Below are positions 1 to 64,000 of a stretch of DNA of 64,000 nt, piece after piece (the stretch's first letter is position 1; each line of letters opens with the position of its first letter). The notes under the pieces are model-generated. The model ran no database searches, had not been told where the DNA came from, and worked only from the letters and a program-made list of their open reading frames with translations. Source of the stretch: Alicyclobacillus sp. Its GTDB lineage: Bacteria > Bacillota > Bacilli > Alicyclobacillales > Alicyclobacillaceae. Both the position numbers and the translations under genes were made by a program. The stretch lies in assembly GCA_023511295.1 (NCBI GenBank), contig JAIMBT010000003.1:1-64000 (forward strand), written 5' to 3'.

Positions 1-764
1 GCTTGGGGCTTTTTGTGCTGTAGGGCAAAATTCCCCCTACAATCCCTTGTGGGGCCATAGGCGCTGTCAAAGATGAGCTTGAGGTCCGCACCACGACTCT
101 TCAGTTCGTTCAGGACAATGAGCCAAAATTTAGACGATTCGTTCTCGCCAATCCACATGCCCAGCACGTCTTTACAGCCTTCCAGGTCAATGCCAACGAC
201 CATGTATGCAGCCTTGTTGATTACTCGACCTTCCTGCTTCACCTTGTAGTGAATCGCATCCAGGTATACTACGGCGTACACTTTCTCCAGCGGCCTGCTC
301 TGCCATTCCTTGATGTGCGGTAATAGCTTGTCCGTGATGTTTGAGATGAGCGTCGGTGAGACGTCCAGCCCGTACAGTTCACGTAGATGAGATTGAATAT
401 CCCGAGTGCTGACACCACGGGCGTACATGGAAATGATTTGCTCCTCAATACCGGCTGTGTTCGTCTGATGCTTCTTGATGATTTCCGGTTCAAACTCGCC
501 CTTGCGATCCCTGGGCACAGCAATCTCAAGATCGCCATACTCGGACGTCAGCGTCTTACGGCTGTGGCCATTTCGGCTGTTATCAGTTGCCTTGTTCTTC
601 GTGTCATGTTTGGCATAGCCCAGTGCTGTCTCCAGCTCAGCCTCCAGCATTTCTTGCATCGTGCTGGCGAACAGGTCCCTCAACGCCGTTTGGACATTTT
701 CCGTAGATTTCAGATCATTCTCCTGGATGAACTGCCTCAACTGCTCCTTGGAAACCATGGCCAT
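1..764 (-). CDS. IS256-family transposase, incomplete at window edge
   Basis: DDE transposase of the IS256/mutator type. The frame opens at ATG 764 with GGGAGGT eight bases upstream and stays open to the left edge, so only the N-terminal 254 residues are visible. The first catalytic aspartate lies in YLDAIHYKV (D169). The family pattern holds to about residue 225 (LNELKSRG). After that, left of about position 89, the expected second catalytic motif (a short hydrophobic run ending in DGL.G) is missing and the sequence no longer looks like the family. This suggests a junction with other DNA or a rearranged copy. Composition is AT-richer than the rest of the window. The family call is firm; whether the copy is active is doubtful. 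Confidence 0.85.
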   Translation of the reverse strand, partial: MAMVSKEQLRQFIQENDLKSTENVQTALRDLFASTMQEMLEAELETALGYAKHDTKNKATDNSRNGHSRKTLTSEYGDLEIAVPRDRKGEFEPEIIKKHQTNTAGIEEQIISMYARGVSTRDIQSHLRELYGLDVSPTLISNITDKLLPHIKEWQSRPLEKVYAVVYLDAIHYKVKQEGRVINKAAYMVVGIDLEGCKDVLGMWIGENESSKFWLIVLNELKSRGADLKLIFDSAYGPTRDCRGNFALQHKKPQ

Positions 765-803
765 TCTATCCTACCTCCCAATCTTGCACTCCCGTAAGCG
801 ATT

Positions 804-830
804 GGGAGTTTACACAAAATATTTTACACC
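804..830. repeat. Candidate terminal inverted repeat of the IS256 element
   Basis: Just upstream of the transposase start lies GGGAGTTTACACAAAAT, which runs into an A/T-rich stretch ending in TTTACACCC. IS256-type ends usually carry this kind of TTTACACAAAA core. The partner repeat is outside the window, so the exact end and any target duplication cannot be fixed. Confidence 0.4.
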
Positions 831-856
831 CTCCCCTCTGTCGTATTGGCCCCCGT

Positions 857-884
857 TTGTTGAATCAGTCTTCTTTGGTATGAT
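857..884 (+). promoter_or_regulatory. Promoter with extended -10
   Basis: TGG directly precedes TATGAT (876-884), 45 bases before the GTG of the next gene. Only a weak -35 is seen (TTGTTG, 16 bases away). The same TGG plus -10 arrangement recurs at several other genes in this window. Confidence 0.5.
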
Positions 885-928
885 CATGCTGGGAGCAAGT
901 AACAAGCGAAAATGAGGAGCGATGATAC

Positions 929-1210
929 GTGCTATTTCACGTCACGGCAAGACATTCGTTTGACCAATGCGGAATGTATAACGAAGACGTTCAGAAAGCC
1001 TTGCAGGCGTTCCTTCCTTCGATACAGCAGTTATGCAAGGAGCACTCCGTAAAGCTACACTATGTTGTGACTGGTCACCCAGATCACGTTTTCTATATAC
1101 TTGTTGAGGCAGAAGATTCCGGCTCACTTTGTTCCGTACTGACTGCCATTCCGATGCAACAGGAGTTTGATATCAAGCCAGTGCGATTCCTGGGCGTGAA
1201 TCAATATTAA
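929..1210 (+). CDS. Conserved small protein of unknown function
   Basis: A 93-residue soluble protein with no signal peptide or membrane segment. The start is GTG 929, with GAGGAG nine bases upstream. The predicted pattern is beta-alpha-beta, beginning with a strand (LFHVTARH), then a long helix and further strands near YYVVTG-like and HVFYILVEAE sequences. This fits a ferredoxin-like or dimeric alpha/beta-barrel fold, as in the DUF3303/GYD type. No catalytic motif can be named. It stands alone on the plus strand between the IS element and two minus-strand genes, in an AT-richer segment. It is probably a real gene because of the good ribosome site and the promoter upstream; its function is unknown. 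Confidence 0.65.
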   Translation: MLFHVTARHSFDQCGMYNEDVQKALQAFLPSIQQLCKEHSVKLHYVVTGHPDHVFYILVEAEDSGSLCSVLTAIPMQQEFDIKPVRFLGVNQY

Positions 1211-1297
1211 CAAAGCCCAATCTCCGTACATCTAAATTCAAGTCATCTTGATTACGTAAGCTAACCCTCTTTCAATCTCAGTTCGCATAGCGTCTTC

Positions 1298-1735
1298 TTA
1301 TTTGATTCGCTCCGCCAACTCCAAAATAACTCCCTCTGGTCCACGGACGTAGCATAACTTATAGCTTTCTTCATATTGCTGTACCTCGCTGAAGACTTCT
1401 GTGCCCTTCTCTTTTAATTTGGCAACGATGGCGTCGATATCTTCAACGGCAAATGCAATATGCCGGATACCCAGCGTATTCGCAAAGGGTTTCGGAATGT
1501 CTTGTTCATCGGATGGCGTATAATATTTAACGAGCTCAATCCATGCTTGACCATCTGGGGTCCCCAACCCTACACAGGCTGTTTTAACGTCAGTAAGTCC
1601 AAGGACTTGATCCAACCATTCTCCTTCCATTTCCCATTCCGCTCGCACTTCCAGCCCCAAATCCACGAAAAACGATTTAGCTGCTTGAAGGTCATTCACA
1701 TTTAAGCTCACGTGATCCATCCGATGAACCTTCAT
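1298..1735 (-). CDS. VOC-family (glyoxalase/dioxygenase-like) protein
   Basis: A 145-residue protein of the vicinal-oxygen-chelate superfamily. It has two beta-alpha-beta-beta-beta modules: the first begins MDHVSLNV and the second begins IRHIAFAV. Typical metal positions are present: His in DHVSL, Glu in WIELV, His in RHIAF and Glu in ILELAE. Members are metal-dependent isomerases, dioxygenases or resistance proteins; the substrate cannot be read from the sequence. The start ATG follows AAGGAG at normal spacing. The gene is AT-rich compared with genes beyond 2.5 kb and lies beside a YdeI-like gene of similar composition, so both may have been acquired together. Confidence 0.85.
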   Translation of the reverse strand: MKVHRMDHVSLNVNDLQAAKSFFVDLGLEVRAEWEMEGEWLDQVLGLTDVKTACVGLGTPDGQAWIELVKYYTPSDEQDIPKPFANTLGIRHIAFAVEDIDAIVAKLKEKGTEVFSEVQQYEESYKLCYVRGPEGVILELAERIK

Positions 1736-1816
1736 GTTGTAGAACTCCTTGTGATTGAGTACTTAAAAAACGGCTCGTAGACTGAGATACGCCTCGTGAA
1801 GTCCGAAGAAGATCCA

Positions 1817-2440
1817 TCATTTATAAAACGGCTTTCCGTCGAGAATATGTTGCATGTATTTTTCAATTCTTGACTCCCTCGTTTTGGATTGTTTGGGGGC
1901 TGAAAAATAGATGATGTATGCCCGTTGCCTTCCTGGTGTCAATGCTTCAAAAGCAGCTTTCAAGGAAGGGATCTCATCGAGTTTCTTTTGGAACTCTTCA
2001 GGGATTGGTTCTGGATTCTTTTCAATATGCGGCTTCAATCCAGATTTTTCAATTTCAATCGCTTCGTAAACGTAAGCTTTCAAGATAGGCTCCATCACAA
2101 CGATATCCCGAACGCTGGTGAACCGAATCTGCCGACCCGCCTGCGTATGTTCGGTTAAAATACCGTTGGTATCTTTCAACAGAGAACCTTTGAAAAAGTT
2201 TATTGCGCAGTAGTCTTTAAATGCAGCCATTATAAGGACATTCCGTTTCTGATACGTGTAACAAGGTTGGGACCACTTCAGTTCTTCAGTCAGTCCACAA
2301 TCCAGAAGAATTGATCTCAGTTTCTTCAATTCTTCCTGCCAACTATGGACTTTGCAGTTGGGAGTGCCGCCCCGTTTGCAACGCATACATCCTCCGCTTA
2401 AATAGGCATCAATCTTTGGATTCGTTCTTTGGGTTGTCAT
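1817..2440 (-). CDS. YdeI-family protein (DUF1801 plus OmdA-like C-terminus)
   Basis: A 207-residue protein resembling Bacillus YdeI. Residues 35-130 match the DUF1801/YdhG-like fold (KWSQPCYTY, AINFFKGSLL). Residues 140-207 match the YdeI/OmdA-like C-terminal helical module (LTPGRQRAYIIYF, ETRESRIEKYM-like pattern, ending LDGKPFYK). A short Cys-rich stretch (residues 18-29, three cysteines) lies near the N-terminus. Such proteins are often linked with bacteriocin or antimicrobial-peptide tolerance, but the biochemical role is unknown. AT-rich composition sets it apart from the GC-rich genes that follow. Confidence 0.8.
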   Translation of the reverse strand: MTTQRTNPKIDAYLSGGCMRCKRGGTPNCKVHSWQEELKKLRSILLDCGLTEELKWSQPCYTYQKRNVLIMAAFKDYCAINFFKGSLLKDTNGILTEHTQAGRQIRFTSVRDIVVMEPILKAYVYEAIEIEKSGLKPHIEKNPEPIPEEFQKKLDEIPSLKAAFEALTPGRQRAYIIYFSAPKQSKTRESRIEKYMQHILDGKPFYK

Positions 2441-2595
2441 CTATCTGTACCCCTCATGCATGGGTGTTCTGTTGCCTCATTCATTACACCAATGCGGCTC
2501 TTGCAGATAAGCCTTCAGGCACATCAGCGCATAAACCCATCCATCCGGCCCCTGTCCCATGCGGCCATTTCCGTCGTCTGAGGATGGGCATGCAG

Positions 2596-2970
2596 TCACT
2601 TCCTCCACTCGAGGAACTCCATCCGATTGCCAAACGGATCATCCACATAGAATCGATCCGCACCCGGCAGCAACTCGTCTTCCGTGACGGGAATGCCGTA
2701 GCGAAGGAGGCGTTCCTTCAAAGCCGTTATGTTCTCCACGTGAATCGCCGGATGGGCCTTCTTCGCAGGCGTGAAGTTTGGGTCGATCCCGATGTGAAGT
2801 TGATGGCTTCCGCAGCGAAACCAGACGCCACCCCGTTTGCGCAGGTCTTCCGGTTTCTCAAGCTCCTCCATGCCGAGAATCTCCCCGAAAAAGCGGCGTG
2901 CTTCGTCCTCACAGCCGGCGGGTCCGGCCAGTTGCACGTGATCAATCCCGTAAAAGGAATGCCCCACCAT
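2596..2970 (-). CDS. VOC-family protein
   Basis: A 124-residue glyoxalase-superfamily protein. The first module starts YGIDHVQLAG and continues through an EARRFFGEILGM helix. The second half has AIHVENITALKERL and ends with VDDPFGNRMEFLEW, the usual VOC signature with the metal-binding Glu. His in DHVQL, His in HQLHIG and the terminal Glu are compatible with a metal site. Substrate unknown. This is the first gene with the high GC that marks the rest of the window, so the composition boundary lies just before it. The next gene upstream on the same strand ends 83 bases away. Confidence 0.85.
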   Translation of the reverse strand: MVGHSFYGIDHVQLAGPAGCEDEARRFFGEILGMEELEKPEDLRKRGGVWFRCGSHQLHIGIDPNFTPAKKAHPAIHVENITALKERLLRYGIPVTEDELLPGADRFYVDDPFGNRMEFLEWRK

Positions 2971-3053
2971 CCTCGCTCCTTCCCGTTCCTTTCCGAGCCA
3001 TCCAATCCCTCAACCCAGGCGGCCCCTGGTTTCGCACCGTGGACAGCGCCTCT

Positions 3054-3575
3054 CTACCACCCCTTGGCGGTTCGAAGCGCCGTGATTTGAGCCGTATGGT
3101 GCCGATTATGCCATGCGTACACGCCGAGCGCTCTGTCCAAGGTCCAGACGCCGCTCTTGGGGTGGACAAAGGTCCGGGAAAAATCCGCGGCAGACATCCC
3201 CTTGAGAATCATGACCCAGCGCTCATGAACCAGTTCAAACAGTTGCAAAGAAGACTCGACCGGCACGTGGCGGTCTGGCAACTCCGCCCACAAGCTCTCG
3301 ATGGCGGGCATGATCTGCGGGTTCTCCTCGGTTAACGCGGATTTGAAACGGGTATAGACGAGCATGTCGTTTTCCGCCAGGTGGTGTACCACTTGGCGGA
3401 CGGTCCACCCGCCTGCGCGGTACGGTGTATTCAGTTGGTCTTCCGAGAGGCCTTCCACGGCATGTCGGAGGTTGGCCGGTGCGTCCACCAACACCTGAAT
3501 CCATTCTGCCCGCTGCTCGGTGGAGACGTTCTCCACCGGAACAAATTTACCAATCGGATAGCGGTTCTCGTCCAT
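3054..3575 (-). CDS. DinB/YfiT-type metal-dependent transferase
   Basis: A 173-residue protein very like Bacillus YfiT, a DinB-superfamily four-helix protein of the bacillithiol S-transferase group. The putative metal triad is visible: His64/His65 in RQVVHHLAEND, His156 and His159/His160 in WHNRHHTAQI. Family members conjugate low-molecular-weight thiols to electrophiles or act as metal-dependent hydrolases. The start at ATG 3575 is preferred over the upstream start at 3623 because GAGGAGG sits eight bases before it and the family N-terminus (DENRYPIGKF) begins there. Its real substrate here is an inference. Confidence 0.85.
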   Translation of the reverse strand: MDENRYPIGKFVPVENVSTEQRAEWIQVLVDAPANLRHAVEGLSEDQLNTPYRAGGWTVRQVVHHLAENDMLVYTRFKSALTEENPQIMPAIESLWAELPDRHVPVESSLQLFELVHERWVMILKGMSAADFSRTFVHPKSGVWTLDRALGVYAWHNRHHTAQITALRTAKGW

Positions 3576-3644
3576 CCCAGGGCCTCCTCGCTCTTTCATT
3601 TCGGTGATAGGGTCCAAACCCATCCTACCGCTTCCCGTGCGCCG

Positions 3645-3917
3645 TCATCCACCAGAAATCGCCTGTAGAACCCAAACGTCCGAATCCTCCTGAAGCCGCA
3701 CCGAGATGTGCGATTGCGGCGGCAGCCGGTGACCGCTGATAAACACGCTCAGGTGCGGACGCAAGCGACCGTCCGGCTCGACGAGCCATGCCGCCATGCC
3801 CGGGTAGCGGGCGTCCAACGAGCGGAGCACGTCCGCAAGCGTCTGTCCCGGAAGCGTCACCAATGGTTCGGCTCCAAACGCGTCCGCCAGTGTGACCGGT
3901 AGGTGTACGGTGATCAC
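3645..3917 (-). CDS. MoaD/ThiS-like small sulfur-carrier protein
   Basis: A 90-residue ubiquitin-like beta-grasp protein. It has the pattern of MoaD/ThiS: an N-terminal strand (ITVHLPV), a helix (LADVLRSLDARYPGM), and a C-terminus of ISGG with the terminal Gly-Gly used for adenylation and thiocarboxylation. The GTG start overlaps the stop of the preceding BNR-repeat gene by four bases, so the pair is translationally coupled. No molybdopterin or thiamine genes lie nearby, so this carrier may serve another pathway. It is longer than typical MoaD (about 80) but within range. The coupling suggests a joint function with the beta-propeller protein. Confidence 0.8.
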   Translation of the reverse strand: MITVHLPVTLADAFGAEPLVTLPGQTLADVLRSLDARYPGMAAWLVEPDGRLRPHLSVFISGHRLPPQSHISVRLQEDSDVWVLQAISGG

Positions 3918-4978
3918 GACTCTGCCACTGCGACCACGGAGTAGATGCGCGGCAGATGTTGCGCCACCAGTTGCCAGGTCTCTCCCTCGTCGGCGGAGTG
4001 AAAGAGCTCTCCAGAGGTCGTTCCAAAGTACAGACCCAACGGTTCTTCTGCGTCGGACGTAAAGGCGTCTCGAAGGACACCGGTAAATGCCGGTTCGGGC
4101 AATCCACGGTTGAGGCGCTCCCAGCTTACACCTCCGTCTCGCGTCCGATAGACGGACAGCACATTGTCCGGTGCCCAACGCGGCCAGCGTTCAACGGGGA
4201 CGACGTAAGCCCGGTCCGGATCTTCCGGATGTCCGACAATGGGAAACCCAAAATCGGACGGGAGGCCTCCGGCGACGTACGTCCAGCTGTCGCCGCCGTC
4301 GTCAGAGCGGTAGACCCCGCCGTGGTTCTGCAGCCACAATCGACCCGGGAGACTCGGGGAGAGCCAGAACTTGTGGACGCACTGACCCGATTCCGGATAT
4401 TGCTGATCTTCCGGCAGGAACTCGGCCCGAATTCCCTGGTTGATGGGCTGCCAGGTGTGGCCGTCATCGTCCGAGCGGTAGATGCCGCCGGAAGAACAGG
4501 CGATGTAGATGCGATTGGGGTGAAACGGACAAACCGCAACCGTATGCAGGCATTTGCCGCCGTATCCCGCGTGCCAGGATGCGTGGGTGGGATGCTCGCG
4601 CAACGCGCGCACCTCGGCCCACGTGTCTCCTCCGTCGAGGGAGCGAAACAGCCCACTCGCTTCGACGCCAGCGTAAACCACCCCGCCACCCGCCGGTCGG
4701 ATGGACCAGACGCGTGTGACCCGTTCAGGGTCATCCGCGCTGTACGCAAGTCCGCTGCCTCCGGTGTCCCAGTTCTCACCCCAGTCCCTGGAGCGACGAA
4801 CCGATGGGCCGTAGAATTCGGAGTTCACCCCCGCATAGAGGGTACCGGTCTCTCGGTCGTACGCGCTGGTATAGATGGGGTCCCCCGACAAGACCGGGGA
4901 CAGTGCGCGCCAATCGCGACGGTTGTCTGACTGGAATCTGAACAGCCCTTTCGCCGTTCCCACCAATAGATACACCAT
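3914..4978 (-). CDS. BNR/Asp-box beta-propeller protein (sialidase/sortilin-like)
   Basis: A 354-residue protein made of repeated Asp-box motifs: SLDGGDTW, SDDDGHTW, SDDGGDSW, TRDGGVSW and SADEGETW, spaced as in beta-propellers. There is no signal peptide, so it is probably cytoplasmic. The catalytic residues of true sialidases (Arg triad, nucleophile Tyr/Glu) cannot be recognised, so glycosidase activity should not be assumed. It begins at ATG 4978, directly with the first blade (VYLLVGTAKGLF). It is followed with a 4-base overlap by the MoaD-like carrier. The exact function is unknown; a scaffold or binding role is an inference. Confidence 0.8.
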   Translation of the reverse strand: MVYLLVGTAKGLFRFQSDNRRDWRALSPVLSGDPIYTSAYDRETGTLYAGVNSEFYGPSVRRSRDWGENWDTGGSGLAYSADDPERVTRVWSIRPAGGGVVYAGVEASGLFRSLDGGDTWAEVRALREHPTHASWHAGYGGKCLHTVAVCPFHPNRIYIACSSGGIYRSDDDGHTWQPINQGIRAEFLPEDQQYPESGQCVHKFWLSPSLPGRLWLQNHGGVYRSDDGGDSWTYVAGGLPSDFGFPIVGHPEDPDRAYVVPVERWPRWAPDNVLSVYRTRDGGVSWERLNRGLPEPAFTGVLRDAFTSDAEEPLGLYFGTTSGELFHSADEGETWQLVAQHLPRIYSVVAVAES

Positions 4979-5170
4979 TCCACATCTCCATTCTCAGGTC
5001 GTGGACAGGATGCACACCACGCCCTCAACCATCCATCGCGCATGTACCCTCATGTAGCTCTGACTTTCGTTCGGAATCGGTACACCACGTCGTCGTCCGA
5101 ACCAACGCCGAGCGCACCTGTTCCTCGTCCGCAATCGGATAGAATCGGATGCACCCAATGTCGTGAGCGG

Positions 5171-5644
5171 TTACTGGACCCGCATGACGCGGCCGCCGGT
5201 GAGTTCAACCAGCTCCTTCGGCGTCATGCGCACGACGGCCTTGGGATGCCCGGCAGCGGTCCAGACCTCCGCGTACTGCAGCAGGTCTTCGTCAATCACA
5301 GTCTGAATCGGTCGCACGTGGCCGATGGGCGGCACACCGCCGATGACAAAACCCGTGGTGTCTCGAACAAAGGCTGCATCCGCTTTCTCCACGACGTCCT
5401 CGAGGGCCGCTGACAAGGCCTCCTCGTTGACGCGATGGGTGCCGCTGGCGACCACGAGCAGGGGTTCCCCCGAACGGCGCAGCCGGAACACGATGGACTT
5501 CGCAATCTGTTCGACCGCACAGCCAATCGCCACCGCTGCCTCAGCGGCCGTCCGCGCGCTCTCGGGCAGCTCTACCACGGTATGGTCGTAACCGCGGTTG
5601 TGCAGATACATTTGAATCTTTTGAGCGGATGGCTGAAAGGGCAT
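5171..5644 (-). CDS. YbaK/EbsC-family aminoacyl-tRNA deacylase
   Basis: A protein of about 157 residues of the YbaK/ProX editing superfamily, which hydrolyses mischarged aminoacyl-tRNA such as Cys-tRNA(Pro). Seen features are KSIVFRL with the conserved Lys, a substrate-pocket GxxPPIGH-type loop (GVPPIGHVRPI), and a C-terminal PKAVVRMTP strand followed by LVELTGG. The start is uncertain. AAGGGAGG abuts an ATG at 5659, which is too close, and lies 15 bases before ATG 5644, which is rather far. The latter matches the usual family N-terminus better. It stands alone. Confidence 0.8.
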   Translation of the reverse strand: MPFQPSAQKIQMYLHNRGYDHTVVELPESARTAAEAAVAIGCAVEQIAKSIVFRLRRSGEPLLVVASGTHRVNEEALSAALEDVVEKADAAFVRDTTGFVIGGVPPIGHVRPIQTVIDEDLLQYAEVWTAAGHPKAVVRMTPKELVELTGGRVMRVQ

Positions 5645-5715
5645 TGACAGAATGGTCATCCTCCCTTCTGCATGTGGGCGGTTGCCCAACCGTTCCCTAC
5701 CCGTATGACTCGTAT

Positions 5716-5743
5716 CCTATACGAATCCGCAGCGGGGTTGCAA
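5716..5743 (-). promoter_or_regulatory. Possible promoter of the YbaK-like gene
   Basis: On the minus strand TTGCAA is followed after 16 bases by TATAGG. The site lies about 60-70 bases upstream of the YbaK-like gene's possible starts, in a gap without genes. Confidence 0.4.
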
Positions 5744-5881
5744 GCGTGTCCCAATGCTTTCACATCCTGTTGTCAACGGACGCGTAGCAAATGGAGGGCC
5801 CCGTCTTCGAGATAGCCACCCACACGAGCCGCGCACGCGGGAATACCCTAAACCGACGCAATCCGAAGGTGGAATGACGGG

Positions 5882-6115
5882 ATGTCCGACGAAGCGGTGA
5901 AAGCGTGGCAAAAAGGGGAAGCCGATGCGCGCCATGGCGTGTTTACATTCCTCATCCTGTTGACGCTGGCCAATCTCGACATCATGGCGCGAAAGACCAA
6001 ACGAGAACAAGAACGCGCGACGCAAACATGGGTCGCATGGGGTGTGATTTTCGTGCTACTCGCCTTCTTCATCATCGCGCCCGAGCAGGAGTTGCTCGCG
6101 CGTTCACCGTCTTGA
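5882..6115 (+). CDS. Small membrane protein of unknown function
   Basis: A 77-residue protein with two predicted membrane segments: about residues 20-34 (VFTFLILLTLANLDI) and 50-65 (WVAWGVIFVLLAFFII), separated by a charged loop (ARKTKREQER). GAAGGTGGA lies about nine bases before ATG 5882. Nothing in the sequence points to a specific role. The only close neighbour on this strand is another small gene 55 bases downstream. No family recognised. Confidence 0.55.
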   Translation: MSDEAVKAWQKGEADARHGVFTFLILLTLANLDIMARKTKREQERATQTWVAWGVIFVLLAFFIIAPEQELLARSPS

Positions 6116-6170
6116 CCCGTGCAGGGCGCGTGAGGCGTGCGAGTTGTCAGCAAGAACCGGAGGGAACAGC

Positions 6171-6488
6171 GTGGACCTTGGAAAGGCGTGGCGCATGGGC
6201 TCCACCATCTTTCAGATGTCGAGGGACCCGAATATTCACCTGCTTGTCCGCGGAGCCTGGGGCGGGATGCGGTACCTGCGCGAGAGGATGACCCGAAAGC
6301 GGCAAGCATCCCCCGAGTCGCCACAGGGAGACGCCGGTCCCGACGAGCGACCGGTCGTCCCTCGAGCGGACCAGCCTCGTCGGCCACGCCGACCCCGTCG
6401 GCCGCGCCGGCCCGCACCCCCTTCGCGTGGAAGCACCCCACGCCGACCGACCGGCCGACGAATCGACCGGCACCGCAACCCGATGTGA
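6171..6488 (+). CDS. Small basic protein, Arg/Pro-rich C-terminus
   Basis: A 105-residue frame from GTG 6171, with GGAGGG six bases upstream. The first 45 residues look like an ordinary amphipathic sequence (AWRMGSTIFQMSRDP, LVRGAWGGMRYLRERM). The rest is low-complexity, with repeated PRRP units and Arg-rich sequence, and is probably disordered. Frames on the other strand here are antisense shadows of this GC-rich region. The good ribosome site supports the gene; the low-complexity tail lowers confidence. Function unknown. Confidence 0.45.
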   Translation: MDLGKAWRMGSTIFQMSRDPNIHLLVRGAWGGMRYLRERMTRKRQASPESPQGDAGPDERPVVPRADQPRRPRRPRRPRRPAPPSRGSTPRRPTGRRIDRHRNPM

Positions 6489-6540
6489 ACCCGGGGCCGG
6501 GTGCTCCCACGCTCGTGAATCGGGCGCAGCGGCGGTAGCG

Positions 6541-7644
6541 TCACGGTGTGACGACGAAACTCCCCATGGCCCCTTTGGCCGCGTCGCGCATGGAATGTGT
6601 CGTGAAGGTGTAGGTGCCGGGTTGCGGAAATCGCAGCGTGAGCAGGATGCCGTCACCCGGCGCCACCGAAGCGGTCTGGACATCCGTGAGACGGTTGGCC
6701 GGGTTGCCCGATGCCTCCACCTCGCGAAGGATGGAGCCGACGACGTGAAAGGCGGACCAGTCGTTCGGCCCTGCATCGACGAACGCGACGCTGATGGTCT
6801 GACCCGCCCTGACGTGCAGCGGATGCAGCATGTAGCGGTTCGCCTCCCCGTTGAAGACCACGTACTGAGGCGTGCCGTTCTCGACGTCGTCTAAGTCCAA
6901 CGGCTTGTAAAACTCACTCTGGACGATGGTGAACTGCGGAGGTTGTTGACCTTTCGGCGTCACAACCACAGCTCCGTACATCCCCTGCGCGATGTGCAGC
7001 GCCATCGGTTGCGTTTCGCAGTGGTAGAGGAACACGCCCGGAACGGTCGCGTCAAAGGTGATGGTCCGCGTGCCGCCAGGCGGCACGTCCACGTAGTTCT
7101 GGTTCGGTGCGACGAGTGCAGCATGCAGATCAATGGAGTGCGACATGTGCGGGTCCAGATTGTGCAACGTCAGTTGAACGTGGTCCCCCTGCTCCAGTTG
7201 AATGACCGGCCCCGGCACCGTGCCGTCAAACGTCCACGCCGGAAAGGATACACCCGGCGCAATCTCTACGCGCGTCTCTTCGGTGTACATCGTGATGGAA
7301 ACGTCGTGCCCGCGACGGACCACCTGCATCGGCCGCGGCGTCTGATTCAGGCCCTGGCCTGGCATCGACGAAGGCATTTGGTTCGCTCGATTCCCAGCCT
7401 GACCCATTCCGTTCATCGGCACTTCATTCGCGCTGCCGCCTGTTGCACGTCCCACAGCCTGGGCGTTTGGGGCGCTCGTCGATCCGGCCGCCCCACATCC
7501 GGCCAGTACCGTCACCAACGCGACTGCCGACAGCGCCGCCACTCCGCTCCTCTGTGTCCGCAGACCGACCTTGCCGGCGGACGCCAGCTGGGTTCGTCGA
7601 CCCTTGTTCCGGGCATGTGTATCCGTACATCGGTGTGTGTTCAC
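6541..7644 (-). CDS. Copper nitrite reductase-like two-cupredoxin lipoprotein (NirK family)
   Basis: A 367-residue lipoprotein with lipobox LAGC (Cys50), a 55-residue Gly/Asn/Gln-rich linker and two cupredoxin domains (about 108-230 and 240-367). The pattern matches NirK closely. Type-1 copper ligands are His169, Cys209, His217 and Met222. Type-2 ligands are His174, His208 and His350, and the catalytic pair is Asp172 and His300. All aligned positions of the NirK active site are therefore present, and reduction of nitrite to NO at the outer face of the membrane is plausible. A related multicopper role is possible. The GTG start is preferred because GGAGGAGG lies six bases before it. An FNR/CRP-type palindrome sits about 50 bases upstream. 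Confidence 0.8.
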   Translation of the reverse strand: MNTHRCTDTHARNKGRRTQLASAGKVGLRTQRSGVAALSAVALVTVLAGCGAAGSTSAPNAQAVGRATGGSANEVPMNGMGQAGNRANQMPSSMPGQGLNQTPRPMQVVRRGHDVSITMYTEETRVEIAPGVSFPAWTFDGTVPGPVIQLEQGDHVQLTLHNLDPHMSHSIDLHAALVAPNQNYVDVPPGGTRTITFDATVPGVFLYHCETQPMALHIAQGMYGAVVVTPKGQQPPQFTIVQSEFYKPLDLDDVENGTPQYVVFNGEANRYMLHPLHVRAGQTISVAFVDAGPNDWSAFHVVGSILREVEASGNPANRLTDVQTASVAPGDGILLTLRFPQPGTYTFTTHSMRDAAKGAMGSFVVTP

Positions 7645-7694
7645 CGCCATCCTCCTCCCGGTGGACAGCGTAACGTACACCGCCGGAACGATTG

Positions 7695-7710
7695 TGTGCA
7701 ACAGGTCACA
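7695..7710. promoter_or_regulatory. FNR/CRP-type palindrome upstream of the NirK-like gene
   Basis: TGTGC-N6-TCACA, nine of ten positions of the TGTGA-N6-TCACA consensus used by Gram-positive FNR and CRP-family regulators. Its centre is 58 bases upstream of the GTG start. A possible -10 (TACGTT, minus strand, 7672-7677) lies about 28 bases downstream of its centre, close to the geometry of a class II activator site. Confidence 0.5.
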
Positions 7711-7750
7711 CTTCCCTGGTCGAGCGGACGACGTTCACAAAGTTGTCAAG

Positions 7751-7788
7751 GCAAGCGAGCAGGGAGGTTGTGGCCCCTGCTCGCTTGC
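7751..7788. terminator. Strong hairpin after the low-complexity lipoprotein gene
   Basis: A perfect 14-bp stem (GCAAGCGAGCAGGG with its complement) and a 10-base loop, just 3' of the minus-strand gene ending at 7823. There is no T run, so intrinsic termination is likely but not certain. Confidence 0.55.
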
Positions 7789-7822
7789 CGCCGTCGCATG
7801 AAGGCAGGGGAGGTGTAGTCTG

Positions 7823-8518
7823 TCACCACATCGCCGTGGATGATACCGTCGGTACGCGGGTGCCGGCCGAGACGGTGATCACATCCAGCACCGCAACCTG
7901 ACGGCCGTTGACGTGAGCGACCACTGCGTACTGCCCGGCTTTGGCGCCCTTCAGCGTCGTACCAAGGTTGGGTCCGGTGGCCGTGCCGGTGGCCATGGCA
8001 GCCGTTCCACCCGGTCGACCCGGCGCAGCCGGTCGGTAGTGCGCAAAGGAAACGCCCGCACCAACGTTCGCGCCCCCTGCCACCGTCAGGGTCCAGCCGG
8101 TTGGTACGGTGATGGCCATCGCCTCGTTGCGCACGCCGTCGCCCACCGCTCCTGGTACCCGGCGCGCGACTTGGTTCGAGACGCGGTTCAGCCGAATATG
8201 CACGGTCTTTGCAGCAGCATCCACCGCAACCGACTGGGTGCCACCCCATGTAACGCCGTTCACTGCGCCGGCCGCCGCAGCGCCTGTCCGTCTCGCGACA
8301 TCACCCGCAGCATTGCCGACGGCGTTCCCGACACCACCGACCGCATTCCCGACACCGCGCGCGATGTTCCCCACACCGCGGGCTGCAAAGCCGGCGGCGT
8401 TACCGACGGCGTTGCCGACTGCATTGGCCGCATTCCCGGTGTTGTTTGCGTTCCCGCAGCCAGAGGTGGCGAGCAACATCGACAATCCAATTCCTGTAAA
8501 CCATGGTTTCCAGTTCAC
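7823..8518 (-). CDS. Low-complexity lipoprotein of unknown function
   Basis: A 231-residue protein with a lipoprotein signal (hydrophobic run ending ATSGCG, Cys21). A Gly/Asn/Ala/Val repeat region (residues 26-76, units such as GNAVGNA and RGVGNIA) is followed by a C-terminal beta-rich domain of about 145 residues (AVDAAAKTVHIRL, WTLTVAGG, AVVAHVNG). The domain recalls a cupredoxin-like sandwich but lacks an obvious Cys-His-Met copper site, so this is only a resemblance. It lies upstream of the NirK-like gene on the same strand, separated by a strong hairpin. Both are exported lipoproteins and may share an envelope role. The sequence encodes no catalytic motif I recognise. Confidence 0.65.
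   Translation of the reverse strand: MNWKPWFTGIGLSMLLATSGCGNANNTGNAANAVGNAVGNAAGFAARGVGNIARGVGNAVGGVGNAVGNAAGDVARRTGAAAAGAVNGVTWGGTQSVAVDAAAKTVHIRLNRVSNQVARRVPGAVGDGVRNEAMAITVPTGWTLTVAGGANVGAGVSFAHYRPAAPGRPGGTAAMATGTATGPNLGTTLKGAKAGQYAVVAHVNGRQVAVLDVITVSAGTRVPTVSSTAMW
8290..8443. repeat. Imperfect coding repeats (GNAVGNA units)
   Basis: Degenerate tandem units of 12-24 bases encode the Gly-Asn-Ala-Val stretch of the lipoprotein. Units stay in frame and vary at the third codon position. They are therefore kept as protein repeats and are not CRISPR or non-coding repeats. Confidence 0.6.
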
Positions 8519-8601
8519 TTGACTCCCTCCTCGCTGTTAAGATTCCCGGGGAAACACTTTGTATCCGATGTCCCCTTGGACTCCGTCCAGCGAGTTGAGC
8601 C

Positions 8602-10077
8602 CTACGGCAACATGGCCGGCGCACCGACGGCCTCCTGTGCAAACAAAGACTGCAAATCGTCGATGTGTCGCCTGTCGGACAGAATCAGCAGATGATCTGC
8701 CGCCTGTAACCGCGTTGCACCGCGCGGCACAATCACTCGGTTGTCACGGACGATGGCATAGCACAGCGTGTTTGCGGGAAAGGGGACGTCGACCATCGGC
8801 CGTCCCACGAGGCTCGAGGACTCCGCGATTTCGACCGGCAGAACGATGGCATTCTCGCGCGTGATGGCGACGAGCTCCAACACGGTCTCGGAAGGGGTCG
8901 GTTCGAGCAGGTTCAACCGCCCGGCCAGCGGTTTGACGGTCAATCCCTGAACCAGCGTGGAGGCGATGACCACGAAGAACACCGCGTCGACCATGGTTGC
9001 CGGTGTGTAACCTGGCGCCAAAACCGCCGTGAAGACAAGGACGATGGGCACCGCCCCCCGCAATCCTGCCCACGAGAGGAAGTGCCGCTCACGCCACGTG
9101 AATCCCATACCGAGCGTGGAAAGCCAAACCGCGAGCGGACGTGCGACGAAGAGCGCACCGATGGCGAGACCGATACCCGGTAGCAGGACGGCGTACAAGC
9201 GACTCGGCGTCAGCTGCAGGCCAAGGACGACGAACATCACGATGTGCATCGTCCACGAAAGTCCCTCATGAAAGCGCAGGATACTGTACCGATGTTCGAG
9301 GCGCCGGTTGCCCATCACGACAGAAGCCACGTACACGGACAAAAAACCGCTGCCGTGGAGCAGATCGGCCACCGCGTACGACAACAAGGCGAACGCAAGC
9401 GAGAGGGTCGGATACAGACCGCCGGTGTCGAGCTTAATCCGCTGGTTGGCCCACGACCCCAGAAATCCCACCGCAACGCCGACAGCCAAACCCACCAACA
9501 CCTGCAAGGCAAACGTCGAGACGACGTATCCGGTGGCGCTCCAGAAGGGGCCCACGCCCTTCACGGACCACTGCAACAGAATCAGCGTCAGGAAAAAGGC
9601 CATCGGGTCATTGGTGCCAGACTCCACTTCCAGGACATCTACCAATCGGCGGCGCAGAGGCTGCCCGCCCAGGATGGAAAAGACAGACGCCGCATCCGTG
9701 GAACTGACCGCCACACCAAGGAGGGCGGCCGGAAACAGCGGCAACGCCAACAGGTAGTGCGCGAGCGCCGCCATCACGACGGAACTCACCAGCACGCCAA
9801 AGGTCGCCAGGGAGAGCGCTGGGGCCCAGACCTTACGAATGCGTGCGATGGACGTGTGTAAACCGCCTTCGAACAGGATGAGGATGAGGGCAACGTACCC
9901 GATGTCTTTCGCGAAGGAGAGGGAAACGGCAGACGAAATGTGCAGCCCGCCTGGCCCAATCAGTACGCCGATGGCGACGAAGCCAATCAGGAATGGGAAA
10001 CCGATGCGGGTCCCGACGCGGGCGGACCAGACCCCCGCGAGCAAAATCACCGCTAACAACAACAGCCAAGATTCCAC
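8602..10077 (-). CDS. K+/H+ (CPA1) antiporter with C-terminal RCK_C domain
   Basis: A protein of about 491 residues of the NhaP2/CvrA type. Residues 1-385 contain some 12-13 hydrophobic segments with the conserved exchanger patterns (LFEGGL, SSTDAASVF, ESGTNDP, WAGLRGAVP). Residues 405-480 form a TrkA-C/RCK_C regulatory domain (LVGRPMVDV, RGATRLQAADHLLIL) that in relatives binds nucleotides or c-di-AMP. It exports K+ or Na+ against protons at the membrane. GTG 10077 is preferred to ATG 10092, since AGGGGGG lies six bases before the GTG and the first membrane segment follows at once. It stands alone. Confidence 0.88.
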   Translation of the reverse strand: MESWLLLLAVILLAGVWSARVGTRIGFPFLIGFVAIGVLIGPGGLHISSAVSLSFAKDIGYVALILILFEGGLHTSIARIRKVWAPALSLATFGVLVSSVVMAALAHYLLALPLFPAALLGVAVSSTDAASVFSILGGQPLRRRLVDVLEVESGTNDPMAFFLTLILLQWSVKGVGPFWSATGYVVSTFALQVLVGLAVGVAVGFLGSWANQRIKLDTGGLYPTLSLAFALLSYAVADLLHGSGFLSVYVASVVMGNRRLEHRYSILRFHEGLSWTMHIVMFVVLGLQLTPSRLYAVLLPGIGLAIGALFVARPLAVWLSTLGMGFTWRERHFLSWAGLRGAVPIVLVFTAVLAPGYTPATMVDAVFFVVIASTLVQGLTVKPLAGRLNLLEPTPSETVLELVAITRENAIVLPVEIAESSSLVGRPMVDVPFPANTLCYAIVRDNRVIVPRGATRLQAADHLLILSDRRHIDDLQSLFAQEAVGAPAMLP

Positions 10078-10206
10078 GACATCCCCCCTCATTGCAGTCG
10101 CCTAATCTCGCCTGCTGCCCGACATGTCCAGTATACACCTTGGGCACACTGGGTGCACACGGACACCGCCCGTCCGTGCCCATCGCACCGGAAAGGAGCT
10201 GTGAAG

Positions 10207-10425
10207 ATGTCTGAAGATGCCTCGAGGTCCAGCTCACCCGAAACCACCCTTGTGCAGACGGACAGCCCAGACGATTTCCCGTACGAAGGCCACGTCGCGG
10301 GGAAGGTACCTTCGTGGGTCGGGCCAGCCGTCCCCGCCGATGAGCCAATCCATCCGGCCGAGCGCGCGCACGGTCCGCGAACGAACCGTTGGACCGCTCG
10401 CGACAACCCGAATGACCTGGAATGA
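10207..10425 (+). CDS. Small hydrophilic protein, probably disordered
   Basis: A 72-residue protein from ATG 10207, with GGAAAGGAG eight bases upstream. It is rich in Asp, Glu, Pro, Ser and Arg, without membrane segment, cysteines or recognised domain (DSPDDFPYEGH, WVGPAVPADEPIH). A strong hairpin follows the gene. Small acidic/proline-rich proteins of this kind are common in spore formers, but no family can be named. The ribosome site argues for a real gene. Confidence 0.55.
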   Translation: MSEDASRSSSPETTLVQTDSPDDFPYEGHVAGKVPSWVGPAVPADEPIHPAERAHGPRTNRWTARDNPNDLE

Positions 10426-10502
10426 CGAGACCCCCGCAACGCGGGAAGCTCGGGATGCGTGTGCCACAACGCTCGCGCAAACACGTCACCGACTGGGTCG
10501 CC

Positions 10503-10541
10503 CCTCTCCCCCCTCCGGAACAGCTTCCGCGGGGGGAGAGG
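10503..10541. terminator. Hairpin between convergent small genes
   Basis: An 11-bp arm CCTCTCCCCCC pairs with GGGGGGAGAGG, with a smaller inner CGGAA/TTCCG stem. It sits between a plus-strand gene ending at 10425 and a minus-strand gene ending at 10548. No T run on either side. Confidence 0.5.
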
Positions 10542-10547
10542 AGCGCG

Positions 10548-10874
10548 TCATGAGAGCTTGCCGTCACCGACCGGATGCCACTCACCGCCGATGAAAAAGC
10601 CGCTCGTGGCTTGGATGTACGGGACGAATTCCGGATGTCGGCTTTCAATCAGGTCCAGCGCGTCGCGGGCGATGGTGTAGTCGTCCGAAGTCCAGAAGGT
10701 GCCGGTTCCGAAGGATTTGTGGTCGTCGTTGTACACCACGTATCCATTTTGCAGATCCCCGTCTGCCTGCTCCGTGCCGCGGTAGTCCGTATCGACGAAC
10801 TGTTTGAACTCAAGATGTACGAACTGGCCGAGCAACCGGTCTGGCGCGTCACTCGTGTCGATCCGTTCCGACAT
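10548..10874 (-). CDS. Conserved small protein of unknown function
   Basis: A 108-residue soluble protein with no signal peptide. It is acidic and aromatic, with short motifs such as QNGYVVYNDDHKSFG and FFIGGEWHPVG. The start ATG 10874 follows AGGGGGG by about ten bases. No catalytic pattern or known domain is recognised. It is divergent from the amidase operon, with about 250 bases between them. Probably a real gene by its balanced composition and ribosome site. Confidence 0.55.
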   Translation of the reverse strand: MSERIDTSDAPDRLLGQFVHLEFKQFVDTDYRGTEQADGDLQNGYVVYNDDHKSFGTGTFWTSDDYTIARDALDLIESRHPEFVPYIQATSGFFIGGEWHPVGDGKLS

Positions 10875-11024
10875 CCATCATTCCCCCCTGCCGCCGCCGC
10901 GGCACCGGCGGTTCGATGCCCGCTGCAGCCGAATTCCACTCTTCCGTCAGCGTCTCCAATCTGCCGCGGCGTATGACAGCACACCCCGGCTTCCAAGGGG
11001 TACCTCCCGCCGTTTGGAATTGCT

Positions 11025-11033
11025 TGGTACAAT
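11025..11033 (+). promoter_or_regulatory. Extended -10 promoter of the amidase operon
   Basis: TGG followed directly by TACAAT, 89 bases before the amidase start. No good -35 is present. Confidence 0.45.
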
Positions 11034-11121
11034 GGACGCGTACGTGCCCGCCGCCACTCCGTGGTGTCGATTTCGTGGGTGCCGGACAGCACGGAGACGA
11101 TATACGAGGAGGCGAGATGAG

Positions 11122-12510
11122 GTGGACATCGTTTCCGCAGCAGAGCGGATGCGAAAGCGCGAGATCTCTCCGGTCGAACTACTCGACCAAGCGCTGGCCC
11201 AGCTGAACGCACGCAACCCCGAATTGAACGCGGTGCTCACGGTGTGTGAAGACGCCGCTCGCGCGGCGGCGGAGCGAGCGGAGAGCGACATGGCCCGGGG
11301 TGCCTACCGCGGACCGCTGCATGGGATTCCCGTGGTGGTCAAAGACCTGATTGACACCCGCGGCGTGCGCACCACCATGGGATCCAAACGGTTCGCCAAC
11401 TTTGTCCCGAGTCAGGACGCCGCCGTTGTGGAGCGACTGCGAGCGGCCGGTGCGGTGCTCGTCGGGAAGGCGCACACGCACGAGTTCGCTTACGGTCCGA
11501 CCGGCGACCGCTCCTACTTCGGGCCGGCGCGAAATCCCCGCAATCCGAGGAAGATGACGGGCGGGTCGAGCAGCGGATCGGCCGCCGCCGTGGCATCGGG
11601 CATGTGCCTCGCCGCCATCGGCACCGATACGGGCGGATCAATCCGCATCCCATCGGCTGCCTGCGGTGTCGTTGGCCTGAAGCCGACGTACGGGCGCGTA
11701 TCGAAGCGAGGTGTCTTCCCACTCAGCGACGCGCTCGACCACGTCGGTCCCATCACGCAGACGGTGCGGGACAACGCTGTCCTGCTGAACGCACTGGCCT
11801 GCGCAGACCCCGGCGACCCGCGCACGTTTTCAACGGATGAGGACTTCGCGGGCGGCTTGGATACGCCGCTCGTGGGAACCGTGATCGGCGTACTTGGCGA
11901 ATACTTTCAGGACGCGCTCCACCCAGACGTCGAGACGGCGTTTACGCGCAGCTTGAAGGTCTTCGAACAGCTGGGTGCACGGCTCGAACCGGTGTCCTTC
12001 CCGCACCTCGACGACGTGCTTGCGGCGCAGACCGCGATTCAGCAGAGCGAGGCGTACGCCGTGCACGCCGAGTGGGTGGAGAGCGCAGGCGACGACTATG
12101 ACCCGGAGGTCTACCAACGCCTCCTCGACAGCAGAGAAGCCAGAGGCTACGCGTATGTCCTCGCGCTGCGGAGCCGTCCTGAACGGACGGCTGCGGTCGA
12201 CGCCCTCTTCGACCAGGTGGACGTCCTCGTGTCCCCGACACTGCCGATTCCCGCGCCGGATGTGGGCCAGCGGGAGGTCTCCTTCGGCGGCCGGACGTAC
12301 GCGGTTCGCGATCTGTTGCTGCGGTTCACGCGCCCGTTCAACTACACCGGAAACCCGGCCCTGTCCCTCCCCATCGGCACGTGCGCCGATGGATTACCGG
12401 TCGGCCTGCAGATCATCGGCCGGTCAAAGAGAGAGACGGACGTGTACCGATTTGGTCACGCGCTGCAACAGGCCCTGGCGGAACAGGCACGCGACGCACG
12501 TCGCTCGTAA
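11122..12510 (+). CDS. Amidase-signature family hydrolase
   Basis: A 462-residue amidase of the GatA/AS family, hydrolysing C-N bonds of amides. The Ser-cisSer-Lys triad is clear: Lys74 in VVVKDLID, Ser149 in the Gly/Ser-rich GGSSSGSAAAV, and nucleophile Ser173 in GTDTGGSIRIP. The start GTG 11122 has GAGGAGG eight bases upstream; an ATG five bases earlier is in another frame. GatB and GatC are absent, so this is a stand-alone amidase and not the tRNA amidotransferase subunit. It is followed after 30 bases by a tartrate/malate-type dehydrogenase and a carrier, suggesting a catabolic operon for an organic acid or its amide. The substrate is unknown. Confidence 0.88.
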   Translation: MDIVSAAERMRKREISPVELLDQALAQLNARNPELNAVLTVCEDAARAAAERAESDMARGAYRGPLHGIPVVVKDLIDTRGVRTTMGSKRFANFVPSQDAAVVERLRAAGAVLVGKAHTHEFAYGPTGDRSYFGPARNPRNPRKMTGGSSSGSAAAVASGMCLAAIGTDTGGSIRIPSAACGVVGLKPTYGRVSKRGVFPLSDALDHVGPITQTVRDNAVLLNALACADPGDPRTFSTDEDFAGGLDTPLVGTVIGVLGEYFQDALHPDVETAFTRSLKVFEQLGARLEPVSFPHLDDVLAAQTAIQQSEAYAVHAEWVESAGDDYDPEVYQRLLDSREARGYAYVLALRSRPERTAAVDALFDQVDVLVSPTLPIPAPDVGQREVSFGGRTYAVRDLLLRFTRPFNYTGNPALSLPIGTCADGLPVGLQIIGRSKRETDVYRFGHALQQALAEQARDARRS

Positions 12511-12540
12511 CCCAAACACACATGGAGAGGATGGGTCCCC

Positions 12541-13599
12541 ATGAAACACGCGATTGCTGTCATCCCTGGCGACGGCATTGGCAAAGAAGTGACGCCCTGC
12601 GGGGTGGCCGCACTGGCGGCGGCCGCAGAGCTGCACGGCGGTTTCCAGTTTGAGTTCACCACGTACCCGTGGGGATGCGAATACTACCAACAGACCGGCG
12701 AGATGATGGCGCCAGACGGCATGGAGCGGTTGGCGGACAGCGAGGCCATTTTTCTCGGGGCGGTGGGCATGCCCGCGGTGGTGCCAGATCACGTATCACT
12801 GTGGGGATTGCTCATCAAGATTCGCCGGGGCTTTCAGCAGTACATCAACCTGCGGCCGGCCAAGCAGATGCGCGGGGTGAAATCCCCCCTTCGCGAACCG
12901 CGCAACTTCGACCTCGTCGTTGTGCGCGAGAACTCGGAAGGCGAGTACTCTCCCATCGGCGGGGTGATGCAATCCGGAAACGACGAGATTGCCGTGCAGA
13001 ACGCGGTGTTCACGAAGTCTGGCAGCGAGCGCGCCATGCGGTTCGCCTTTGAGCTTGCGCGAACGCGGCCGCAAAAGTCCGTGGTCAGCGCGACGAAGTC
13101 AAACGGCATTGTCCACTCGATGCCGTTTTGGGACCGCGTGTTCCGAGAGGTGGCCGCGTCCTACCCGGACATTGCCCATCGGCAGGTCCACATCGACGCG
13201 CTGTCCGCCTTCATGGTGACGCGCCCGGAGACCCTCGACGTCGTGGTGGCATCGAACCTGTTCGGCGACATCCTGACCGATCTCGGTGCGGCCATCATGG
13301 GTTCCATCGGTATCGCTCCATCGGCGAACATCAACCCGGAGCGGAAGTTCCCGTCGATGTTTGAGCCGGTGCACGGCTCCGCACCCGACATCGCCGGCAG
13401 GGGTATTGCGAACCCAGTGGGTCAGATGTGGTCGGCGAAGATGCTCCTCGACTTCCTCGGCTATCACGACGTCGCCGGCGCGCTCCTGGAGGCGGTGGAG
13501 GACACCTTGGAAGCCGGTATCGTGACGCCTGACCTCGGCGGATCTGCCCGCACAGAGGAGGTCTGCGACGCGGTCCTGGCCCGCTTGCGGAGCAAGTAA
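12541..13599 (+). CDS. Tartrate/D-malate-type NAD-dependent decarboxylating dehydrogenase
   Basis: A 352-residue enzyme of the isocitrate/isopropylmalate dehydrogenase superfamily, closest in pattern to tartrate dehydrogenase/D-malate dehydrogenase (TtuC/DmlA). Seen motifs are IPGDGIGKEV at the N-terminus, VVRENSEGEYS, ATKSNGIVHSMPF, the metal-binding SNLFGDILTDLGA, and EPVHGSAPDIAG near the C-terminus. It oxidises and decarboxylates a 2-hydroxy dicarboxylate with NAD+ and a divalent metal. The start ATG has GGAGAGG upstream. It lies between the amidase and an MFS anion carrier of the type that imports tartrate-like acids, which supports an organic-acid role. The exact substrate cannot be read. 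Confidence 0.85.
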   Translation: MKHAIAVIPGDGIGKEVTPCGVAALAAAAELHGGFQFEFTTYPWGCEYYQQTGEMMAPDGMERLADSEAIFLGAVGMPAVVPDHVSLWGLLIKIRRGFQQYINLRPAKQMRGVKSPLREPRNFDLVVVRENSEGEYSPIGGVMQSGNDEIAVQNAVFTKSGSERAMRFAFELARTRPQKSVVSATKSNGIVHSMPFWDRVFREVAASYPDIAHRQVHIDALSAFMVTRPETLDVVVASNLFGDILTDLGAAIMGSIGIAPSANINPERKFPSMFEPVHGSAPDIAGRGIANPVGQMWSAKMLLDFLGYHDVAGALLEAVEDTLEAGIVTPDLGGSARTEEVCDAVLARLRSK

Positions 13600-13737
13600 C
13601 AGCGAACGGCGTGGGCTTGAGCAGCCGATCCGGGCTCGGGGGGTGAACGCGCCCCATCATATCCACGGGCCCCTTCGGGAATCCTCCAAGGAGGTGGGGG
13701 CACCCTCTCACTAATTTGGATGAAGGAGACGGGATAC

Positions 13738-15055
13738 GTGGAACGAATCGGGCGCTATCGCTACTTCATCATGACGATGATTGTCCTGATGGTCGTTGTC
13801 AACTACATCGACCGCGGGGCCATCTCGTACGCTGCGAAGCCGATTACAGGGGAATATCACTTCTCAGACAGCGCCTGGGGTGCCATGCTGGGCTACTTCG
13901 GGTACGGCTACATGGTGGGTGCCCTGATTGGCGGCGCGCTGGCAGACCGGATGGGCCCGCGTTTCGTCTGGATCTTGTTCGGCACGCTCTGGTCCATCTT
14001 CGAAGTGTGCACGGCGTTTGCCGGAGACTTCGGACTGGCCGTCTTGGGGGGGGTCGGCCCTCGCTGGGTTCGCCGTCGTACGCATCCTGTTCGGGTTCTC
14101 CGAGGGGCCGACCTTCTCCACCATCAACCGGACCATGGCCAACTGGGCGGCCCCGCCTGAAAAGGGGTTCGCCGCGTCCATCGGCGTCGCGGGAACCCCC
14201 ATCGGCGCGCTGCTCACCGCGCCCGTCGCGGTCCTCCTGCTCAGCGTCACCGGAAACTGGCGGGTGACGTTTGTGATTCTCGGCTGTCTCGGCATCCTGT
14301 GGGTCTTGCTCTGGAGCCGGATTTTTACGAACCGACCGGACGACAATCCGCACGTGGGCAAACCGGAGTTGGAGTTCATCCGCTCGTCCAAGGACCTGCT
14401 CGCGAATGAGACAACCCTGGTTGAAGCGGAATCTCACCCAGAGCCTTGGTACGCGTTCTTCCGGAGCCTGACGCTCATCTGCAACGCCATCGGGTACTTC
14501 GCGTTCCAGTACGTGAACTTCCTCATCCTCACCTGGACGCCAAAGTATCTGCAGGACCAGTTTCACTACCAACTCGGTGCGCTCTGGTATCTCGGCATGA
14601 TTCCGTGGATTGGCGCCGTCTTCACGGTGTTCATCGGTGGACGCATCTCGGACGCGCTGCGGCGCCGCACCGGCAGCCTGTGGATTGCGCGCTCAGGCCT
14701 CGCCGTCGGGTCGTTGCTGCTCACGGCGGTCTGCTTTCTCATCATTCCGGCGGTCGGCAACGTGGCCGGCGTGCTCGTCCTGATGGCCGTCGGCAACGCC
14801 CTGAACTTCCTGCCGAACAGCGTGTACTGGGCGGTGGTGATTGACACGGAGCCGGCAAAAGCAGGCACCTACGGCGGTATCACACACTTCATCACCAACA
14901 TCGCCACGGTCGTCGCACCGACCTTGACCGGCGCGCTCGTGCAAAGCTACGGATATGGCGCGATGTTTGTGGCGGCCGCGATTGCCGCTGTCGTCGGCAT
15001 GGTGGCCATGGTCTTTGTCCGTCCGGGACGTCGCCGCGCTCATGCGGCCGCCTGA
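13738..15055 (+). pseudogene. MFS anion:cation symporter, frameshifted at a G8 tract
   Basis: A carrier of the ACS branch of the major facilitator superfamily (importers of tartrate, hexuronate, phthalate and the like). It is split into two frames. Frame one runs from GTG 13738 (AAGGAG nine bases upstream) through four membrane segments and ends its homology at FGLAVLGG. Frame two resumes with SALAGFAVVRILFGFSEG and continues to 15055. The switch coincides with eight consecutive G at 14046-14053; seven would restore one frame of about 438 residues. Both halves keep family motifs (NYIDRGAISYA, GALADRMGPR), so decay is recent or the run is a sequencing slip. It follows the dehydrogenase and probably imports its substrate. 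Confidence 0.8.
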
Positions 15056-15085
15056 ATGGCGAAGGCAGATGCGCCCCGATTCCGA

Positions 15086-15115
15086 TTGTCCTGCGACCCC
15101 CAGAACGCGTATGAT
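15086..15115 (+). promoter_or_regulatory. SigA-type promoter for the DHA2 transporter
   Basis: TTGTCC, 18 bases, then TATGAT. It lies between the end of the broken symporter and the preferred start at 15161. Confidence 0.6.
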
Positions 15116-15160
15116 GCTGGTAGCGCCGTGTCGCTGGGACACATCACGGGGGGCTTCCGC

Positions 15161-16603
15161 ATGTATCTGCAACTACCGCTTCCTGCCGTACGGAACAGGC
15201 CTCGCTATCATTGGTTTGTCGTGGCCACGGTCTGCGTGGGGGCGTTCATGGCCGCCCTCGACTCGAGTATCGTCAACATCGCAATGCCCGTGATGAAACG
15301 GTCGTTTGACACACACATGCGCGTCGTGGAATGGGTCAGCCTGTCGTACATCCTGACCTTGGCGGCCCTGATTGTGCCGTTCAGCCGCCTGTCCGACATG
15401 TACGGGCGGCGCGGGATGTACAGTGCCGGGTTCAGCGTCTTCCTCGTCGGGTCATTCTTTTGCGGGGTGGCGCCCACCTTCCCAACTTTGCTCGCCGCAC
15501 GGGTGATGCAAGCTGCGGGGGCCGCCATGCTGCAGGCGAACAGCGTCTCCATCATCACCGCCACCACCCCTGCGCGAGACCGAGGCAAGGCCATTGGCGT
15601 ACAGGCGAGTGCGCAAGGCGTCGGACTCAGCCTGGGGCCTGTGGTGGGCGGCGCACTCATCTCGCTGCTCGGTTGGCGGTGGATCTTCTACGTCAATGTG
15701 CCGGTCGGGATTCTCGGCACCTTGGCTGGCGTGCTGCTGCTGCCGAGATCGCCATCGTCCTTGGAGCGCGACCGGTTTGACTGGGCTGGGTCCATCCTGC
15801 TGGCGCCGACGTTGGTCGCCCTCATCTACTTGCTCAACCAAGGCGCGCAGATGGGCTGGATGTCCACCGCGGTGCTGGTGAGCCTCGGCGTCACCGTGGT
15901 CGGCTTTCTCGGATTTCTCGTCACCGAACAACGGGTCCACGCACCCATGGTCGACTTTGCGCTGTTTCGCTCGCGCACCTTCTCGGTGGGGAACCTGACG
16001 GTCGTGCTCTCCTTCGCCGTGATGTACGCCGTAATGTTCCTCGCGCCGTTCTACCTCGATAACGTGCGCAAGCTGGATGCCATGACATCCGGTTTGTTCC
16101 TGATGGTGATTCCGGTCGGCATGACCTTGCTGACGCCTGTATCCGGCGTCATTGCGGATCGGTTGCAGGCCAAACTGCCCACCATTGGCGGCATGGTCAT
16201 GGCCGCCGCCGGCTGTCTCATCCTCGTCATGGCGATTCCCAGGCATGCGCCGCTGTGGTTCTTGACGGGCCTCTTCCTCGTCGGGTGCGGCATGGGCCTG
16301 TTCACCCCCGCGAACAACAGCCACATCATGGGGAGCGTGCCGAAGCGACGGCTCGGCATCAGCGGGGGTGTGCTGAACATGTCGCGCACGCTCGGAATGG
16401 GGCTCGGCGTCACTCTCGGCGGCCTCACGTATCAACTGTACCTCCGTGCGAATGGAGTCGTGGTGGAAAACCTGGCCACACCGCACCAGATGCTGGTGTC
16501 GTTTCGGGACGCTTTCGGGACCGTCGGTTTGCTGGCGGTGCTCGTGGCGGTCTTGGCTGCCTGGATGGACGCTGGGGACGACGCTTCCCACGAGGACGCG
16601 TGA
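15161..16603 (+). CDS. MFS drug:H+ antiporter, DHA2 (EmrB/QacA) type
   Basis: A 480-residue exporter with about 14 membrane segments. DHA2 motifs are visible: the N-terminal ALDSSIVNIAMP (motif D1), WVSLSYILTLAA, the loop motif RLSDMYGRRGM, and motif C-like GLSLGPVVGGALI. It uses proton import to expel hydrophobic or cationic compounds. An upstream ATG at 15056 exists, but the start at 15161 (GGGGGG eight bases before) is preferred. A good promoter lies between the two and the extra residues look unlike a protein. The gene is complete. Substrate unknown. Confidence 0.85.
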   Translation: MYLQLPLPAVRNRPRYHWFVVATVCVGAFMAALDSSIVNIAMPVMKRSFDTHMRVVEWVSLSYILTLAALIVPFSRLSDMYGRRGMYSAGFSVFLVGSFFCGVAPTFPTLLAARVMQAAGAAMLQANSVSIITATTPARDRGKAIGVQASAQGVGLSLGPVVGGALISLLGWRWIFYVNVPVGILGTLAGVLLLPRSPSSLERDRFDWAGSILLAPTLVALIYLLNQGAQMGWMSTAVLVSLGVTVVGFLGFLVTEQRVHAPMVDFALFRSRTFSVGNLTVVLSFAVMYAVMFLAPFYLDNVRKLDAMTSGLFLMVIPVGMTLLTPVSGVIADRLQAKLPTIGGMVMAAAGCLILVMAIPRHAPLWFLTGLFLVGCGMGLFTPANNSHIMGSVPKRRLGISGGVLNMSRTLGMGLGVTLGGLTYQLYLRANGVVVENLATPHQMLVSFRDAFGTVGLLAVLVAVLAAWMDAGDDASHEDA

Positions 16604-16645
16604 GGGCGCACTTCGGCGATACCGCCGCAACCCGTTGCCGGGCAA

Positions 16646-16664
16646 GCGCCAGGCTACCTGGCGC
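16646..16664. terminator. Hairpin between convergent transporter genes
   Basis: GCGCCAGG-CTA-CCTGGCGC, an 8-bp stem placed between two genes that end towards each other. No T run. Confidence 0.45.
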
Positions 16665-16670
16665 GTCCCC

Positions 16671-17888
16671 TCAACGGCTGGCCACGTTGTGAATGCGCGC
16701 GAGCATCCACGACAACACCAGCGCCACTGCCAGACAGCCTTCCACCATGCCAACGACGCCGAGCCAGCCGTCGGCGGACCAAAACACACCCCCGGCTGAT
16801 CCGCCAATGCTCGACCCTGCGTAGTAGCAAAACAGGTACAGAGACGACGCCTGTCCGCGGGCTTGTGTGGCACGGCGCCCAACCCAACTGCTCGCCGTGG
16901 AATGCCCGCCGAAAAACCCGAACGTGACGACGGCCACTCCTGTCACAATCGCCCACAGTGGGCGAACAAGGGTCAGTGCGCACCCGCCCCCCATGATGGC
17001 GATGTTCAGCCACAACACGCGCCGGCGCCCTATCTGGTCGGCCAGTTTGCCTATCCACGACGAGCTGAACGTCCCGACCAAGTACACGAGAAAGATGGAG
17101 CCGACGAGGGTCTCTGAGAGGTGGTACGGCGGATCCAGCAATCGGAAGCTTATGTAGTTATACACGGACACGAACCCGCCCATCAGCAGCGCGCCGATGA
17201 AAAACAGGCAGACGAGCGCCGGATCCCGCAGGTGCGCCGCAAACCCGCTGAAAAACGTGTGCCAATGAACCGCTTGACGCGCAAAGTTTCGAGATGGCGG
17301 TAAGTTGCGCCAGAAGTAGAGCCCGGCAGCGAAACTGCACAGGGCGACGACGCTGACGGCGATTCGCCACGAGGACACGTCGGTGATGGCGCTCACGACC
17401 ACCCGCCCGAACAGCCCTCCGACCGAGTTGCCGCTGATGTAGAGCCCCATCGCAAAGCCCAGGCTCCGCGGCTCGACCTCCTCGCTCAAGTAGGCCATCG
17501 CCACGCCGGGAATCCCCGCGACGAACACCCCTTCCAGCGCGCGAACCGCGAGCAGACTGCCAAAGTTCGGACAAAAGGCCGTCGCCAGGCAGCCCGCGGC
17601 CGAGAGCATCAGCGACGCGACCATGACGCCCTTGCGCCCGACGGCGTCGGACCCAAGTCCGACCAGTGGCAACGCGACAGCCAACACCAACGTGGACACC
17701 GACAGGGCGAAGCTTGCGGCGGTCGGGGTGACGTGAAATTGGCCTGTGAACGCCGGCAACAGCGGCTGCACCGTATAGAGAACGGCGAAGGTTGCGAGGC
17801 CCGCCGCGAAGAACGCCACATTGACCCGACGAAAGGCGCGGGTTCCCCGACATAGATACGGTTGCTCCGAGTCCTGCTCAACCGACAT
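16671..17888 (-). CDS. MFS transporter, YnfM/arabinose-efflux-like
   Basis: A carrier of about 405 residues with 12 membrane segments, similar to the YnfM group. Motifs include VLYTVQPLLPAF, GLGSDAVGRKGVM (motif A) and AGIPGVAMAYLSEE. It probably exports a small metabolite or drug by proton antiport. Two starts are possible: ATG 17888 (GGAGGGG eleven bases upstream) and ATG 17933 (GAGGTGGGG eight bases upstream). The shorter form is chosen because its N-terminus agrees with family length; the difference is 15 residues. Convergent with the DHA2 gene. Confidence 0.82.
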   Translation of the reverse strand: MSVEQDSEQPYLCRGTRAFRRVNVAFFAAGLATFAVLYTVQPLLPAFTGQFHVTPTAASFALSVSTLVLAVALPLVGLGSDAVGRKGVMVASLMLSAAGCLATAFCPNFGSLLAVRALEGVFVAGIPGVAMAYLSEEVEPRSLGFAMGLYISGNSVGGLFGRVVVSAITDVSSWRIAVSVVALCSFAAGLYFWRNLPPSRNFARQAVHWHTFFSGFAAHLRDPALVCLFFIGALLMGGFVSVYNYISFRLLDPPYHLSETLVGSIFLVYLVGTFSSSWIGKLADQIGRRRVLWLNIAIMGGGCALTLVRPLWAIVTGVAVVTFGFFGGHSTASSWVGRRATQARGQASSLYLFCYYAGSSIGGSAGGVFWSADGWLGVVGMVEGCLAVALVLSWMLARIHNVASR

Positions 17889-18078
17889 CTGCCGACGCCC
17901 CTCCGCATGCCCGGAAATTGATTTCAATTCCATACACCCCCACCTCAAGGCTCGGCCGATACTATTCTGTCAGCTCACAGCGTACACATGAAACCATTCG
18001 GACGAGCGCTCTGTCCGCGCCGCAACGTTACGGAGCGCCGGTTGGACGCGTCCGTTGCAGTAAGGGAGGACCTCCGAG

Positions 18079-19677
18079 ATGCTCGTGCCGTTCCCCGTCT
18101 CGAAATCCATCGTCTTCAGCTTCGCGGAGTTCACCAGCCGCGTGCTCGGACTGTGGTTCCTGGCGCGCTTCATGGACGCCTTCGGACTGGACGCAGGCGG
18201 CGTGTTTCGCACGGCGCTGCCCCTGATTGTCCTTGCGTCCGCGGTCGGCAACGTCGGTCTCCCAACTGCGCTCACTCGTTGGTTGTCCGCCGACGGCCAA
18301 CCGCGTCGGCTGCGTCCCGACCAACTGCTGACCTTGGCCCTGGTGACGGTCGCTGCCGCCGTCCTGTCCTGCGGGATGTTGTTCGGCCTGCTCGCTGCCT
18401 CCTTCATCCCGGCTCTCGGCGACGGACCGGTGGAAGCCTTATTGCACGTGTCGCTGCCTTTGCTCCTCGTGCTCTGTGTGAGCGGCAGTCTGCGCGGTCT
18501 ACTGATTGGCTGCGGGCGCAATGCTCCAGCCGCCATCGCTCAGGCAGTGACCGCGCTGGTGCAGGTCGTCCTGGTCAACCCGGTCTGCGTTCGGCTGATT
18601 GGGCGACTGGGCTGGTCTGGCGGCCAGGCCGGGGTCGCCATCATGACCGTGGCGGAAGCCGCCGGAGCCGGCTTGATGCTCCTCGTGTTTGGGTGGCAGC
18701 TGTTCGCAGACGTGGACCGTCGCCCGCTCTACGGACTGTGGCGGGAGGCCATCCGCCAAATCCGCCAGATGCGGCTGTTGGCCCGCCTGATGACGCCCCC
18801 GACCTTGCAGACGGTCCTCGAGAACCTCGGCTACGGGATTGAGTTACCTCTCGCCGAGTACATCCTGACCCAACAGTTTGGTGCCGACTCCGCGGAGCGT
18901 TGGTTGGCGGAATACGCCGCAGTGGCACTCCCGCTGCTGCACTTCCCGATGTTCGCATCCGATGGTCTCGCGACAGCGTTGCTCCCTTCCCTGACCGCGG
19001 CCCGGGCCCAGTACGGGAAGGCTGCGCTGCGCCATTCGCTTGCTCAAGTCGTGAAGTTCGTCTTCTTCCTCGGTCTCCCAGCGTGTGTCATCCTGTTCGC
19101 GTTTGCCCCGACCTTCACCCGTTGGATGGATGCCCCGCCCGCCTACATTTTACTGCAATGGATGAGCCCGCTGGCGGTTGTGCTGTTCATCCAGTCCCCG
19201 CTGTTCTCCTTGCTGCAGGCGCAGGGACACAGCCGCGTGCTGCTCTGGTCAGAAGGCATTGGCGACGCCTGTCGCCTCGGTGCCCTTTGGCTCGCCATGC
19301 ACGCGCTCCACCTTGGCGTGTGGGGCCTGGTGTTGGCCTTCGCCGTCGGAACCCTCAGCCAGACGATGGTTCTGTGGATAGCGGCGTGGCGCTTGACGCC
19401 CGTGGCCGTCCCTTGGCAAACGCCCGTCTACGCCATCCTCACGGCCGTCCAGATGTGCGCGGTTCTCCTCATGGGCCACCACCTGACGGGGCGCTTCGGG
19501 TTCACCGAGGCACCGGAGCTTTGGCTCGTCGCTTCCGCACTGGTTGGCGCCGTGTTTGTCCTGCTGTCCGGGCAGGTCCCGGCGGACTTGCTGCGGTCGC
19601 TCCCCGTCCTGGGCCCGGCCCTTGCCCGTCTCGCCGGCTGGGAATCCCGTCGGTCTCCTGAGGCCAACGAGCGATGA
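18079..19677 (+). CDS. SpoVB/MurJ-type lipid flippase-like membrane protein
   Basis: A 532-residue polytopic protein of the MOP flippase superfamily, with about 14 membrane segments. The pattern KSIVFSFAEFTSRVLG at the start and the paired halves resemble Bacillus SpoVB/YkvU-type proteins, which act in spore cortex formation or polysaccharide export. AGGGAGG lies about ten bases before ATG 18079. No partner glycosyltransferase is adjacent, which favours a sporulation or lipid-linked precursor role over a dedicated capsule role. This is an inference. It is distinct from the MurJ-like gene in the exopolysaccharide locus. Confidence 0.78.
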   Translation: MLVPFPVSKSIVFSFAEFTSRVLGLWFLARFMDAFGLDAGGVFRTALPLIVLASAVGNVGLPTALTRWLSADGQPRRLRPDQLLTLALVTVAAAVLSCGMLFGLLAASFIPALGDGPVEALLHVSLPLLLVLCVSGSLRGLLIGCGRNAPAAIAQAVTALVQVVLVNPVCVRLIGRLGWSGGQAGVAIMTVAEAAGAGLMLLVFGWQLFADVDRRPLYGLWREAIRQIRQMRLLARLMTPPTLQTVLENLGYGIELPLAEYILTQQFGADSAERWLAEYAAVALPLLHFPMFASDGLATALLPSLTAARAQYGKAALRHSLAQVVKFVFFLGLPACVILFAFAPTFTRWMDAPPAYILLQWMSPLAVVLFIQSPLFSLLQAQGHSRVLLWSEGIGDACRLGALWLAMHALHLGVWGLVLAFAVGTLSQTMVLWIAAWRLTPVAVPWQTPVYAILTAVQMCAVLLMGHHLTGRFGFTEAPELWLVASALVGAVFVLLSGQVPADLLRSLPVLGPALARLAGWESRRSPEANER

Positions 19678-19693
19678 CCACAAGGCAACCACT

Positions 19694-19702
19694 TGGTATA
19701 CT
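19694..19702 (+). promoter_or_regulatory. Extended -10 promoter of the EamA transporter
   Basis: TGG followed directly by TATACT, 85 bases upstream of ATG 19787; weak or no -35. Confidence 0.4.
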
Positions 19703-19786
19703 CGAAGGGACGGAGCACCACCATCTCATTGGACGCGGCCCAAGCTCCCAGAGGCGCCGCTGCACGAGGAACGAGGGACTCGACCC

Positions 19787-20746
19787 ATGTCCGCACGCGA
19801 CCGCTTGGGTGCCGAAACGCCCGCGGAGGTACGGCGCCATCGCTCAAAATCCGAACTGGCGGAGCCGGCGGCCACGGCGCTCCATCACCCGTTGTGGTTT
19901 TCGCTGCTTCCTATTCTCATCGGTGTCCTCGCGGTCTCCATGTCCTCCATTCTCATCAAGGTGTGCCTCGCACCCGCCGGGGCCATCGGCATGTACCGAC
20001 TCGCGTTCAGCACCGCTGTCCTCGCGCCATTCGCCCTTCGGCAGGCCGGTGCGTTGCGCGCGTTGACGCGAAGGCAGCAGATGGCCATAGGCCTCTCCGG
20101 CGTTCTGCTTGGACTCCATTTTCTCTTCTGGATTGGCTCGCTCAAACGGACCAGCATCGCCAGCTCCATGATCATCACCGCACTTCAACCGCCGTTCGTC
20201 GCCATTGGGGCTGCATTGGTGTTTGGGGAACGGATTGGCCGGAAGGGCTGGGCGAGCATGGCCTGCGCGTTGGCTGGGGCCGTCGTGATTGGCGTCGGTG
20301 ACGACCACAGCGGAGGCGGGACACTGTACGGCGACCTGCTCTCCCTGCTGGGAACACTGGCTATCAGCGGATATATGCTGGCCGGACAGACCGTCCGGGC
20401 GCGCTTGCCGTCCTCTGCCTACAACGCTTGCGTGTTCGGCATCGCGGCACTGACGCTGCTTGCGTGCAACGTCGGCGCGGGTGTGCCACTGGCCGGATAC
20501 CGCGAGGTGGACTGGCTGTGGCTCGCCCTGTTAGCGCTGATACCGACACTGTTCGGGCACGCACTGTTCAACTGGTTGCTGCAGTACGTCTCGGCCACGA
20601 CGCTGTCGGTGACCATCCTCGGTGAACCGGTGGGGGCCATTCTCCTCGCGGCTTGGCTGTTGCACAACCCCATCACGTTGTCCCAGGCGCTCGGCGGCGC
20701 CGTGACGCTCCTCGGCGTGGCGGTGTTCCTCTACCGTCGCCGTTGA
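19787..20746 (+). CDS. EamA/DMT-family metabolite transporter
   Basis: A 319-residue carrier of the drug/metabolite transporter superfamily. It has ten membrane segments arranged as two EamA repeats, about residues 40-170 and 185-315. Typical sequence appears at AIGMYRLAFSTAVLAP, FWIGSLKRTSIASS, ITALQPPFVAIGAALVFGE and SVTILGEPVGAILLAAWL. It exports or imports small metabolites such as amino acids; the substrate is unknown. The ATG at 19787 is chosen over earlier in-frame codons because AGGGA lies about ten bases upstream and a promoter element precedes it. The N-terminal 35 residues are hydrophilic. Confidence 0.85.
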   Translation: MSARDRLGAETPAEVRRHRSKSELAEPAATALHHPLWFSLLPILIGVLAVSMSSILIKVCLAPAGAIGMYRLAFSTAVLAPFALRQAGALRALTRRQQMAIGLSGVLLGLHFLFWIGSLKRTSIASSMIITALQPPFVAIGAALVFGERIGRKGWASMACALAGAVVIGVGDDHSGGGTLYGDLLSLLGTLAISGYMLAGQTVRARLPSSAYNACVFGIAALTLLACNVGAGVPLAGYREVDWLWLALLALIPTLFGHALFNWLLQYVSATTLSVTILGEPVGAILLAAWLLHNPITLSQALGGAVTLLGVAVFLYRRR

Positions 20747-20753
20747 TCTCCCG

Positions 20754-20762
20754 TGGTACAAT
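20754..20762 (+). promoter_or_regulatory. Extended -10 promoter of the DUF1292 gene
   Basis: TGG followed directly by TACAAT, 23 bases before ATG 20786; no clear -35. Confidence 0.45.
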
Positions 20763-20785
20763 TGGGAAGAAGGGGGAATGTCACC

Positions 20786-21058
20786 ATGGCATGTGCATGT
20801 GGAAAAGACAGCTGTGGGTGCGGGACGGCCGCGACGGTGCTCCTTCAGGACGAGGCCGGTATCCTGCACCCGTTTATCATTGCCGATCGGCTGTCGGCGA
20901 ACAGACAAGAATACGTGTTGCTGATGGACCAGGAGGACGCAGAGCGAATGGCCCTGCTGCGAGTGGAACGGTCTGCGGACGGCACGGAGACTTACCGGAA
21001 CATCGAGTCGGACGAGGAGTGGGAACAACTCCGCACCACGCTGTTCCAGCCTCACTGA
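20786..21058 (+). CDS. DUF1292-family protein with Cys-rich N-terminus
   Basis: A 90-residue acidic protein resembling the DUF1292 family (YrzB-like) of Bacillota. It begins with a Cys-rich segment (ACACGKDSCGCG, five Cys) that could bind metal, followed by the DUF1292 core: short beta strands (HPFIIADRL, YVLLMDQED) and ALLRVER, with a C-terminal SDEEWEQL helix. The ribosome site AAGGGGG is about nine bases before ATG 20786. Function of the family is unknown. The metal-binding prefix is unusual, since typical DUF1292 proteins start directly with the strand. Confidence 0.75.
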   Translation: MACACGKDSCGCGTAATVLLQDEAGILHPFIIADRLSANRQEYVLLMDQEDAERMALLRVERSADGTETYRNIESDEEWEQLRTTLFQPH

Positions 21059-21137
21059 AGGGACCGGCCCACATCGGCGTGCTGCCGCACCGCGTGACAG
21101 CCGGGTTCGGTCGGATGCGAAGCGGAGCCGACCGTCG

Positions 21138-21647
21138 TCACGTCGACCCTTTCCGGTGAACATCTGCCCCGGATGAATGGGCGTCTCCCGCCCGGATGGC
21201 CCCTCGCACAAACGGGTGCAGTTGCGCCAGCACCGCCCGACGCGTGACGATGCCGAGAAAAGCGCCGTCCGGCGCCTCGACGCATGTGAACGGCGCGTCT
21301 ATCAGCCGCTGCACGGCCTCGACAAACGGCGCGTCGGGCCGCAGACGCGGAACTTCCGGATTGAGGGCATCCCGTACCACGTATTCGTCCAGCCGCTCGA
21401 ACTCAATTCGCTCCAAGCCGAGAATTCGGTCGAGGATACGGGTCTTGCGAATGGTGCCGGCCACGTGTCCGCGCACGTCGAGGACGGGCACGGCCGAATA
21501 GCCGGATTTTATGAGAATCAACAGCGCGTGTTGCAACGGGTGTTCCAAGCGGACGCAGGCGACGCGGCTCTCGTCGGTCATCACGTCAGCGACCGTCAAC
21601 GCCGCGATGTCCTGGACCGTCATCCCTTGGGTTTTTGCACTTTTCAC
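21138..21647 (-). CDS. darB: CBS-domain c-di-AMP-binding protein DarB (YkuL/CbpB type)
   Basis: A 169-residue protein made of a CBS pair, matching Bacillus DarB/YkuL along its length. Shared stretches are HALLILIKSGYSAVPVLD, ILGLERIEFERLDE, FTCVEAPDGAF and GIVTRRAVLAQL. In Bacillus subtilis DarB binds c-di-AMP and in its free form stimulates the Rel (p)ppGpp synthetase and pyruvate carboxylase. This links K+ level to stringent control. GTG 21647 is preferred, with GAGGAG six bases upstream; longer frames add sequence read antisense from the ABC exporter. It is divergent from yheI with 43 bases between starts. Confidence 0.85.
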   Translation of the reverse strand: MKSAKTQGMTVQDIAALTVADVMTDESRVACVRLEHPLQHALLILIKSGYSAVPVLDVRGHVAGTIRKTRILDRILGLERIEFERLDEYVVRDALNPEVPRLRPDAPFVEAVQRLIDAPFTCVEAPDGAFLGIVTRRAVLAQLHPFVRGAIRAGDAHSSGADVHRKGST

Positions 21648-21690
21648 GGACTTCTCCTCACTTTCCGCGCGCATAGAAAGGACGACGGTC

Positions 21691-23448
21691 GTGCGTGTAT
21701 TTCTGGATTTGATGTGGTTTTTTCGAGCCCACAAGCTGCGATACGCAGTGGGGGTCAGTCTGCTCGTCCTGTTGTCTCTCCTGGCGCTCGTCCCGCCGCA
21801 ACTGGTCGGACAAGTCGTCGACCACATGCAGCACAAGACGCTCACCGGGCGCTACTTGTTCTGGGTATGCGCGAGCATCCTCGGCATTGCGCTCGTCTCC
21901 TACGGGCTCCGGTTTGTGTGGCGGATGATGCTGTTCGGTGCAGCCGTGAAGCTGTCCACACAACTGCGCAACCAGCTCTACGACCATTTTACACGAATGG
22001 CGCCTCAGTTCTACCACGAGCGGCGCATCGGCGATTTGATGGCGCACGCGACCAACGACATCCAGGCGATTGAAGCGACGGCCATGCAGGGTGTGATGAC
22101 CTTGGTCGACTCCATCACCATGACCGTGCTGGTGGTGGCGACCATGGTCCTCACGGTGGACTGGAAGTTGACCATTGTCGCACTTCTGCCGTTGCCCATC
22201 ATCGCCTGGTCCTCAAGCTACTACGGCAAGTTGATGCACGAGGAGTTCACGCTCGCGCAGGCGGCGTTCAGCGATTTGAACGACCGCGTGCAGGAGAGCA
22301 TCTCCGGGGTCCGCGTTGTAAAGGCGTTTGGGCAAGAGGCGTTCGAGGAGCGCACATTTCGCGACCTGTCCGCCTACGTGGTCGAGAAGAACGTGCGGGT
22401 CGCGAAGATCGACGCGCTGTTCAATCCGACCATCACGGTCATCGTCGGCGTCTCGTTCTTCCTGACCGTGGCGGTGGGCGCCGTGTTCGTGGTGCACGGC
22501 AGCCTCAGTCTTGGCGGCCTGACGGCGTTCACCATGTACCTCGGGCAACTCGTCTGGCCGATGCTGGCCTTCGGTTGGCTGTTCAACATCGTCGAACGCG
22601 GCCATGCCTCGTACGACCGCGTCCGCAAGCTGCTGGCGGTACCGCCCGCCATCGTGGATCGGCCGGGGGCCCAAGCGGTCGCGCCGGTCGGTGATATCGA
22701 GTTCTCCATCCCTGCATTCTATTACCCGGGACAGAGCGAACCGACCTTACAGGAGATTCGGCTGCACATCGGCCGCGGCGAAACGCTCGGCATCGTGGGG
22801 CGGACGGGAAGCGGAAAGACCACCCTGCTGCGGCTCCTGTTGCGCGAGTTCGACGCACCGGACGGGTGCATCCGCATCGGCGGGAGAGCCATCACGGACT
22901 ACCAATTGGACAGCCTCCGCAGCGGCATCGCTTACGTGCCACAAGATCACTTCCTGTTTTCGGCGAGCATCGCCGAAAACATTGCATTCGCCCGACCGGA
23001 GGCATCCATTGCGGAGATCCAGGAGGCGGCCAAGGTAGCCGCCATCCACGACGACATCCTTCGTTTTCCTGCGGGATATGGAACCGTTGTTGGAGAACGG
23101 GGTGTGACGCTGTCCGGCGGCCAGAAGCAGCGCATTTCCATCGCGCGGGCGGTCCTGCTGGACGCCGACATTCTCATCCTCGACGACTGCTTGTCCGCGG
23201 TCGATGCACGGACGGAACAAGCGATTCTGGCGGCCTTAAAGCGAAACCGGAGCGCGCGTACCACCCTGGTCGCCACGCACCGCTTGAGCACGATTGAGCA
23301 CGCCGACGCCATCATCGTGCTCGAGCATGGCCGCATCGTCGAGTATGGAGACCACGCGTCGTTGTTGGCCGCGGGTGGCTGGTACGCCGATATGTACCAA
23401 CGCCAACAGTTGGAATCCCTCGTCGAACAGGGAGGTGCAGCCACATGA
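21691..23448 (+). CDS. yheI: Heterodimeric ABC exporter subunit, degenerate-site half (YheI/BmrC)
   Basis: A 585-residue half-transporter with an ABC-exporter membrane domain (residues 1-320, six segments) and an ATPase domain (340-570). Walker A is GRTGSGKTT, the Q-loop is VPQDHF, the signature is LSGGQKQRISIAR and Walker B is ILILDD. Asp replaces the usual catalytic Glu after Walker B, the hallmark of the degenerate site in heterodimers. Length and the C-terminal pattern WYADMYQRQQLE match Bacillus YheI/BmrC closely. It pairs with the next gene, whose start overlaps this stop by four bases (ATGA). Multidrug export is known for relatives; the role here is inferred. The start is GTG with GAAAGGA upstream. 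Confidence 0.88.
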   Translation: MRVFLDLMWFFRAHKLRYAVGVSLLVLLSLLALVPPQLVGQVVDHMQHKTLTGRYLFWVCASILGIALVSYGLRFVWRMMLFGAAVKLSTQLRNQLYDHFTRMAPQFYHERRIGDLMAHATNDIQAIEATAMQGVMTLVDSITMTVLVVATMVLTVDWKLTIVALLPLPIIAWSSSYYGKLMHEEFTLAQAAFSDLNDRVQESISGVRVVKAFGQEAFEERTFRDLSAYVVEKNVRVAKIDALFNPTITVIVGVSFFLTVAVGAVFVVHGSLSLGGLTAFTMYLGQLVWPMLAFGWLFNIVERGHASYDRVRKLLAVPPAIVDRPGAQAVAPVGDIEFSIPAFYYPGQSEPTLQEIRLHIGRGETLGIVGRTGSGKTTLLRLLLREFDAPDGCIRIGGRAITDYQLDSLRSGIAYVPQDHFLFSASIAENIAFARPEASIAEIQEAAKVAAIHDDILRFPAGYGTVVGERGVTLSGGQKQRISIARAVLLDADILILDDCLSAVDARTEQAILAALKRNRSARTTLVATHRLSTIEHADAIIVLEHGRIVEYGDHASLLAAGGWYADMYQRQQLESLVEQGGAAT

Positions 23449-25235
23449 TGCAGGAAGCCGACCATCTGGCGGTCGAAAGTGGTACCGGCCGGGTCTTCCG
23501 ACGCTTGATGCGGTACATGAAGCCGTATGCCCGCACGCTCGTCATCGCATTCGTCGTGCTGGCGCTGGCCACTGGGGCGGACGTGTTGGGGCCGGTCCTG
23601 ATACAACGCTTCATCGATGACGACCTCACGCCGAGGCACTTTCCGACGGGCCCCGTGCTCGCGCTCGCCGTGGCATACCTCGCGCTTCAGGTGGGCACCG
23701 CCGTCTTCAACTACCTGCAGAGCGTGTGGTTTCAAGAAGCCGCTCTGAAGATGATTCAGCAACTCCGGATGGACGTGTTCGGCAAGGTACAGCATCTCGG
23801 CCTGAAGTTTTTCGACCGCACGCCGACGGGCGTGTTGGTCTCGCGCATCACCAACGATACAGAGGCCATCAAAGACTTCTACGTGAGCGTGATGTCCTCA
23901 TACGTGCAGAACATCTTCCTGCTCATCGGCATCTTTGTCTCGATGTTCGCACTCGACGCCCGTCTCGCAGGTTTTTGTGTTCTGCTCGCACCGATTGTCG
24001 TCTGCATCATGTGGGCGTACCGGCGCGCCAGCCGACGCATCTTTCACGAAACCCGGCGCCGCCTCAGCCTGCTCAACGCGAAGCTCAACGAGTCTCTGCA
24101 GGGGATGTACTTGATTCAGGCGATGCGCCAGCAGGCGCGCCTGAAGCGCGAATTTGGCGCCATCAACACCGCGTATTTCCGCGCTCGGATGCGCAACATC
24201 CGCATGAACAGCTTATTGCTGCGACCGCTTGTGGACGTGGTCAACCTGTCCACCCTGGTCTTGATTCTGTCGTTCTTCGGCCTGCAGTCGCTGCGAACGG
24301 TGGTGGACATCGGCGTCCTCTACGCGTTTGTCAACTACCTGGACCGCTTCTTTGAGCCGGTCAACGACATGATGGAGCGACTCAACGTGTTTCAGCAAGC
24401 CATGGTGGCGGGTGAGCGTGTGTTCCAGGTGCTGGACCAGGCAGAACTCGCCCCGACCCAGGTCGCAGGCTGGGGCAATCCGCGGATCTCCCACGGCAAG
24501 GTGGAGTTTGACGACGTCACCTTCTCCTACGACGGCGAAACCGACGTCTTGCGCCATATCTCCTTCACTGCCTACCCCGGTCAAACCGTGGCGCTGGTGG
24601 GACACACCGGGAGCGGGAAGAGCTCCATCGTCAATCTGCTGATGCGCTTCTACTCGGTCGAGCACGGTCACATCCGGATTGACGACGTCCCGTTGGAGGC
24701 GTACTCGGACAACGAGTTGCGGCATCAGGTCGGTTTGGTGCTGCAGGACCCGTTCCTCTTCGTCGGCACCATCGCAGACAACATCCGCCTCGGGAACGAC
24801 GCCCTCACCGATGAAGACATCGTCGAAGCCGCGCGCTTCGTGCAAGCGGATCCTTTCATCGAGCGACTCCCCGAGGGCTACCGGGAACCCGTTCGCGAAC
24901 GCGGGGCGACACTGTCGGGCGGTCAGCGGCAACTCATCTCGTTTGCGCGGACGATGGCGTTCAACCCCAAGATCCTGGTCCTCGACGAGGCGACGGCCAG
25001 CGTCGACACAGAGACGGAGGAAGCCATCCAATCGGCCCTCGCCCGGATGCGTCAGGGACGAACTACGATTGCCATCGCCCACCGCCTCTCCACCATTCAA
25101 GATGCAGATCTCATCCTCGTTCTGCACCACGGAGAGATTGTGGAGCGCGGCACGCACCAAGAACTGTTGGCCATGGAGGGTCTGTACCACAAGATGTACC
25201 TGCTGCAACAGGGCGGCCGGTTGGCGGTCCGCTGA
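23445..25235 (+). CDS. yheH: Heterodimeric ABC exporter subunit, canonical ATPase half (YheH/BmrD)
   Basis: A 596-residue half-transporter forming the second subunit. The membrane domain is residues 20-330; the ATPase domain is 350-585, with Walker A GHTGSGKSS, Q-loop VLQDPF, signature LSGGQRQLIS and Walker B ILVLDEATASVD. It therefore keeps the catalytic Glu missing in the partner. The N-terminal pattern (VFRRLMRYMKPY, DVLGPVLIQRFIDDDL) follows YheH/BmrD. It is shorter than B. subtilis YheH (about 670), lacking extra sequence in the membrane half. Translationally coupled to yheI. A gap of 355 bases follows. Confidence 0.88.
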   Translation: MMQEADHLAVESGTGRVFRRLMRYMKPYARTLVIAFVVLALATGADVLGPVLIQRFIDDDLTPRHFPTGPVLALAVAYLALQVGTAVFNYLQSVWFQEAALKMIQQLRMDVFGKVQHLGLKFFDRTPTGVLVSRITNDTEAIKDFYVSVMSSYVQNIFLLIGIFVSMFALDARLAGFCVLLAPIVVCIMWAYRRASRRIFHETRRRLSLLNAKLNESLQGMYLIQAMRQQARLKREFGAINTAYFRARMRNIRMNSLLLRPLVDVVNLSTLVLILSFFGLQSLRTVVDIGVLYAFVNYLDRFFEPVNDMMERLNVFQQAMVAGERVFQVLDQAELAPTQVAGWGNPRISHGKVEFDDVTFSYDGETDVLRHISFTAYPGQTVALVGHTGSGKSSIVNLLMRFYSVEHGHIRIDDVPLEAYSDNELRHQVGLVLQDPFLFVGTIADNIRLGNDALTDEDIVEAARFVQADPFIERLPEGYREPVRERGATLSGGQRQLISFARTMAFNPKILVLDEATASVDTETEEAIQSALARMRQGRTTIAIAHRLSTIQDADLILVLHHGEIVERGTHQELLAMEGLYHKMYLLQQGGRLAVR

Positions 25236-25383
25236 CCGCCCGCCCCTGTTTCCCCACATCGTACCGACGGTTACTTTCTGTTGAGCGAGTCCGTTCGCGA
25301 GGTCATTCGGGGAGACAACCTCAAACAGTTGGCCGTCTTTAAGGGCAAGCGATGGTGAAACACCCCATCCCCGATTCAGCCAC
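25236..25383. other. Gap upstream of the clpE promoter
   Basis: Within the 355-base gap between yheH and clpE, this first part holds no coding frame or RNA structure that I can support and no convincing terminator for yheI/yheH. The remainder holds the clpE promoter and CtsR boxes. Confidence 0.5.
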
Positions 25384-25412
25384 TTGAAAGTCAGAGAAGG
25401 TCAATGTATAAT
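25384..25412 (+). promoter_or_regulatory. SigA promoter of clpE
   Basis: TTGAAA, 17-base spacer, TATAAT. It is one of the best SigA promoters in the window and overlaps the upstream CtsR box. Confidence 0.75.
25389..25405 (+). promoter_or_regulatory. CtsR-type operator 1
   Basis: Heptad direct repeat AGTCAGA-GAA-GGTCAAT, close to the CtsR consensus RGTCAAA-NAN-RGTCAAA. It fills the spacer between -35 and -10, so bound CtsR would block RNA polymerase. Confidence 0.65.
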
Positions 25413-25453
25413 GGGGGCATCGAAGGAATTCCTGCGATGCTCACTGATGAAAA

Positions 25454-25470
25454 GGTCAAAGTAAGTCAAT
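25454..25470 (+). promoter_or_regulatory. CtsR-type operator 2
   Basis: GGTCAAA-GTA-AGTCAAT, downstream of the transcription start. The first heptad is perfect and the second differs at one position; the spacer lacks the central A. Two boxes on one promoter fit the strong CtsR control known for clpE. Confidence 0.65.
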
Positions 25471-25590
25471 ATCAACTTTCACGAAGCACGTGGCGAACGG
25501 TCCGGAGCGGCGCAATGCACGCTCGTCTCCGTTCCCCAGGATGTATGGATACGAAACATTGGAACCACCCCACAACAAGGAGGAATCGTC

Positions 25591-27777
25591 ATGCTGTGTG
25601 ATCGTTGTCACCACAACCCTGCAACCGTCGGACTGCGGATGTCCCTGAACGGACAGTCCCGCACGATGCGGCTTTGCCGGGATTGCTACGAAGCCCTACG
25701 GTCGGAGTCTCCGTTGGGTTCGGACAGCGGCAGCCTGGGCAATCCGCTCGGCGTGATGGGCAGCCTGTTCGGCGCCTTCGGCGGCGGCCCCCAGTCGTTC
25801 GGCACAAGTGGCTTCAGCGGGTTCGGTGGGCCGCAGACCGCGACCCAGACGCGTGCGGACGCACCGCAACTGCTGGAGCAACTCGGGCGGAACTTGACCG
25901 AGCAGGCGCGGCGCGGCGAGATCGATCCGGTCATCGGCCGCGATCGAGAGATTGAACGCGTCATTGAGGTCCTCAACCGCCGCAACAAGAGCAACCCCGT
26001 CCTCATTGGTGAACCCGGCGTCGGAAAGACGGCCATTGCGGAAGGCCTCGCGCTGCGCATTGCTGAGGGAGCGGTGCCGACGAAGCTCCGCGACAAACAG
26101 GTTTACGTGCTGGACGTCGCGTCGCTCGTCGCGGACACCGGTATCCGCGGCCAGTTCGAGGAACGGATGAAGCAACTCGTTGAGGAGCTGCGCCAACACC
26201 GCGAGGTGCTGTTGTTCATCGACGAGCTGCACCTCGTCGTCGGCGCCGGGTCCGCGCAAGGGTCGATGGACGCAGGGAACATCTTGAAGCCGGCGTTGGC
26301 ACGCGGCGACGTACAGATCATCGGGGCAACCACGTTTCAGGAGTACCGGATCATCGAAAAGGACGCGGCCTTGGAGCGGCGTTTTCAGCCCATCACGGTG
26401 GCCGAGCCGACGGTCGAGGAGACCATCGCCATCCTCGACGGCCTAAAGGCGCGGTACGAGTCGTTCCACGAGGTGCGGTACACGCCGGAGGCGATTGCGG
26501 CCTGCGCACGGCTGTCACATCGGTACATCCGAGACCGGCACCTGCCAGACAAGGCCATCGACCTGATGGACGAAGCGGGTTCGCGCGTGAATCTGCGCCA
26601 CCAGGCGGACGGCGGAGCGACGCGCAAACAGCGGTTGGAGCAGCTGCAGCGTGAGAAAGCGGAAGCGACACGTCGGGAAGACTATGAGCGAGCGGCCCAG
26701 CTCCGCGACGAAGAACAGCGGCTGCTGGCCATGGCGGAGGACGTGGACGACGCGCAGGTGCCCATCGTCGAGGCCAGCGAGATTGCGGAGATCATCGAGA
26801 AGAAGACCGGCATTCCGGTCTCCCAGATGGAGGCTGCGGAGCAACAGCGGTTGGCCGACCTCGAGGCCCGGCTGGCCGCGAAGGTGGTCGGTCAGGCGGA
26901 AGCTGTCCGCCAAGTGGCAAAGGCTATTCGGCGCAGCCGCGCGGGGATTCACGCGAAGAACCGCCCCATCGGATCTTTCCTGTTCGTCGGTCCGACGGGT
27001 GTCGGAAAGACGGAGCTGGCAAAGACGCTTGCCCGCGAGCTGTTCGGCTCGGAGGACGCCATGATCCGCCTCGACATGAGCGAGTACATGGAGCGGCACG
27101 CGGTAGCGCGCATCATCGGTTCTCCCCCTGGCTACGTCGGTCACGACGACGGCGGACAGCTGACGGAACGTATCCGGCGGCAACCCTACAGCGTCGTGTT
27201 GCTGGACGAGATTGAGAAGGCACACCCAGAAGTGCTGAACCTGTTCCTTCAGATTTTGGAGGACGGGCGGCTCACTGACGGCCAAGGGCGCACGGTGCAC
27301 TTCGACGACGCCGTCATCATCATGACGAGCAACGCCGGCGCAACGGAGCACAGGCGCGCGCTCGGCTTCCAGGCCGCCGACGTGCAGACGCCGACGCGGT
27401 CTGACGACGCCATGCACGCCCTGCTCGGACACTTCCGGCCGGAGTTCCTCAACCGCTTCGACGCGATTGTCGAATTCCAGCCCCTTGGGCCGGCAGAGCG
27501 CCTGGCCATCGTCGACCTGATGCTGGCCGACCTGGCGCACGCCGTCGCGGAGCGTGGCGTCCGCCTCCACGTGGACGACGCCGTGAAGCAGTGGCTGGCT
27601 GACATCGGCACCGACCCGCAGTTCGGCGCACGGCCGCTGCGGCGCGCGATTCAACAGCAGCTGGAAGACCGAATTGCGGATTGGCTGCTGGACCACGCCG
27701 ACGCCGCACCGTGCGACCTCTCCGTCGAACTGATGGATGGCGAACCAGCCGTCCGGGCCGCCGTCCAGGAAGCGTGA
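25591..27777 (+). CDS. clpE: ClpE-type Hsp100 AAA+ unfoldase
   Basis: A 728-residue class-I Clp ATPase. An N-terminal zinc finger (Cys3, Cys6, Cys29, Cys32) replaces the usual Clp-N domain, which is diagnostic of ClpE. A Gly/Ser/Phe-rich linker (45-90) follows. AAA-1 has Walker [15 protein letters not shown]-type middle helix lies near residues 345-385 ([20 protein letters not shown]), and AAA-2 has Walker [10 protein letters not shown]. It unfolds damaged proteins for ClpP under heat or disulfide stress. AAGGAGG lies seven bases before the ATG. Two CtsR-type operators precede it, matching regulation in Bacillus. No ctsR or clpP is adjacent. Confidence 0.92.
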
Positions 27778-27810
27778 GCAACCGACGCGGCTCGGCTTGC
27801 CGACCGATGA

Positions 27811-27856
27811 GAAGAGGCTGCCGGACAGCATGACCCAGCTGTTCGGCAGCCTCTTC
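27811..27856. terminator. Large hairpin between convergent genes clpE and the epimerase
   Basis: A 19-bp stem (left arm 27811-27829, right arm 27838-27856, one G-T pair) with an 8-base loop. No T run, but the size and position between converging genes point to a bidirectional terminator. Confidence 0.7.
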
Positions 27857-27868
27857 GCGCGTCGTGCC

Positions 27869-28891
27869 TTACGACCGAGTCCGTCTGCCGGTCGACCGCG
27901 TCCACGCCGCAAGCACAGCCTGCTCTTTGTCTCGGGCCATGCCCGCCCGCAGCGGTTCCGGTGGGCGCGCGGCGTCCCAGGCAAGCGTATCCTCGACGGT
28001 CTCCATCACTGGTCGGAACCGCAGCCCTTTCGCCACAGCCCGGTCGACCGACACCGTCATAAACCCGGGCCACCCCGCCGCCTCGGAGATCCACAAGGGC
28101 ATCTCCACCCACTCGCCGACCGCCTGTTCCTTGAGGAACCCTCCATCGACCCACACCGGCTCGGCGGTCACGCCGCGCGCCGCCGCAGCCTCCACGCACG
28201 CCGCGACGAGGGTGCCCATCGTGACGGGCGGTACAGGCCCCGTGGCGTTGTACACCCCTGCCTCGCCGGCTTCGACCATGTCCAGGGTCCAAGCCGCCAG
28301 ATCTCGGACGTCGATGAACTGCACCGGACGCTCAGGGCGACCAGGTACCAGAACCTCACCCCCCGCAGCAAACCGGTGCGGCCAGTACGTGAAACGGTCG
28401 GTCGGGTCATGCGGCCCGACAATCAATCCGGGCCGAATGACCAAAGCCCCATCCCCATACGCGGCTTGCACCACCTGCTCGCAGCGCGCTTTCAGCGCAC
28501 CGTAGTACCGCCCGACATCTTCACTGTCGGCATCTTCCGGCGGCAAGCTGTCGACGCGATACGTCTCATCCAAGCCGTCGTAAGGGAAATCGGGATAGAC
28601 GGAGATGCTCGAGATGAATGCGTATCGCGGCACCGCGGTTCGCAGCCGCTCCACGCTCTGCGCCACCACCCGTGGCAGGTACCCTGAGGTGTCCATCACG
28701 GCGTCCCACGCACCCCCGGCCAGCGCGTCCACACCACCGTCCCGATCTCCCAAAATTTCTTCCGCCTCCGGGAACAGCCCGGGGTTCGTGCGACCGCGGT
28801 GGAACAACGTCACGGCGTGCCCGCGACGCAACGCCTCCTCTGCCAGAAACCGGCCCAGGAACTTCGTTCCGCCTAAGATCAAGAGTTTCAC
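27869..28891 (-). CDS. NAD-dependent epimerase/reductase (extended SDR)
   Basis: A 340-residue short-chain dehydrogenase of the epimerase type. The Rossmann start KLLILGGTKFLGRFLA carries the Gly-rich nucleotide motif. SSISVYPDFPYDG and a YYGALKARCEQ segment provide the catalytic Ser-Tyr-Lys. The C-terminal half is typical of nucleoside-diphosphate-sugar epimerase-like proteins of soil bacteria. The GTG start overlaps the stop of the nitronate monooxygenase by four bases. A sugar substrate is likely but cannot be specified. It is the last gene of the long minus-strand run from the exopolysaccharide locus. Confidence 0.82.
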   Translation of the reverse strand: MKLLILGGTKFLGRFLAEEALRRGHAVTLFHRGRTNPGLFPEAEEILGDRDGGVDALAGGAWDAVMDTSGYLPRVVAQSVERLRTAVPRYAFISSISVYPDFPYDGLDETYRVDSLPPEDADSEDVGRYYGALKARCEQVVQAAYGDGALVIRPGLIVGPHDPTDRFTYWPHRFAAGGEVLVPGRPERPVQFIDVRDLAAWTLDMVEAGEAGVYNATGPVPPVTMGTLVAACVEAAAARGVTAEPVWVDGGFLKEQAVGEWVEMPLWISEAAGWPGFMTVSVDRAVAKGLRFRPVMETVEDTLAWDAARPPEPLRAGMARDKEQAVLAAWTRSTGRRTRS

Positions 28892-29997
28892 CCGTTCACC
28901 CCCATCTCGATTCGCCCCAAGACCTGCTCGACCTCCGCCACCAGCTGCGCCATCTGCTCCGCCGCCGACACGGACCGGGCCAGGCCGGCCGCCTGCCCCG
29001 CCCACATCGACAGGTATCCGGCGTCGCGTTGCGCCGCGCTGGCCTTGCGGATATCCTGCGTGAACTGGTTCTGGATTGGGTAGGGCGCAACCGGTACGCC
29101 GGCGGCCCCCGCCTCGGTCAGTTCGTTGCGTATCCCGCGCGCCAGCTTCCCCGAAAAGATATTCGTGAGGACCGTGCCGGTATCCTCGCACGCGAGCACC
29201 GCCGCCTTGTGCAACGGGTGTGCGCCACTCTCGGCGCACGCGAGGAACGCGGTGCCCATCTGGACACCGCTCGCCCCGAGCGCGAGCGCCGCGACGATGC
29301 CGCGCCCGTCCATGATCCCCCCGGCTGCCACAACGGGCACTCGGACACGGTCCACCGCCTGCGGGACCAGCGCCATCGTGCCGACCAACGCGGAAAGTTC
29401 CGAACCGAGGAACGTACCGCGGTGCCCGCCGGCTTCGCTCCCCTGGACCGTGATGGCATCGACGCCGACCGCCTCTAGGGCAATCGCCTCGGACACGCTC
29501 GTGGCGCTGCCGAGAACCCGAATGCCGGCGTCGTGCAATCGGTCCACCAGCGCAGGTTCAGGGGCGCCAAACGTCACCTGGATCACCGGCACACGCGCTG
29601 CGACCGCCACCTCGACCTGTGCGTCAAAGCGCGCGGCACTGTCGTCCAGCATCCGTTGCAGTTCAACGGCGCTCGGTGCTGCGGCGGGCGACAACCCGAG
29701 CCGTTCACGCACGCCGTTCAGCCAGTCCTGAGCGGCCGCCGCGCCGTCCGCGTCCACCTCCGGCCGTTGCGGGACAAACAGGTTCACGCAGAATGGTCGT
29801 GCCGTCAACCCGCGAACCGCCTCAATCTGTGTTCCCAACGCGTCCGGTGTCAGGTAGCCCGCGCCGATGCTGCCAAGCCCGCCGGCTTCGGACACCGCCG
29901 CAACCAAGGCGGGCGTCGTCGGCCCACCGGCCATGCCCGCCTGGATGATGGGGTATTCGATGCCCAGCAAGCGCGTCAACGCCGTCTGTCGCCACAC
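28888..29997 (-). CDS. Nitronate monooxygenase-like FMN protein
   Basis: A 369-residue TIM-barrel flavoprotein of the 2-nitropropane dioxygenase/nitronate monooxygenase family. Conserved pieces are IIQAGMAGG (N-terminal FMN contact), GSIGAGYL, VQGSEAGGHRG (the catalytic His in the SEAGGH signature), PVVAAGGI and GASGVQMGTAF. It oxidises nitronates, such as those formed from nitroalkane toxins, with FMN and oxygen. GTG 29997 is preferred (GGAGG eight bases upstream) over 30048. The gene starts 47 bases after the GNAT gene and is coupled to the epimerase. Confidence 0.87.
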   Translation of the reverse strand: MWRQTALTRLLGIEYPIIQAGMAGGPTTPALVAAVSEAGGLGSIGAGYLTPDALGTQIEAVRGLTARPFCVNLFVPQRPEVDADGAAAAQDWLNGVRERLGLSPAAAPSAVELQRMLDDSAARFDAQVEVAVAARVPVIQVTFGAPEPALVDRLHDAGIRVLGSATSVSEAIALEAVGVDAITVQGSEAGGHRGTFLGSELSALVGTMALVPQAVDRVRVPVVAAGGIMDGRGIVAALALGASGVQMGTAFLACAESGAHPLHKAAVLACEDTGTVLTNIFSGKLARGIRNELTEAGAAGVPVAPYPIQNQFTQDIRKASAAQRDAGYLSMWAGQAAGLARSVSAAEQMAQLVAEVEQVLGRIEMGVNG

Positions 29998-30044
29998 GCA
30001 GATCTCCTCCCACTCTCCAGCGGGACCTCGCCCGCTCATTTCCG

Positions 30045-30959
30045 TCATCCCAGCGCCGCGTCCATGATACCGAACAAGCGAGTCCGGTCCCCTGGCAGGG
30101 ACGTCCCACCGCGCAGCATGACCGGGGACCTATGAACCTCCGGCAGTCCCAGGGCCGACGCAAGCCACTTCCGAAACGCTGCCTGCTCGAACGGAACGTC
30201 GACCCGGACCAGTCCGCCCCACCCTTCGGCGAGTCGAACAACCAGTTGGGCTGCAACCTCGACGGATTCCGCCAGCACCGGTCCGACCACCAGCATCTCC
30301 CGCCCGAACTCCGTCGCGAACGCTGCACCCTGCAGCCGACCGTCCCCCAAGTCGCAGGCCACCCACGCGCGCTGCACGCTGCGCAGAAACCCCGGGTACA
30401 GGCGGGAGCGGTCGCCGCCAACGACCGTCCGGTCCAACTGCAGGAGGTCGGCCAAATCCGTGTCGTGGTATGGCCGGATCTGTACGGCGGTCCGCCGCAA
30501 CCGGCCTTGCGCCCGGCCCACCGCGCCGGCCGACGGCCGGCCGACGTGCCGGCACAGGAACGCGACCGTCACAAAACCCGAGGCTTCGTAGAGCGGGCGC
30601 CCCACATCCGTCGACACCAGCGCGGTTGGCACGCCGATCTCGGCCGCCGCGCCGGCTGCTCTATCCCCACGCACTCCGGCCTCCGTCAGGCAGTGGTGCA
30701 AGACGGCTCGCCCCAGGCCCTGCCGCTGCCACTCTGGATGGACCATCACCAACCCTACGAACGACAGTGCGCCCCCGTAAAGAAAACACAGGGTGCTGGA
30801 AATCAGCCGACCGTCTGCCACGTGTCCGAAGCCGACCGCATGCCGCACCATCGTCTCGACGCGCGGTGGCGACAAACGCCAGCCAACCGCCTCCGCCAAG
30901 TTCAACAGATGGGGCACGTTGTCCGGCTGCAGCCGTTGTAAGGAGGCAGCCGGCGTCAT
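30045..30959 (-). CDS. GNAT-family N-acetyltransferase, tandem domains
   Basis: A 304-residue protein with two GNAT folds. The N-terminal one (about 1-150) has the acetyl-CoA loop HPEWQRQGLGRAVLHHCL, with the Q/RxxGxG/A motif, and a C-terminal LYEASGF strand. The second (about 165-304) lacks the clean acetyl-CoA signature and is probably a degenerate or structural copy (DTDLADLLQLDRTVVG). It acetylates an amine; the substrate is unknown. ATG 30959 is preferred, with AGGAGAG eight bases upstream. It lies 160 bases downstream of the hydrolase gene and may start a separate transcript. Confidence 0.83.
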   Translation of the reverse strand: MTPAASLQRLQPDNVPHLLNLAEAVGWRLSPPRVETMVRHAVGFGHVADGRLISSTLCFLYGGALSFVGLVMVHPEWQRQGLGRAVLHHCLTEAGVRGDRAAGAAAEIGVPTALVSTDVGRPLYEASGFVTVAFLCRHVGRPSAGAVGRAQGRLRRTAVQIRPYHDTDLADLLQLDRTVVGGDRSRLYPGFLRSVQRAWVACDLGDGRLQGAAFATEFGREMLVVGPVLAESVEVAAQLVVRLAEGWGGLVRVDVPFEQAAFRKWLASALGLPEVHRSPVMLRGGTSLPGDRTRLFGIMDAALG

Positions 30960-31120
30960 CGCGGATTCTCTCCTGGAAAATGATGCATGCGCCATGCCTC
31001 CCGTCCGCATCGTCCCAAGCGGCGCCAGGTTGCCCGGTACGTCCGCTTTGTTCCAGTATAGCGCACCGGAACCTCCGTGATGGGCTCATCTGACCGGAGG
31101 GAAGCGCGGACACCGCCGTC

Positions 31121-31891
31121 TCACCGTTCAACCTCGCCAATCGGACTGCCCAAGTAGTGGCGGGGACTGAACGATGGGATGAAGCGGTTGGCGTCGCAGA
31201 AGCTCTGGGCGACGACCCATTCGTCTCGGCGCATCGCCTCGACCCCGTCGAACAGCACAAACACCTGCAGGTCGTGCTGCGTCTGAAGCCCGCGCAGCCG
31301 ATCTCGTACGGCTGCCACCCAGGCCGAGCTCTCACGAACGAGCAGCGGCGGGTTCTCCCAGACGACCCCGTCGATGTGCGGCGCCGTCCGAGCCACCAAC
31401 CGTTCCAACCCGTTGTTCTGCACGAGGACGGCGTCCGGGAACCACTGGCGCAGTTGGCCCACCAGGTCGACCGCCGCCTCAAACTGCCGCACGGCGTCCG
31501 GCAGACCCACCATCTCGACGTCACCGATGGTGTCGAGAAAGACACCGTCGTACCCGTCGGCTGCAATCCGCCGCCCGACCTCTTGGGCGACCATCCCGCG
31601 CCACGCGGGTGCACATAGGTCCATCACAAAATTGCCGTACTCCGCGCGTTCCACTCGTTCCCCGTCGGGCCCGTGAAGGAAGGCCGCCTCCGGCAGGCCG
31701 CTCCACCAGGCCTGATGCGGACCTGCCTCCATGACGCTCACGTACGCGAGGACCAACGTTCCCCGAGCTTGAAGGGCTCGGAGGCCCCTCGCGTCGTGAG
31801 CCGTCGGCTCCACAATCGCGAGGTCCATGCGCCCCTCCGGCATCTGTTTGGCGGTCCCGTAGTACACCATGTAGCGCTGGACACGCTTCAT
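31121..31891 (-). CDS. GH114/PelA-like TIM-barrel glycoside hydrolase
   Basis: A protein of about 256 residues of the endo-alpha-1,4-polygalactosaminidase superfamily (GH114, related to the hydrolase domain of PelA). Signature features are QRYMVYYG at the start, LAYVSVMEAG, NFVMDLCAPAW and DGYDGVFLDTIGD, which carries the conserved acidic residues at the ends of strands, then VWENPPLL. No signal peptide is seen, so it may be cytoplasmic or leave by another route. It sits at the 3' end of the exopolysaccharide locus. It could trim the polymer much as the N-terminal part of PelA does; here it is a separate, short protein. The start is uncertain: GTG 31909 or 31930 are alternatives. Confidence 0.75.
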   Translation of the reverse strand: MKRVQRYMVYYGTAKQMPEGRMDLAIVEPTAHDARGLRALQARGTLVLAYVSVMEAGPHQAWWSGLPEAAFLHGPDGERVERAEYGNFVMDLCAPAWRGMVAQEVGRRIAADGYDGVFLDTIGDVEMVGLPDAVRQFEAAVDLVGQLRQWFPDAVLVQNNGLERLVARTAPHIDGVVWENPPLLVRESSAWVAAVRDRLRGLQTQHDLQVFVLFDGVEAMRRDEWVVAQSFCDANRFIPSFSPRHYLGSPIGEVER

Positions 31892-31916
31892 CGCAGAACG
31901 GCCTCGCACCGCGCCT

Positions 31917-33833
31917 TCACGCTCCTCCACCTTGCATCCGTAACCGCTTCTGCCGCGACAGGTACTCCGTCTTTACGATGCACGTGTCGCAAGACCGACC
32001 GTGGAGGTGACAGGCGTTGTCCGGCACCTCCCAGCACTTCACCACCTGCGGCCGGTGGTAGACCGCGCACGCCTCGCAGATCATGCTTGGGACACTCAAC
32101 ATCACGTGGCACGGCGCAAGCGGCCGGTCCTGCAGGTCCGGCTGGACGGCCAGTCGGTTCAACCAGCGCTCGAGGGCCTGCACGACCCCCTCGTCGAGCT
32201 GGGTCCCCGCCACCTCCCACATCGCTTGCAGGGCCGCGTCGAGCGCGAGCGGATCTCGCCACGACCGGCCGCCGACCTTCGCCAGGAAGAACTGCACCGC
32301 GTGGAGGATGCGAGCGCCGAGCGGGATCTCGTCCCCGCGCAGATGGTGCGGGTAACCGCGCCCGTCGATCCGTTCGTGGTGATGCAGCACGAACGACGCC
32401 GCCCGCTGGTTCCCCGTCGCGATGCGAACCATCTCCGCGCCGATCTCGGCGTGCATCTGCATGGCCTGGTACTCAAACTCCGTGTAGCGTCCTTCTTTCG
32501 TCGCCAGTTCCTGCTGCAACCCGAGCACCCCGACATTGCTGAGCCGCGCCGCGAGCCCGAGGTCGAGCAGGGCTTGTCCTGTCATCCCCATCTCCTGCCC
32601 GATGGCGAGTGCGTACCGCAGGACCGACTCGGAGTAGCCGACGGTGTACGGGTTCAAATTGTCGAGCACATCCACGAGGTCCATCAGCAGCTGCGCATTG
32701 CTGCGCGTCGCGGCAGCGTCGGTGCCGTCCCTCGACAGGAGCTCCGCCAACCGTTCCACGAGCAGGCGAATGTGGACGGCGCCGGTGCGCGTGAACGCTG
32801 CCGGATCGAACGACTTGTCGTAGAGGAGGACGAGCGTTCCGCGTTGCGGGATGGCAGCCACCGCAGCCGCGCCGATTTCCAGCGCCGTGAGTACCGCGGG
32901 CAATTGATAGAATTCTGGGTCTTGGCGTGCAAACAACCGAGGACCTGCCGCGGAGGCCGCGAAGCGCAGCGCATCGACCGCCCGCCCGTCGCCGCGAATG
33001 CGGTCGGCCGTATCCCGCAGCGCGTGGGAGGCCCGCACGGCAGGTCCATCGGACGCATCGTCTAGGTACAGGGCACCGTATCCTCCTGCCCCGCGGGCAA
33101 ACGACTCCATGACGAGTTCCACCGCGCCTTCGGGGTCGGTGGTCACCGCTGCCACCTGGCGGACGGCCGCATCCGCAAACTGGCTCATTTGGGCGCGGAG
33201 GGTCTGCCGCTCGGCGTACACGAGGTCGTCGAGAACCGCCTCCACCTCGCGCAAAACGCGCACCACGCGGTCCCTCGCCTTCGGCGTGAGCGGCTCCACC
33301 GTCACGACGCGGACGAGTGCCACTCGGTCCTGGGTGACAAACGTCAGCAGGTGGTACCCGCCGGCTTCGCTGCTGACCACCTGTTCCGGACCATCGAACG
33401 GGTCAATGGTGGGAGGCGGGACGTACGCGTCGCGGTTCGGCAAGGCGAGGCCGCTGTAGCTCGGGGCGACCTGGTCAAACGCGTCAAACGGGTGGCGGAC
33501 CGCCCGCAGGTCAAACTGATTGGTGGTCTCCCCCAACACGTAGCAGGTGATGTACGGCGCCGGGACAATGCGTCCGACCGCAGCCAACAGCTGCTGCAGG
33601 TTGTCGTCCAAGCCGTTGGAGCGCCGCAGTCGGTGCAGCAACTCTTGGAGGTACACCAGTTCTTGCTCGTAGTCGTTGAGCAGCCGCCGTTGCCAGAGGA
33701 TGAAGCCGGTCACAGCAGCGACGAGGAGCAGCCCCACCGCGATGGCCAGCATACCGAGGTGGGGCTCGGCGATGGCGAGCAGGCCGCCCGTCGCGGACTT
33801 GGACCGCGCCAACAGCTGGTGCAAACTGTTCAC
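31917..33833 (-). CDS. Membrane-anchored GAF-like protein with degenerate HD-GYP domain and Cys-rich tail
   Basis: A 638-residue protein. One membrane segment (27-48) is followed by a short coiled segment (55-72) and two GAF-like regions (about 75-205 and 215-370). A region with the HD-GYP pattern (380-555) has lost most metal ligands: GHS is GYS (Tyr400), the HD pair is Ser432-Asn433, and the later Asp is Gln513. His461, HHHE (484-487) and RGYP (492-495) remain. The last 65 residues hold eight Cys, including CEAC, KCWE and CDTC, a likely zinc site. It is probably a c-di-GMP sensor and not a phosphodiesterase (inference). The GTG start overlaps the DUF2304 stop by four bases. Confidence 0.75.
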   Translation of the reverse strand: MNSLHQLLARSKSATGGLLAIAEPHLGMLAIAVGLLLVAAVTGFILWQRRLLNDYEQELVYLQELLHRLRRSNGLDDNLQQLLAAVGRIVPAPYITCYVLGETTNQFDLRAVRHPFDAFDQVAPSYSGLALPNRDAYVPPPTIDPFDGPEQVVSSEAGGYHLLTFVTQDRVALVRVVTVEPLTPKARDRVVRVLREVEAVLDDLVYAERQTLRAQMSQFADAAVRQVAAVTTDPEGAVELVMESFARGAGGYGALYLDDASDGPAVRASHALRDTADRIRGDGRAVDALRFAASAAGPRLFARQDPEFYQLPAVLTALEIGAAAVAAIPQRGTLVLLYDKSFDPAAFTRTGAVHIRLLVERLAELLSRDGTDAAATRSNAQLLMDLVDVLDNLNPYTVGYSESVLRYALAIGQEMGMTGQALLDLGLAARLSNVGVLGLQQELATKEGRYTEFEYQAMQMHAEIGAEMVRIATGNQRAASFVLHHHERIDGRGYPHHLRGDEIPLGARILHAVQFFLAKVGGRSWRDPLALDAALQAMWEVAGTQLDEGVVQALERWLNRLAVQPDLQDRPLAPCHVMLSVPSMICEACAVYHRPQVVKCWEVPDNACHLHGRSCDTCIVKTEYLSRQKRLRMQGGGA

Positions 33834-34303
33834 GTCCGGTCACCGTCCCCACCTTCTGGAATGACGGGCAGCCGCTCCATGGAGGCTGCGGTCACCGCTG
33901 CAGCGAGGTCGATGGGCCGTTCCGATGCAGCGGTTGCGTCTGCCGGGCGGAGCGGGTGTTCCGGTTGGCCGCGCACGAGGGCGTCGAGGATGGCCACCGA
34001 TTGGCCCACCTCGCGCAAGCGCTGCTCCAACCGGGAGATCTGCGTGGATTGGTAGATGATGACCGTCAACAGAAACAGGATAGAGAGCAAGTACAGGAGC
34101 GCCGGGGGATAGCTGACACCCAGCGCGTTCGCAGCCCCATTGAGGATACCAGGGAACGCGGCAATCACAATCACGAACAGCAAGCCGACGAGCCAGAGCA
34201 GCATGGTCCGCTCGCCAATCCGTCGGCGGCTGAGCAAATACAGGTTCCCGATTGCGAAGGCCAGTGCCAGCACCAAGACACTGCAGCGCAACACGAGGTT
34301 CAT
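33830..34303 (-). CDS. DUF2304-family membrane protein
   Basis: A 157-residue protein with three hydrophobic segments (about residues 3-20, 32-52 and 62-84) and a helical, coiled-coil-like stretch (TQISRLEQRLREVG). The three-segment pattern matches the DUF2304 family, commonly encoded beside glycosyltransferase family 2 genes in surface-polysaccharide loci. ATG 34303 has GGAGGT six to seven bases upstream and overlaps the stop of the GT2 gene (ATGA). Its own stop overlaps the next GTG, so GT2, DUF2304 and the HD-GYP-like protein are translationally linked. The role is unknown. Confidence 0.8.
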   Translation of the reverse strand: MNLVLRCSVLVLALAFAIGNLYLLSRRRIGERTMLLWLVGLLFVIVIAAFPGILNGAANALGVSYPPALLYLLSILFLLTVIIYQSTQISRLEQRLREVGQSVAILDALVRGQPEHPLRPADATAASERPIDLAAAVTAASMERLPVIPEGGDGDRT

Positions 34304-35025
34304 CCACTGACCTCCCGTCTCGTCCCCGCACGGCTGAACATGACGACCAACGTGCTGAGCGTGACCTTGCCCATGTAGACGACAGGACGCCATCCCGCAT
34401 GCATACTCTGGCCCTTGGTCCGCGGTCGGCTTCCCACCGGCACCTCAATCACCACACTCTGATGGAGCAGCACGTCCACCAGGAAATCGGCGTCGGGAAA
34501 ATCTGTCGGGAACGCGTTGGAAGTGGCGTAACGACTCATCAGGCGGCGGGATAGCCCGCGCAGACCCGAGGTTGGATCTGAGATGGAACGGCCCGTCGCC
34601 AGGTAGATGAGCGCGCGAAACCAACCGATGGCCAACCGCTTCAAAAACCCGAGCGAGGGGCGTTGACCCGCTTGGAACCGCGAACCAATCGCGAGGTCCG
34701 CGCCCGTCTCCTGCAGGGCCCGGGCGACAGACAGAGCGTCGGAGGCGCGGTGCTGGCCGTCCGCGTCCAACTGGACGACGTACCGGTATCCGCGTTCAAG
34801 GGCATACCGGTACCCCGTCTGCAGCGCCGCACCGTATCCGAGGTTGCAGGGATGGCAGGCGACGGCGACGCCGTACTGCCGGGCGATGTCCACGGTGCCG
34901 TCGGATGACCCGTCGCTCACGACCAGGACGTCGGCTTCCGCGAACGTTTGCTGCAATTCCAGTAGGACGCCCGGCAGGTTCGCGGCCTCGTTGTACGCAG
35001 GGATCAAGATCAGCGTGTCCACCAC
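34300..35025 (-). CDS. Glycosyltransferase family 2
   Basis: A 241-residue GT-A enzyme of the dolichol-phosphate mannosyltransferase type. Visible motifs are LILIPAYNEAANL, VVSDGSSDGT, LGYGAALQTGYRYAL, the metal-binding QLDADGQH (DxD) and SDPTSGLRG near the C-terminus. It transfers a sugar from a nucleotide to a lipid or polymer acceptor at the inner membrane face. No membrane anchor is seen except a weak C-terminal hydrophobic patch. GTG 35025 lies eight bases after GAGGAGG. Its place between a flippase and a DUF2304 protein suggests a lipid-linked sugar step of the same polysaccharide. Confidence 0.87.
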   Translation of the reverse strand: MVDTLILIPAYNEAANLPGVLLELQQTFAEADVLVVSDGSSDGTVDIARQYGVAVACHPCNLGYGAALQTGYRYALERGYRYVVQLDADGQHRASDALSVARALQETGADLAIGSRFQAGQRPSLGFLKRLAIGWFRALIYLATGRSISDPTSGLRGLSRRLMSRYATSNAFPTDFPDADFLVDVLLHQSVVIEVPVGSRPRTKGQSMHAGWRPVVYMGKVTLSTLVVMFSRAGTRREVSG

Positions 35026-35062
35026 AGGTGGCTCCTCCTCACGAGGTTGTTCACACGCGCCC

Positions 35063-36715
35063 TCACGACAGCCCGGGCGGCCGCCGCGCTGCTCTCCCTG
35101 CCAAACGCACCAGTCGACCCAAACTGCCGGGAGACAGAATGGACGCATAGGTGGCGGCCATCACAACGGCGGCGCCACAGAGCAAGACGGCACTGGAGCG
35201 TCCGTTTACGTCGTCTGACCCGAGCCGGTGCGCCAGCAGCCCGGCGGCCGTCGCCAGGACCGCAACGGCGGCGTTGCCGATGGCTGTTCTCCACAGGCGG
35301 CGCAGGCGTAGAACGGTAGGCTGTGTGAGTCGCTGCCGGGCGAACCGCCACAGGATAGGCACGGACACCGCGCCGTTCAGGAACGCCCCCAGTCCCAGTG
35401 TCACTGGACCGAGGTGCGGCGTGACCAACCAGTCAAAAACGATGTTGACCGCGCTTCCTGCCGCTGCAGCCGCAAGTGGGACCCCGAGCTTTCCGGCGGC
35501 GGCGCACAGTCGAAACAGCAGGACACCGAGTGCCTGCATGACAATCGCCACGCTGTATCCGCCGAGGTAAGCGCTGGTCCAGTGGATGGACTGGACGGTG
35601 AACGCACCACGGCCGAGCAACAGCGCCACGAACGGAAGGCGCAAGACGTAGAGTGCGATGGAGACCGGAAGGCAGACCTCGATGCACCACTTGCAAGCGA
35701 TGGAGAGCAACCGGGCCGCCGTTCCGTGGTCGGAGCGGGCAAAGGCGGCCGCGAACGCGGGTACCGTAAACGTCGTCAGCGAAGAGACGAAAACCCAACT
35801 GGGTACCATCTCGATGCGCAAGGCGTACGTGAGCGCGGCCAACTCTCCCACCGCCAACCCGGAAGCGGCGCGCCGTTCGACGAGCCCGACCATCTGTGCA
35901 AGCGACAAGTAGCATGCGTAGACAAGCGCCATTTTGACAAACGTAGCATAGGGTGGATGCGCTGTAAAGTCGGAATCGGTCGACTCGGCGCGCAGTTGGG
36001 CACTTCGCGCGAACGCTTGGCGGCGGGTGTGCACGCCATCCCAAGCGAGGAGCAGCGTCATCAGCAGCACCGCGCCGCTCACCGCGGCGCTGAGCACGCG
36101 CGCCGTCGCGTGGGCGGACAGTCGACCGTGCCACGCCGCCCACGCGCAGGCCAGGATGCCGAGGTTCATCACCAACGGGCTCGCTGTACAGAGCGTAAAT
36201 CTCCCCAGAGACTGCAGGGCACCCGCCAACAGGTAGTAAACCGGGTAGAGCAGCGCGATGGGCGCCAACCAACTGAGCAAGGAGGCCGTCGGAACCCACT
36301 CGCCCGGAGCTTGAACGGAAAAGCGCACCAGAGGCTGCCGGAGCGCCACCAGCACGAGCGCCAGAACCGCTCCGATGCCAACCACCGTCCACCCCGTGCG
36401 GCGGAAGAGGCGCGAGAAGCCGAGCGCACCCGCGCGGGCACGGACGGCGCTGAACTGGGCACTGGCGACCACGCTCAGCGCATTGCCCAAGATACCTGCA
36501 CCCGCGGCGTCCGCCAGGAAGTAGGCGCCCGCGTAGGCGTCCCCGAACAAGCCCGTCCCCAGAACCGCCGCGACCGCCAGGTCCTTCCCATAGCCTGTCA
36601 CGGCCACCAACGCGTTCAGAGCGACGAGCCAACCCACGGTGCGGCTCGGCTGGCGTGCCAAAACTGCTCCGGCCGCGCCCACGCCCGACCGCTGCACCTC
36701 GACGTCGCTCGGCAT
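35063..36715 (-). CDS. MurJ/MviN-like lipid flippase
   Basis: A 550-residue polytopic protein of the MurJ branch of the MOP superfamily, with about 14 membrane segments. The N-terminal membrane part begins VGWLVALNALVAVTGYGKDL, with GLFGDAYAGAYFLADA, and the inner segments show LPFVALLLGRGAFT, the pattern typical of MviN/MurJ. ATG 36715 follows GAGGGGGG by about seven bases. Flippase genes of this type in polysaccharide clusters move lipid-linked sugars across the membrane. A second export candidate, the PelG-like protein, is encoded in the same run, so the locus has two possible exporters. Confidence 0.83.
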   Translation of the reverse strand: MPSDVEVQRSGVGAAGAVLARQPSRTVGWLVALNALVAVTGYGKDLAVAAVLGTGLFGDAYAGAYFLADAAGAGILGNALSVVASAQFSAVRARAGALGFSRLFRRTGWTVVGIGAVLALVLVALRQPLVRFSVQAPGEWVPTASLLSWLAPIALLYPVYYLLAGALQSLGRFTLCTASPLVMNLGILACAWAAWHGRLSAHATARVLSAAVSGAVLLMTLLLAWDGVHTRRQAFARSAQLRAESTDSDFTAHPPYATFVKMALVYACYLSLAQMVGLVERRAASGLAVGELAALTYALRIEMVPSWVFVSSLTTFTVPAFAAAFARSDHGTAARLLSIACKWCIEVCLPVSIALYVLRLPFVALLLGRGAFTVQSIHWTSAYLGGYSVAIVMQALGVLLFRLCAAAGKLGVPLAAAAAGSAVNIVFDWLVTPHLGPVTLGLGAFLNGAVSVPILWRFARQRLTQPTVLRLRRLWRTAIGNAAVAVLATAAGLLAHRLGSDDVNGRSSAVLLCGAAVVMAATYASILSPGSLGRLVRLAGRAARRPPGLS

Positions 36716-36741
36716 CCCAGGCCCCCCTCGCGTGATACCTG

Positions 36742-37629
36742 TCAATTCCCCGCGGACGCAGTCGAATCCTGCCGCCCGCCGATAGAGACATCCGGAAACG
36801 AATGGGTCGCCACCCAGTCGCACAGCCGGATGAATCGAGACGCCGCCAGCAGCGCGTGGAGCCTGTCCTCGGTCCGCTGCAGTCCGTGGTAGTGCGCGAA
36901 CCGGACCAACGGGCTGCAGGGCAGCCGCGGCTGACGGGGGTCCACCTCCCACGGGTGGACGTACACCATCGCCGGCGCCGTCTGGTTGTGCCAGGCGACC
37001 AGCCGCCGCAGGATGGCCGTCGGCCACACCCGGAGATACAGACCGCCGGCAAACGGAATCCGCAGCGGTCCTCGGCGGATGACGGTGGACGGCACCTCCA
37101 CCAACTCGAGCCGAACCCCGCCGATGACCGGGTGGAACGGTTCCGTCGGCGCTTGGGGAAATCCCGACAGCGGCGTCCGAAATGGCTGCAAGCTGGAGTC
37201 GACGCGGTACCCGACTTCCTCCAAGGCCTGCAATGCGCGGACGTTTTGCGGCGACAATGACCAGGACGGAGCGCGAAACGCTTGCACCGCGCACCCGGCC
37301 AATTGTTCCAACAGGTCCTTCGACCAGCGGGCGTCCGCGGCAATCTCCTCCAAGGTCATCCGCGTCCACATCTGATGCCATCCCCCGTGCGATGCCACTT
37401 CGTGTCCACGGGCGGCAATCTCCCGCACCAGTTGCGGGTGTTCCTGGGCGACGCAGCCGAGGACGAAAAACGTGCCTTTGTGCTGGTACTGATCAAACAG
37501 GTCCAAGAGCCGCAGGGTGTTGTCGACGACTCGGTCCGGGAAGGTGCACCAGGTCGAGATCGGAAAATCGAAATCGCTGGTCTGGTACCAATCTTCCACG
37601 TCCACCGTGAGCACGTTGTCCACAGCCAT
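36742..37629 (-). CDS. Polysaccharide deacetylase (XrtA/DUF3473 type)
   Basis: A 295-residue NodB-fold carbohydrate esterase, family CE4-like. The N-terminal LTVDVEDWYQ carries the catalytic Asp. GHEVASHGGWHQMW supplies the two metal-binding His, and FRAPSWSL the third motif. The C-terminal part, with GLYLRVWP and MVYVHPWEVDP, fits the DUF3473 extension seen in exosortase-linked deacetylases. No signal peptide is visible, so deacetylation may take place on a cytoplasmic, lipid-linked intermediate. In Pel systems the deacetylase is part of PelA; here it is a separate protein with another architecture. ATG 37629; the gene lies 26 bases before the flippase gene. Confidence 0.88.
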   Translation of the reverse strand: MAVDNVLTVDVEDWYQTSDFDFPISTWCTFPDRVVDNTLRLLDLFDQYQHKGTFFVLGCVAQEHPQLVREIAARGHEVASHGGWHQMWTRMTLEEIAADARWSKDLLEQLAGCAVQAFRAPSWSLSPQNVRALQALEEVGYRVDSSLQPFRTPLSGFPQAPTEPFHPVIGGVRLELVEVPSTVIRRGPLRIPFAGGLYLRVWPTAILRRLVAWHNQTAPAMVYVHPWEVDPRQPRLPCSPLVRFAHYHGLQRTEDRLHALLAASRFIRLCDWVATHSFPDVSIGGRQDSTASAGN

Positions 37630-37644
37630 CTCCCCTTTGTCACG

Positions 37645-38943
37645 TCAGCGGTGAATCAAGTCGCGCCACGTGTCCGGCCGCAACGCCAGGCGCGCGAGCG
37701 CCGCAAGATATCCGACAGTGGGTAGCGGGTCTCGCCAGGACAGGATATCGTCGCGGACAAACGTCGGCCGGTCGTCCGTCCTCAACAAAGACGCGCGATG
37801 GTCGTCGGACGCAGTCGACGGGCCCCATCCGGCTTCTTGCATCCGCCCCTCGCTGGACGCCGTCCACCGCAACCGCGCCCAGCGCGCCAGCGCGTCCCCC
37901 GGCAGCCAGGACGTGCAGCGCACCCCAGGTGGATACACGAACTGCTCCGACACCGGGCGTCCGAGGGCCACCTGGTAGTACAGCCACGGGAAGTCGATGC
38001 CCGCCAGAATCGCGCAGTGCAGCGAATTCCAAAAGCGCGTGTTTGCTTCCATGAACCGCAGATCCCCGGTTCTCCCGTCGCGCATGAACTCGAATTCAAT
38101 CACCCCGCGCCACCGCAGGGACTCCGCCATCCGCCGACACTGGTTCAGCAGCGGTGCATCGACCACACTCTCCTGTGCCGTGCTCGGACCGTGCGGGTAC
38201 GGGAAGTGGCGCAGCTCTCGCTGGATGAACCCGGCCACACAGTGGCTCGAGGCGTCGAGCAGCAAGCACACGTCGATCCGCTCGCCCGGCCACACGTACG
38301 TCTGCACCATCTGGCCGCCGTCCCCGCCCGCCCCGCGCTGCAGGGCTGCCTGCAGTTCGGACCCGGTACGAACGACGCGTAGACCGCGGGAACCGGAGCC
38401 GCGCCGCGGCCGGACGACGAGGGGCTGCGGCAAGCGCTCACCCGCATCCACATCCGCCCACCCAGGGCGGGTCCGGCCCTCGAGCCCGTGCCACGCCATG
38501 TCTTCCCCCGCATCACGCCACCAGGTCTCCGGCGGCATCAAACCGCAGGCCGCCGCGGCCGCCGCGGCCCGCGCTTTGTCCCGCATCGCCTCGTACGCGT
38601 GCTCGGGGGGCAGGACACACCGGATGGTCGACGACAGCTGTGCCTCGGCGCGAACGACGACGTCCATCGCGGCGTCGTCCATCCACAGCCACACCGCGGT
38701 GTGTCGTCGGGCCGTCGCCTCCACCCACTGCAAAAAGCCGGACGGGTCCCTCGCCGGGTCCGGATAACGGACCCCACCGGTGCAGAAGCGCGTCCACGCG
38801 GACGGATTCGGCCGGCCGACGGCCTCCGCCACGCGAACGGGGATACCGTGTCGACCCAGGCTGCGCGCGGCAGCCAGCGTCTTGCGCAACAAGCCGTCCG
38901 TGAGGAAGACCGGCACCGGGGTTGACGGCGTCTCCATTCGCAT
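37645..38943 (-). CDS. ATP-grasp enzyme of an exopolysaccharide locus
   Basis: A protein of about 432 residues with a pre-ATP-grasp N-terminal domain (PVFLTDGLLRKTLAAARSLG) and an ATP-grasp core. It has the ATP-contact strand PLVVRPRRGSGSRGL, the lid region MVQTYVWPGERIDVCLL, and the metal-binding FMEANTRFW. ATP-grasp enzymes ligate a carboxylate to an amine or thiol; in polysaccharide loci they may attach amino acids or modify sugar acids. The substrate is unknown. Two ATG starts (38943 and 38937) are possible and the ribosome site is weak. It starts four bases after the stop of the upstream membrane-protein gene. Confidence 0.78.
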   Translation of the reverse strand: MRMETPSTPVPVFLTDGLLRKTLAAARSLGRHGIPVRVAEAVGRPNPSAWTRFCTGGVRYPDPARDPSGFLQWVEATARRHTAVWLWMDDAAMDVVVRAEAQLSSTIRCVLPPEHAYEAMRDKARAAAAAAACGLMPPETWWRDAGEDMAWHGLEGRTRPGWADVDAGERLPQPLVVRPRRGSGSRGLRVVRTGSELQAALQRGAGGDGGQMVQTYVWPGERIDVCLLLDASSHCVAGFIQRELRHFPYPHGPSTAQESVVDAPLLNQCRRMAESLRWRGVIEFEFMRDGRTGDLRFMEANTRFWNSLHCAILAGIDFPWLYYQVALGRPVSEQFVYPPGVRCTSWLPGDALARWARLRWTASSEGRMQEAGWGPSTASDDHRASLLRTDDRPTFVRDDILSWRDPLPTVGYLAALARLALRPDTWRDLIHR

Positions 38944-38947
38944 GCAC

Positions 38948-40909
38948 CTACTTCGTCTGTGGAATCGCAATCTCGTACACGATGAGGTTTTGATCTTCGT
39001 AGTAGACGTGAAGCGGATGATAACGCGCGTACGTGGTGAGCCACGTGCGCAGTGCCCTCTGGTCCTTGTACCGCTGCGCGTACAACGGTGCCTCGATGGG
39101 ATAGATGGAATTCGTCGGGCTGACCTCGAAGATCCGCTTTGGGTAGTAGATGAACACGTACGGCGCGAGTTGCGGGTCGCGCTGCGACTGACCCACCTTC
39201 GTGAGCGGGGGCTTGGCCGGATCGTACGTTTTCACAAACTGGCCGATATCCATGCGGTATCCGTTGCCGAGGACCAGCGCGTACTCTTCGTTGTTGGCGA
39301 CGAGCATGTAACCGCGGTACCGGAACGCCTCGTTGATGCGCAGGTAGACCGATACATCGTCCGCGAACTGCAGTTTATAGGGCACAATCGGCTGACGTCC
39401 CGGGCCGGCAAGAGAGACTGCGAACAGCCCACTCGCAACGCCAAGGCGGAGCCAAGGCAGCCGTCCGAGGACGCGTGCGTAGGTCATCAACACATGGACG
39501 GCGAGGCCCACCACCAGGGGCTGTACGATGGCCCACATGTCCAGCGCGCGTGCAATCAGAACCACGCTGTGGGTGACCGGGCCCCCGGCAAAGTACACGA
39601 GGAACATCGCGAGTCCGAAAATCCCGCCCGCCACCCACACCCGGTGCGGCCCACGCCGCAACACTTCGCGCGCGGAAGCGGCGAGTAGCACGGCGATGGC
39701 CGCAACGCCCAACCAGTCGGTGGCATTCAGTGCGGGCGTCGTCACGGCCGTTGTCGCCGTCGCCCCGGCGAAGGACGTGCCGCTCGAATTGAATCTCCGC
39801 CCAAGCGCGTAGCCCACGACAACCGGGGCCACCGTGACACCGGCAGATGCCACGCCCCGCATCACCACCTGCCACGTGCGCCGCCGAATGAACGGTCCCG
39901 GCAGGCACCAGTGCGCGACGAGCACAGACCCACACCCGATGAGCGCGAGGATGTAGGCCAAGGGATGGGTCAGCCCGGTGACATAGACCCCGGCCGCTGC
40001 GGTCTCCAGGTCCACCGGATGGCCAAATTCGAGAAACCGGTCGAGAAACACAAGCGACGGGAGCACAAACACAAACCCGAACTCCTGCGAGTTGGTTGCG
40101 GCCTGTCGAACCCAATCGCCGCCGAGCAACAGGTAACCGAACAGGCCGTACAGCAGCATCCCGACCAGCGGCGCATCGCGACGGCCGGTCCAACGTTGGA
40201 GCGTATAGAAGATGCCGAGGGTGATGAACACCGCGTTCAGCGGACCGACGTACTTCAAGATGTACAGAGCGTCGATGAAGGCGAACTTGCCGAGGATGCT
40301 CATGTAAAAATACATACCCTGGGGGTAGATGCCATCGTGAAACAAGATCCGCTCGTCCACGTACTTCATCCAGGCGAGCGTCACGTACCCATCCGACATC
40401 GCCGGCGCCGGGTTGGTCAGCGCATCGGCGCTCCGGACGTACACGACCATCCCCAGCACGGCGAGCACCAAGCAGACAAACGCGACATCGACCGGGCGCC
40501 ATCCCTTCCGCCGCGCGCGAAACCGCCCGCCCCACTCGCGGACGGACAACCGGGCACGGCGCCACGCCCGCGTCAGCAGGTAGCGAGATTCGATGGTGTC
40601 GTAGAACAGCGCCATCGCGGTGGCTCGCACGGTATGGCGGGTTGGTCCACTGCGGCTGCGCCGGAACAGCGCCACGAGCAGGACCACGCCGAGGAACCCC
40701 AGCGCTTCGTAGAGCTTCAGGATGAGCAGCACGTAACCCCACAGGATGACGAAGCACACCATGCGGATATAGCGAGAGATGGCGTCGTCCAGTCCGGAGC
40801 CCGGGGCGGCCCGAAACAGCCACCGCGGCATCAGCACAAACACGAGGACGAACGACAGACCAAAGTGGAACAGGTGAAAGGCTTGGTTGGCCAGCGATGA
40901 GTACGCCAT
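38948..40909 (-). CDS. Large membrane protein of the exopolysaccharide locus, GT-C-like
   Basis: A 653-residue protein with some 13-15 membrane segments. A basic cytoplasmic loop (90-135) lies after the first segments. The extracellular-side loop after the segment near residue 165 carries LTNPAPAMSDGYVTLAWMKYVDERIL, and the C-terminal 140 residues form a soluble domain (EEYALVLGNGYRMDIGQF, YYPKRIFEVSPTNS). The layout recalls GT-C fold glycosyltransferases, but no DxD-like catalytic pair can be assigned with confidence. I do not recognise a named family. The gene is packed between the ATP-grasp and PelG-like genes, so a role in polymerisation or modification of the polysaccharide is likely by context. 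Confidence 0.65.
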   Translation of the reverse strand: MAYSSLANQAFHLFHFGLSFVLVFVLMPRWLFRAAPGSGLDDAISRYIRMVCFVILWGYVLLILKLYEALGFLGVVLLVALFRRSRSGPTRHTVRATAMALFYDTIESRYLLTRAWRRARLSVREWGGRFRARRKGWRPVDVAFVCLVLAVLGMVVYVRSADALTNPAPAMSDGYVTLAWMKYVDERILFHDGIYPQGMYFYMSILGKFAFIDALYILKYVGPLNAVFITLGIFYTLQRWTGRRDAPLVGMLLYGLFGYLLLGGDWVRQAATNSQEFGFVFVLPSLVFLDRFLEFGHPVDLETAAAGVYVTGLTHPLAYILALIGCGSVLVAHWCLPGPFIRRRTWQVVMRGVASAGVTVAPVVVGYALGRRFNSSGTSFAGATATTAVTTPALNATDWLGVAAIAVLLAASAREVLRRGPHRVWVAGGIFGLAMFLVYFAGGPVTHSVVLIARALDMWAIVQPLVVGLAVHVLMTYARVLGRLPWLRLGVASGLFAVSLAGPGRQPIVPYKLQFADDVSVYLRINEAFRYRGYMLVANNEEYALVLGNGYRMDIGQFVKTYDPAKPPLTKVGQSQRDPQLAPYVFIYYPKRIFEVSPTNSIYPIEAPLYAQRYKDQRALRTWLTTYARYHPLHVYYEDQNLIVYEIAIPQTK

Positions 40910-40969
40910 CCCATCCCCCTCGGCACCCTCGAGCAGGTTCCTGTGTCTCCCCCCGCTCGGAACGAGTTC

Positions 40970-42568
40970 TCACGACAACAGGTACAGGTGATAGTCGAAG
41001 CGGCGCATGACGCGCCGGATGTTGCGGCTGGTGAGGATGGCAAACAAGACGCTACCCACGAATACACCCCACACGGCATCCGCGTATCCAAACCACCGAC
41101 TGAGCAGGAAGCCGACACCCATGTTGGCCGCCACCGCGATGGCGAGAGGCCGCACGACCAGTTCCGGGCGACTGAGGGAAAACATCGTCACGGCATTCAG
41201 GAGCCCGAGGGATAGGATGCTGTACGCGGCGAGCCCGACGGCGAACACGTAGTTGCTGTTCGGGGTCAGCGACACGGACTGCGGCAACCGCATCAGGTAG
41301 TGGTCCAGCAGCCACTTGACCCCAAAGTAGACAAGCAGGGCGCTGCCGGTCGCCACCACGGCCATCCAGCGGATGCCCCGTTGGTAGGCGCGGAGGAAGC
41401 GGCGGTTCATCACCTCCGACTGCTGGCTCGCATAGTGCCGTTCCGCCTCCAGCGCGTCGTTCATCCAGCGAGAAACCAACACCTCACTCAGCCCGAGCGG
41501 CAGGACCAGCGTGACCAGCGCAAAGTCCAGTCCGACCTCGTAATCGCCTCGGAACCAGATGAAGTACGCGACACCGGGCGCATTCGTGGACCAAGCGATG
41601 ACGCGGTCGACGAAGAGCAACAAGAAGTACAAGCAGCCGTAAACGAAGTACGGCAGCGTCGAGTAGACCGAGATGCCGACTCGCGGCAGGTGCGGCTGGA
41701 TTCCGTGTTCGAGTCGGTTCGGCGACCGTCGAAACAAGTATGCGACGACCAGCAGCCCCACCACAGAAATGCAGGTCATTGCCGCCAACTGCGCGACGAT
41801 GATGTTCAGGTGCAAGCGGACGAATGCCACCCAGACCACCATAATCCCCGCCACGAGCAACCCGGTGAACATCAGCTCGCTCTTCAGTACGTACATGACG
41901 GTGACCGACAGCCAGATGGCATTCAGCACCACGTAAAACGCCAGCGTAACCCACAACATCCCCGGCGGCAACACAGGGAACAGCGCGTTGACGCCGACCA
42001 GCAAGCCCGAAACTCCCAGCGAGGTTACAATCCCCGCCGCGATGTGGTGAAACGTCACCCGCTGCGCCATCTTGTAATACTGTTGAAAGATGTAGAAGAA
42101 CGCCCGCCGCGCGATGGCCTGCATGAAGCCACCGACCGTCAGGAAACTGAGAATGGTTCCGATGGCAATCGCCGTCGCCAGGTTGACTGGTAAAAACTGA
42201 TAGGACCAGAGAGAGAAGTGCAAGGTCAACATCGAAACGATGGAGAGCACCATCGGAAGCGCGAACACGATGCCGCGCAAAAACTGGCGCGTCGCCTCGG
42301 CGAACCGGCGCCAAGCCGACGCGGGCACCACGTAGTCGCCGCTGCGGACGTCAATCGCCGGTCGCTCCAGTTCATAGAGGCGGCGAGCCAAATCGAACAC
42401 GTCTTCGGCGCCGTAGCGCTGCCTGGCGCGAGCGTCGGTCCAGCCGAGGGACTCCAACAAGGCGGTCACTTCGTACACGTCCTCGGGATGCAGGTGCAGT
42501 TCGTGGATTGCGTCCAGTAAAGGGGCCCAGTCCGCTTCGTCGTGGCGCAACCGAAACTCGCGCGGCAT
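40970..42568 (-). CDS. pelG: PelG-like polysaccharide transporter with N-terminal extension
   Basis: A 532-residue protein whose residues 85-532 form about 12 membrane segments in the PelG pattern of the MOP superfamily. Examples are FALPMVLSIVSML, YFVYGCLYFLLLFVDRVIAW and YEVGLDFALVTLVLPLGLSEV. PelG moves the growing polymer across the membrane with PelD, PelE and PelF. Unlike the Pseudomonas protein (about 456 residues) it has about 85 extra soluble residues at the N-terminus (LHPEDVYEVTALLESLGWTDA), possibly a docking domain. ATG 42568 shares one base with the stop of the preceding gene (TAATG). The name is by similarity of pattern and by its PelF neighbour. Confidence 0.75.
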   Translation of the reverse strand: MPREFRLRHDEADWAPLLDAIHELHLHPEDVYEVTALLESLGWTDARARQRYGAEDVFDLARRLYELERPAIDVRSGDYVVPASAWRRFAEATRQFLRGIVFALPMVLSIVSMLTLHFSLWSYQFLPVNLATAIAIGTILSFLTVGGFMQAIARRAFFYIFQQYYKMAQRVTFHHIAAGIVTSLGVSGLLVGVNALFPVLPPGMLWVTLAFYVVLNAIWLSVTVMYVLKSELMFTGLLVAGIMVVWVAFVRLHLNIIVAQLAAMTCISVVGLLVVAYLFRRSPNRLEHGIQPHLPRVGISVYSTLPYFVYGCLYFLLLFVDRVIAWSTNAPGVAYFIWFRGDYEVGLDFALVTLVLPLGLSEVLVSRWMNDALEAERHYASQQSEVMNRRFLRAYQRGIRWMAVVATGSALLVYFGVKWLLDHYLMRLPQSVSLTPNSNYVFAVGLAAYSILSLGLLNAVTMFSLSRPELVVRPLAIAVAANMGVGFLLSRWFGYADAVWGVFVGSVLFAILTSRNIRRVMRRFDYHLYLLS

Positions 42569-43515
42569 TACACGTCCGCCTCGTCGAGCACCATGTTCAC
42601 AATCAAATCAACAAGTTTCCCTTCCCGCTCGGCCATGCCAATGGCCGACTCCGTGATGACGTCGCCCCGCCGCAACAAGAGGTTCCCGCGAGCGTCCAAC
42701 AGGTCCTTGCCCGCCCGCTTTCCGACGATGTAGCGGTACTTCATCCGGTCGACCTCGCTCGCATCCCCGCGCGGCCACGAAGCCTGCTGGACAGGCGCCG
42801 ACGCAACGCCCGGCGAAGTCGCCGGTCGCGCTTGGCCCTGCTCGGACGCAGCGGTCCGGCTGGCGGCCGCAACCTCGTCCTGTCCGTCGACGACCACAGG
42901 AACATCGCCCGGTCCGGCCATCCTCTCTGTCGGGGCGGGCGGCACGGGAGCTTCCTCCCCGCGCACCAGCGCGATGGCGGCCCGGACGTCCTGCAGCAAT
43001 TGCTCCAAGTCGGCCAGGGACACCTGCATCATGAGACGACGGATTTCCCGCAATGCAGGGGACGGTGCAGGCGTAACCCGCTCGCCCACCGGAGGAGTGG
43101 CCACCGCACGCTGTTCCCGGGCATCGGGTACGAAGATCCGAGCTCCCGGCGCCAACCTGGTCCCCACATCGCTTTCCGCCCGTGCACCAACCGACCCCGT
43201 CCCCGCGTGGTCCTGCAAGCTCCATGCGGCCCGGGTCCGACGCGCGTCGTCGCCGTTGTCTCGACCGACTCCGTCCATCTCCGAGCCCGAGACGGGCAGA
43301 TGACGGCCGGTATCCGACGCGTTCAGCGACGTCCCCGAGGCTTCCGCAGGCGCTCTCGGCGGCGGGTCCGACAGCAGCCCCGATTCCCCTTGCAGCGGGA
43401 ACAGCGTGAACGTCCGAGGGGGCGCCACGCGCAAGGGGCGGCTCGGCACTTCCGCGCGCGGGCGCGTCAACGCCTCGATGTGCCGTTCAATCTCACTCCA
43501 CATATGCACCCCCAC
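42568..43515 (-). CDS. Hypothetical protein between PelF and PelG, disordered with conserved C-terminal module
   Basis: A 315-residue protein. Residues 1-250 are Pro/Ala/Gly/Arg-rich and mostly disordered, apart from a short helix (EIRRLMMQVSLADLEQLLQDV). The last 55 residues form a compact module (KYRYIVGKRAGKDLLD, NLLLRRGDVITESAIG, AEREGKLVDLIVNM). This resembles small modules found at the N-terminal edge of signalling and polysaccharide proteins, but I cannot name it. GTG 43515 has GGAGG seven bases upstream. It takes the place where Pel loci usually carry an accessory or membrane protein. A scaffold linking PelF and PelG is an inference. Confidence 0.6.
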   Translation of the reverse strand: MGVHMWSEIERHIEALTRPRAEVPSRPLRVAPPRTFTLFPLQGESGLLSDPPPRAPAEASGTSLNASDTGRHLPVSGSEMDGVGRDNGDDARRTRAAWSLQDHAGTGSVGARAESDVGTRLAPGARIFVPDAREQRAVATPPVGERVTPAPSPALREIRRLMMQVSLADLEQLLQDVRAAIALVRGEEAPVPPAPTERMAGPGDVPVVVDGQDEVAAASRTAASEQGQARPATSPGVASAPVQQASWPRGDASEVDRMKYRYIVGKRAGKDLLDARGNLLLRRGDVITESAIGMAEREGKLVDLIVNMVLDEADV

Positions 43516-43557
43516 GGTACTGCCTCCTCCGGTGCCAGCGGAAGCCACTCCGTCCGC

Positions 43558-45591
43558 TCAGCCGACCAACCATTGGTACTTCACCTGCGCCAGGGCCGCG
43601 AGGTCCGTCTGGCCCAACGCCCTGTACAGCCGCTCCAGTTCCAGACAGAACACCGGTAGGGCCGGATTGTCCGGCCAGACGGCCATGGCCCGCTGTAACT
43701 GCTGTACCGCGGCGGGCAGGTGGCCCGCGTCCGCCAGCGCAAACGCCCGCTCCGCCAACAGTCGCTGGTGCTCCGCGAGCATTGTCCGATGTCGTCGAAA
43801 ACTGGAGTGTAGTATTCTACGCGTTTGCGCCGTCTCCTGCTTGGTCGCGTAGACCCGCGCAATCTCCGCCATCAGCACAGGAACCGCTGAAGATCTCGGA
43901 GCTGCCGCGACGGCGAGCGCCCAGGATTCCGCGGCCGCATCGACCGCTCCTGCGGCGGCCAGTGCGTATCCGCGCTCCGCCGCCAGTTGCTGTTCACGGA
44001 GGGCAGCGGCGTCGAGGAGCCGCGGGTGATCCGCGCCTTGACGAAGTGCGGGTATGGCCCTCTCCTCCGCTTCCGTTCCGTGCGGACGGCGCGCACCGGC
44101 TGGGAACTGCCCCAGCCCGAGCTTGATGTACGTCTTCAGGTACGTGCCCAGGTTCTGCTCCAACGTGAAACGTCCCAGCGCTCGCTCCCGAGCTTGCTCG
44201 CCGAGTTCCTCGCGCTCTTCCTCATTTCGGAGCAGGCGCACGATGCCCGCTGCCAAGGCACCGGGGTCCCCCGGTGGCACGAGAATGCCCGTATCCCCCA
44301 GCGCTTCCGGAATCCCCCCCACGTCCGTCGAGACAATCGCCTTGCCCGCGAGCATCGCTTCGACGATGGAGTACGGAAAGCCCTCCGAGACACTCGAGAG
44401 CACCACCACATCTGCATGCCGATAGGCCGCGGTCACGTCGTCGAGCTGTCCGTCAAAGTGAAACATCTCTTCCATGCCGAAGCGCTGCACGAGACTGCGA
44501 CACTGTTCGTAATACGCCGGGACCGATACCGCGCCGTAGACGTGAAACTCGACCTCGGGTACGTCGTCCCGCACGAGTTGCGCTGCCCGGATGAGCCCGA
44601 GGATGTCCTTGATGGGGTCGATGCGCGCCACGGCCACCACCGTCGGCCGCGTGTTGCGGATGGCACCCGCCGCCTGTGTGAACACCCGGTGATCCACCCC
44701 GTTGTAGATGACTTCAATCCGCTCATGCCGATCTGTCAGCGCGCGCTCCCAGCGCGTGTTGTACGCGCACACCGGCGAAATCTGGTCCGCCAGCGCGTAG
44801 TTCACATCGACCACGGCGTGGATCAGCCGGATGAGAAACGTGTTCAAAAAGCCGGGATACCCTCGTTTCGCCAGAGACAGGTACTGTTCCCGCAGGTAAA
44901 TCCCGTGCTCCGTCAACAGGAAGGGCGTCCCGTACTTCACTTTCGCAACCACGCAGGGCAAGCCGCAGAATGCAGCCGCCGACGCGTGCACGACCGTGGT
45001 CCGGGGAATCGGGGTGTTGAGGACCGTGAAAAAGCGGTAGATCCAGCCGAGGCTCTGCAGCAGTGAATACATGTCGGGCTGCGTGAACGGCGATCCCGCA
45101 TCCGCCACCGCGCCGTCTATCAACTGCTTGTACGCATCCCAAACGAGGGGCGATTTAAACGCGGCTTTGTAGTCGTACTGTGCGAAAAAGTCGTAGAGTT
45201 CGACGAGCAAGTCCGCAAACGCAAACGGTTCATGTTCCACACGGACGATATGCTCCACCAATCGCCGAAACATCGGCAAGAACTGATCTTCGACAACGGC
45301 CTGCGTGGTCCGCTGCTTGGCCAAGTACGTACTGCTGAACATGCGGTCGAGGTGCTCGCTCGGTTCCTCCGTTCCCCAGAGCGGCACCCGAATCAACTGA
45401 GCGTTCCGCGGCAGCTCGTACTTCTGAGCGATGAACGGGTCCATGGTAATGGCGAAGACCGTGTAGTCGACGTCTTTGAGGCGGCGAACCAGGGTGTCGC
45501 ACCACGTGCTGACACCGCCGTGAGAGAACGGATAGGTTCCCTCGGTGGTCAAGAGCACCGAGAGCTTGCCTGCATTCGACAGCCCGGACAT
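43558..45591 (-). CDS. pelF: PelF-like glycosyltransferase with C-terminal helical-repeat extension
   Basis: A 677-residue protein. Residues 8-490 are a PelF-type GT-B enzyme: the DUF3492 start (VLLTTEGTYPFSHGGVSTW), LTEHGIYLREQ, VCAYNTRWE, VAVARIDPIKDI, and the donor-site SSVSEGFPYSIVEAMLAGK with the E-x7-E motif. PelF polymerises UDP-sugars to Pel. Residues 500-677 are helical and Ala/Leu-rich with TPR-like spacing (AERGYALAAAGAVDAAAESW, AERAFALADAGHLPAAVQQL). PelF normally ends after the GT domain, and TPRs are the hallmark of PelE, so this may be a fusion. ATG 45591 is chosen (AAAAGGAGG nine bases upstream) over 45633. Confidence 0.85.
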   Translation of the reverse strand: MSGLSNAGKLSVLLTTEGTYPFSHGGVSTWCDTLVRRLKDVDYTVFAITMDPFIAQKYELPRNAQLIRVPLWGTEEPSEHLDRMFSSTYLAKQRTTQAVVEDQFLPMFRRLVEHIVRVEHEPFAFADLLVELYDFFAQYDYKAAFKSPLVWDAYKQLIDGAVADAGSPFTQPDMYSLLQSLGWIYRFFTVLNTPIPRTTVVHASAAAFCGLPCVVAKVKYGTPFLLTEHGIYLREQYLSLAKRGYPGFLNTFLIRLIHAVVDVNYALADQISPVCAYNTRWERALTDRHERIEVIYNGVDHRVFTQAAGAIRNTRPTVVAVARIDPIKDILGLIRAAQLVRDDVPEVEFHVYGAVSVPAYYEQCRSLVQRFGMEEMFHFDGQLDDVTAAYRHADVVVLSSVSEGFPYSIVEAMLAGKAIVSTDVGGIPEALGDTGILVPPGDPGALAAGIVRLLRNEEEREELGEQARERALGRFTLEQNLGTYLKTYIKLGLGQFPAGARRPHGTEAEERAIPALRQGADHPRLLDAAALREQQLAAERGYALAAAGAVDAAAESWALAVAAAPRSSAVPVLMAEIARVYATKQETAQTRRILHSSFRRHRTMLAEHQRLLAERAFALADAGHLPAAVQQLQRAMAVWPDNPALPVFCLELERLYRALGQTDLAALAQVKYQWLVG

Positions 45592-45659
45592 ACCCGCTTC
45601 CTCCTTTTCGACGCCGCGACGGACCATGCTCATCCCCTTCAGGCAGCGCTGCGACAGGT

Positions 45660-46001
45660 TTACTTCGAAGGTATCACGACGTCCTGCAAGATCTCAGCAA
45701 CCGTCGCGACAAAGTCACCCGCCGCGCCCCAGTCGAAGTTGAAGATGAGCCCCTCCGACGAACCCGTTGCGACCGCGCGAACCACAGTCGGACCGTGCAC
45801 GTTCTCGCAGGTCACCACCAGCGCAGCGCGGTTCTTGGTGCGAAAGAAGTACTTTTCGAACACCAGCGTGCCGAAGCCGCGCCCATCACCGAGATCGTGA
45901 AACTCTTCGTGCACCAGGTCCGCATCCTCGTCATTTCTCACCATCGACAGCGCCTGCTCCGGCGACGTATCGACGTGAAGTTCCAACTTTTTGTCACCCA
46001 T
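45660..46001 (-). CDS. DUF6054-like small protein
   Basis: A 113-residue soluble protein with no signal or membrane segment. It contains alternating strands and a helix (GFGTLVFEKYFF, RAALVVTCENVHGPT, LIFNFDWGAAGDFV). The FNFDWGAA-DFV pattern and size suggest the DUF6054 group of unknown function. It is the last minus-strand gene before the exopolysaccharide locus (69 bases upstream of pelF) and lies downstream of an MFS gene. Whether it belongs to either unit is unclear. It is probably a real gene by composition and reading-frame quality. Confidence 0.6.
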   Translation of the reverse strand: MGDKKLELHVDTSPEQALSMVRNDEDADLVHEEFHDLGDGRGFGTLVFEKYFFRTKNRAALVVTCENVHGPTVVRAVATGSSEGLIFNFDWGAAGDFVATVAEILQDVVIPSK

Positions 46002-46024
46002 CTGTTCCTCCCCTTCCGCTCTGG

Positions 46025-47284
46025 CTACATGGGCAACGCGCGCCCAGGAGGCGCACCGGGTCGCTTGCGCACGCTGTAATGCGCAGCAAACATCACGGCC
46101 GCCGCTGCCGTCGCGGCCGCTGAGGTGGCCAGAATGGGCGTGACGCCGGCGGTGTCAAACAGGTTGCCGAACACCGGCGGGCCAATCAGCCGCCCGATGC
46201 TGCTGCACCCACCCACCAGTCCGAGGTAAAACGGTGCAGACTTTCCCGTGGTCTGCGCAATCAGCGCAGGTTGCGTGGGATTCATCAGCATCTCGCCGAA
46301 CGTACAGATGACCATCCCCACCACCAGCTCGCCGTACGCTCGGTGCAGGGCCAGCATAAACCCGAATCCGACGGCGTACAACAGGGCACTGACCGTCAGG
46401 CGGTGATACAGCGACTGGGTGACGCGGCGGTTGAGGAACGTCGTGAGCGGCTGCCCGAACAGAATCGTCAGTCCGTTGACCGTCCAGAGAAAGCTGTAGG
46501 TGGCGGGACTCAGGCCTTGCTGGTTGAGATACGGCGCCACCCCCGAATTCCACGCCGACGTGGAGACCGTGGCCAGAACCGCTCCGACCGCCAGGAACAG
46601 GTAGAGCCGGTAGTCGCGGAGCAGCCATCCGATACCGGGCAGTTCGGCCTGTGGTCGTGCCCCAAGCGGCAGCGCGTCCGCAGCACCGTCCTCCGAATGC
46701 CCCGTTCGCCGGAGGAACACCCAGAAAAACACGCCAAACCCGATGGTGCTGAACCCGTCAAAAAGAAAGGTTAAGTTAAAGGACACTGCGGCCAGGAGGC
46801 CGGCCAGGGTGGTGCCCACCGCCACGCCGATGTTGTTGAACACGTACACCGCGTTGTACAATCGCTCTCGCTGCGTTGGCCAGCGAAAGCCGATGAACGC
46901 GTTCACAGCGGGCATGGTGATGGAATTCAACAGCCCGTTGACCGCCATCACCAGGATGTACAAGCTCCACGCCTTCGCGAAGATGAGCCCCCACTGTGCG
47001 CATCCGGTCAACAGGAGCGAGCCCACGATGAGGCGCTTCGCTCCGAGACGGTGGTACAGACCACCGCCAAGCAACTGGCCGACGATGCCTGCGAGTGACT
47101 GGAACAGCAGGACGAAGCCCGCCTCGCCGTAACTTCGGTGCAGCACGTTGTGAACGTAGATGGTGGTGAGCGGCCACAAGAGCGCATTGCCGACCGCGTT
47201 CATCAAGCTGGCCGCAACAAACGCGTACGCTTCGCGCGGATATCCGGATACCCATTTGTGCGCCGTCTGTGTGAGTGCGTTCAT
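46025..47284 (-). CDS. MFS multidrug-type transporter
   Basis: A 419-residue carrier with 12 membrane segments. The N-terminal half has motif A-like GLYHRLGAKRLIVG and motif D-like NAVGNALLWPLTTIYV; the second half contains GQPLTTFLNRRVT and FGEMLMNPTQPALIA. It resembles YttB/YfmO-type drug efflux carriers of Bacillus. The substrate is unknown. It lies 84 bases downstream of niaR. NiaR often controls niacin uptake (niaP or niaX type), but this carrier lacks clear similarity to those, so a link with niacin is only a possibility. The start ATG follows GGAGACC-like sequence. Confidence 0.83.
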   Translation of the reverse strand: MNALTQTAHKWVSGYPREAYAFVAASLMNAVGNALLWPLTTIYVHNVLHRSYGEAGFVLLFQSLAGIVGQLLGGGLYHRLGAKRLIVGSLLLTGCAQWGLIFAKAWSLYILVMAVNGLLNSITMPAVNAFIGFRWPTQRERLYNAVYVFNNIGVAVGTTLAGLLAAVSFNLTFLFDGFSTIGFGVFFWVFLRRTGHSEDGAADALPLGARPQAELPGIGWLLRDYRLYLFLAVGAVLATVSTSAWNSGVAPYLNQQGLSPATYSFLWTVNGLTILFGQPLTTFLNRRVTQSLYHRLTVSALLYAVGFGFMLALHRAYGELVVGMVICTFGEMLMNPTQPALIAQTTGKSAPFYLGLVGGCSSIGRLIGPPVFGNLFDTAGVTPILATSAAATAAAAVMFAAHYSVRKRPGAPPGRALPM

Positions 47285-47368
47285 CCTGGTCTCCTCATCA
47301 AGCGGTCTCTCTGTCCCGTCGCGTCCGGCCCCTGTCCACGACCCCGCCTGCCGTGCGGCGATGGTCGG

Positions 47369-47893
47369 CTACGATTCCGGCCCGTCCAAGACCTGGATGC
47401 CGGCACGGCGCAAGGCCGCCACCGCCTCACACAGGCGCTCTAGATCTGGCGCGCGCACCGTGTGCAGGTGAAACCCGTCCGTCAGGGAAGACAGCAGCAG
47501 CGCATCCGCCTCTGCGACCTGCCGCAGGAACAGCTCCACGTCGCGCCGCGACCCGAGGTGCAGCGCGCCGCGCAGTTCACCATATACGGGGTGTTCCACA
47601 ATCACGTCTTCGACGTGAATCCCGTAATCCACGAGCGTCATCAGTTCGCGCTCCGTCGCTTCCGGAGGATGGTGGACGGACAGTACGGTGACCCGATCTC
47701 GCTCGGGCCCCCGCAGTTCATAACCGCGCGGCGTCGATACGATGTCGACGCCGGCGGCGCGCATCAGGGCGATGTCGTGCACCACCACCTGACGCGTGAC
47801 CTGACACCTCTCGGCGAGTTCTGCACCGGTCAGCGGCCGGTCCGCCCGTTCCAGTTCCTCGAGCAGTCGGTTTTGTCGGTCCGTGCGCCCCAA
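47369..47893 (-). CDS. niaR: NiaR-type niacin-responsive transcriptional repressor
   Basis: A 174-residue regulator. Residues 6-58 are an HTH_11 winged helix (LLEELERADRPLTGAELAE with recognition helix VTRQVVVHDIALMR). Residues 73-170 form the 3H domain, with the conserved His of VEHPVYGELRG, SVHHPPEAT and GFHLHTV, which binds nickel or zinc and niacin. NiaR (YrxA) represses NAD biosynthesis and niacin-uptake genes when niacin is abundant. The start is TTG; no ATG or GTG lies near enough to keep the first helix. The upstream gene ends ten bases before. No nad operon is in the window. Confidence 0.87.
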   Translation of the reverse strand: MGRTDRQNRLLEELERADRPLTGAELAERCQVTRQVVVHDIALMRAAGVDIVSTPRGYELRGPERDRVTVLSVHHPPEATERELMTLVDYGIHVEDVIVEHPVYGELRGALHLGSRRDVELFLRQVAEADALLLSSLTDGFHLHTVRAPDLERLCEAVAALRRAGIQVLDGPES

Positions 47894-47902
47894 ACCCTTC
47901 CG

Positions 47903-49240
47903 TCACCCCCGCCCAGCCCAGCGTCGGACGTACAGCGCGTAGGTTGGGATGTATTCGATGTACATGTCGGCCCACACTTCGTCGTACGTGAGGTGCGCCG
48001 CAAAGGCGAGCCACAGGACCGCCCAATCCAGACTCGCGATGGCGAACGGCAACAGCGACACCAAGTACCACGGGTGGAACATCGGCGAGGCCAGGCAAAA
48101 GGTCAGTCCGAGCATCGCCGCCTTCGCTTCCATCGGCTGGCGGTTCGCCCGCGTCCACCAGATCGCCGCCCAGGCGGCCGTCTCCGCCGCAAATACCAGC
48201 CACACGGCGTGCTGGCTGACCGACGGTCCAAGCCACCGCTGCAGCACGTACGCTGCGCTCCCATTGTAGCCCATTTGCGGAAGGTGTGACAGGAAGGCCA
48301 GCAGGCCCGCACCCCGTCCGGGCGCTGCAAACGGTGCGCACAGGACCGCCAGGACGACCCCGAACGCCAGCAGCGACTTCACCGCCTGAAGCGGTTCTCC
48401 ACGGCGCCAGAAGGCCGCGAACAACACCACGGGATACAACTTGATCCCGGTCGCGACAGCGACGGCGGCGCCCAACTGCCACGGACGGCGGCGCAGCGCC
48501 GCAAGCCATGCCCACAGGAGCCAGGGCAGCGCGAACGCGTCCACGTGCCCCGCCCCGAACGACTCGACAAGAAGGGGAGGAAACAACAAAAACCAGCCCA
48601 ACCGCTCGGTATCTTGCCGCGACCAACCGCCCCGGCGCCGGCGAAGGGCGCACGCAAACAGGGCGTTGGCGACCCAACCGTTCAGAAACACCAGCCACTT
48701 GAACCCCATCACCGTTCCTCCGGTGACCCGGGCGGCCAGCCAGAAGATGATCTGTGCAGCCGGCGGATACGCCTCCGGCCAGTCCTTCCACGCGAGCAAC
48801 CGCCAGTACGGCCACCGCCGAAACGTCGCCAAGTGCGGATCTGCGGGCACATACGCGTACGGACTCACGCCGTGGGCCAACAGCCGACCGTCCCACAGGT
48901 AGCGCAACAGGTCCATGGAGTAGGACAGTGGCTGAAGCGCGAGCCAGACGTCCACTGCCAACGCCATACCCGCCAAAATAGAAACGGCTTGCCGCTCACT
49001 GCGCGCCACCCGACAGACAGCGGGAACGACCAGCAGCGCACAGACGCAGGCCACCGTCCACGGCAGCGCCTCGCGCATCCAGACGGCCGTCACAGGCGCG
49101 GGCAAGCGCTGGCCCAAACCCACCTGGAGGCTGGACTGGTACGCCGTCGCCAGAGAAGCGACGAAAAGCGCGGTCAGCGCCGCCGCAAGCCACAGCGCTC
49201 GCCAGCGGATGTGCCGTCGTTTCGATGAATCCCCTTGCAT
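47903..49240 (-). CDS. GT87-like integral membrane glycosyltransferase
   Basis: A 445-residue protein with about 11-13 membrane segments of the GT-C class, matching the DUF2029/GT87 pattern (alpha-mannosyltransferase-like). The first extracellular loop holds SMDLLRYLWDGRLLAHG and the conserved SPYAYVP, and later AYPPAAQIIFWL. Such enzymes use polyprenyl-phosphate sugars at the outer face. ATG 49240 follows AAAGGGG by nine bases; longer frames would run through a non-coding run of 19 T. It could supply sugar for envelope glycans or the nearby polysaccharide, but no direct link is visible. Confidence 0.8.
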   Translation of the reverse strand: MQGDSSKRRHIRWRALWLAAALTALFVASLATAYQSSLQVGLGQRLPAPVTAVWMREALPWTVACVCALLVVPAVCRVARSERQAVSILAGMALAVDVWLALQPLSYSMDLLRYLWDGRLLAHGVSPYAYVPADPHLATFRRWPYWRLLAWKDWPEAYPPAAQIIFWLAARVTGGTVMGFKWLVFLNGWVANALFACALRRRRGGWSRQDTERLGWFLLFPPLLVESFGAGHVDAFALPWLLWAWLAALRRRPWQLGAAVAVATGIKLYPVVLFAAFWRRGEPLQAVKSLLAFGVVLAVLCAPFAAPGRGAGLLAFLSHLPQMGYNGSAAYVLQRWLGPSVSQHAVWLVFAAETAAWAAIWWTRANRQPMEAKAAMLGLTFCLASPMFHPWYLVSLLPFAIASLDWAVLWLAFAAHLTYDEVWADMYIEYIPTYALYVRRWAGRG

Positions 49241-49261
49241 GCGGTGCGCCCCTTTAGTGAC

Positions 49262-49270
49262 AGCATACCA
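49262..49270 (-). promoter_or_regulatory. Extended -10 promoter of the GT87-like gene
   Basis: On the minus strand TGG directly precedes TATGCT, 22 bases upstream of ATG 49240. No clear -35. Confidence 0.4.
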
Positions 49271-49476
49271 CACGCGCAACGGAGTTCGGACAGACGCGCG
49301 CCTCCCAACGACGCGGGGCGGCACACAACAACTGGATGGATGAAGGTTAGAATGGACGGAATGGAAGAAAGAAACTGGAGAACCGGACGGGTGAGCCCGT
49401 TGGGCCGAAGCGCCACCTGGGGAAACAGAGCAGCGCCTCGGCCAGCGCGCGTGTTGGCAGCGGACAAGGCCTGAGA

Positions 49477-49500
49477 GCGCGGGTTGGTGAGAACCCGCGC
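49477..49500. terminator. Hairpin after the YjcZ-like gene
   Basis: A 9-bp stem GCGCGGGTT/AACCCGCGC with a 6-base loop, just 3' of the minus-strand gene that ends at 49512. No T run. Confidence 0.5.
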
Positions 49501-49511
49501 CGGCATGCACC

Positions 49512-49631
49512 TCAGTACACCGGGGTGGTCGTGCAAACTTGCGTGTACGCAGGAACGAGCAGGAAGAACAACACGAAGATGATGAGGAACACCACCGCCC
49601 AGCGCGTGTAGCCTCCGAAGGTTCCGTACAC
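49512..49631 (-). CDS. YjcZ-like small membrane peptide
   Basis: A 39-residue peptide with one membrane segment (WAVVFLIIFVLFFLLVP), preceded by a short Gly/Tyr-containing leader (YGTFGGYTR) and followed by YTQVCTTTPVY. Small YjcZ/sporulation peptides of Bacillota have this layout: a Gly/Tyr-rich start followed by a hydrophobic helix. GTG 49631 has GGGGGAGGT seven bases upstream, a strong site for so short a gene. Its role is unknown; relatives are made in sporulating cells. The family call is by layout only. Confidence 0.55.
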   Translation of the reverse strand: MYGTFGGYTRWAVVFLIIFVLFFLLVPAYTQVCTTTPVY

Positions 49632-49748
49632 CGCGAACACCTCCCCCGCCACTCGACATGGTTCCAGGATACGTGGGACGGTCGGCGGGCGCACTGGATA
49701 AGTGCCTGCATTTCGCACACCTGCAAACCCGTACCCGGCCCTGTAGCG

Positions 49749-49791
49749 AAAAAAAAAAAAAAAAAAACGGCCGTGCGACGATGCACGCCCG
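49749..49791 (-). terminator. trxA terminator with 19-T tract
   Basis: On the minus strand CGGGCGTGC-ATCGTC-GCACGGCCG (9-bp stem with one G-G mismatch) is followed directly by nineteen T (plus-strand A run 49749-49767). Standard intrinsic-terminator form, with an exceptionally long T tract for a GC-rich genome. Confidence 0.85.
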
Positions 49792-49853
49792 CTGCCCGTC
49801 TCCGAGCACAGACGCTGCACCGCACACAGCCGCTCTGGCCAATGCGCCCGACC

Positions 49854-50177
49854 TTACAGGGCGGGCTCAATCTCACTCACGACATCCCGCTTCGGCCGAT
49901 AGCCGACGAGCTGTTTGACGACCTCCCCGTTCTTGAACAGAAGCAGCGTAGGTACGCCCATGATGCCGAACTGACTCGGCGTGTTCGGGTTCTCGTCGAT
50001 ATCCACCTTCGCCACGACGAGCTTATCGCCGTAATCCTCCGCAATCTCGTCCAGCACTGGCGCCATCATTTTGCACGGTCCGCACCAGGTTGCCCAGAAA
50101 TCCACCAGGACGGGTTTCTCCGACCCCTGCACGAACGACGCGAAGTTCGCGTCTGACAGGTGTTCGATGTTCGCCAT
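49854..50177 (-). CDS. trxA: Thioredoxin
   Basis: A 107-residue thioredoxin. The WCGPC active site (Cys32, Cys35), the buried Asp in VLVDFWATW and the cis-Pro in GVPTLLLF are all present. It reduces protein disulfides with electrons from thioredoxin reductase and supports ribonucleotide reductase. ATG 50177 matches the family start (ANIEHLSD); a GTG two codons earlier is possible. A SigA-type promoter lies 127-155 bases upstream and a strong terminator follows, so it is monocistronic. Confidence 0.95.
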   Translation of the reverse strand: MANIEHLSDANFASFVQGSEKPVLVDFWATWCGPCKMMAPVLDEIAEDYGDKLVVAKVDIDENPNTPSQFGIMGVPTLLLFKNGEVVKQLVGYRPKRDVVSEIEPAL

Positions 50178-50303
50178 CGTCACTCCACTCCCTCACCCAA
50201 GTTGCAGAGAAGCGCTGCCAGCGCGTCTCTGCGACAATGGTTCGCTGCCTGGACGGCGCAGTCCTGCCGACGTTTGCAAAAGCCCAGCACAACTTACATT
50301 TTT

Positions 50304-50332
50304 ATAGTACCAGAACGCCCTTCGGTCGTCAA
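50304..50332 (-). promoter_or_regulatory. SigA promoter of trxA
   Basis: On the minus strand TTGACG, 17-base spacer ending in TGG, then TACTAT. Good match at both boxes plus the extended -10. Confidence 0.7.
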
Positions 50333-50441
50333 ACCGCCATCTCTCACATGTTCTCTCCGCTCCGCGGCTTGCATACGGTTCCGCGCGTGTGGGTACGTTA
50401 CCCATCAAAGTCTGCATTTGGACGTCCAAGGGGGGATCCGG

Positions 50442-52094
50442 TTGCGCCGCCAGTGGTTCTCACGCAGGTCCGCGCCGAGTGTGACGCACACCCGCATTCG
50501 TGCTCTCCGGTGCCCGGATTCGTCATCGGCCGGTCCGGATGGCCGCGAGGTCTCACGCGACGACCGCACGAGCGACGCGCTGTCTGGACACCTCGCGGAG
50601 GATATTGACTCCATCCGGTCGGTCATCGGCGCCTCCGGGGACGTCGTGTTCCGCCCGTTTGAGCTGTTTGACGGGCGGCCCGCGTACCTCGTGTACATCA
50701 GCGGGCTCTCCGACGAACAGCAGATTGACAGCGACATCTTCAAACCGCTCACGAAGGGCGGTACGACGGTCCACTCCTACACCGCGAACGCGCCCGCAGA
50801 CCTGCGCACCATCGGCGACGCATTCGTCACCGCAGGCTCCACGGAACAGGTCGCCACACTCGAGGAGGCGCTCCATCACGTCGTGGTGGGTCTGCAGGTG
50901 TTACTTCTGGTGGACGGCGAACCGCATGGGCTCGCCATCTCCATCGGCGGCGGCGAACAACGCGGTGTGGAAGAGCCGGAGACCGAAGCGGTCATCCGCG
51001 GACCGCGGGAAGGTTTCACGGAGGACCTGCGCACGTCCATCACGTTGCTCCGCCGCCGCATTCGCTCCACCGAGCTGGTCGTCGAATTTCGCACCATCGG
51101 CCGCTACACGCAGACCAAGGTCGCACTCTGCTTTCTGCGCGACATCATCAACCCCAGCTTGGTCGACGAGATGCGGCAGCGACTCGACCGGATTGACATC
51201 GACGCCATCATCGACTCCGGCTACTTGGAGGAACTGGTCGAGGACAACGCCTTTTCGCCGTTTCCGCAGCTCCAGAACACCGAACGTCCCGACGTGGTGG
51301 CGAGTGCCCTGCTCGAAGGCCGGTTGGCGCTCATCAGCGAAGGATCTCCGTTTGCGTTGATTGCACCCATTGACCTCTGGGGTGCCCTGCAGGCCGCCGA
51401 AGACTATTACGAGCGCTATCCGATTGTCAACTTGATCCGCTGGCTCCGCTACCTGTTCATGGGGATTGCCCTCTACTTGCCGAGCCTGTACGTGGCCATC
51501 ACGACGTTCCACCAGGAGATGCTGCCCACCAAGCTCCTCATCTCCATCGCCGCGGCGCGGGAGGTGACGCCGTTCCCGGCCCTGGTGGAGTGTCTCCTGA
51601 TGGAGGTGACGTTCGAGGCCCTGCGTGAAGCCGGCGTCCGGCTGCCGAAGACCGTCGGTTCCGCCATCAGCATCGTGGGTGCGCTCGTCATCGGCCAGTC
51701 GGCAGTCGAAGCGGGGATTGTCTCCGCCCCGATGGTGATTGTCGTCGCCATCACGGGCATTGCGTCGTTCGTGATTCCGCGGTTCAGCTTCGCCATCGCC
51801 ATCCGCATGTTGCGCTTCGCGATGATCCTCGCCGGCGGTCTGATTGGCGTGTTCGGCATCGTGATGCTGACGGTCGCGGTGGTGATTCACCTGAGCAGCC
51901 TGCGCTCCCTCGGCGTGCCGTACCTGCAACCGGTGAGCCCGTTCAGCCGCAGTTCTACGGGCGATGTCGTGCTCCGGGCGCCGCAGTGGGCCATGCGCCG
52001 ACGGCCGGAACAGACGAGCCGCCAGAACGTCCGCCGGCAGTCGGCCGCGATGGCACCCGACCAGCGCGTGCCGCGGTCGAAGCGGAACACGTGA
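50442..52094 (+). CDS. GerA-family spore germinant receptor subunit A
   Basis: A 550-residue protein of the GerA/SpoVAF family. It has a soluble N-terminal region (about 1-270, with DSIRSVIGASGDVVFR and the conserved RSTELVVEF), then five to six membrane segments (about 310-500; GIALYLPSLYVAITTF, REVTPFPALVECLLMEVTFEALREAG). It is the receptor subunit that senses germinants at the spore inner membrane. TTG 50442 has AAGGGGGG six bases upstream; the longer frame from 50160 would overlap the trxA control region. It is followed by C, D and B subunits in one operon. The germinant is unknown. Confidence 0.88.
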   Translation: MRRQWFSRRSAPSVTHTRIRALRCPDSSSAGPDGREVSRDDRTSDALSGHLAEDIDSIRSVIGASGDVVFRPFELFDGRPAYLVYISGLSDEQQIDSDIFKPLTKGGTTVHSYTANAPADLRTIGDAFVTAGSTEQVATLEEALHHVVVGLQVLLLVDGEPHGLAISIGGGEQRGVEEPETEAVIRGPREGFTEDLRTSITLLRRRIRSTELVVEFRTIGRYTQTKVALCFLRDIINPSLVDEMRQRLDRIDIDAIIDSGYLEELVEDNAFSPFPQLQNTERPDVVASALLEGRLALISEGSPFALIAPIDLWGALQAAEDYYERYPIVNLIRWLRYLFMGIALYLPSLYVAITTFHQEMLPTKLLISIAAAREVTPFPALVECLLMEVTFEALREAGVRLPKTVGSAISIVGALVIGQSAVEAGIVSAPMVIVVAITGIASFVIPRFSFAIAIRMLRFAMILAGGLIGVFGIVMLTVAVVIHLSSLRSLGVPYLQPVSPFSRSSTGDVVLRAPQWAMRRRPEQTSRQNVRRQSAAMAPDQRVPRSKRNT

Positions 52095-52106
52095 GGAGGG
52101 GTCCCT

Positions 52107-53300
52107 GTGCGGCGTACGGTAACGGCGCTCCTGTTGTGCGCCGTGTGTTTGGTGAACACCGGGTGTTGGGATTCCACCGAGATCGACCGCCTGGCGATTG
52201 TCCCAATGACGGGCGTGGATCTCGCGCCAGACGGCCACTCCGTTCTCGGCACGCTGCAGATCATCCGCCCGAGTGAACTCGGGACCGCAGGCGGCGGGGC
52301 GCCAGCGACGTCGACCGGCAGTCCAGACACGTTCATCGTCGAAACCGAGCAGGGTTCGACCAATGTCGATCCGCTGTCGCGCGCCCGCGCGAAGCTGTCC
52401 CGGCGGCTGTTCATGGGGCACCGGCGCGTGATTGTCATCGGAGAAGCGTACGCCCGCGAAGGGATGGGCGGCTTGATAGACGAGATTCTGCGCAACCCGT
52501 CGTCCCGCCTGCGCACGTACCTGGTGATTGCCCACGGTGCGACCGCACAGTCGGTCCTCCAGCTGGCCTACCCGCTCAACCGGCTGCCGAGCGATGCCAT
52601 CGTGGAACTGGAGCAAGGAGGAACTGCGTTGGAGATGGACTCGCGCATGTTCGCGGAAAGTTTGGCCGGGTACGGTGACCCCTCGGCGCCCGGCCTCGAC
52701 GTCGTACCGCCCGTTCGGGAGAACGAGGCCCCGTCGTTTCAGTTGGACCGCATCGCCGTGTTTCGCGAAGACCGACTCGTCGGCTGGCTGGACGGTCCGC
52801 AGTCTGACGGGTATCTGTGGATTCTCGGCAAACTGAAGCGCAAGGACGTCACCGTGGCCATCCCTGGGCATCCAGGGGCGGTGAGCGCGCGCATCGGAAC
52901 GACGCGATCGAAGCGGTGGGTGACATGGGCGCACGGCAATCCCCAGTTGAACATCGACGTGTCGGCCAACTTCGACGTCACGCAAAACACCACGGACCTG
53001 ACGTTCACCACTCCGGCGGAGGTCGACCTCCTGAAGTCAGCCATCGCGAACCACCTGCGCAACCACATGGCGCAGGCCATGAACGCGCTCCAGAAGGACT
53101 TTCAAGCGGACCCCTTGGACTTCGCCGACGCGGTGTACCGGAGCGCCCCGCAGCGGTGGCGGCAGATGCAGCCGCAGTGGCGGCAGGTGTACAAAGAGGC
53201 CGCGGTCGCGTACAGCACGCATGTACACGTGCGAAACACGGGCCTCCTCAGCACCCTCCTGCCGCACACGACGTCGAACGCGCCGGGGCGCGTCCAATGA
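52107..53300 (+). CDS. GerC-family spore germination lipoprotein
   Basis: A 397-residue Ger(x)C lipoprotein. The signal peptide ends in VNTGCWDSTEID, where Cys20 is lipidated and the CWD..EI motif is diagnostic of the family. Three domains follow, with typical sequences such as RRLFMGHRRVIVIGEAYA and, at the C-terminus, QWRQVYKEAAVAYSTHVHVRNTG. It forms the receptor complex with subunits A and B on the outer face of the inner spore membrane. The GTG start is preceded by GGAGGGG, 12 bases after the A-subunit stop. The stop overlaps the next ATG. Confidence 0.9.
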   Translation: MRRTVTALLLCAVCLVNTGCWDSTEIDRLAIVPMTGVDLAPDGHSVLGTLQIIRPSELGTAGGGAPATSTGSPDTFIVETEQGSTNVDPLSRARAKLSRRLFMGHRRVIVIGEAYAREGMGGLIDEILRNPSSRLRTYLVIAHGATAQSVLQLAYPLNRLPSDAIVELEQGGTALEMDSRMFAESLAGYGDPSAPGLDVVPPVRENEAPSFQLDRIAVFREDRLVGWLDGPQSDGYLWILGKLKRKDVTVAIPGHPGAVSARIGTTRSKRWVTWAHGNPQLNIDVSANFDVTQNTTDLTFTTPAEVDLLKSAIANHLRNHMAQAMNALQKDFQADPLDFADAVYRSAPQRWRQMQPQWRQVYKEAAVAYSTHVHVRNTGLLSTLLPHTTSNAPGRVQ

Positions 53301-53485
53301 ACGGCGTGTTTTGGTTGCTCGCGGTCGCCGTCTGTGCCGCGGTCGTGGACCTCCGCCGCCTCGGGCAGCAACAGCCCGTGCGGGGGCGCATCGTCTACGC
53401 CGTCCTCTTCGGCATCGGGTTTGTCGCGCTGGCAATGTACACCTTGAAACTGGGGCTGCCGCCGATTCCACTGCTGCGCATGTGA
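53297..53485 (+). CDS. Small two-helix membrane protein (germinant receptor D-type subunit)
   Basis: A 62-residue protein with two membrane segments (residues 2-18, VFWLLAVAVCAAVVD, and 34-52, VLFGIGFVALAMYTLKL) and a basic loop. It is encoded inside a germination operon with a 4-base overlap of the GerC stop (ATGA). Small two-helix D subunits next to gerA-type genes are known in Bacillus and modulate receptor response. The identification rests on size, topology and position. Confidence 0.72.
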   Translation: MNGVFWLLAVAVCAAVVDLRRLGQQQPVRGRIVYAVLFGIGFVALAMYTLKLGLPPIPLLRM

Positions 53486-53532
53486 CCGAACGCCAGGAGA
53501 ACCCGGCTCCGACAACAAAAGGGGGTTGCCTC

Positions 53533-55005
53533 GTGGGGAATGCCACATCGAGACCTGCGGTGAACGCCACATCGAGACCGGTGACGATTTCCGCCTTGCA
53601 GTTTTACATCGTGGTCATCGCCTCCACCACCGCCTTCGGCCACTTTGTCTTCATCCACCTCGCCCTGATGAAGGCGGGGCGCGATACGTGGGTCGCCCTT
53701 CTGGTGGCGTGCGCGCTCGGGGGCCTCAACGCGTGGTTCGCCCTGTGGCAAGCCGGTCGCGCTCCCGGGCAATCGTTCGCCATGTTCGTTCAATCGGCAT
53801 TGGGCCCCTGGCTCGGCAGTCTCGTCGGGGCGCTGTACATCGCCTACTTTCTGGTCGTCGCCGCGCTCACGATGAAGGTGCTGACCGACTTTCTGTCCAT
53901 CATGTACCCGACCACCCCGCCTGGCATCTTCGTCTTCTCGGTGTTGTTCGTGGCCGGCTGGGGGTGCTACAAGGGACTCGAGGTGATCACCCGTACGATG
54001 CAAGTCATCTTGCCGGTGTTGATTGCGATGGGCGTCGCCGCCAGCTTGCTCTCGCTCAAGGACAAAGATGTCTCGCGGCTGATGCCCGTCCTGCAAAACG
54101 GCTGGCCATCGGTCTGGGGTGCCGCCCTCGTGTTTCTCGCGATGTTCGCCGAGATGGTGGTGTTCCTGAACGTCACCAACCACGTCAATCAACCGGCGCA
54201 GCTGCACCGTCTCTCCCTCGCCTGGATAGGGGTCACGGCGTTGATGTTTCTCGGGCCTGCAACCGGACCTGTCATGATGTTCGGCGAACAGGTCGCGCGA
54301 ACGTTGGCGTTTCCGACCTACTCCGAAATTCAGTACCTGCACATCCGGAATGTGGTCGAGCGCCTGGACCTGATGGGGATTCTGCTGTGGGGTTTTGGAA
54401 GTTTTTTCCTCGTCGCCGTGTACCTGTTTGGCGCGAGCAAGTGGACCGCGGAACTGGTGGGGGTCGACGAAAACCTGTTCGTGCTCCCGCTGGCGGTCTG
54501 CGCAGGCGCCATCACGCTGGGACTGGGACAGGCGTCGCGGGAAGACGCGTACGCCTTCCTCGGGGGTACGTATGTATACATCGCAATCGCGATGGGCATC
54601 GTCCTGCCCTTGTTGGTGAGCGCGGTCGCTTGGATGCGCAAGACGGTGAGCTTGTCACCGGTTGGTGGCGCGGCCGGGAACGGCGGGCCCGGGAGCGCCT
54701 TTGGCGGGAGCATGAACACGACAGGAGGACAGGGGGGAAGTGTCGGCAGCGCAGGAGGACAGACGCAAGGCCAGCGTCCAACGGACCAGGGAACGCAGGA
54801 TGGTGGGCAAGGTTCAGGGGCGCACGGGCCCTCGATGGACGCGTCGCGCGATTCCGCGCCGGACCCGCACGCGGACGCGACCCGACCGCCTGGGCAGGGG
54901 CCGACCCGTGCATCTTCCCACCCGTCGGACACGGACGCCGAGCAGCGGTTGCTGCACAGCGGCGTCAAAATCCGCCGACGGGTCCGTGCGAAGCCCTCCC
55001 AGTAA
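53533..55005 (+). CDS. GerB-family germinant receptor permease with long hydrophilic tail
   Basis: A 490-residue protein. Residues 15-375 form about ten membrane segments of the amino-acid/polyamine/organocation type used by GerB subunits (TISALQFYIVVIASTTAFGH, FLVVAALTMKVLTDF, EMVVFLNVTNHVNQP). It binds the germinant. Residues 380-490 are an extra Gly/Gln/Ser/Pro/Asp-rich tail ending in a basic patch (GVKIRRRVRAKPSQ), not usual in GerB (about 365 residues). GTG 53533 has AAAGGGGG seven bases upstream; GTG 53483, overlapping the D stop, is a possible earlier start. A short duplication (NATSRP twice) lies at the N-terminus. Confidence 0.85.
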   Translation: MGNATSRPAVNATSRPVTISALQFYIVVIASTTAFGHFVFIHLALMKAGRDTWVALLVACALGGLNAWFALWQAGRAPGQSFAMFVQSALGPWLGSLVGALYIAYFLVVAALTMKVLTDFLSIMYPTTPPGIFVFSVLFVAGWGCYKGLEVITRTMQVILPVLIAMGVAASLLSLKDKDVSRLMPVLQNGWPSVWGAALVFLAMFAEMVVFLNVTNHVNQPAQLHRLSLAWIGVTALMFLGPATGPVMMFGEQVARTLAFPTYSEIQYLHIRNVVERLDLMGILLWGFGSFFLVAVYLFGASKWTAELVGVDENLFVLPLAVCAGAITLGLGQASREDAYAFLGGTYVYIAIAMGIVLPLLVSAVAWMRKTVSLSPVGGAAGNGGPGSAFGGSMNTTGGQGGSVGSAGGQTQGQRPTDQGTQDGGQGSGAHGPSMDASRDSAPDPHADATRPPGQGPTRASSHPSDTDAEQRLLHSGVKIRRRVRAKPSQ

Positions 55006-55036
55006 CCGACGGAGGGTGAAGGGCAGCGGCCGCAAC

Positions 55037-55061
55037 AAAAGGGCCGACAACGGGCCCTTTT
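55037..55061. terminator. Terminator of the germination operon
   Basis: AAAAGGGCC-GACAACG-GGCCCTTTT, a 9-bp stem with T4 on each strand, between the convergent B-subunit gene and the small minus-strand gene. Bidirectional. Confidence 0.75.
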
Positions 55062-55071
55062 GCAGGCTGGT

Positions 55072-55350
55072 TCAATAACCGTTGACCACACTCCACATGC
55101 GCATCTGGTGCAGCGGATTCCGTGGATTGATCCGCTGCCCGACAATCCAGTTCACAGCACCGGCCCGCTGCGCCGGCGTGAGCGGAACGCCGAGCACACC
55201 GGACAGGTTATCCACGAGCGCACCGGCTCCGTCAGGATTCGCCAGGTCCCACTGGCTGTACGACATCAGGCAGTGGTGAACGCGGCGCCAGTTCATGGGA
55301 TTGGCAATCTTGGCGCGGAAGACGTCCAACAGCCTCGGATCGAGCCCCAC
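55072..55350 (-). CDS. Conserved small protein of unknown function
   Basis: A 92-residue soluble, helical protein, with three helices suggested by PRLLDVFRAKIANPM, WRRVHHCLMSYSQWDL and LTPAQRAGAVNWIVG, and a polar tail. The start GTG 55350 has AAGGGGGG eight bases upstream; the GTG three codons earlier is less well placed. No catalytic motif or known domain is recognised. It is convergent with the germination operon; a sporulation role would be a guess. Confidence 0.6.
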   Translation of the reverse strand: MGLDPRLLDVFRAKIANPMNWRRVHHCLMSYSQWDLANPDGAGALVDNLSGVLGVPLTPAQRAGAVNWIVGQRINPRNPLHQMRMWSVVNGY

Positions 55351-55375
55351 AGGGTACACCCCCCTTCACGGCTCA

Positions 55376-55410
55376 GGGGGTACGCCCGTACCCGGAGAGC
55401 CCCCTTTTTT
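55376..55410 (+). terminator. Possible hairpin with T6
   Basis: GGGTACG-CC-CGTACCC nested in a GGGGG/CCCCC pair, followed by six T on the plus strand. No plus-strand gene directly precedes it, so its use is unclear. Confidence 0.35.
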
Positions 55411-55468
55411 GCGTGGACAGGCATCTGCGTTCAGGCGACGAGGCGCTGCGACCTTCGCTCGAAGGCCG

Positions 55469-55753
55469 TCACCACCACCAAGCCCATGGCCAAAATCCCC
55501 CAATCCACCACCACGGGAAGAACCAAAATGGCCACCATGCCTCGTGGGCATCCACACCGCGGTCCGGCAGTTGCCCGAGCAGGCCGACAGACCCGTCCGC
55601 CGTGTCTGCCGACGCAAGTCGACCGCGAATCGGCCGCAGGTAGATGCCCTCATTGGTGACGGAATGCAAAATTCCGTGATGGACGGCACCGTCTCGCGTG
55701 CGCACGACGACGTGTTGGCCAAGGTACGGCATCACGTGTTCCCGAGTGACCAT
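55469..55753 (-). CDS. LSm-like small protein with tryptophan-rich C-terminal tail
   Basis: A 94-residue protein. Residues 5-45 have the Sm/LSm-type pattern: short strands YLGQHVVVRTRDGAVHHG and ILHSVTNEGIYL. Residues 72-94 are almost only aromatic and Gly/Pro (WWPFWFFPWWW, GGFWPWAWWW), with about a dozen Trp. Similar small spore-former proteins combine an LSm-like head with an aromatic tail that may insert in a membrane or coat. ATG 55753 is preceded by GGGGGG at eight bases. Function unknown; the tail is remarkable because Trp is the costliest residue. Confidence 0.65.
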   Translation of the reverse strand: MVTREHVMPYLGQHVVVRTRDGAVHHGILHSVTNEGIYLRPIRGRLASADTADGSVGLLGQLPDRGVDAHEAWWPFWFFPWWWIGGFWPWAWWW

Positions 55754-55992
55754 CACCTCACCCCCCTTCCGTTGCACAGGTATGAGGCAGCTGCAGCGAG
55801 GGGCAGGGACAACATCCCGATGGGCTGGCACATCGTGACAGATGGGAACGTCGACGGGCGCGGCATCGGCGCCACCATCGCCCCTTGTCCCCTGTCACGC
55901 CGAACGGGGGGTGGAAACAACGTCGCCCTCGCGCTGAACATCAGCTTTTGGGAAACGCCTGTCTAGCGGCCGGACAGTCGATGCCAACAACC

Positions 55993-56022
55993 AAAAACCC
56001 ACAAGGCGCAATGCCTTGTGGG
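55993..56022 (-). terminator. rnpB terminator
   Basis: On the minus strand CCCACAAGGC-ATTGC-GCCTTGTGGG, a perfect 10-bp stem, followed by TTTTT, just beyond the mature 3' end of rnpB. Confidence 0.9.
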
Positions 56023-56035
56023 TGGGTTTCCTGTC

Positions 56036-56470
56036 GGGAAGCAAGCCTGTAAGCCGAGTTCTGTACTCCAGTGCTGCAATCGGCGCCTGACGCTGCGCTG
56101 TCACAGCGTCATCTGCGCCTCGCACCGCGGAGCGGCAACCATCTATCTAGGCGGGCTGTTGCCAGACCGCTCCAGCGACCTACCCGAGCGCGTGACGGGC
56201 CGCCACATGTGCGCTCCTATCCGGTCTTGCTCCAGGTGGGGTTTACCTAGCCAGCCTGTCTCCAGGCTGCTGGTGCGCTCTTACCGCACCGTTGCATCCT
56301 TGCCTGTGCACGTCGACCGGGTCGACGGCCATCGGCGGTCTCCATTTCTGTGGCACTTTCCCTAGGATTGCTCCCGCCGGACGTTATCCGGCACCCTGCC
56401 CTGTGGAGCTCGGACTTTCCTCCCGTGCAGCCTTTCGGCGTCGCACCGGCGGTTGCCCAGCTTACTCCCC
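56036..56470 (-). ncRNA. rnpB: RNase P RNA (rnpB), type A architecture
   Basis: The catalytic RNA of RNase P, which trims tRNA 5' leaders. Read on the minus strand it holds the universal core: GAGGAAAGTCCGAGCTCC near the 5' part, GGAGCAAGACC with GATAGG (CCA-binding L15 region), GCCTAGATAGATG and the 3' motif ACTCGGCTTACAG. The 5' end GGGGAGTAAGCT pairs with 3' GGCTTGCTTCCC to form P1. The segment around GGTGCGGTAAGAGCGCACC is as in type A RNAs, not the type B RNA of Bacillus subtilis. Ends are set from P1 pairing (435 nt); a strong terminator follows. Confidence 0.93.
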
Positions 56471-56613
56471 GAACCAGTCAGCACGGTTGAGTATAACGCA
56501 GACGCGATGCCGGTTCAAGGGAAACGGTTTCCTCTTCATCCACCGCCCCCGCTTCGTGCGAAACGTACCCCGACCGCAACCGAGTGCCCTGCCGCCCGCG
56601 GCGAGATGCCTCT

Positions 56614-57726
56614 CTACACCCAGTGAAACGGATCTTCCGGCCCGGCACACACCCACACGTCGACGCTCCCGCCACACCCCTCGCGGATGCGCTCGGCGAC
56701 GCGTTCCAGCACCGGCCGCTCGAGGGCAGCGTGCGTCGCGTCGACCACGGCCAATCCATCCTGCCACGCTTCCGCGACGGTATGGTGGTCACAGTCGCTG
56801 GTCACGAGGACGTCCGCGCCCGCCCGCAGCGCATGCGGCACCCAGCGCCCGCCGGAACCGCCCAGCACGGCGACGCGGCGAACGACGCAATCCGCTCGGC
56901 CGCTGTAGCGGATGTGCGCCAAACCGAGCCGGTCACGCACGGTCTGTGCAAACGCGTGCAGCGGTTGTGGATTGGCCAGTTGCCCGACCCGTCCGATGCC
57001 GTACGGCTTGCCCATGATCTCCAGCGGGTACAGGTCGTACGCCACCTCCTCGTACGGGTGGGCAGCCAGCATGGCACGGATGACCGGTTCCACGAGCCGC
57101 TCCGGAACCACCGTCTCGAGCCGCGTTTCCGCCGTCCACTCCAGCTTGCCCGGAGATCCGATGAACGGCTTCGTCCCTTCGCCGGGCAGGAACGTGCCCG
57201 TACCTGGCGTGTTAAACGTGCAATGACTGTACGCCCCGATGTGCCCCGCCCCTGCCGAGCATACTGCCTGCAAAACGGCTTCGTGGTGGTCCGTCGGCAC
57301 AAACACGACCAACTTGCGCAGCTGTTCGTTCGCAATGCGGTCGAGAATTTCCACGTTCGTCAGTCCGAGACGCTCCGCCAGGACATCGTTCACACCGCCC
57401 GGCGCGATGTCCAGATTCGTATGTGCATTGAACACGGCCAGGTCCGCAGCCAAGGCTCTCGCCAGCGCGCGCCCGCGGGCCGTCCCGGTGTCGATCCGAT
57501 GGAGCGGCCGGTAGATGAGCGCGTGATGCGTCACCAACAGATCTGCACCTGCGGACAGTGCTTCGTCCACCACGGCCGGGTACGGGTCAAGCGCCACCGC
57601 GACGCGGTGGACCGGCTTGTCCATCCGGCCGACCTGCAGGCCAATCCGGTCGCCTTCCATGGCCAACGAAGGGGGGGCCCAAGCCTCCAGGACGCGGACC
57701 ACATCGGCGACGATTGTCGGATTCAA
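56614..57726 (-). CDS. Nif3-like dinuclear metal centre protein (YqfO type)
   Basis: A 370-residue protein of the Nif3/YbgI/YqfO family. Metal-binding His/Asp are in LLVTHHALIY and FNAHTNLDIAPGGVND near the N-terminus, and in TSDCDHHTVAEA near the C-terminus. The inserted middle region (about 130-235) matches the longer YqfO-type proteins, with PTDHHEAVLQAV and AHPYEEVAYDLYPLE. It forms a hexameric ring; the function is debated. A TTG start overlaps the trmK stop by four bases, as in the conserved trmK-yqfO pair next to sigA in Bacillota. Confidence 0.88.
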   Translation of the reverse strand: MNPTIVADVVRVLEAWAPPSLAMEGDRIGLQVGRMDKPVHRVAVALDPYPAVVDEALSAGADLLVTHHALIYRPLHRIDTGTARGRALARALAADLAVFNAHTNLDIAPGGVNDVLAERLGLTNVEILDRIANEQLRKLVVFVPTDHHEAVLQAVCSAGAGHIGAYSHCTFNTPGTGTFLPGEGTKPFIGSPGKLEWTAETRLETVVPERLVEPVIRAMLAAHPYEEVAYDLYPLEIMGKPYGIGRVGQLANPQPLHAFAQTVRDRLGLAHIRYSGRADCVVRRVAVLGGSGGRWVPHALRAGADVLVTSDCDHHTVAEAWQDGLAVVDATHAALERPVLERVAERIREGCGGSVDVWVCAGPEDPFHWV

Positions 57727-58460
57727 CGTCCTCCCTCCTCCCTTTGCGCGCCAAGATGGAGCCACGCGTCTGCCTCGTGGATGCGGGCCTCGAGCTCCAC
57801 ACGTCGTCTGGCCGCCTCACTGCCCTCCGGCGCCGCGGCGAGGCGGTCAACAATGCCGGACATGTGCTCCCGCTCCTCCCACACGGCTCGGCGCACGCGT
57901 TCGTCTCCGGTGCGTCGGAGGTTGACGGGGCCAAACGCCAAGGTCAACCAGGAGGCACGGGGTCGCTCGCCGCCCGGTTTCGGCCGAGGCTCGACGGCCA
58001 TCAGTTGATAGCTGCGCGCTCCTTCTTCCACCATGTCCTCCTCGACGGTTTCAAAACCCAGGTCGAGCAGGCACCGCCGCAGTCGTGCGGCTCCGTTCAT
58101 CGGCTGCAGCAACAGCCGTGTCGCGCATCGTGCAATGTCCGGCGCTTCCTCTAAAATCCCGGCCGCTGTCCCGCCGCCCATGCCAGCAATGACAATCACG
58201 TCCACTTCTCCCGCAGAAACCGTGGAGAGTCCAGGACCCTGGCGAACCGCAATCTGTGCCTCGAGGCCTGCCTGACGGACGTTGTCCCGTGCGCGTTCCA
58301 CAGGCCCCCGGGCAATGTCGGACGCCACGGCAGAGACCACCCGCCCGGACTGAACCAAGGCAATCGGGAGCAGGGCGTGGTCCGTCCCAACGTCGAGCAA
58401 CCTGGACCCAAGCGGGACCCAGGCTGCGAGACCGGCCAATCTTGGCGACAACTGAGACAA
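57723..58460 (-). CDS. trmK: tRNA (adenine22-N1) methyltransferase TrmK
   Basis: A 245-residue SAM-dependent methyltransferase, formerly YqfN. The SAM site is RLLDVGTDHALLPIALV (motif I), followed by VVSAVASDIARGPVERARDNV and the catalytic-region VDVIVIAGMGGGTAAGIL. The C-terminal part is a coiled-coil (RRRVELEARIHEADAW) typical of TrmK. It methylates A22 in the D-loop of tRNA. TTG 58460 is chosen, as AAAGGAG lies ten bases before and the family start (SPRLAGLA) follows. Coupled to yqfO; near sigA as in Bacillus. Confidence 0.9.
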   Translation of the reverse strand: MSQLSPRLAGLAAWVPLGSRLLDVGTDHALLPIALVQSGRVVSAVASDIARGPVERARDNVRQAGLEAQIAVRQGPGLSTVSAGEVDVIVIAGMGGGTAAGILEEAPDIARCATRLLLQPMNGAARLRRCLLDLGFETVEEDMVEEGARSYQLMAVEPRPKPGGERPRASWLTLAFGPVNLRRTGDERVRRAVWEEREHMSGIVDRLAAAPEGSEAARRRVELEARIHEADAWLHLGAQREEGGR

Positions 58461-58530
58461 GCGCGGACGACTCCTTTGCGTTGACAAACTGTGCGGCCCG
58501 ATGGAACGCGAGGCCATCCAGGCAGAGACG

Positions 58531-59136
58531 TCAGGCTCGCCTGCGTCGCCACGTAGCCTGGCCACTGACCGTGTATTTCATGCTGGCGAGCACCTCCCGC
58601 GCGGTCGCCCGCCAGTCCCGCGATGTGGACCACGCGGCAAACCCCGTCGCGTCGATGTGCAACTGCTGCGCAACCGCGAGCGCCCGCGGGAGATGGTAGT
58701 CACTGGTCACCACAACCGCTGTGCGAAGTCCGTGTGCCAACATCACTTGCCGACTGTTTCGCAGGTTCTCCCACGTGTCTGCGGAAGTCATCTCCTGCAG
58801 GATGTCTTCCGGCGGCACCCCGTTCAACACCAAGAACCGCTTCATGGAGGACGACTCCGAGACGGTCTCATCCGCTCCACGGCCGCCACTCACAATAAAA
58901 TATCGCACGTAACCCTGTCGGTACAACTGCAGGGCCGCCCGCAGACGGTCCGCCAGAACCGGGCTTGGACGATAGCCGTGGGTGTACGCTCCGAGGACAA
59001 TCGCGACATCCGACGGGACCGGCCGCTGCCGTCGGCCGACCCTGCGAATCTGCCGCCCGACCGCCTGCAAACCGACGACGAAGGCCACTGCAGCGGCCAC
59101 GGCCCCCACCAACGCGAACCCGAGCACTCGCAGCAT
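58531..59136 (-). CDS. YdcF/SanA-like DUF218 protein
   Basis: A 201-residue protein with an N-terminal membrane anchor (VLGFALVGAVAAAVAFVVG) and a DUF218 domain of Rossmann-like type. Landmarks are DVAIVLGAYTHGYRPSPVL, RYFIVSGGRGADE, SADTWENLRNS and VVVTSDYHLPRAL, the conserved SxYH motif. Members act at the envelope (ElyC, SanA, vancomycin-resistance-related); the molecular activity is unknown. ATG 59136 follows GGGAGGG by six bases. It is close upstream of trmK on the same strand. Confidence 0.85.
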   Translation of the reverse strand: MLRVLGFALVGAVAAAVAFVVGLQAVGRQIRRVGRRQRPVPSDVAIVLGAYTHGYRPSPVLADRLRAALQLYRQGYVRYFIVSGGRGADETVSESSSMKRFLVLNGVPPEDILQEMTSADTWENLRNSRQVMLAHGLRTAVVVTSDYHLPRALAVAQQLHIDATGFAAWSTSRDWRATAREVLASMKYTVSGQATWRRRRA

Positions 59137-59255
59137 CGTCGACCCTCCCGCTGCGGGGCGTTCCCATGTCGCAAGCCGCCGCCACAGACTCACTCTAACC
59201 TACGAGTGGGAAGAGGGAAATAGACGCCGCCAACGGAAGATGCCTGGGATTCGCT

Positions 59256-60389
59256 TCAACAGCCCAACTGGCGGGCAATCACGAGCCGTTGAATCTCGGA
59301 GGTACCTTCGCCAATCTCAATCAATTTGGCGTCGCGCAGGTTCCGCTCGACCGGGAATTCCCGCATATACCCGTTCCCGCCCAGGACTTGGATAGCCTGA
59401 TTGCAGGTGGCCGTGCACATTTCCGACGCGAACAGTTTGGCGTAAGAGGCTTCCTTCGTATACGGTCGACCTTGGTCCTTCAGCCAGGCAGCTTTCAGGA
59501 CAGCGTTGCGAGCGAGATCGATATGCATGGCCATGTCCGCCAGCTTGTGTTGAATCGCTTGGAATTTCGACAGCGGTTGCCCGAACTGATGGCGCTGTTT
59601 GGCATACGCCAACGCGGTTTCGAACGCACACCGAGCAATGCCGACCGCCAGCGCCGCGATGGCCACGCGGCCCCCGTCCAAGGTCGACAGGAATTGCTTG
59701 AAGCCGGCGTTCAGCGGCCCCAGCAGGTTGTCGGCGGGAACGCGGACGTTGTCGAGAATCACTTCGACTGTGTTGGAGGCCCGCATGCCCATCTTCTCAT
59801 ACGGCTGGCCCGTGGAGAATCCCGGCGTATCGGTCGGCACAATGAACGCGCTGATGCCGCGGTTCTCCTTGTCGGTGACGGCCGTCAACACGACCGTCTT
59901 GGCATAGCCAGCATTCGTGATGAAGATCTTGTTTCCGTTGATAACCCACTCGTCCCCATCGCGAACCGCGGTCGTACGGGTCCCACCGGCGTCTGAACCG
60001 GCCCCCGGCTCCGTGAGGCCGAACGAACCCAGGCCCTCACCTTGCGCCAGAGGAACCAGATAGCGTTGCTTTTGTTCCTCTGTGCCGTACAGGAGAAGCG
60101 GCGTACAGGCGAGAGAAACGTGCGCTTCGTAACTGAGCCCCGTCCCGCCGCAGGCGCGGCCAATCTCCTCTACCGCGAGGCAGTAGCTGATGCTGTCGGC
60201 GCCAGCACCGCCGTACGCTTCCGGAATCGGCAGGCCGAGAAAACCGAGTTCTCCCATCCGCCGGAAAATCTCTACCGGAAAGCGGGACTCCCGGTCCAGC
60301 TCCGCCGCAATTGGAGCAATCTCGGCCTCCGCGAACTCGCGGACCGTATCGCGAATCATGCGTTGCTCGTCTGTCAAATCAAAGTTCAC
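59256..60389 (-). CDS. Acyl-CoA dehydrogenase
   Basis: A 377-residue FAD enzyme of the short/medium-chain acyl-CoA dehydrogenase family. Motifs are [12 protein letters not shown] (FAD-binding region), [38 protein letters not shown] and the catalytic region [35 protein letters not shown], in which the Glu of IGEGTSE is the likely base. It oxidises a short acyl-CoA to the enoyl-CoA. GTG 60389 follows GGAGG by seven bases. No other beta-oxidation gene is adjacent. A promoter with TATAAT lies 100 bases upstream. Confidence 0.93.
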
Positions 60390-60488
60390 GTCGATACCTC
60401 CCATCCATGGCCCACACTCGCGTCGACACGTTTCTCCACGACCATCGTCAGCGGCGTTGGCGGGGCCGACGAGACTGTGTCCTTCTCC

Positions 60489-60517
60489 ATTATAGCGGTC
60501 AGAGAAGCAGATTCGAA
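60489..60517 (-). promoter_or_regulatory. Promoter of the acyl-CoA dehydrogenase gene
   Basis: On the minus strand TTCGAA, 17 bases, TATAAT. The -10 is perfect and the -35 weak; it lies in the gap between the decayed VOC gene and the GTG 60389. Confidence 0.5.
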
Positions 60518-60547
60518 AGCGTTTGCAGGGCATTCAACGGACAGACG

Positions 60548-60756
60548 TCATTCCGGACGTTGCACGAATCCCCACACGTTTCCAAACGCGTCTTTCATCT
60601 GACATACCCAAACCTGGTCAACGCCACTCGAAAAGCACAGTACCCTCCGTGGTCCACATATGGATAAACCCCGAGCAAATCACCGTACCACCGTTTTGCG
60701 GCTGGCACATCCGGGACAAAAAAGAGCAGCTCGTCGCCCCCCAACAGAACATCCAT
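60548..60756 (-). pseudogene. Decayed VOC-family gene with internal deletion
   Basis: An ATG at 60756 with GGAGGG at good spacing opens a VOC-like N-terminus (LLFFVPDVPAAKRWYGDLLG, GGYCAFRVA). The frame stops early at 60590-60600, while the next frame carries a VOC C-terminus (VWVCQMKDAFGNVWGFVQ) ending at the TGA 60548-60550. A full VOC domain would need about 55 more residues between the two, so the gene has lost its middle part and its frame. The remnant is small and both ends are still clear. Confidence 0.7.
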
Positions 60757-60794
60757 AGAAACCCTCCGCCTCCCTGCACCCTGCTAAAATGTAA

Positions 60795-60812
60795 GCCCCG
60801 TGACGACGGGGC
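60795..60812. other. Hairpin upstream of the decayed VOC gene
   Basis: GCCCCGT-GACG-ACGGGGC, a 7-bp stem with a 4-base loop, on the 5' side of the decayed gene. On the minus strand it is followed by TTACATTTT; it may act as a terminator for upstream transcription. Confidence 0.4.
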
Positions 60813-61040
60813 CATCCAACAGCGCACGTCATCCGTTCACGCATGCACCCCCATCCGACCTGAAGGGATGCTCGCTCTGTCTTGGGGACGTGCTCCTGGC
60901 CGCCTGCTCTACCCGTCTGCTGATGCACCTGCCCGAGAAGCGCCGCCCCATCCATCCCATCCCCTGCAGACATTCGCGACACAGTGTACGCTGGGTAGGT
61001 GTGCTTGGTTCACCGGTCAAGGCAATGCCCCGCTGGCGAG
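60813..61040. other. Gene-free stretch between sigA terminator and VOC remnant
   Basis: Short frames occur on both strands but none has a ribosome site or protein-like composition. No RNA or repeat is recognised. Confidence 0.5.
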
Positions 61041-61066
61041 AAAATAAAAATGGGCCGCACGGCCCA
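61041..61066 (-). terminator. Terminator of the dnaG-sigA operon
   Basis: On the minus strand TGGGCC-GTGC-GGCCCA followed by TTTTTATTTT, about 90 bases beyond the sigA stop. Confidence 0.85.
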
Positions 61067-61155
61067 CAGTTGGCGATGATCTTCTGCCAGGAACGTCTTG
61101 TACATGAGAAGAACCGTCCGACGGCCTCGGCAATCTCGTCCGCCGGCTCCGGTCC

Positions 61156-62283
61156 CTACTCGAGAAAGTCCTTCAACCGCTTGCTGCGACTCGGGTGGCG
61201 TAGTTTGCGCAGGGCCTTCGCCTCAATCTGACGAATGCGCTCACGCGTCACGCCGAACACCTTCCCGACTTCCTCCAGCGTCCGCGTCCGGCCGTCATCG
61301 AGCCCAAAGCGCAGGCGCAACACGTTTTCCTCTCGCTCTGTCAACGTGTCCAGGACATCCTCCAACTGCTCCTTCAGCAGTTCGTACGCCGCTGCGTCCG
61401 CCGGCGCGAGCGCTTCATCGTCCGGGATGAAGTCGCCGAGGTGCGAGTCGTCTTCCTCCCCGATGGGGGTCTCGAGAGAGACGGGTTCTTGGGCAATTTT
61501 TTGAATCTCACGGACCTTATCTGCGCTCAAATCCATCTCCGCGGCGATCTCCTCGGCGGTTGGTTCCCGCCCCAGCTCTTGCAGCAACTGGCGCGAGATG
61601 CGGATGAGCTTGTTGATGGTCTCAACCATGTGCACGGGAATCCGAATGGTGCGCGCCTGGTCCGCGATGGCTCGCGTGATGGCCTGACGAATCCACCACG
61701 TGGCATACGTGCTGAACTTGTAACCCTTGCGGTAATCGAACTTCTCAACCGCCTTGATGAGGCCCAGGTTGCCTTCTTGGATTAAGTCCAAGAACAACAT
61801 TCCTCGACCGACGTACCGCTTCGCGATGCTCACGACGAGTCGCAAGTTCGCCTCCGCGAGTCGGCGCTTGGCATCTTCATCGCCCTGCTCAATCCGCTTC
61901 GCGAGCTCAATCTCTTCCGCGGCGGAGAGGAGCGGGACACGACCTATCTCCTTCAAGTACATCCGAACCGGGTCACTGATTTTCACGCCGGGCGGCATCG
62001 ACAGGTCATTCAGGTCAATACGCTCGCCCCCGTCGTGGCTGTCGTCATCGCTCTCGCCCGAGGCGTCCCCCTCGTCGCGCTCGTTGACGATGTCTACTCC
62101 CAGCTCCGACAGCTGGTCGAAGAACTCATCGAGCTGGTCGGGGTCCAAGTCGAACTTCGTGAGCCGGTTGACAATCTCTGTATAGGTCAACGTGCCCCGT
62201 TTCTTGCCCAGTGCGGCCAGGGCGGCCTTTTCTTCTTGAAGGGTCAGCCCGTCTTCGCGGGCCTCTTCGGTTACGTCTTTCAT
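61156..62283 (-). CDS. sigA: RNA polymerase primary sigma factor SigA
   Basis: A 375-residue primary sigma factor (RpoD/SigA). Region 1.1 is short and acidic. Region 1.2-2 begins at [11 protein letters not shown]; regions 2.3-2.4 hold [22 protein letters not shown] for -10 binding. Region 3 holds [15 protein letters not shown], and region 4.2 holds [22 protein letters not shown] for -35 recognition. It directs transcription of housekeeping genes. The ATG overlaps the dnaG stop (ATGA), the conserved dnaG-sigA operon of Bacillota. Promoters listed in this window with TTGACG/TATAAT-like boxes fit this factor. Confidence 0.97.
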
Positions 62284-64000
62284 TCTATCCCCGCCTCCTT
62301 AATCCGACCTGCGTCGGTTTGCGACCTCGACGCCTGGACCGCACGTATCTGCTGCTGAAGCAGAGCGGCCAGCTGGCGCTGCTGATTCACTTGGTCGGCC
62401 CGCCCCTCCACCTGAGCTTCCACCAACGCTGTCAACACCTCGCGATAGCGCCCCTCCAATTCGCGCAAACGCAGGGTCCGGATGCAGTCGAGGACCATCG
62501 CCCGGTCTGCAACCGGAGCGTCGTCTCTCATTGCGAGGGACGACGCGTACGCACGGAGCGCCTCGTCCTCCAAGCGGTCGATGAAGCTGCCTGCGGAGGC
62601 CTCTGGGTACTGCAAGCGAAACTCGTACAACAGCGCAAGGAGCGCCGTCTGCTCGGGGGTCGCCAAAGCCATCACGCCCATCTCTTCCAGCCAGGGTGCA
62701 CAGGTTCCGTCCTGGAGGAGACTGCGCAGGATGTATTCTCCGGCCCGAACCTCCGCGGCGACCACCGGTGGAACGGGGGCACGCGGTCCTGTGACCTGTG
62801 CCCGAGCTCGCAGGGCTCGCTTTTCGACGCCCTGCGCGAGCAGCCGGTACTCTTGGTGCAAGGCCTCCGGGGCCACGTGGAACTCCTCAGCCAAACGCCG
62901 GACTTCCGTGTCCCGCTCGATGGGCGTTGCTCGCTCGGCCAGCAGTCGTAGCACCGAACGGAGGTACGCCGTCCGACCGGCAGAACTCTCAAGCTGCGCC
63001 TCAGCCCGCAGGGATTGAATCAGAAACTGAACCGCCGTGACGGTCTGTGACTCCAGGTGGCGGCGAAACGCCTCCGCTCCCTTTCGCCGGATGAAATCAT
63101 CGGGGTCCATGCCGTCGGGAAAAACTGCGACGCGGCAATCGACGGCACCCTGCCGAGTCAGGTCCACAACGCGTCGCGTCGCCTTTTGACCCGCTGCATC
63201 CCCGTCATACGCCACCACAATTCGGTCTGTGTAGCGTTTGAGCGCCGCCATGTGTTCCTCGGTCAGGGCTGTGCCCATGCTGGCAACGGCGTTGGTGACT
63301 CCGGCCTGCCACGCAGACAGCACATCCATATAGCCCTCCAGGAGTACCGCATGCCCGGATTGACGGATCCCCCGCCGCGCACGGTTCAGGTTGAAGAGCA
63401 GGCGCCCTTTGTGAAACAGAGCCGACTCCGGCGAATTCAGGTACTTCACCTTCGCGTCGACGTCGAGTGCGCGGCCACCGAACCCCACAACCTGGCCTCT
63501 GTGGTCACAGATGGGAATCATCACGCGGTTCCGGAAGCGGTCGACGACGCGGGAGCCCACCGCAACCGCCAGTCCACAGTCGACCAACAGGTCGGGTGCG
63601 TACCCTCGCTTGCCGAGAAACTCGACCAGCCTCCGTTCCGCTGGCGGCGCATACCCGAGACGGAACTCGGCGATGGTCTCTCGCCGCAGACCGCGGTCCT
63701 CCAGATAGGTTAGGGCTTGCACACCGGCCGACGCATTCATTAAAATATATCCATAAAATTTCGCAGCCAATTCGTGTGCATTCCGCATCCGGACCAAGCG
63801 GTCGTCCGCGTTCGCCGCAGCTTCTCGCCCGCGCAGCGTCTCCGGTAACGGCAGATGGACCCGTTCGGCGAGCCGAACGACAGCCTCGGCAAATGTCAGG
63901 CCTTCGATGTCCATGACAAAGCGAATGACCGTGCCACCCGCACCGCATCCGAAACAGTGATAGAGACCCCTATCCTGCGATACGGTGAAGGATGGCGTTC
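62280..64000 (-). CDS. dnaG: DNA primase, 5' end outside the window
   Basis: The C-terminal part of DnaG primase, open at the right edge. The zinc finger end ([10 protein letters not shown]) is visible at the edge, so about the first 40 residues are missing. The catalytic Toprim domain holds [16 protein letters not shown], the conserved [10 protein letters not shown] and [13 protein letters not shown]. The C-terminal 150 residues form the helicase-interaction region. It makes RNA primers at the replication fork. Its stop overlaps the sigA start by four bases. Apart from the missing N-terminus the frame is intact. Confidence 0.95.

Follow-up and report, generated by a model that had tools for sequence, protein, structure and literature searches.

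A 64,000-nucleotide stretch of Alicyclobacillus sp. DNA (the window, meaning the whole stretch analysed) holds a PelF-like glycosyltransferase gene that runs well past the usual end of the enzyme, with no pelE gene in view. A first-pass annotation of the window read about 180 extra residues, encoded at 43558-44091, as TPR-like repeats that may replace PelE. It suggested that a PelF-PelE fusion would explain both facts, and it named a TPR profile search, structure prediction and a look for homologues with a separate PelE as ways to check the idea. The co-occurrence of PelF and PelG is usually taken as evidence of a Pel system, and the question raised by this locus is whether that is what we see here, and what the tail on PelF is, where it came from and what it might bind. 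In the relevant passages of published work, the Gram-positive Pel operon is given as pelDEADAFG, with a synthase complex of PelD, PelE, PelF and PelG (PMC7112168, PMC13254593), and PelE as a predicted hub for protein interactions in the PelDEFG complex (PMC12345266, PMC13254593).

The PelF-like enzyme and its C-terminal tail

The pelF gene (43558..45633, - strand) encodes a protein of 691 aa with Pfam DUF3492 and GT4 domains, which matches the NCBIfam PelF model (NF038011) over residues 26-500, scoring 154.8 bits (cut-off 100). Its glycosyltransferase core, as delimited by NCBIfam, Pfam, alignment and AlphaFold2, spans residues 25-507 (44113..45561, -), and everything past about residue 507 is additional to that core. 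The pair E417-x7-E425 is invariant in an alignment of 61 relatives, and we take its spacing to be that of the GT4 E-x7-E motif. The enzyme is probably a builder of a surface sugar polymer in this Alicyclobacillus sp. On the same strand, 27 bases upstream of pelF, lies a gene for a DUF6054 protein (45660-46001, -; Pfam 7.2e-16), and ORFs on the + strand at 50160-55005 resemble, judged by eye, a spore-germination receptor operon of GerA, GerC and GerB types.

The interval 43558-44091 (-) does delimit a C-terminal extension, comprising the last 177 codons (residues 515-691) and the stop codon of the ORF at 43558-45633. Since the NCBIfam match ends at residue 500, about 185 residues lie beyond the glycosyltransferase part, close to the original estimate; the first 30 or so form a disordered linker (residues 510-538; 44020..44106, -; pLDDT < 50), and the repeats themselves occupy residues 542-690. 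The AlphaFold2 model, made with the relatives' alignment, has a mean pLDDT of 89.3, with values of 82-97 for blocks of the TPR part. Together with a sequence profile of the tail, its helices define two modules of two TPR hairpins each. Module 1 covers approximately residues 542-614 (43792..44010, -), with predicted helices at 542-560, 564-577, 584-597 and 601 to about 614, and module 2 approximately residues 615-690 (43564..43791, -), with helices from about 615 to 635 and at 639-652, 659-672 and 676-690. A 35-residue helix (601-635) joins the second and third TPRs; read as two helices, it gives four hairpins over residues 542-690. Structure prediction thus returned four TPR helix hairpins and no unrelated fold.

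Sequence comparisons point the same way. The tail profile (A5) was built from 48 one-module tails of relatives with the window tail left out, and it matches the window tail twice, at residues 534-603 (47.0 bits) and 611-691 (57.1 bits). The whole window tail scores 107.1 bits against this profile, whereas the best of 2000 composition-preserving shuffles reaches 10.8. The two modules, about 70 aa each, also align with each other (score 95, against 58 for the best of 5000 shuffles), and the two repeat units quoted as similar at first pass are equivalent parts of them. Because shuffles score far lower, Ala/Leu richness alone is insufficient to account for the tail signal, and we rejected a low-complexity artefact. 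At E<=0.01, Pfam TPR_14 matches 37 of the 48 related tails (the L053 tail, for instance, with 30.8 bits against a cut-off of 23.5); by itself, the window tail stays under every Pfam TPR gathering score, the best being TPR_9 with 18.1 bits against 35. The best PDB matches of the tail profile are designed TPR proteins (1.4e-48), and the TPR repeats of O-GlcNAc transferase are also among its matches. A Foldseek search with the whole PelF model is uninformative on the tail, since all 50 listed matches are GT4 enzymes. Taken together, profiles, shuffles and the predicted model indicate that the extension is a disordered linker followed by four TPR helix hairpins in two modules, and the TPR-like nature first proposed for it is borne out. 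Several polar or charged positions are conserved across the 48 tails (Q15 and K77 in 39 each, E57 in 36, E74 in 34, Q37 in 30 and R39 in 29), which fits the expectation for a binding surface.

PelE and the branch of tailed PelFs

To place the tail relative to PelE, the Pfam PelG model was run on 299 genomes of the class as a way to collect true pel loci; 38 scored above the cut-off, and 13 loci were fetched. Two operons from among these loci, selected by eye and read as pelD-pelE-pelA-pelF-pelG, served as references for labelling the genes, and the names rest on the published pelDEADAFG order (as given in passages of PMC7112168), on plasmid-annotated PelF and PelG and on the Pfam PelG search. 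PelF and PelG were labelled in 13/13 loci and all of PelE, PelF and PelG in 12/13; in the thirteenth, L152, PelE was matched later by a PelE profile (3.9e-56). The 12 true Bacilli PelEs are membrane proteins of about 300 aa. Homologues with a separate PelE therefore exist, but they sit in pelDEADAFG loci whose PelF lacks a tail, and the tail profile matches no ORF in any of the 13 true pel loci.

The PelE profile (12 rows) finds PelE in 4/4 control genomes that were not among its sources, at 6.5e-56 to 9.9e-111. At E<=0.001 it finds PelE in 0/18 other genomes (the window's own Alicyclobacillus sp. genome, 13 with a tailed PelF and 4 with the tail-less form of the Alicyclobacillaceae); the strongest of the weak matches has E 0.0036. 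Among all ORFs of 80 named loci, 12 first relatives and the window, no PelE was found outside true pel loci at E<=0.05. The remark that no PelE gene is visible here is thus true of the entire assembly, within the sensitivity of this profile search.

Although PelE is missing from the genome, sequence comparison does not support the view that the tail is PelE fused to PelF, and the two are better read as having independent origins. The tail contains no hydrophobic membrane segment by the Kyte-Doolittle measure: its best 19-residue mean is 1.31, against 1.98-3.0 for N-terminal segments in 12/12 PelEs. An hhalign comparison of tail and PelE gives a probability of 20%, with E 0.0011 and 8% identity over 61 columns, and only 3/12 PelEs themselves match Pfam TPR_14. 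In the 10 fetched pel loci with a readable five-gene order, pelA separates pelE from pelF, so that no simple read-through fusion is on offer. A search of the loci for the reverse event, a separate TPR gene beside a tail-less PelF, was negative, the tail profile matching no further ORF with E<=0.01.

The distribution of the tail on a tree is also informative. Scanning named genomes with profile A1 and taking the best 80 of 120 relatives gave 80 loci, of which 79 have a callable PelF (L066 was left out); among these 79, a tail of more than 75 aa is present in 59 and absent in 20. A quick IQ-TREE analysis of 95 glycosyltransferase cores, with the near-duplicates L029, L030, L032, L035, L100 and L102 dropped, places the tailed rows in one 63-row branch made up of 62 tailed rows and the tail-less L088 (SH-aLRT 92, not starred). 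The tail label changes twice on this tree, apparently through a single gain in a branch of Bacillota PelFs and a single loss. Rows of the branch are from Bacillota, plus one unassigned bacterium. Its tail-less neighbours come from Acidobacteriota, Cyanobacteriota, Chloroflexota and Campylobacterota, and the outgroup, nine PelFs of plasmid or true pel-locus origin, meets the tailed branch only at the root. PelE and the tail are both absent from the loci of tail-less members of the wider lineage.

Most tails have a single module. Two are present in the window, L028, L029 (= L045), L032 (= L049), L086 and L090, and as L086 and L090 branch elsewhere on the tree, there were probably two or more doublings. 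In L030/L046 and L031, the linker before the single TPR module is much longer and of low complexity, in tails of 133 and 224 aa. Four genomes from one genus of the same family (L036-L039) carry another PelF-like and PelG-like pair, tail-less, on a separate branch and without the partner gene described below.

The gene cluster and the candidate partner gene u326

The genes 3' of pelF are tightly packed on one strand. The nearest, u326 (42568..43548, -), begins 9 bases beyond the pelF stop codon and encodes a protein of 326 aa whose homologues are found beside tailed PelFs. It is followed by genes for a divergent PelG-like membrane protein of 532 aa with an N-terminal extension of about 75 aa (40970..42568, -), a large membrane protein of 653 aa that belongs to no family and is conserved in most related clusters (38948..40909, -), an ATP-grasp protein (37645..38970, -; Pfam ATPgrasp_Ter 2.3e-7) and a polysaccharide deacetylase (36742..37629, -; Pfam DUF3473 5.7e-33 and Polysacc_deac_1 9.7e-23).

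Profile comparison indicates that the 532-aa neighbour is a remote PelG homologue. Pfam PelG (PF16933) has 0 matches in the window genome and does match the Thermotoga maritima control, and the homologue of the PelG-like protein in genome G067 matches it at 7.3e-6. Aligned by hhalign with true PelG, the PelG-like family scores 94.1% (E 1.2e-7, 405 columns), compared with 0.2-0.3% for two further membrane protein families from the cluster. The N-terminal extension is present in 53/55 tail-bearing and 14/16 tail-less gene pieces and in 0/11 true PelGs; since it occurs in tailed and tail-less loci alike, it is a poorer partner candidate for the tail. A PelD profile (A3) gives 4 matches in the window genome, of which the 3 listed all fall in its epimerase-like N-terminal part, and no control matched in the Pfam PelD search, so PelD is only tentatively read as absent.

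The u326 protein has no Pfam or NCBIfam match. Its predicted model is confident only at about residues 262-322 (pLDDT 95-98 for 271-320) and mostly of low confidence elsewhere, and this part coincides with a conserved C-terminal mini-domain, residues 258-326 (42571..42777, -), seen in alignment A10 and in the AlphaFold model. In the family as a whole, a conserved C-terminal domain of about 70 aa is usually preceded by a coiled coil, and some members have a DivIVA-like start. With a profile made from the C-terminal 69 residues of 37 family members, an ORF with the partner domain is found in 59/59 tail-bearing named loci; matches to the 37 source proteins follow from how the profile was made, but the remaining matches and the absences do not. 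The same profile finds none in the 20 tail-less named loci, drawn like the others from the best 80 of 120 relatives, although some tail-less loci have little downstream sequence (under 500 bases in L108, L118 and L124, about 2.4 kb in L097). It is likewise found in 0/13 true pel loci, 0/3 plasmid loci and 0/4 tail-less Alicyclobacillaceae loci. The gene is not fixed in position, lying upstream of pelF in L094 and L100-L102 and on the opposite strand in L105. Across 101 relative genomes, a similar partner profile scores E<1e-22 in 9, exactly those with a tailed PelF; weak matches occur in four other genomes, none stronger than 6e-10, with a second weak match in G065.

The tail-less L088, nested in the tailed branch, has no partner gene in its 17-kb locus under either the standard code or table 4; as a metagenome assembly, it lends weak support to the link between tail and partner. 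Much of the PelG-like gene of this Bacillota assembly (L088:9620-11373) forms an open frame only when TGA is taken to encode Trp, and one TGA falls at a conserved Trp position (SLWSY), a pattern that would reflect either a recoded organism or sequence errors.

We rejected PRC-barrel as a name for the partner domain, since Pfam PRC matches 4/37 whole partner proteins and 0/48 of the domains alone. The domain has a weak structural match (best Z 7.3) to a small element of RNA polymerase beta, and its sequence profile matches 3e7h at 2.1e-6; Foldseek of the domain gave no match under 1e-3, and the polymerase likeness may be only a common arrangement.

Readings of the tail

The window cluster shares with the Pel synthase the order of a PelF-type glycosyltransferase and then a PelG-type membrane protein, along with a TPR-type hub. 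It differs in that its genome has no detected PelE, PelD was not found, and the TPRs are on PelF itself; its PelG is divergent, falls below the Pfam cut-off and has an extra N-terminal domain; and it includes a partner gene family that is absent from true pel loci. We therefore regard it as a known kind of device, the TPR hub of an exopolysaccharide synthase, in a new arrangement. The joining of a TPR array to a glycosyltransferase also recalls O-GlcNAc transferase and other TPR-glycosyltransferases. O-GlcNAc transferase presumably differs in both glycosyltransferase family and domain order, leaving a resemblance by TPR only. Gram-positive loci with only pelF and pelG have been recognised (PMC7112194, legend to S3 Fig iii) and likely include relatives of the window's cluster type, although the passages of that paper on such loci mention neither a TPR tail on PelF nor a partner gene. 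Judged by title and abstract, none of the open PMC papers found on the subject describes a TPR tail on PelF.

Our preferred reading, on which our confidence is evenly balanced, is that the cluster encodes a non-canonical Pel-related synthase in which the TPR arm of PelF docks on a u326-type partner, a PelE-like role of independent origin. PelF, by analogy with its family, would polymerise or extend a sugar chain in the cytoplasm, and the adjoining PelG-like protein would take the chain across the membrane. In place of PelD and PelE, the enzyme would use its own arm, a flexible linker of about 30 residues and two 70-aa modules of two TPRs. Co-occurrence suggests that this arm most likely binds the u326 product, and that u326 would hold PelF at the membrane beside the PelG-like protein. 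The tail would then be the TPR interaction hub of the synthase, doing by another route a job similar to that predicted for PelE in the PelDEFG complex. The original proposal that the tail replaces PelE may stand in this loose, functional sense; as a statement of descent from PelE, it is not supported.

Other explanations must be weighed against this one. In a true fusion, an ancestral PelE would have lost its membrane part, and its TPR part would have become attached to PelF. TPRs are indeed present and PelE absent, and hhalign, by its E-value, aligns the tail with the TPR region of PelE, but the low probability and identity are what any two TPRs might show, true pel loci do not have pelE adjoining pelF, the tail lacks a membrane segment, and the tail-less members of the tailed PelFs' branch have no PelE in their loci. 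We consider fusion very improbable. A functionless, low-complexity Ala/Leu extension in a GC-rich genome deserves practically no credence: the sub-threshold Pfam scores of the window tail taken alone are outweighed by conservation across Bacillota, the distance from shuffles and the predicted structure.

It is harder to set aside a tail that docks PelF on the PelG-like exporter or the large membrane protein, with u326 a mere operon companion. Genes for both membrane proteins are present in nearly all tail-bearing clusters, although the PelG-like gene with its extension, unlike the u326 family, is equally at home in tail-less loci, and we think this alternative rather unlikely. Somewhat less likely still is a tail that serves PelF itself, through self-association or by guiding the growing polymer as TPRs of other glycosyltransferases do. 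The linker would permit this, module number varies between one and two while the family is kept, and O-GlcNAc transferase TPRs are among the PDB matches, yet the pairing with one particular neighbour gene would be left unexplained. That pairing must itself be read with care: because the tree has essentially one gain, tail and partner may be merely co-inherited in one operon without binding. For docking on u326, the preferred reading, the u326 family provides a concrete candidate partner. More broadly, a wide Bacillota branch named PelF by curated models has no detectable PelE, its own TPR arm and its own partner gene, and PelF annotations in this branch should therefore not be read as Pel production.

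The relatives also link an exopolysaccharide synthase to DivIVA-like scaffold proteins. An exopolysaccharide cluster with DivIVA-like proteins of its own looks unusual, and by title and abstract the only open PMC paper found for PelF together with DivIVA is on mycobacteriophages. It is possible, if rather doubtful, that these clusters represent a second, widespread class of Bacillota Pel-type synthase, placed by a scaffold rather than switched by PelD and PelE, in which the TPR tail of PelF would grip a coiled-coil, DivIVA-like partner able to sense the shape of the membrane, so that polymer is made at defined sites such as the septum or pole; the window's lineage would have lost the DivIVA-like parts and doubled its TPR array. 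Neither the window nor the near relatives L028-L032 have a DivIVA-like part, and u326 lacks a DivIVA-like start; we rejected a DivIVA-like scaffold as a component of the window's own system because no such ORF or u326 start is present there. Elsewhere, many partner relatives have a DivIVA-like motif and a coiled coil at their start, and most related loci have an additional short DivIVA-like ORF between pelF and the partner gene. In many Bacillota relatives, an ORF of about 140 aa starting KRSxxGYxxxxV lies directly 3' of pelF (for example, L053:9778-10200, L061:6934-7359 and L080:9800-10222). Pfam DivIVA (PF05103) matches 10/36 of the short ORFs (best 4.2e-11) and 5/37 partner proteins at E<=0.01, and a DivIVA-like profile made from 36 of these ORFs, and thus partly circular, has matches in 45/59 tail-bearing named loci. 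In L085 and L089, a single ORF combines the DivIVA-like start with the C-terminal domain of the partner.
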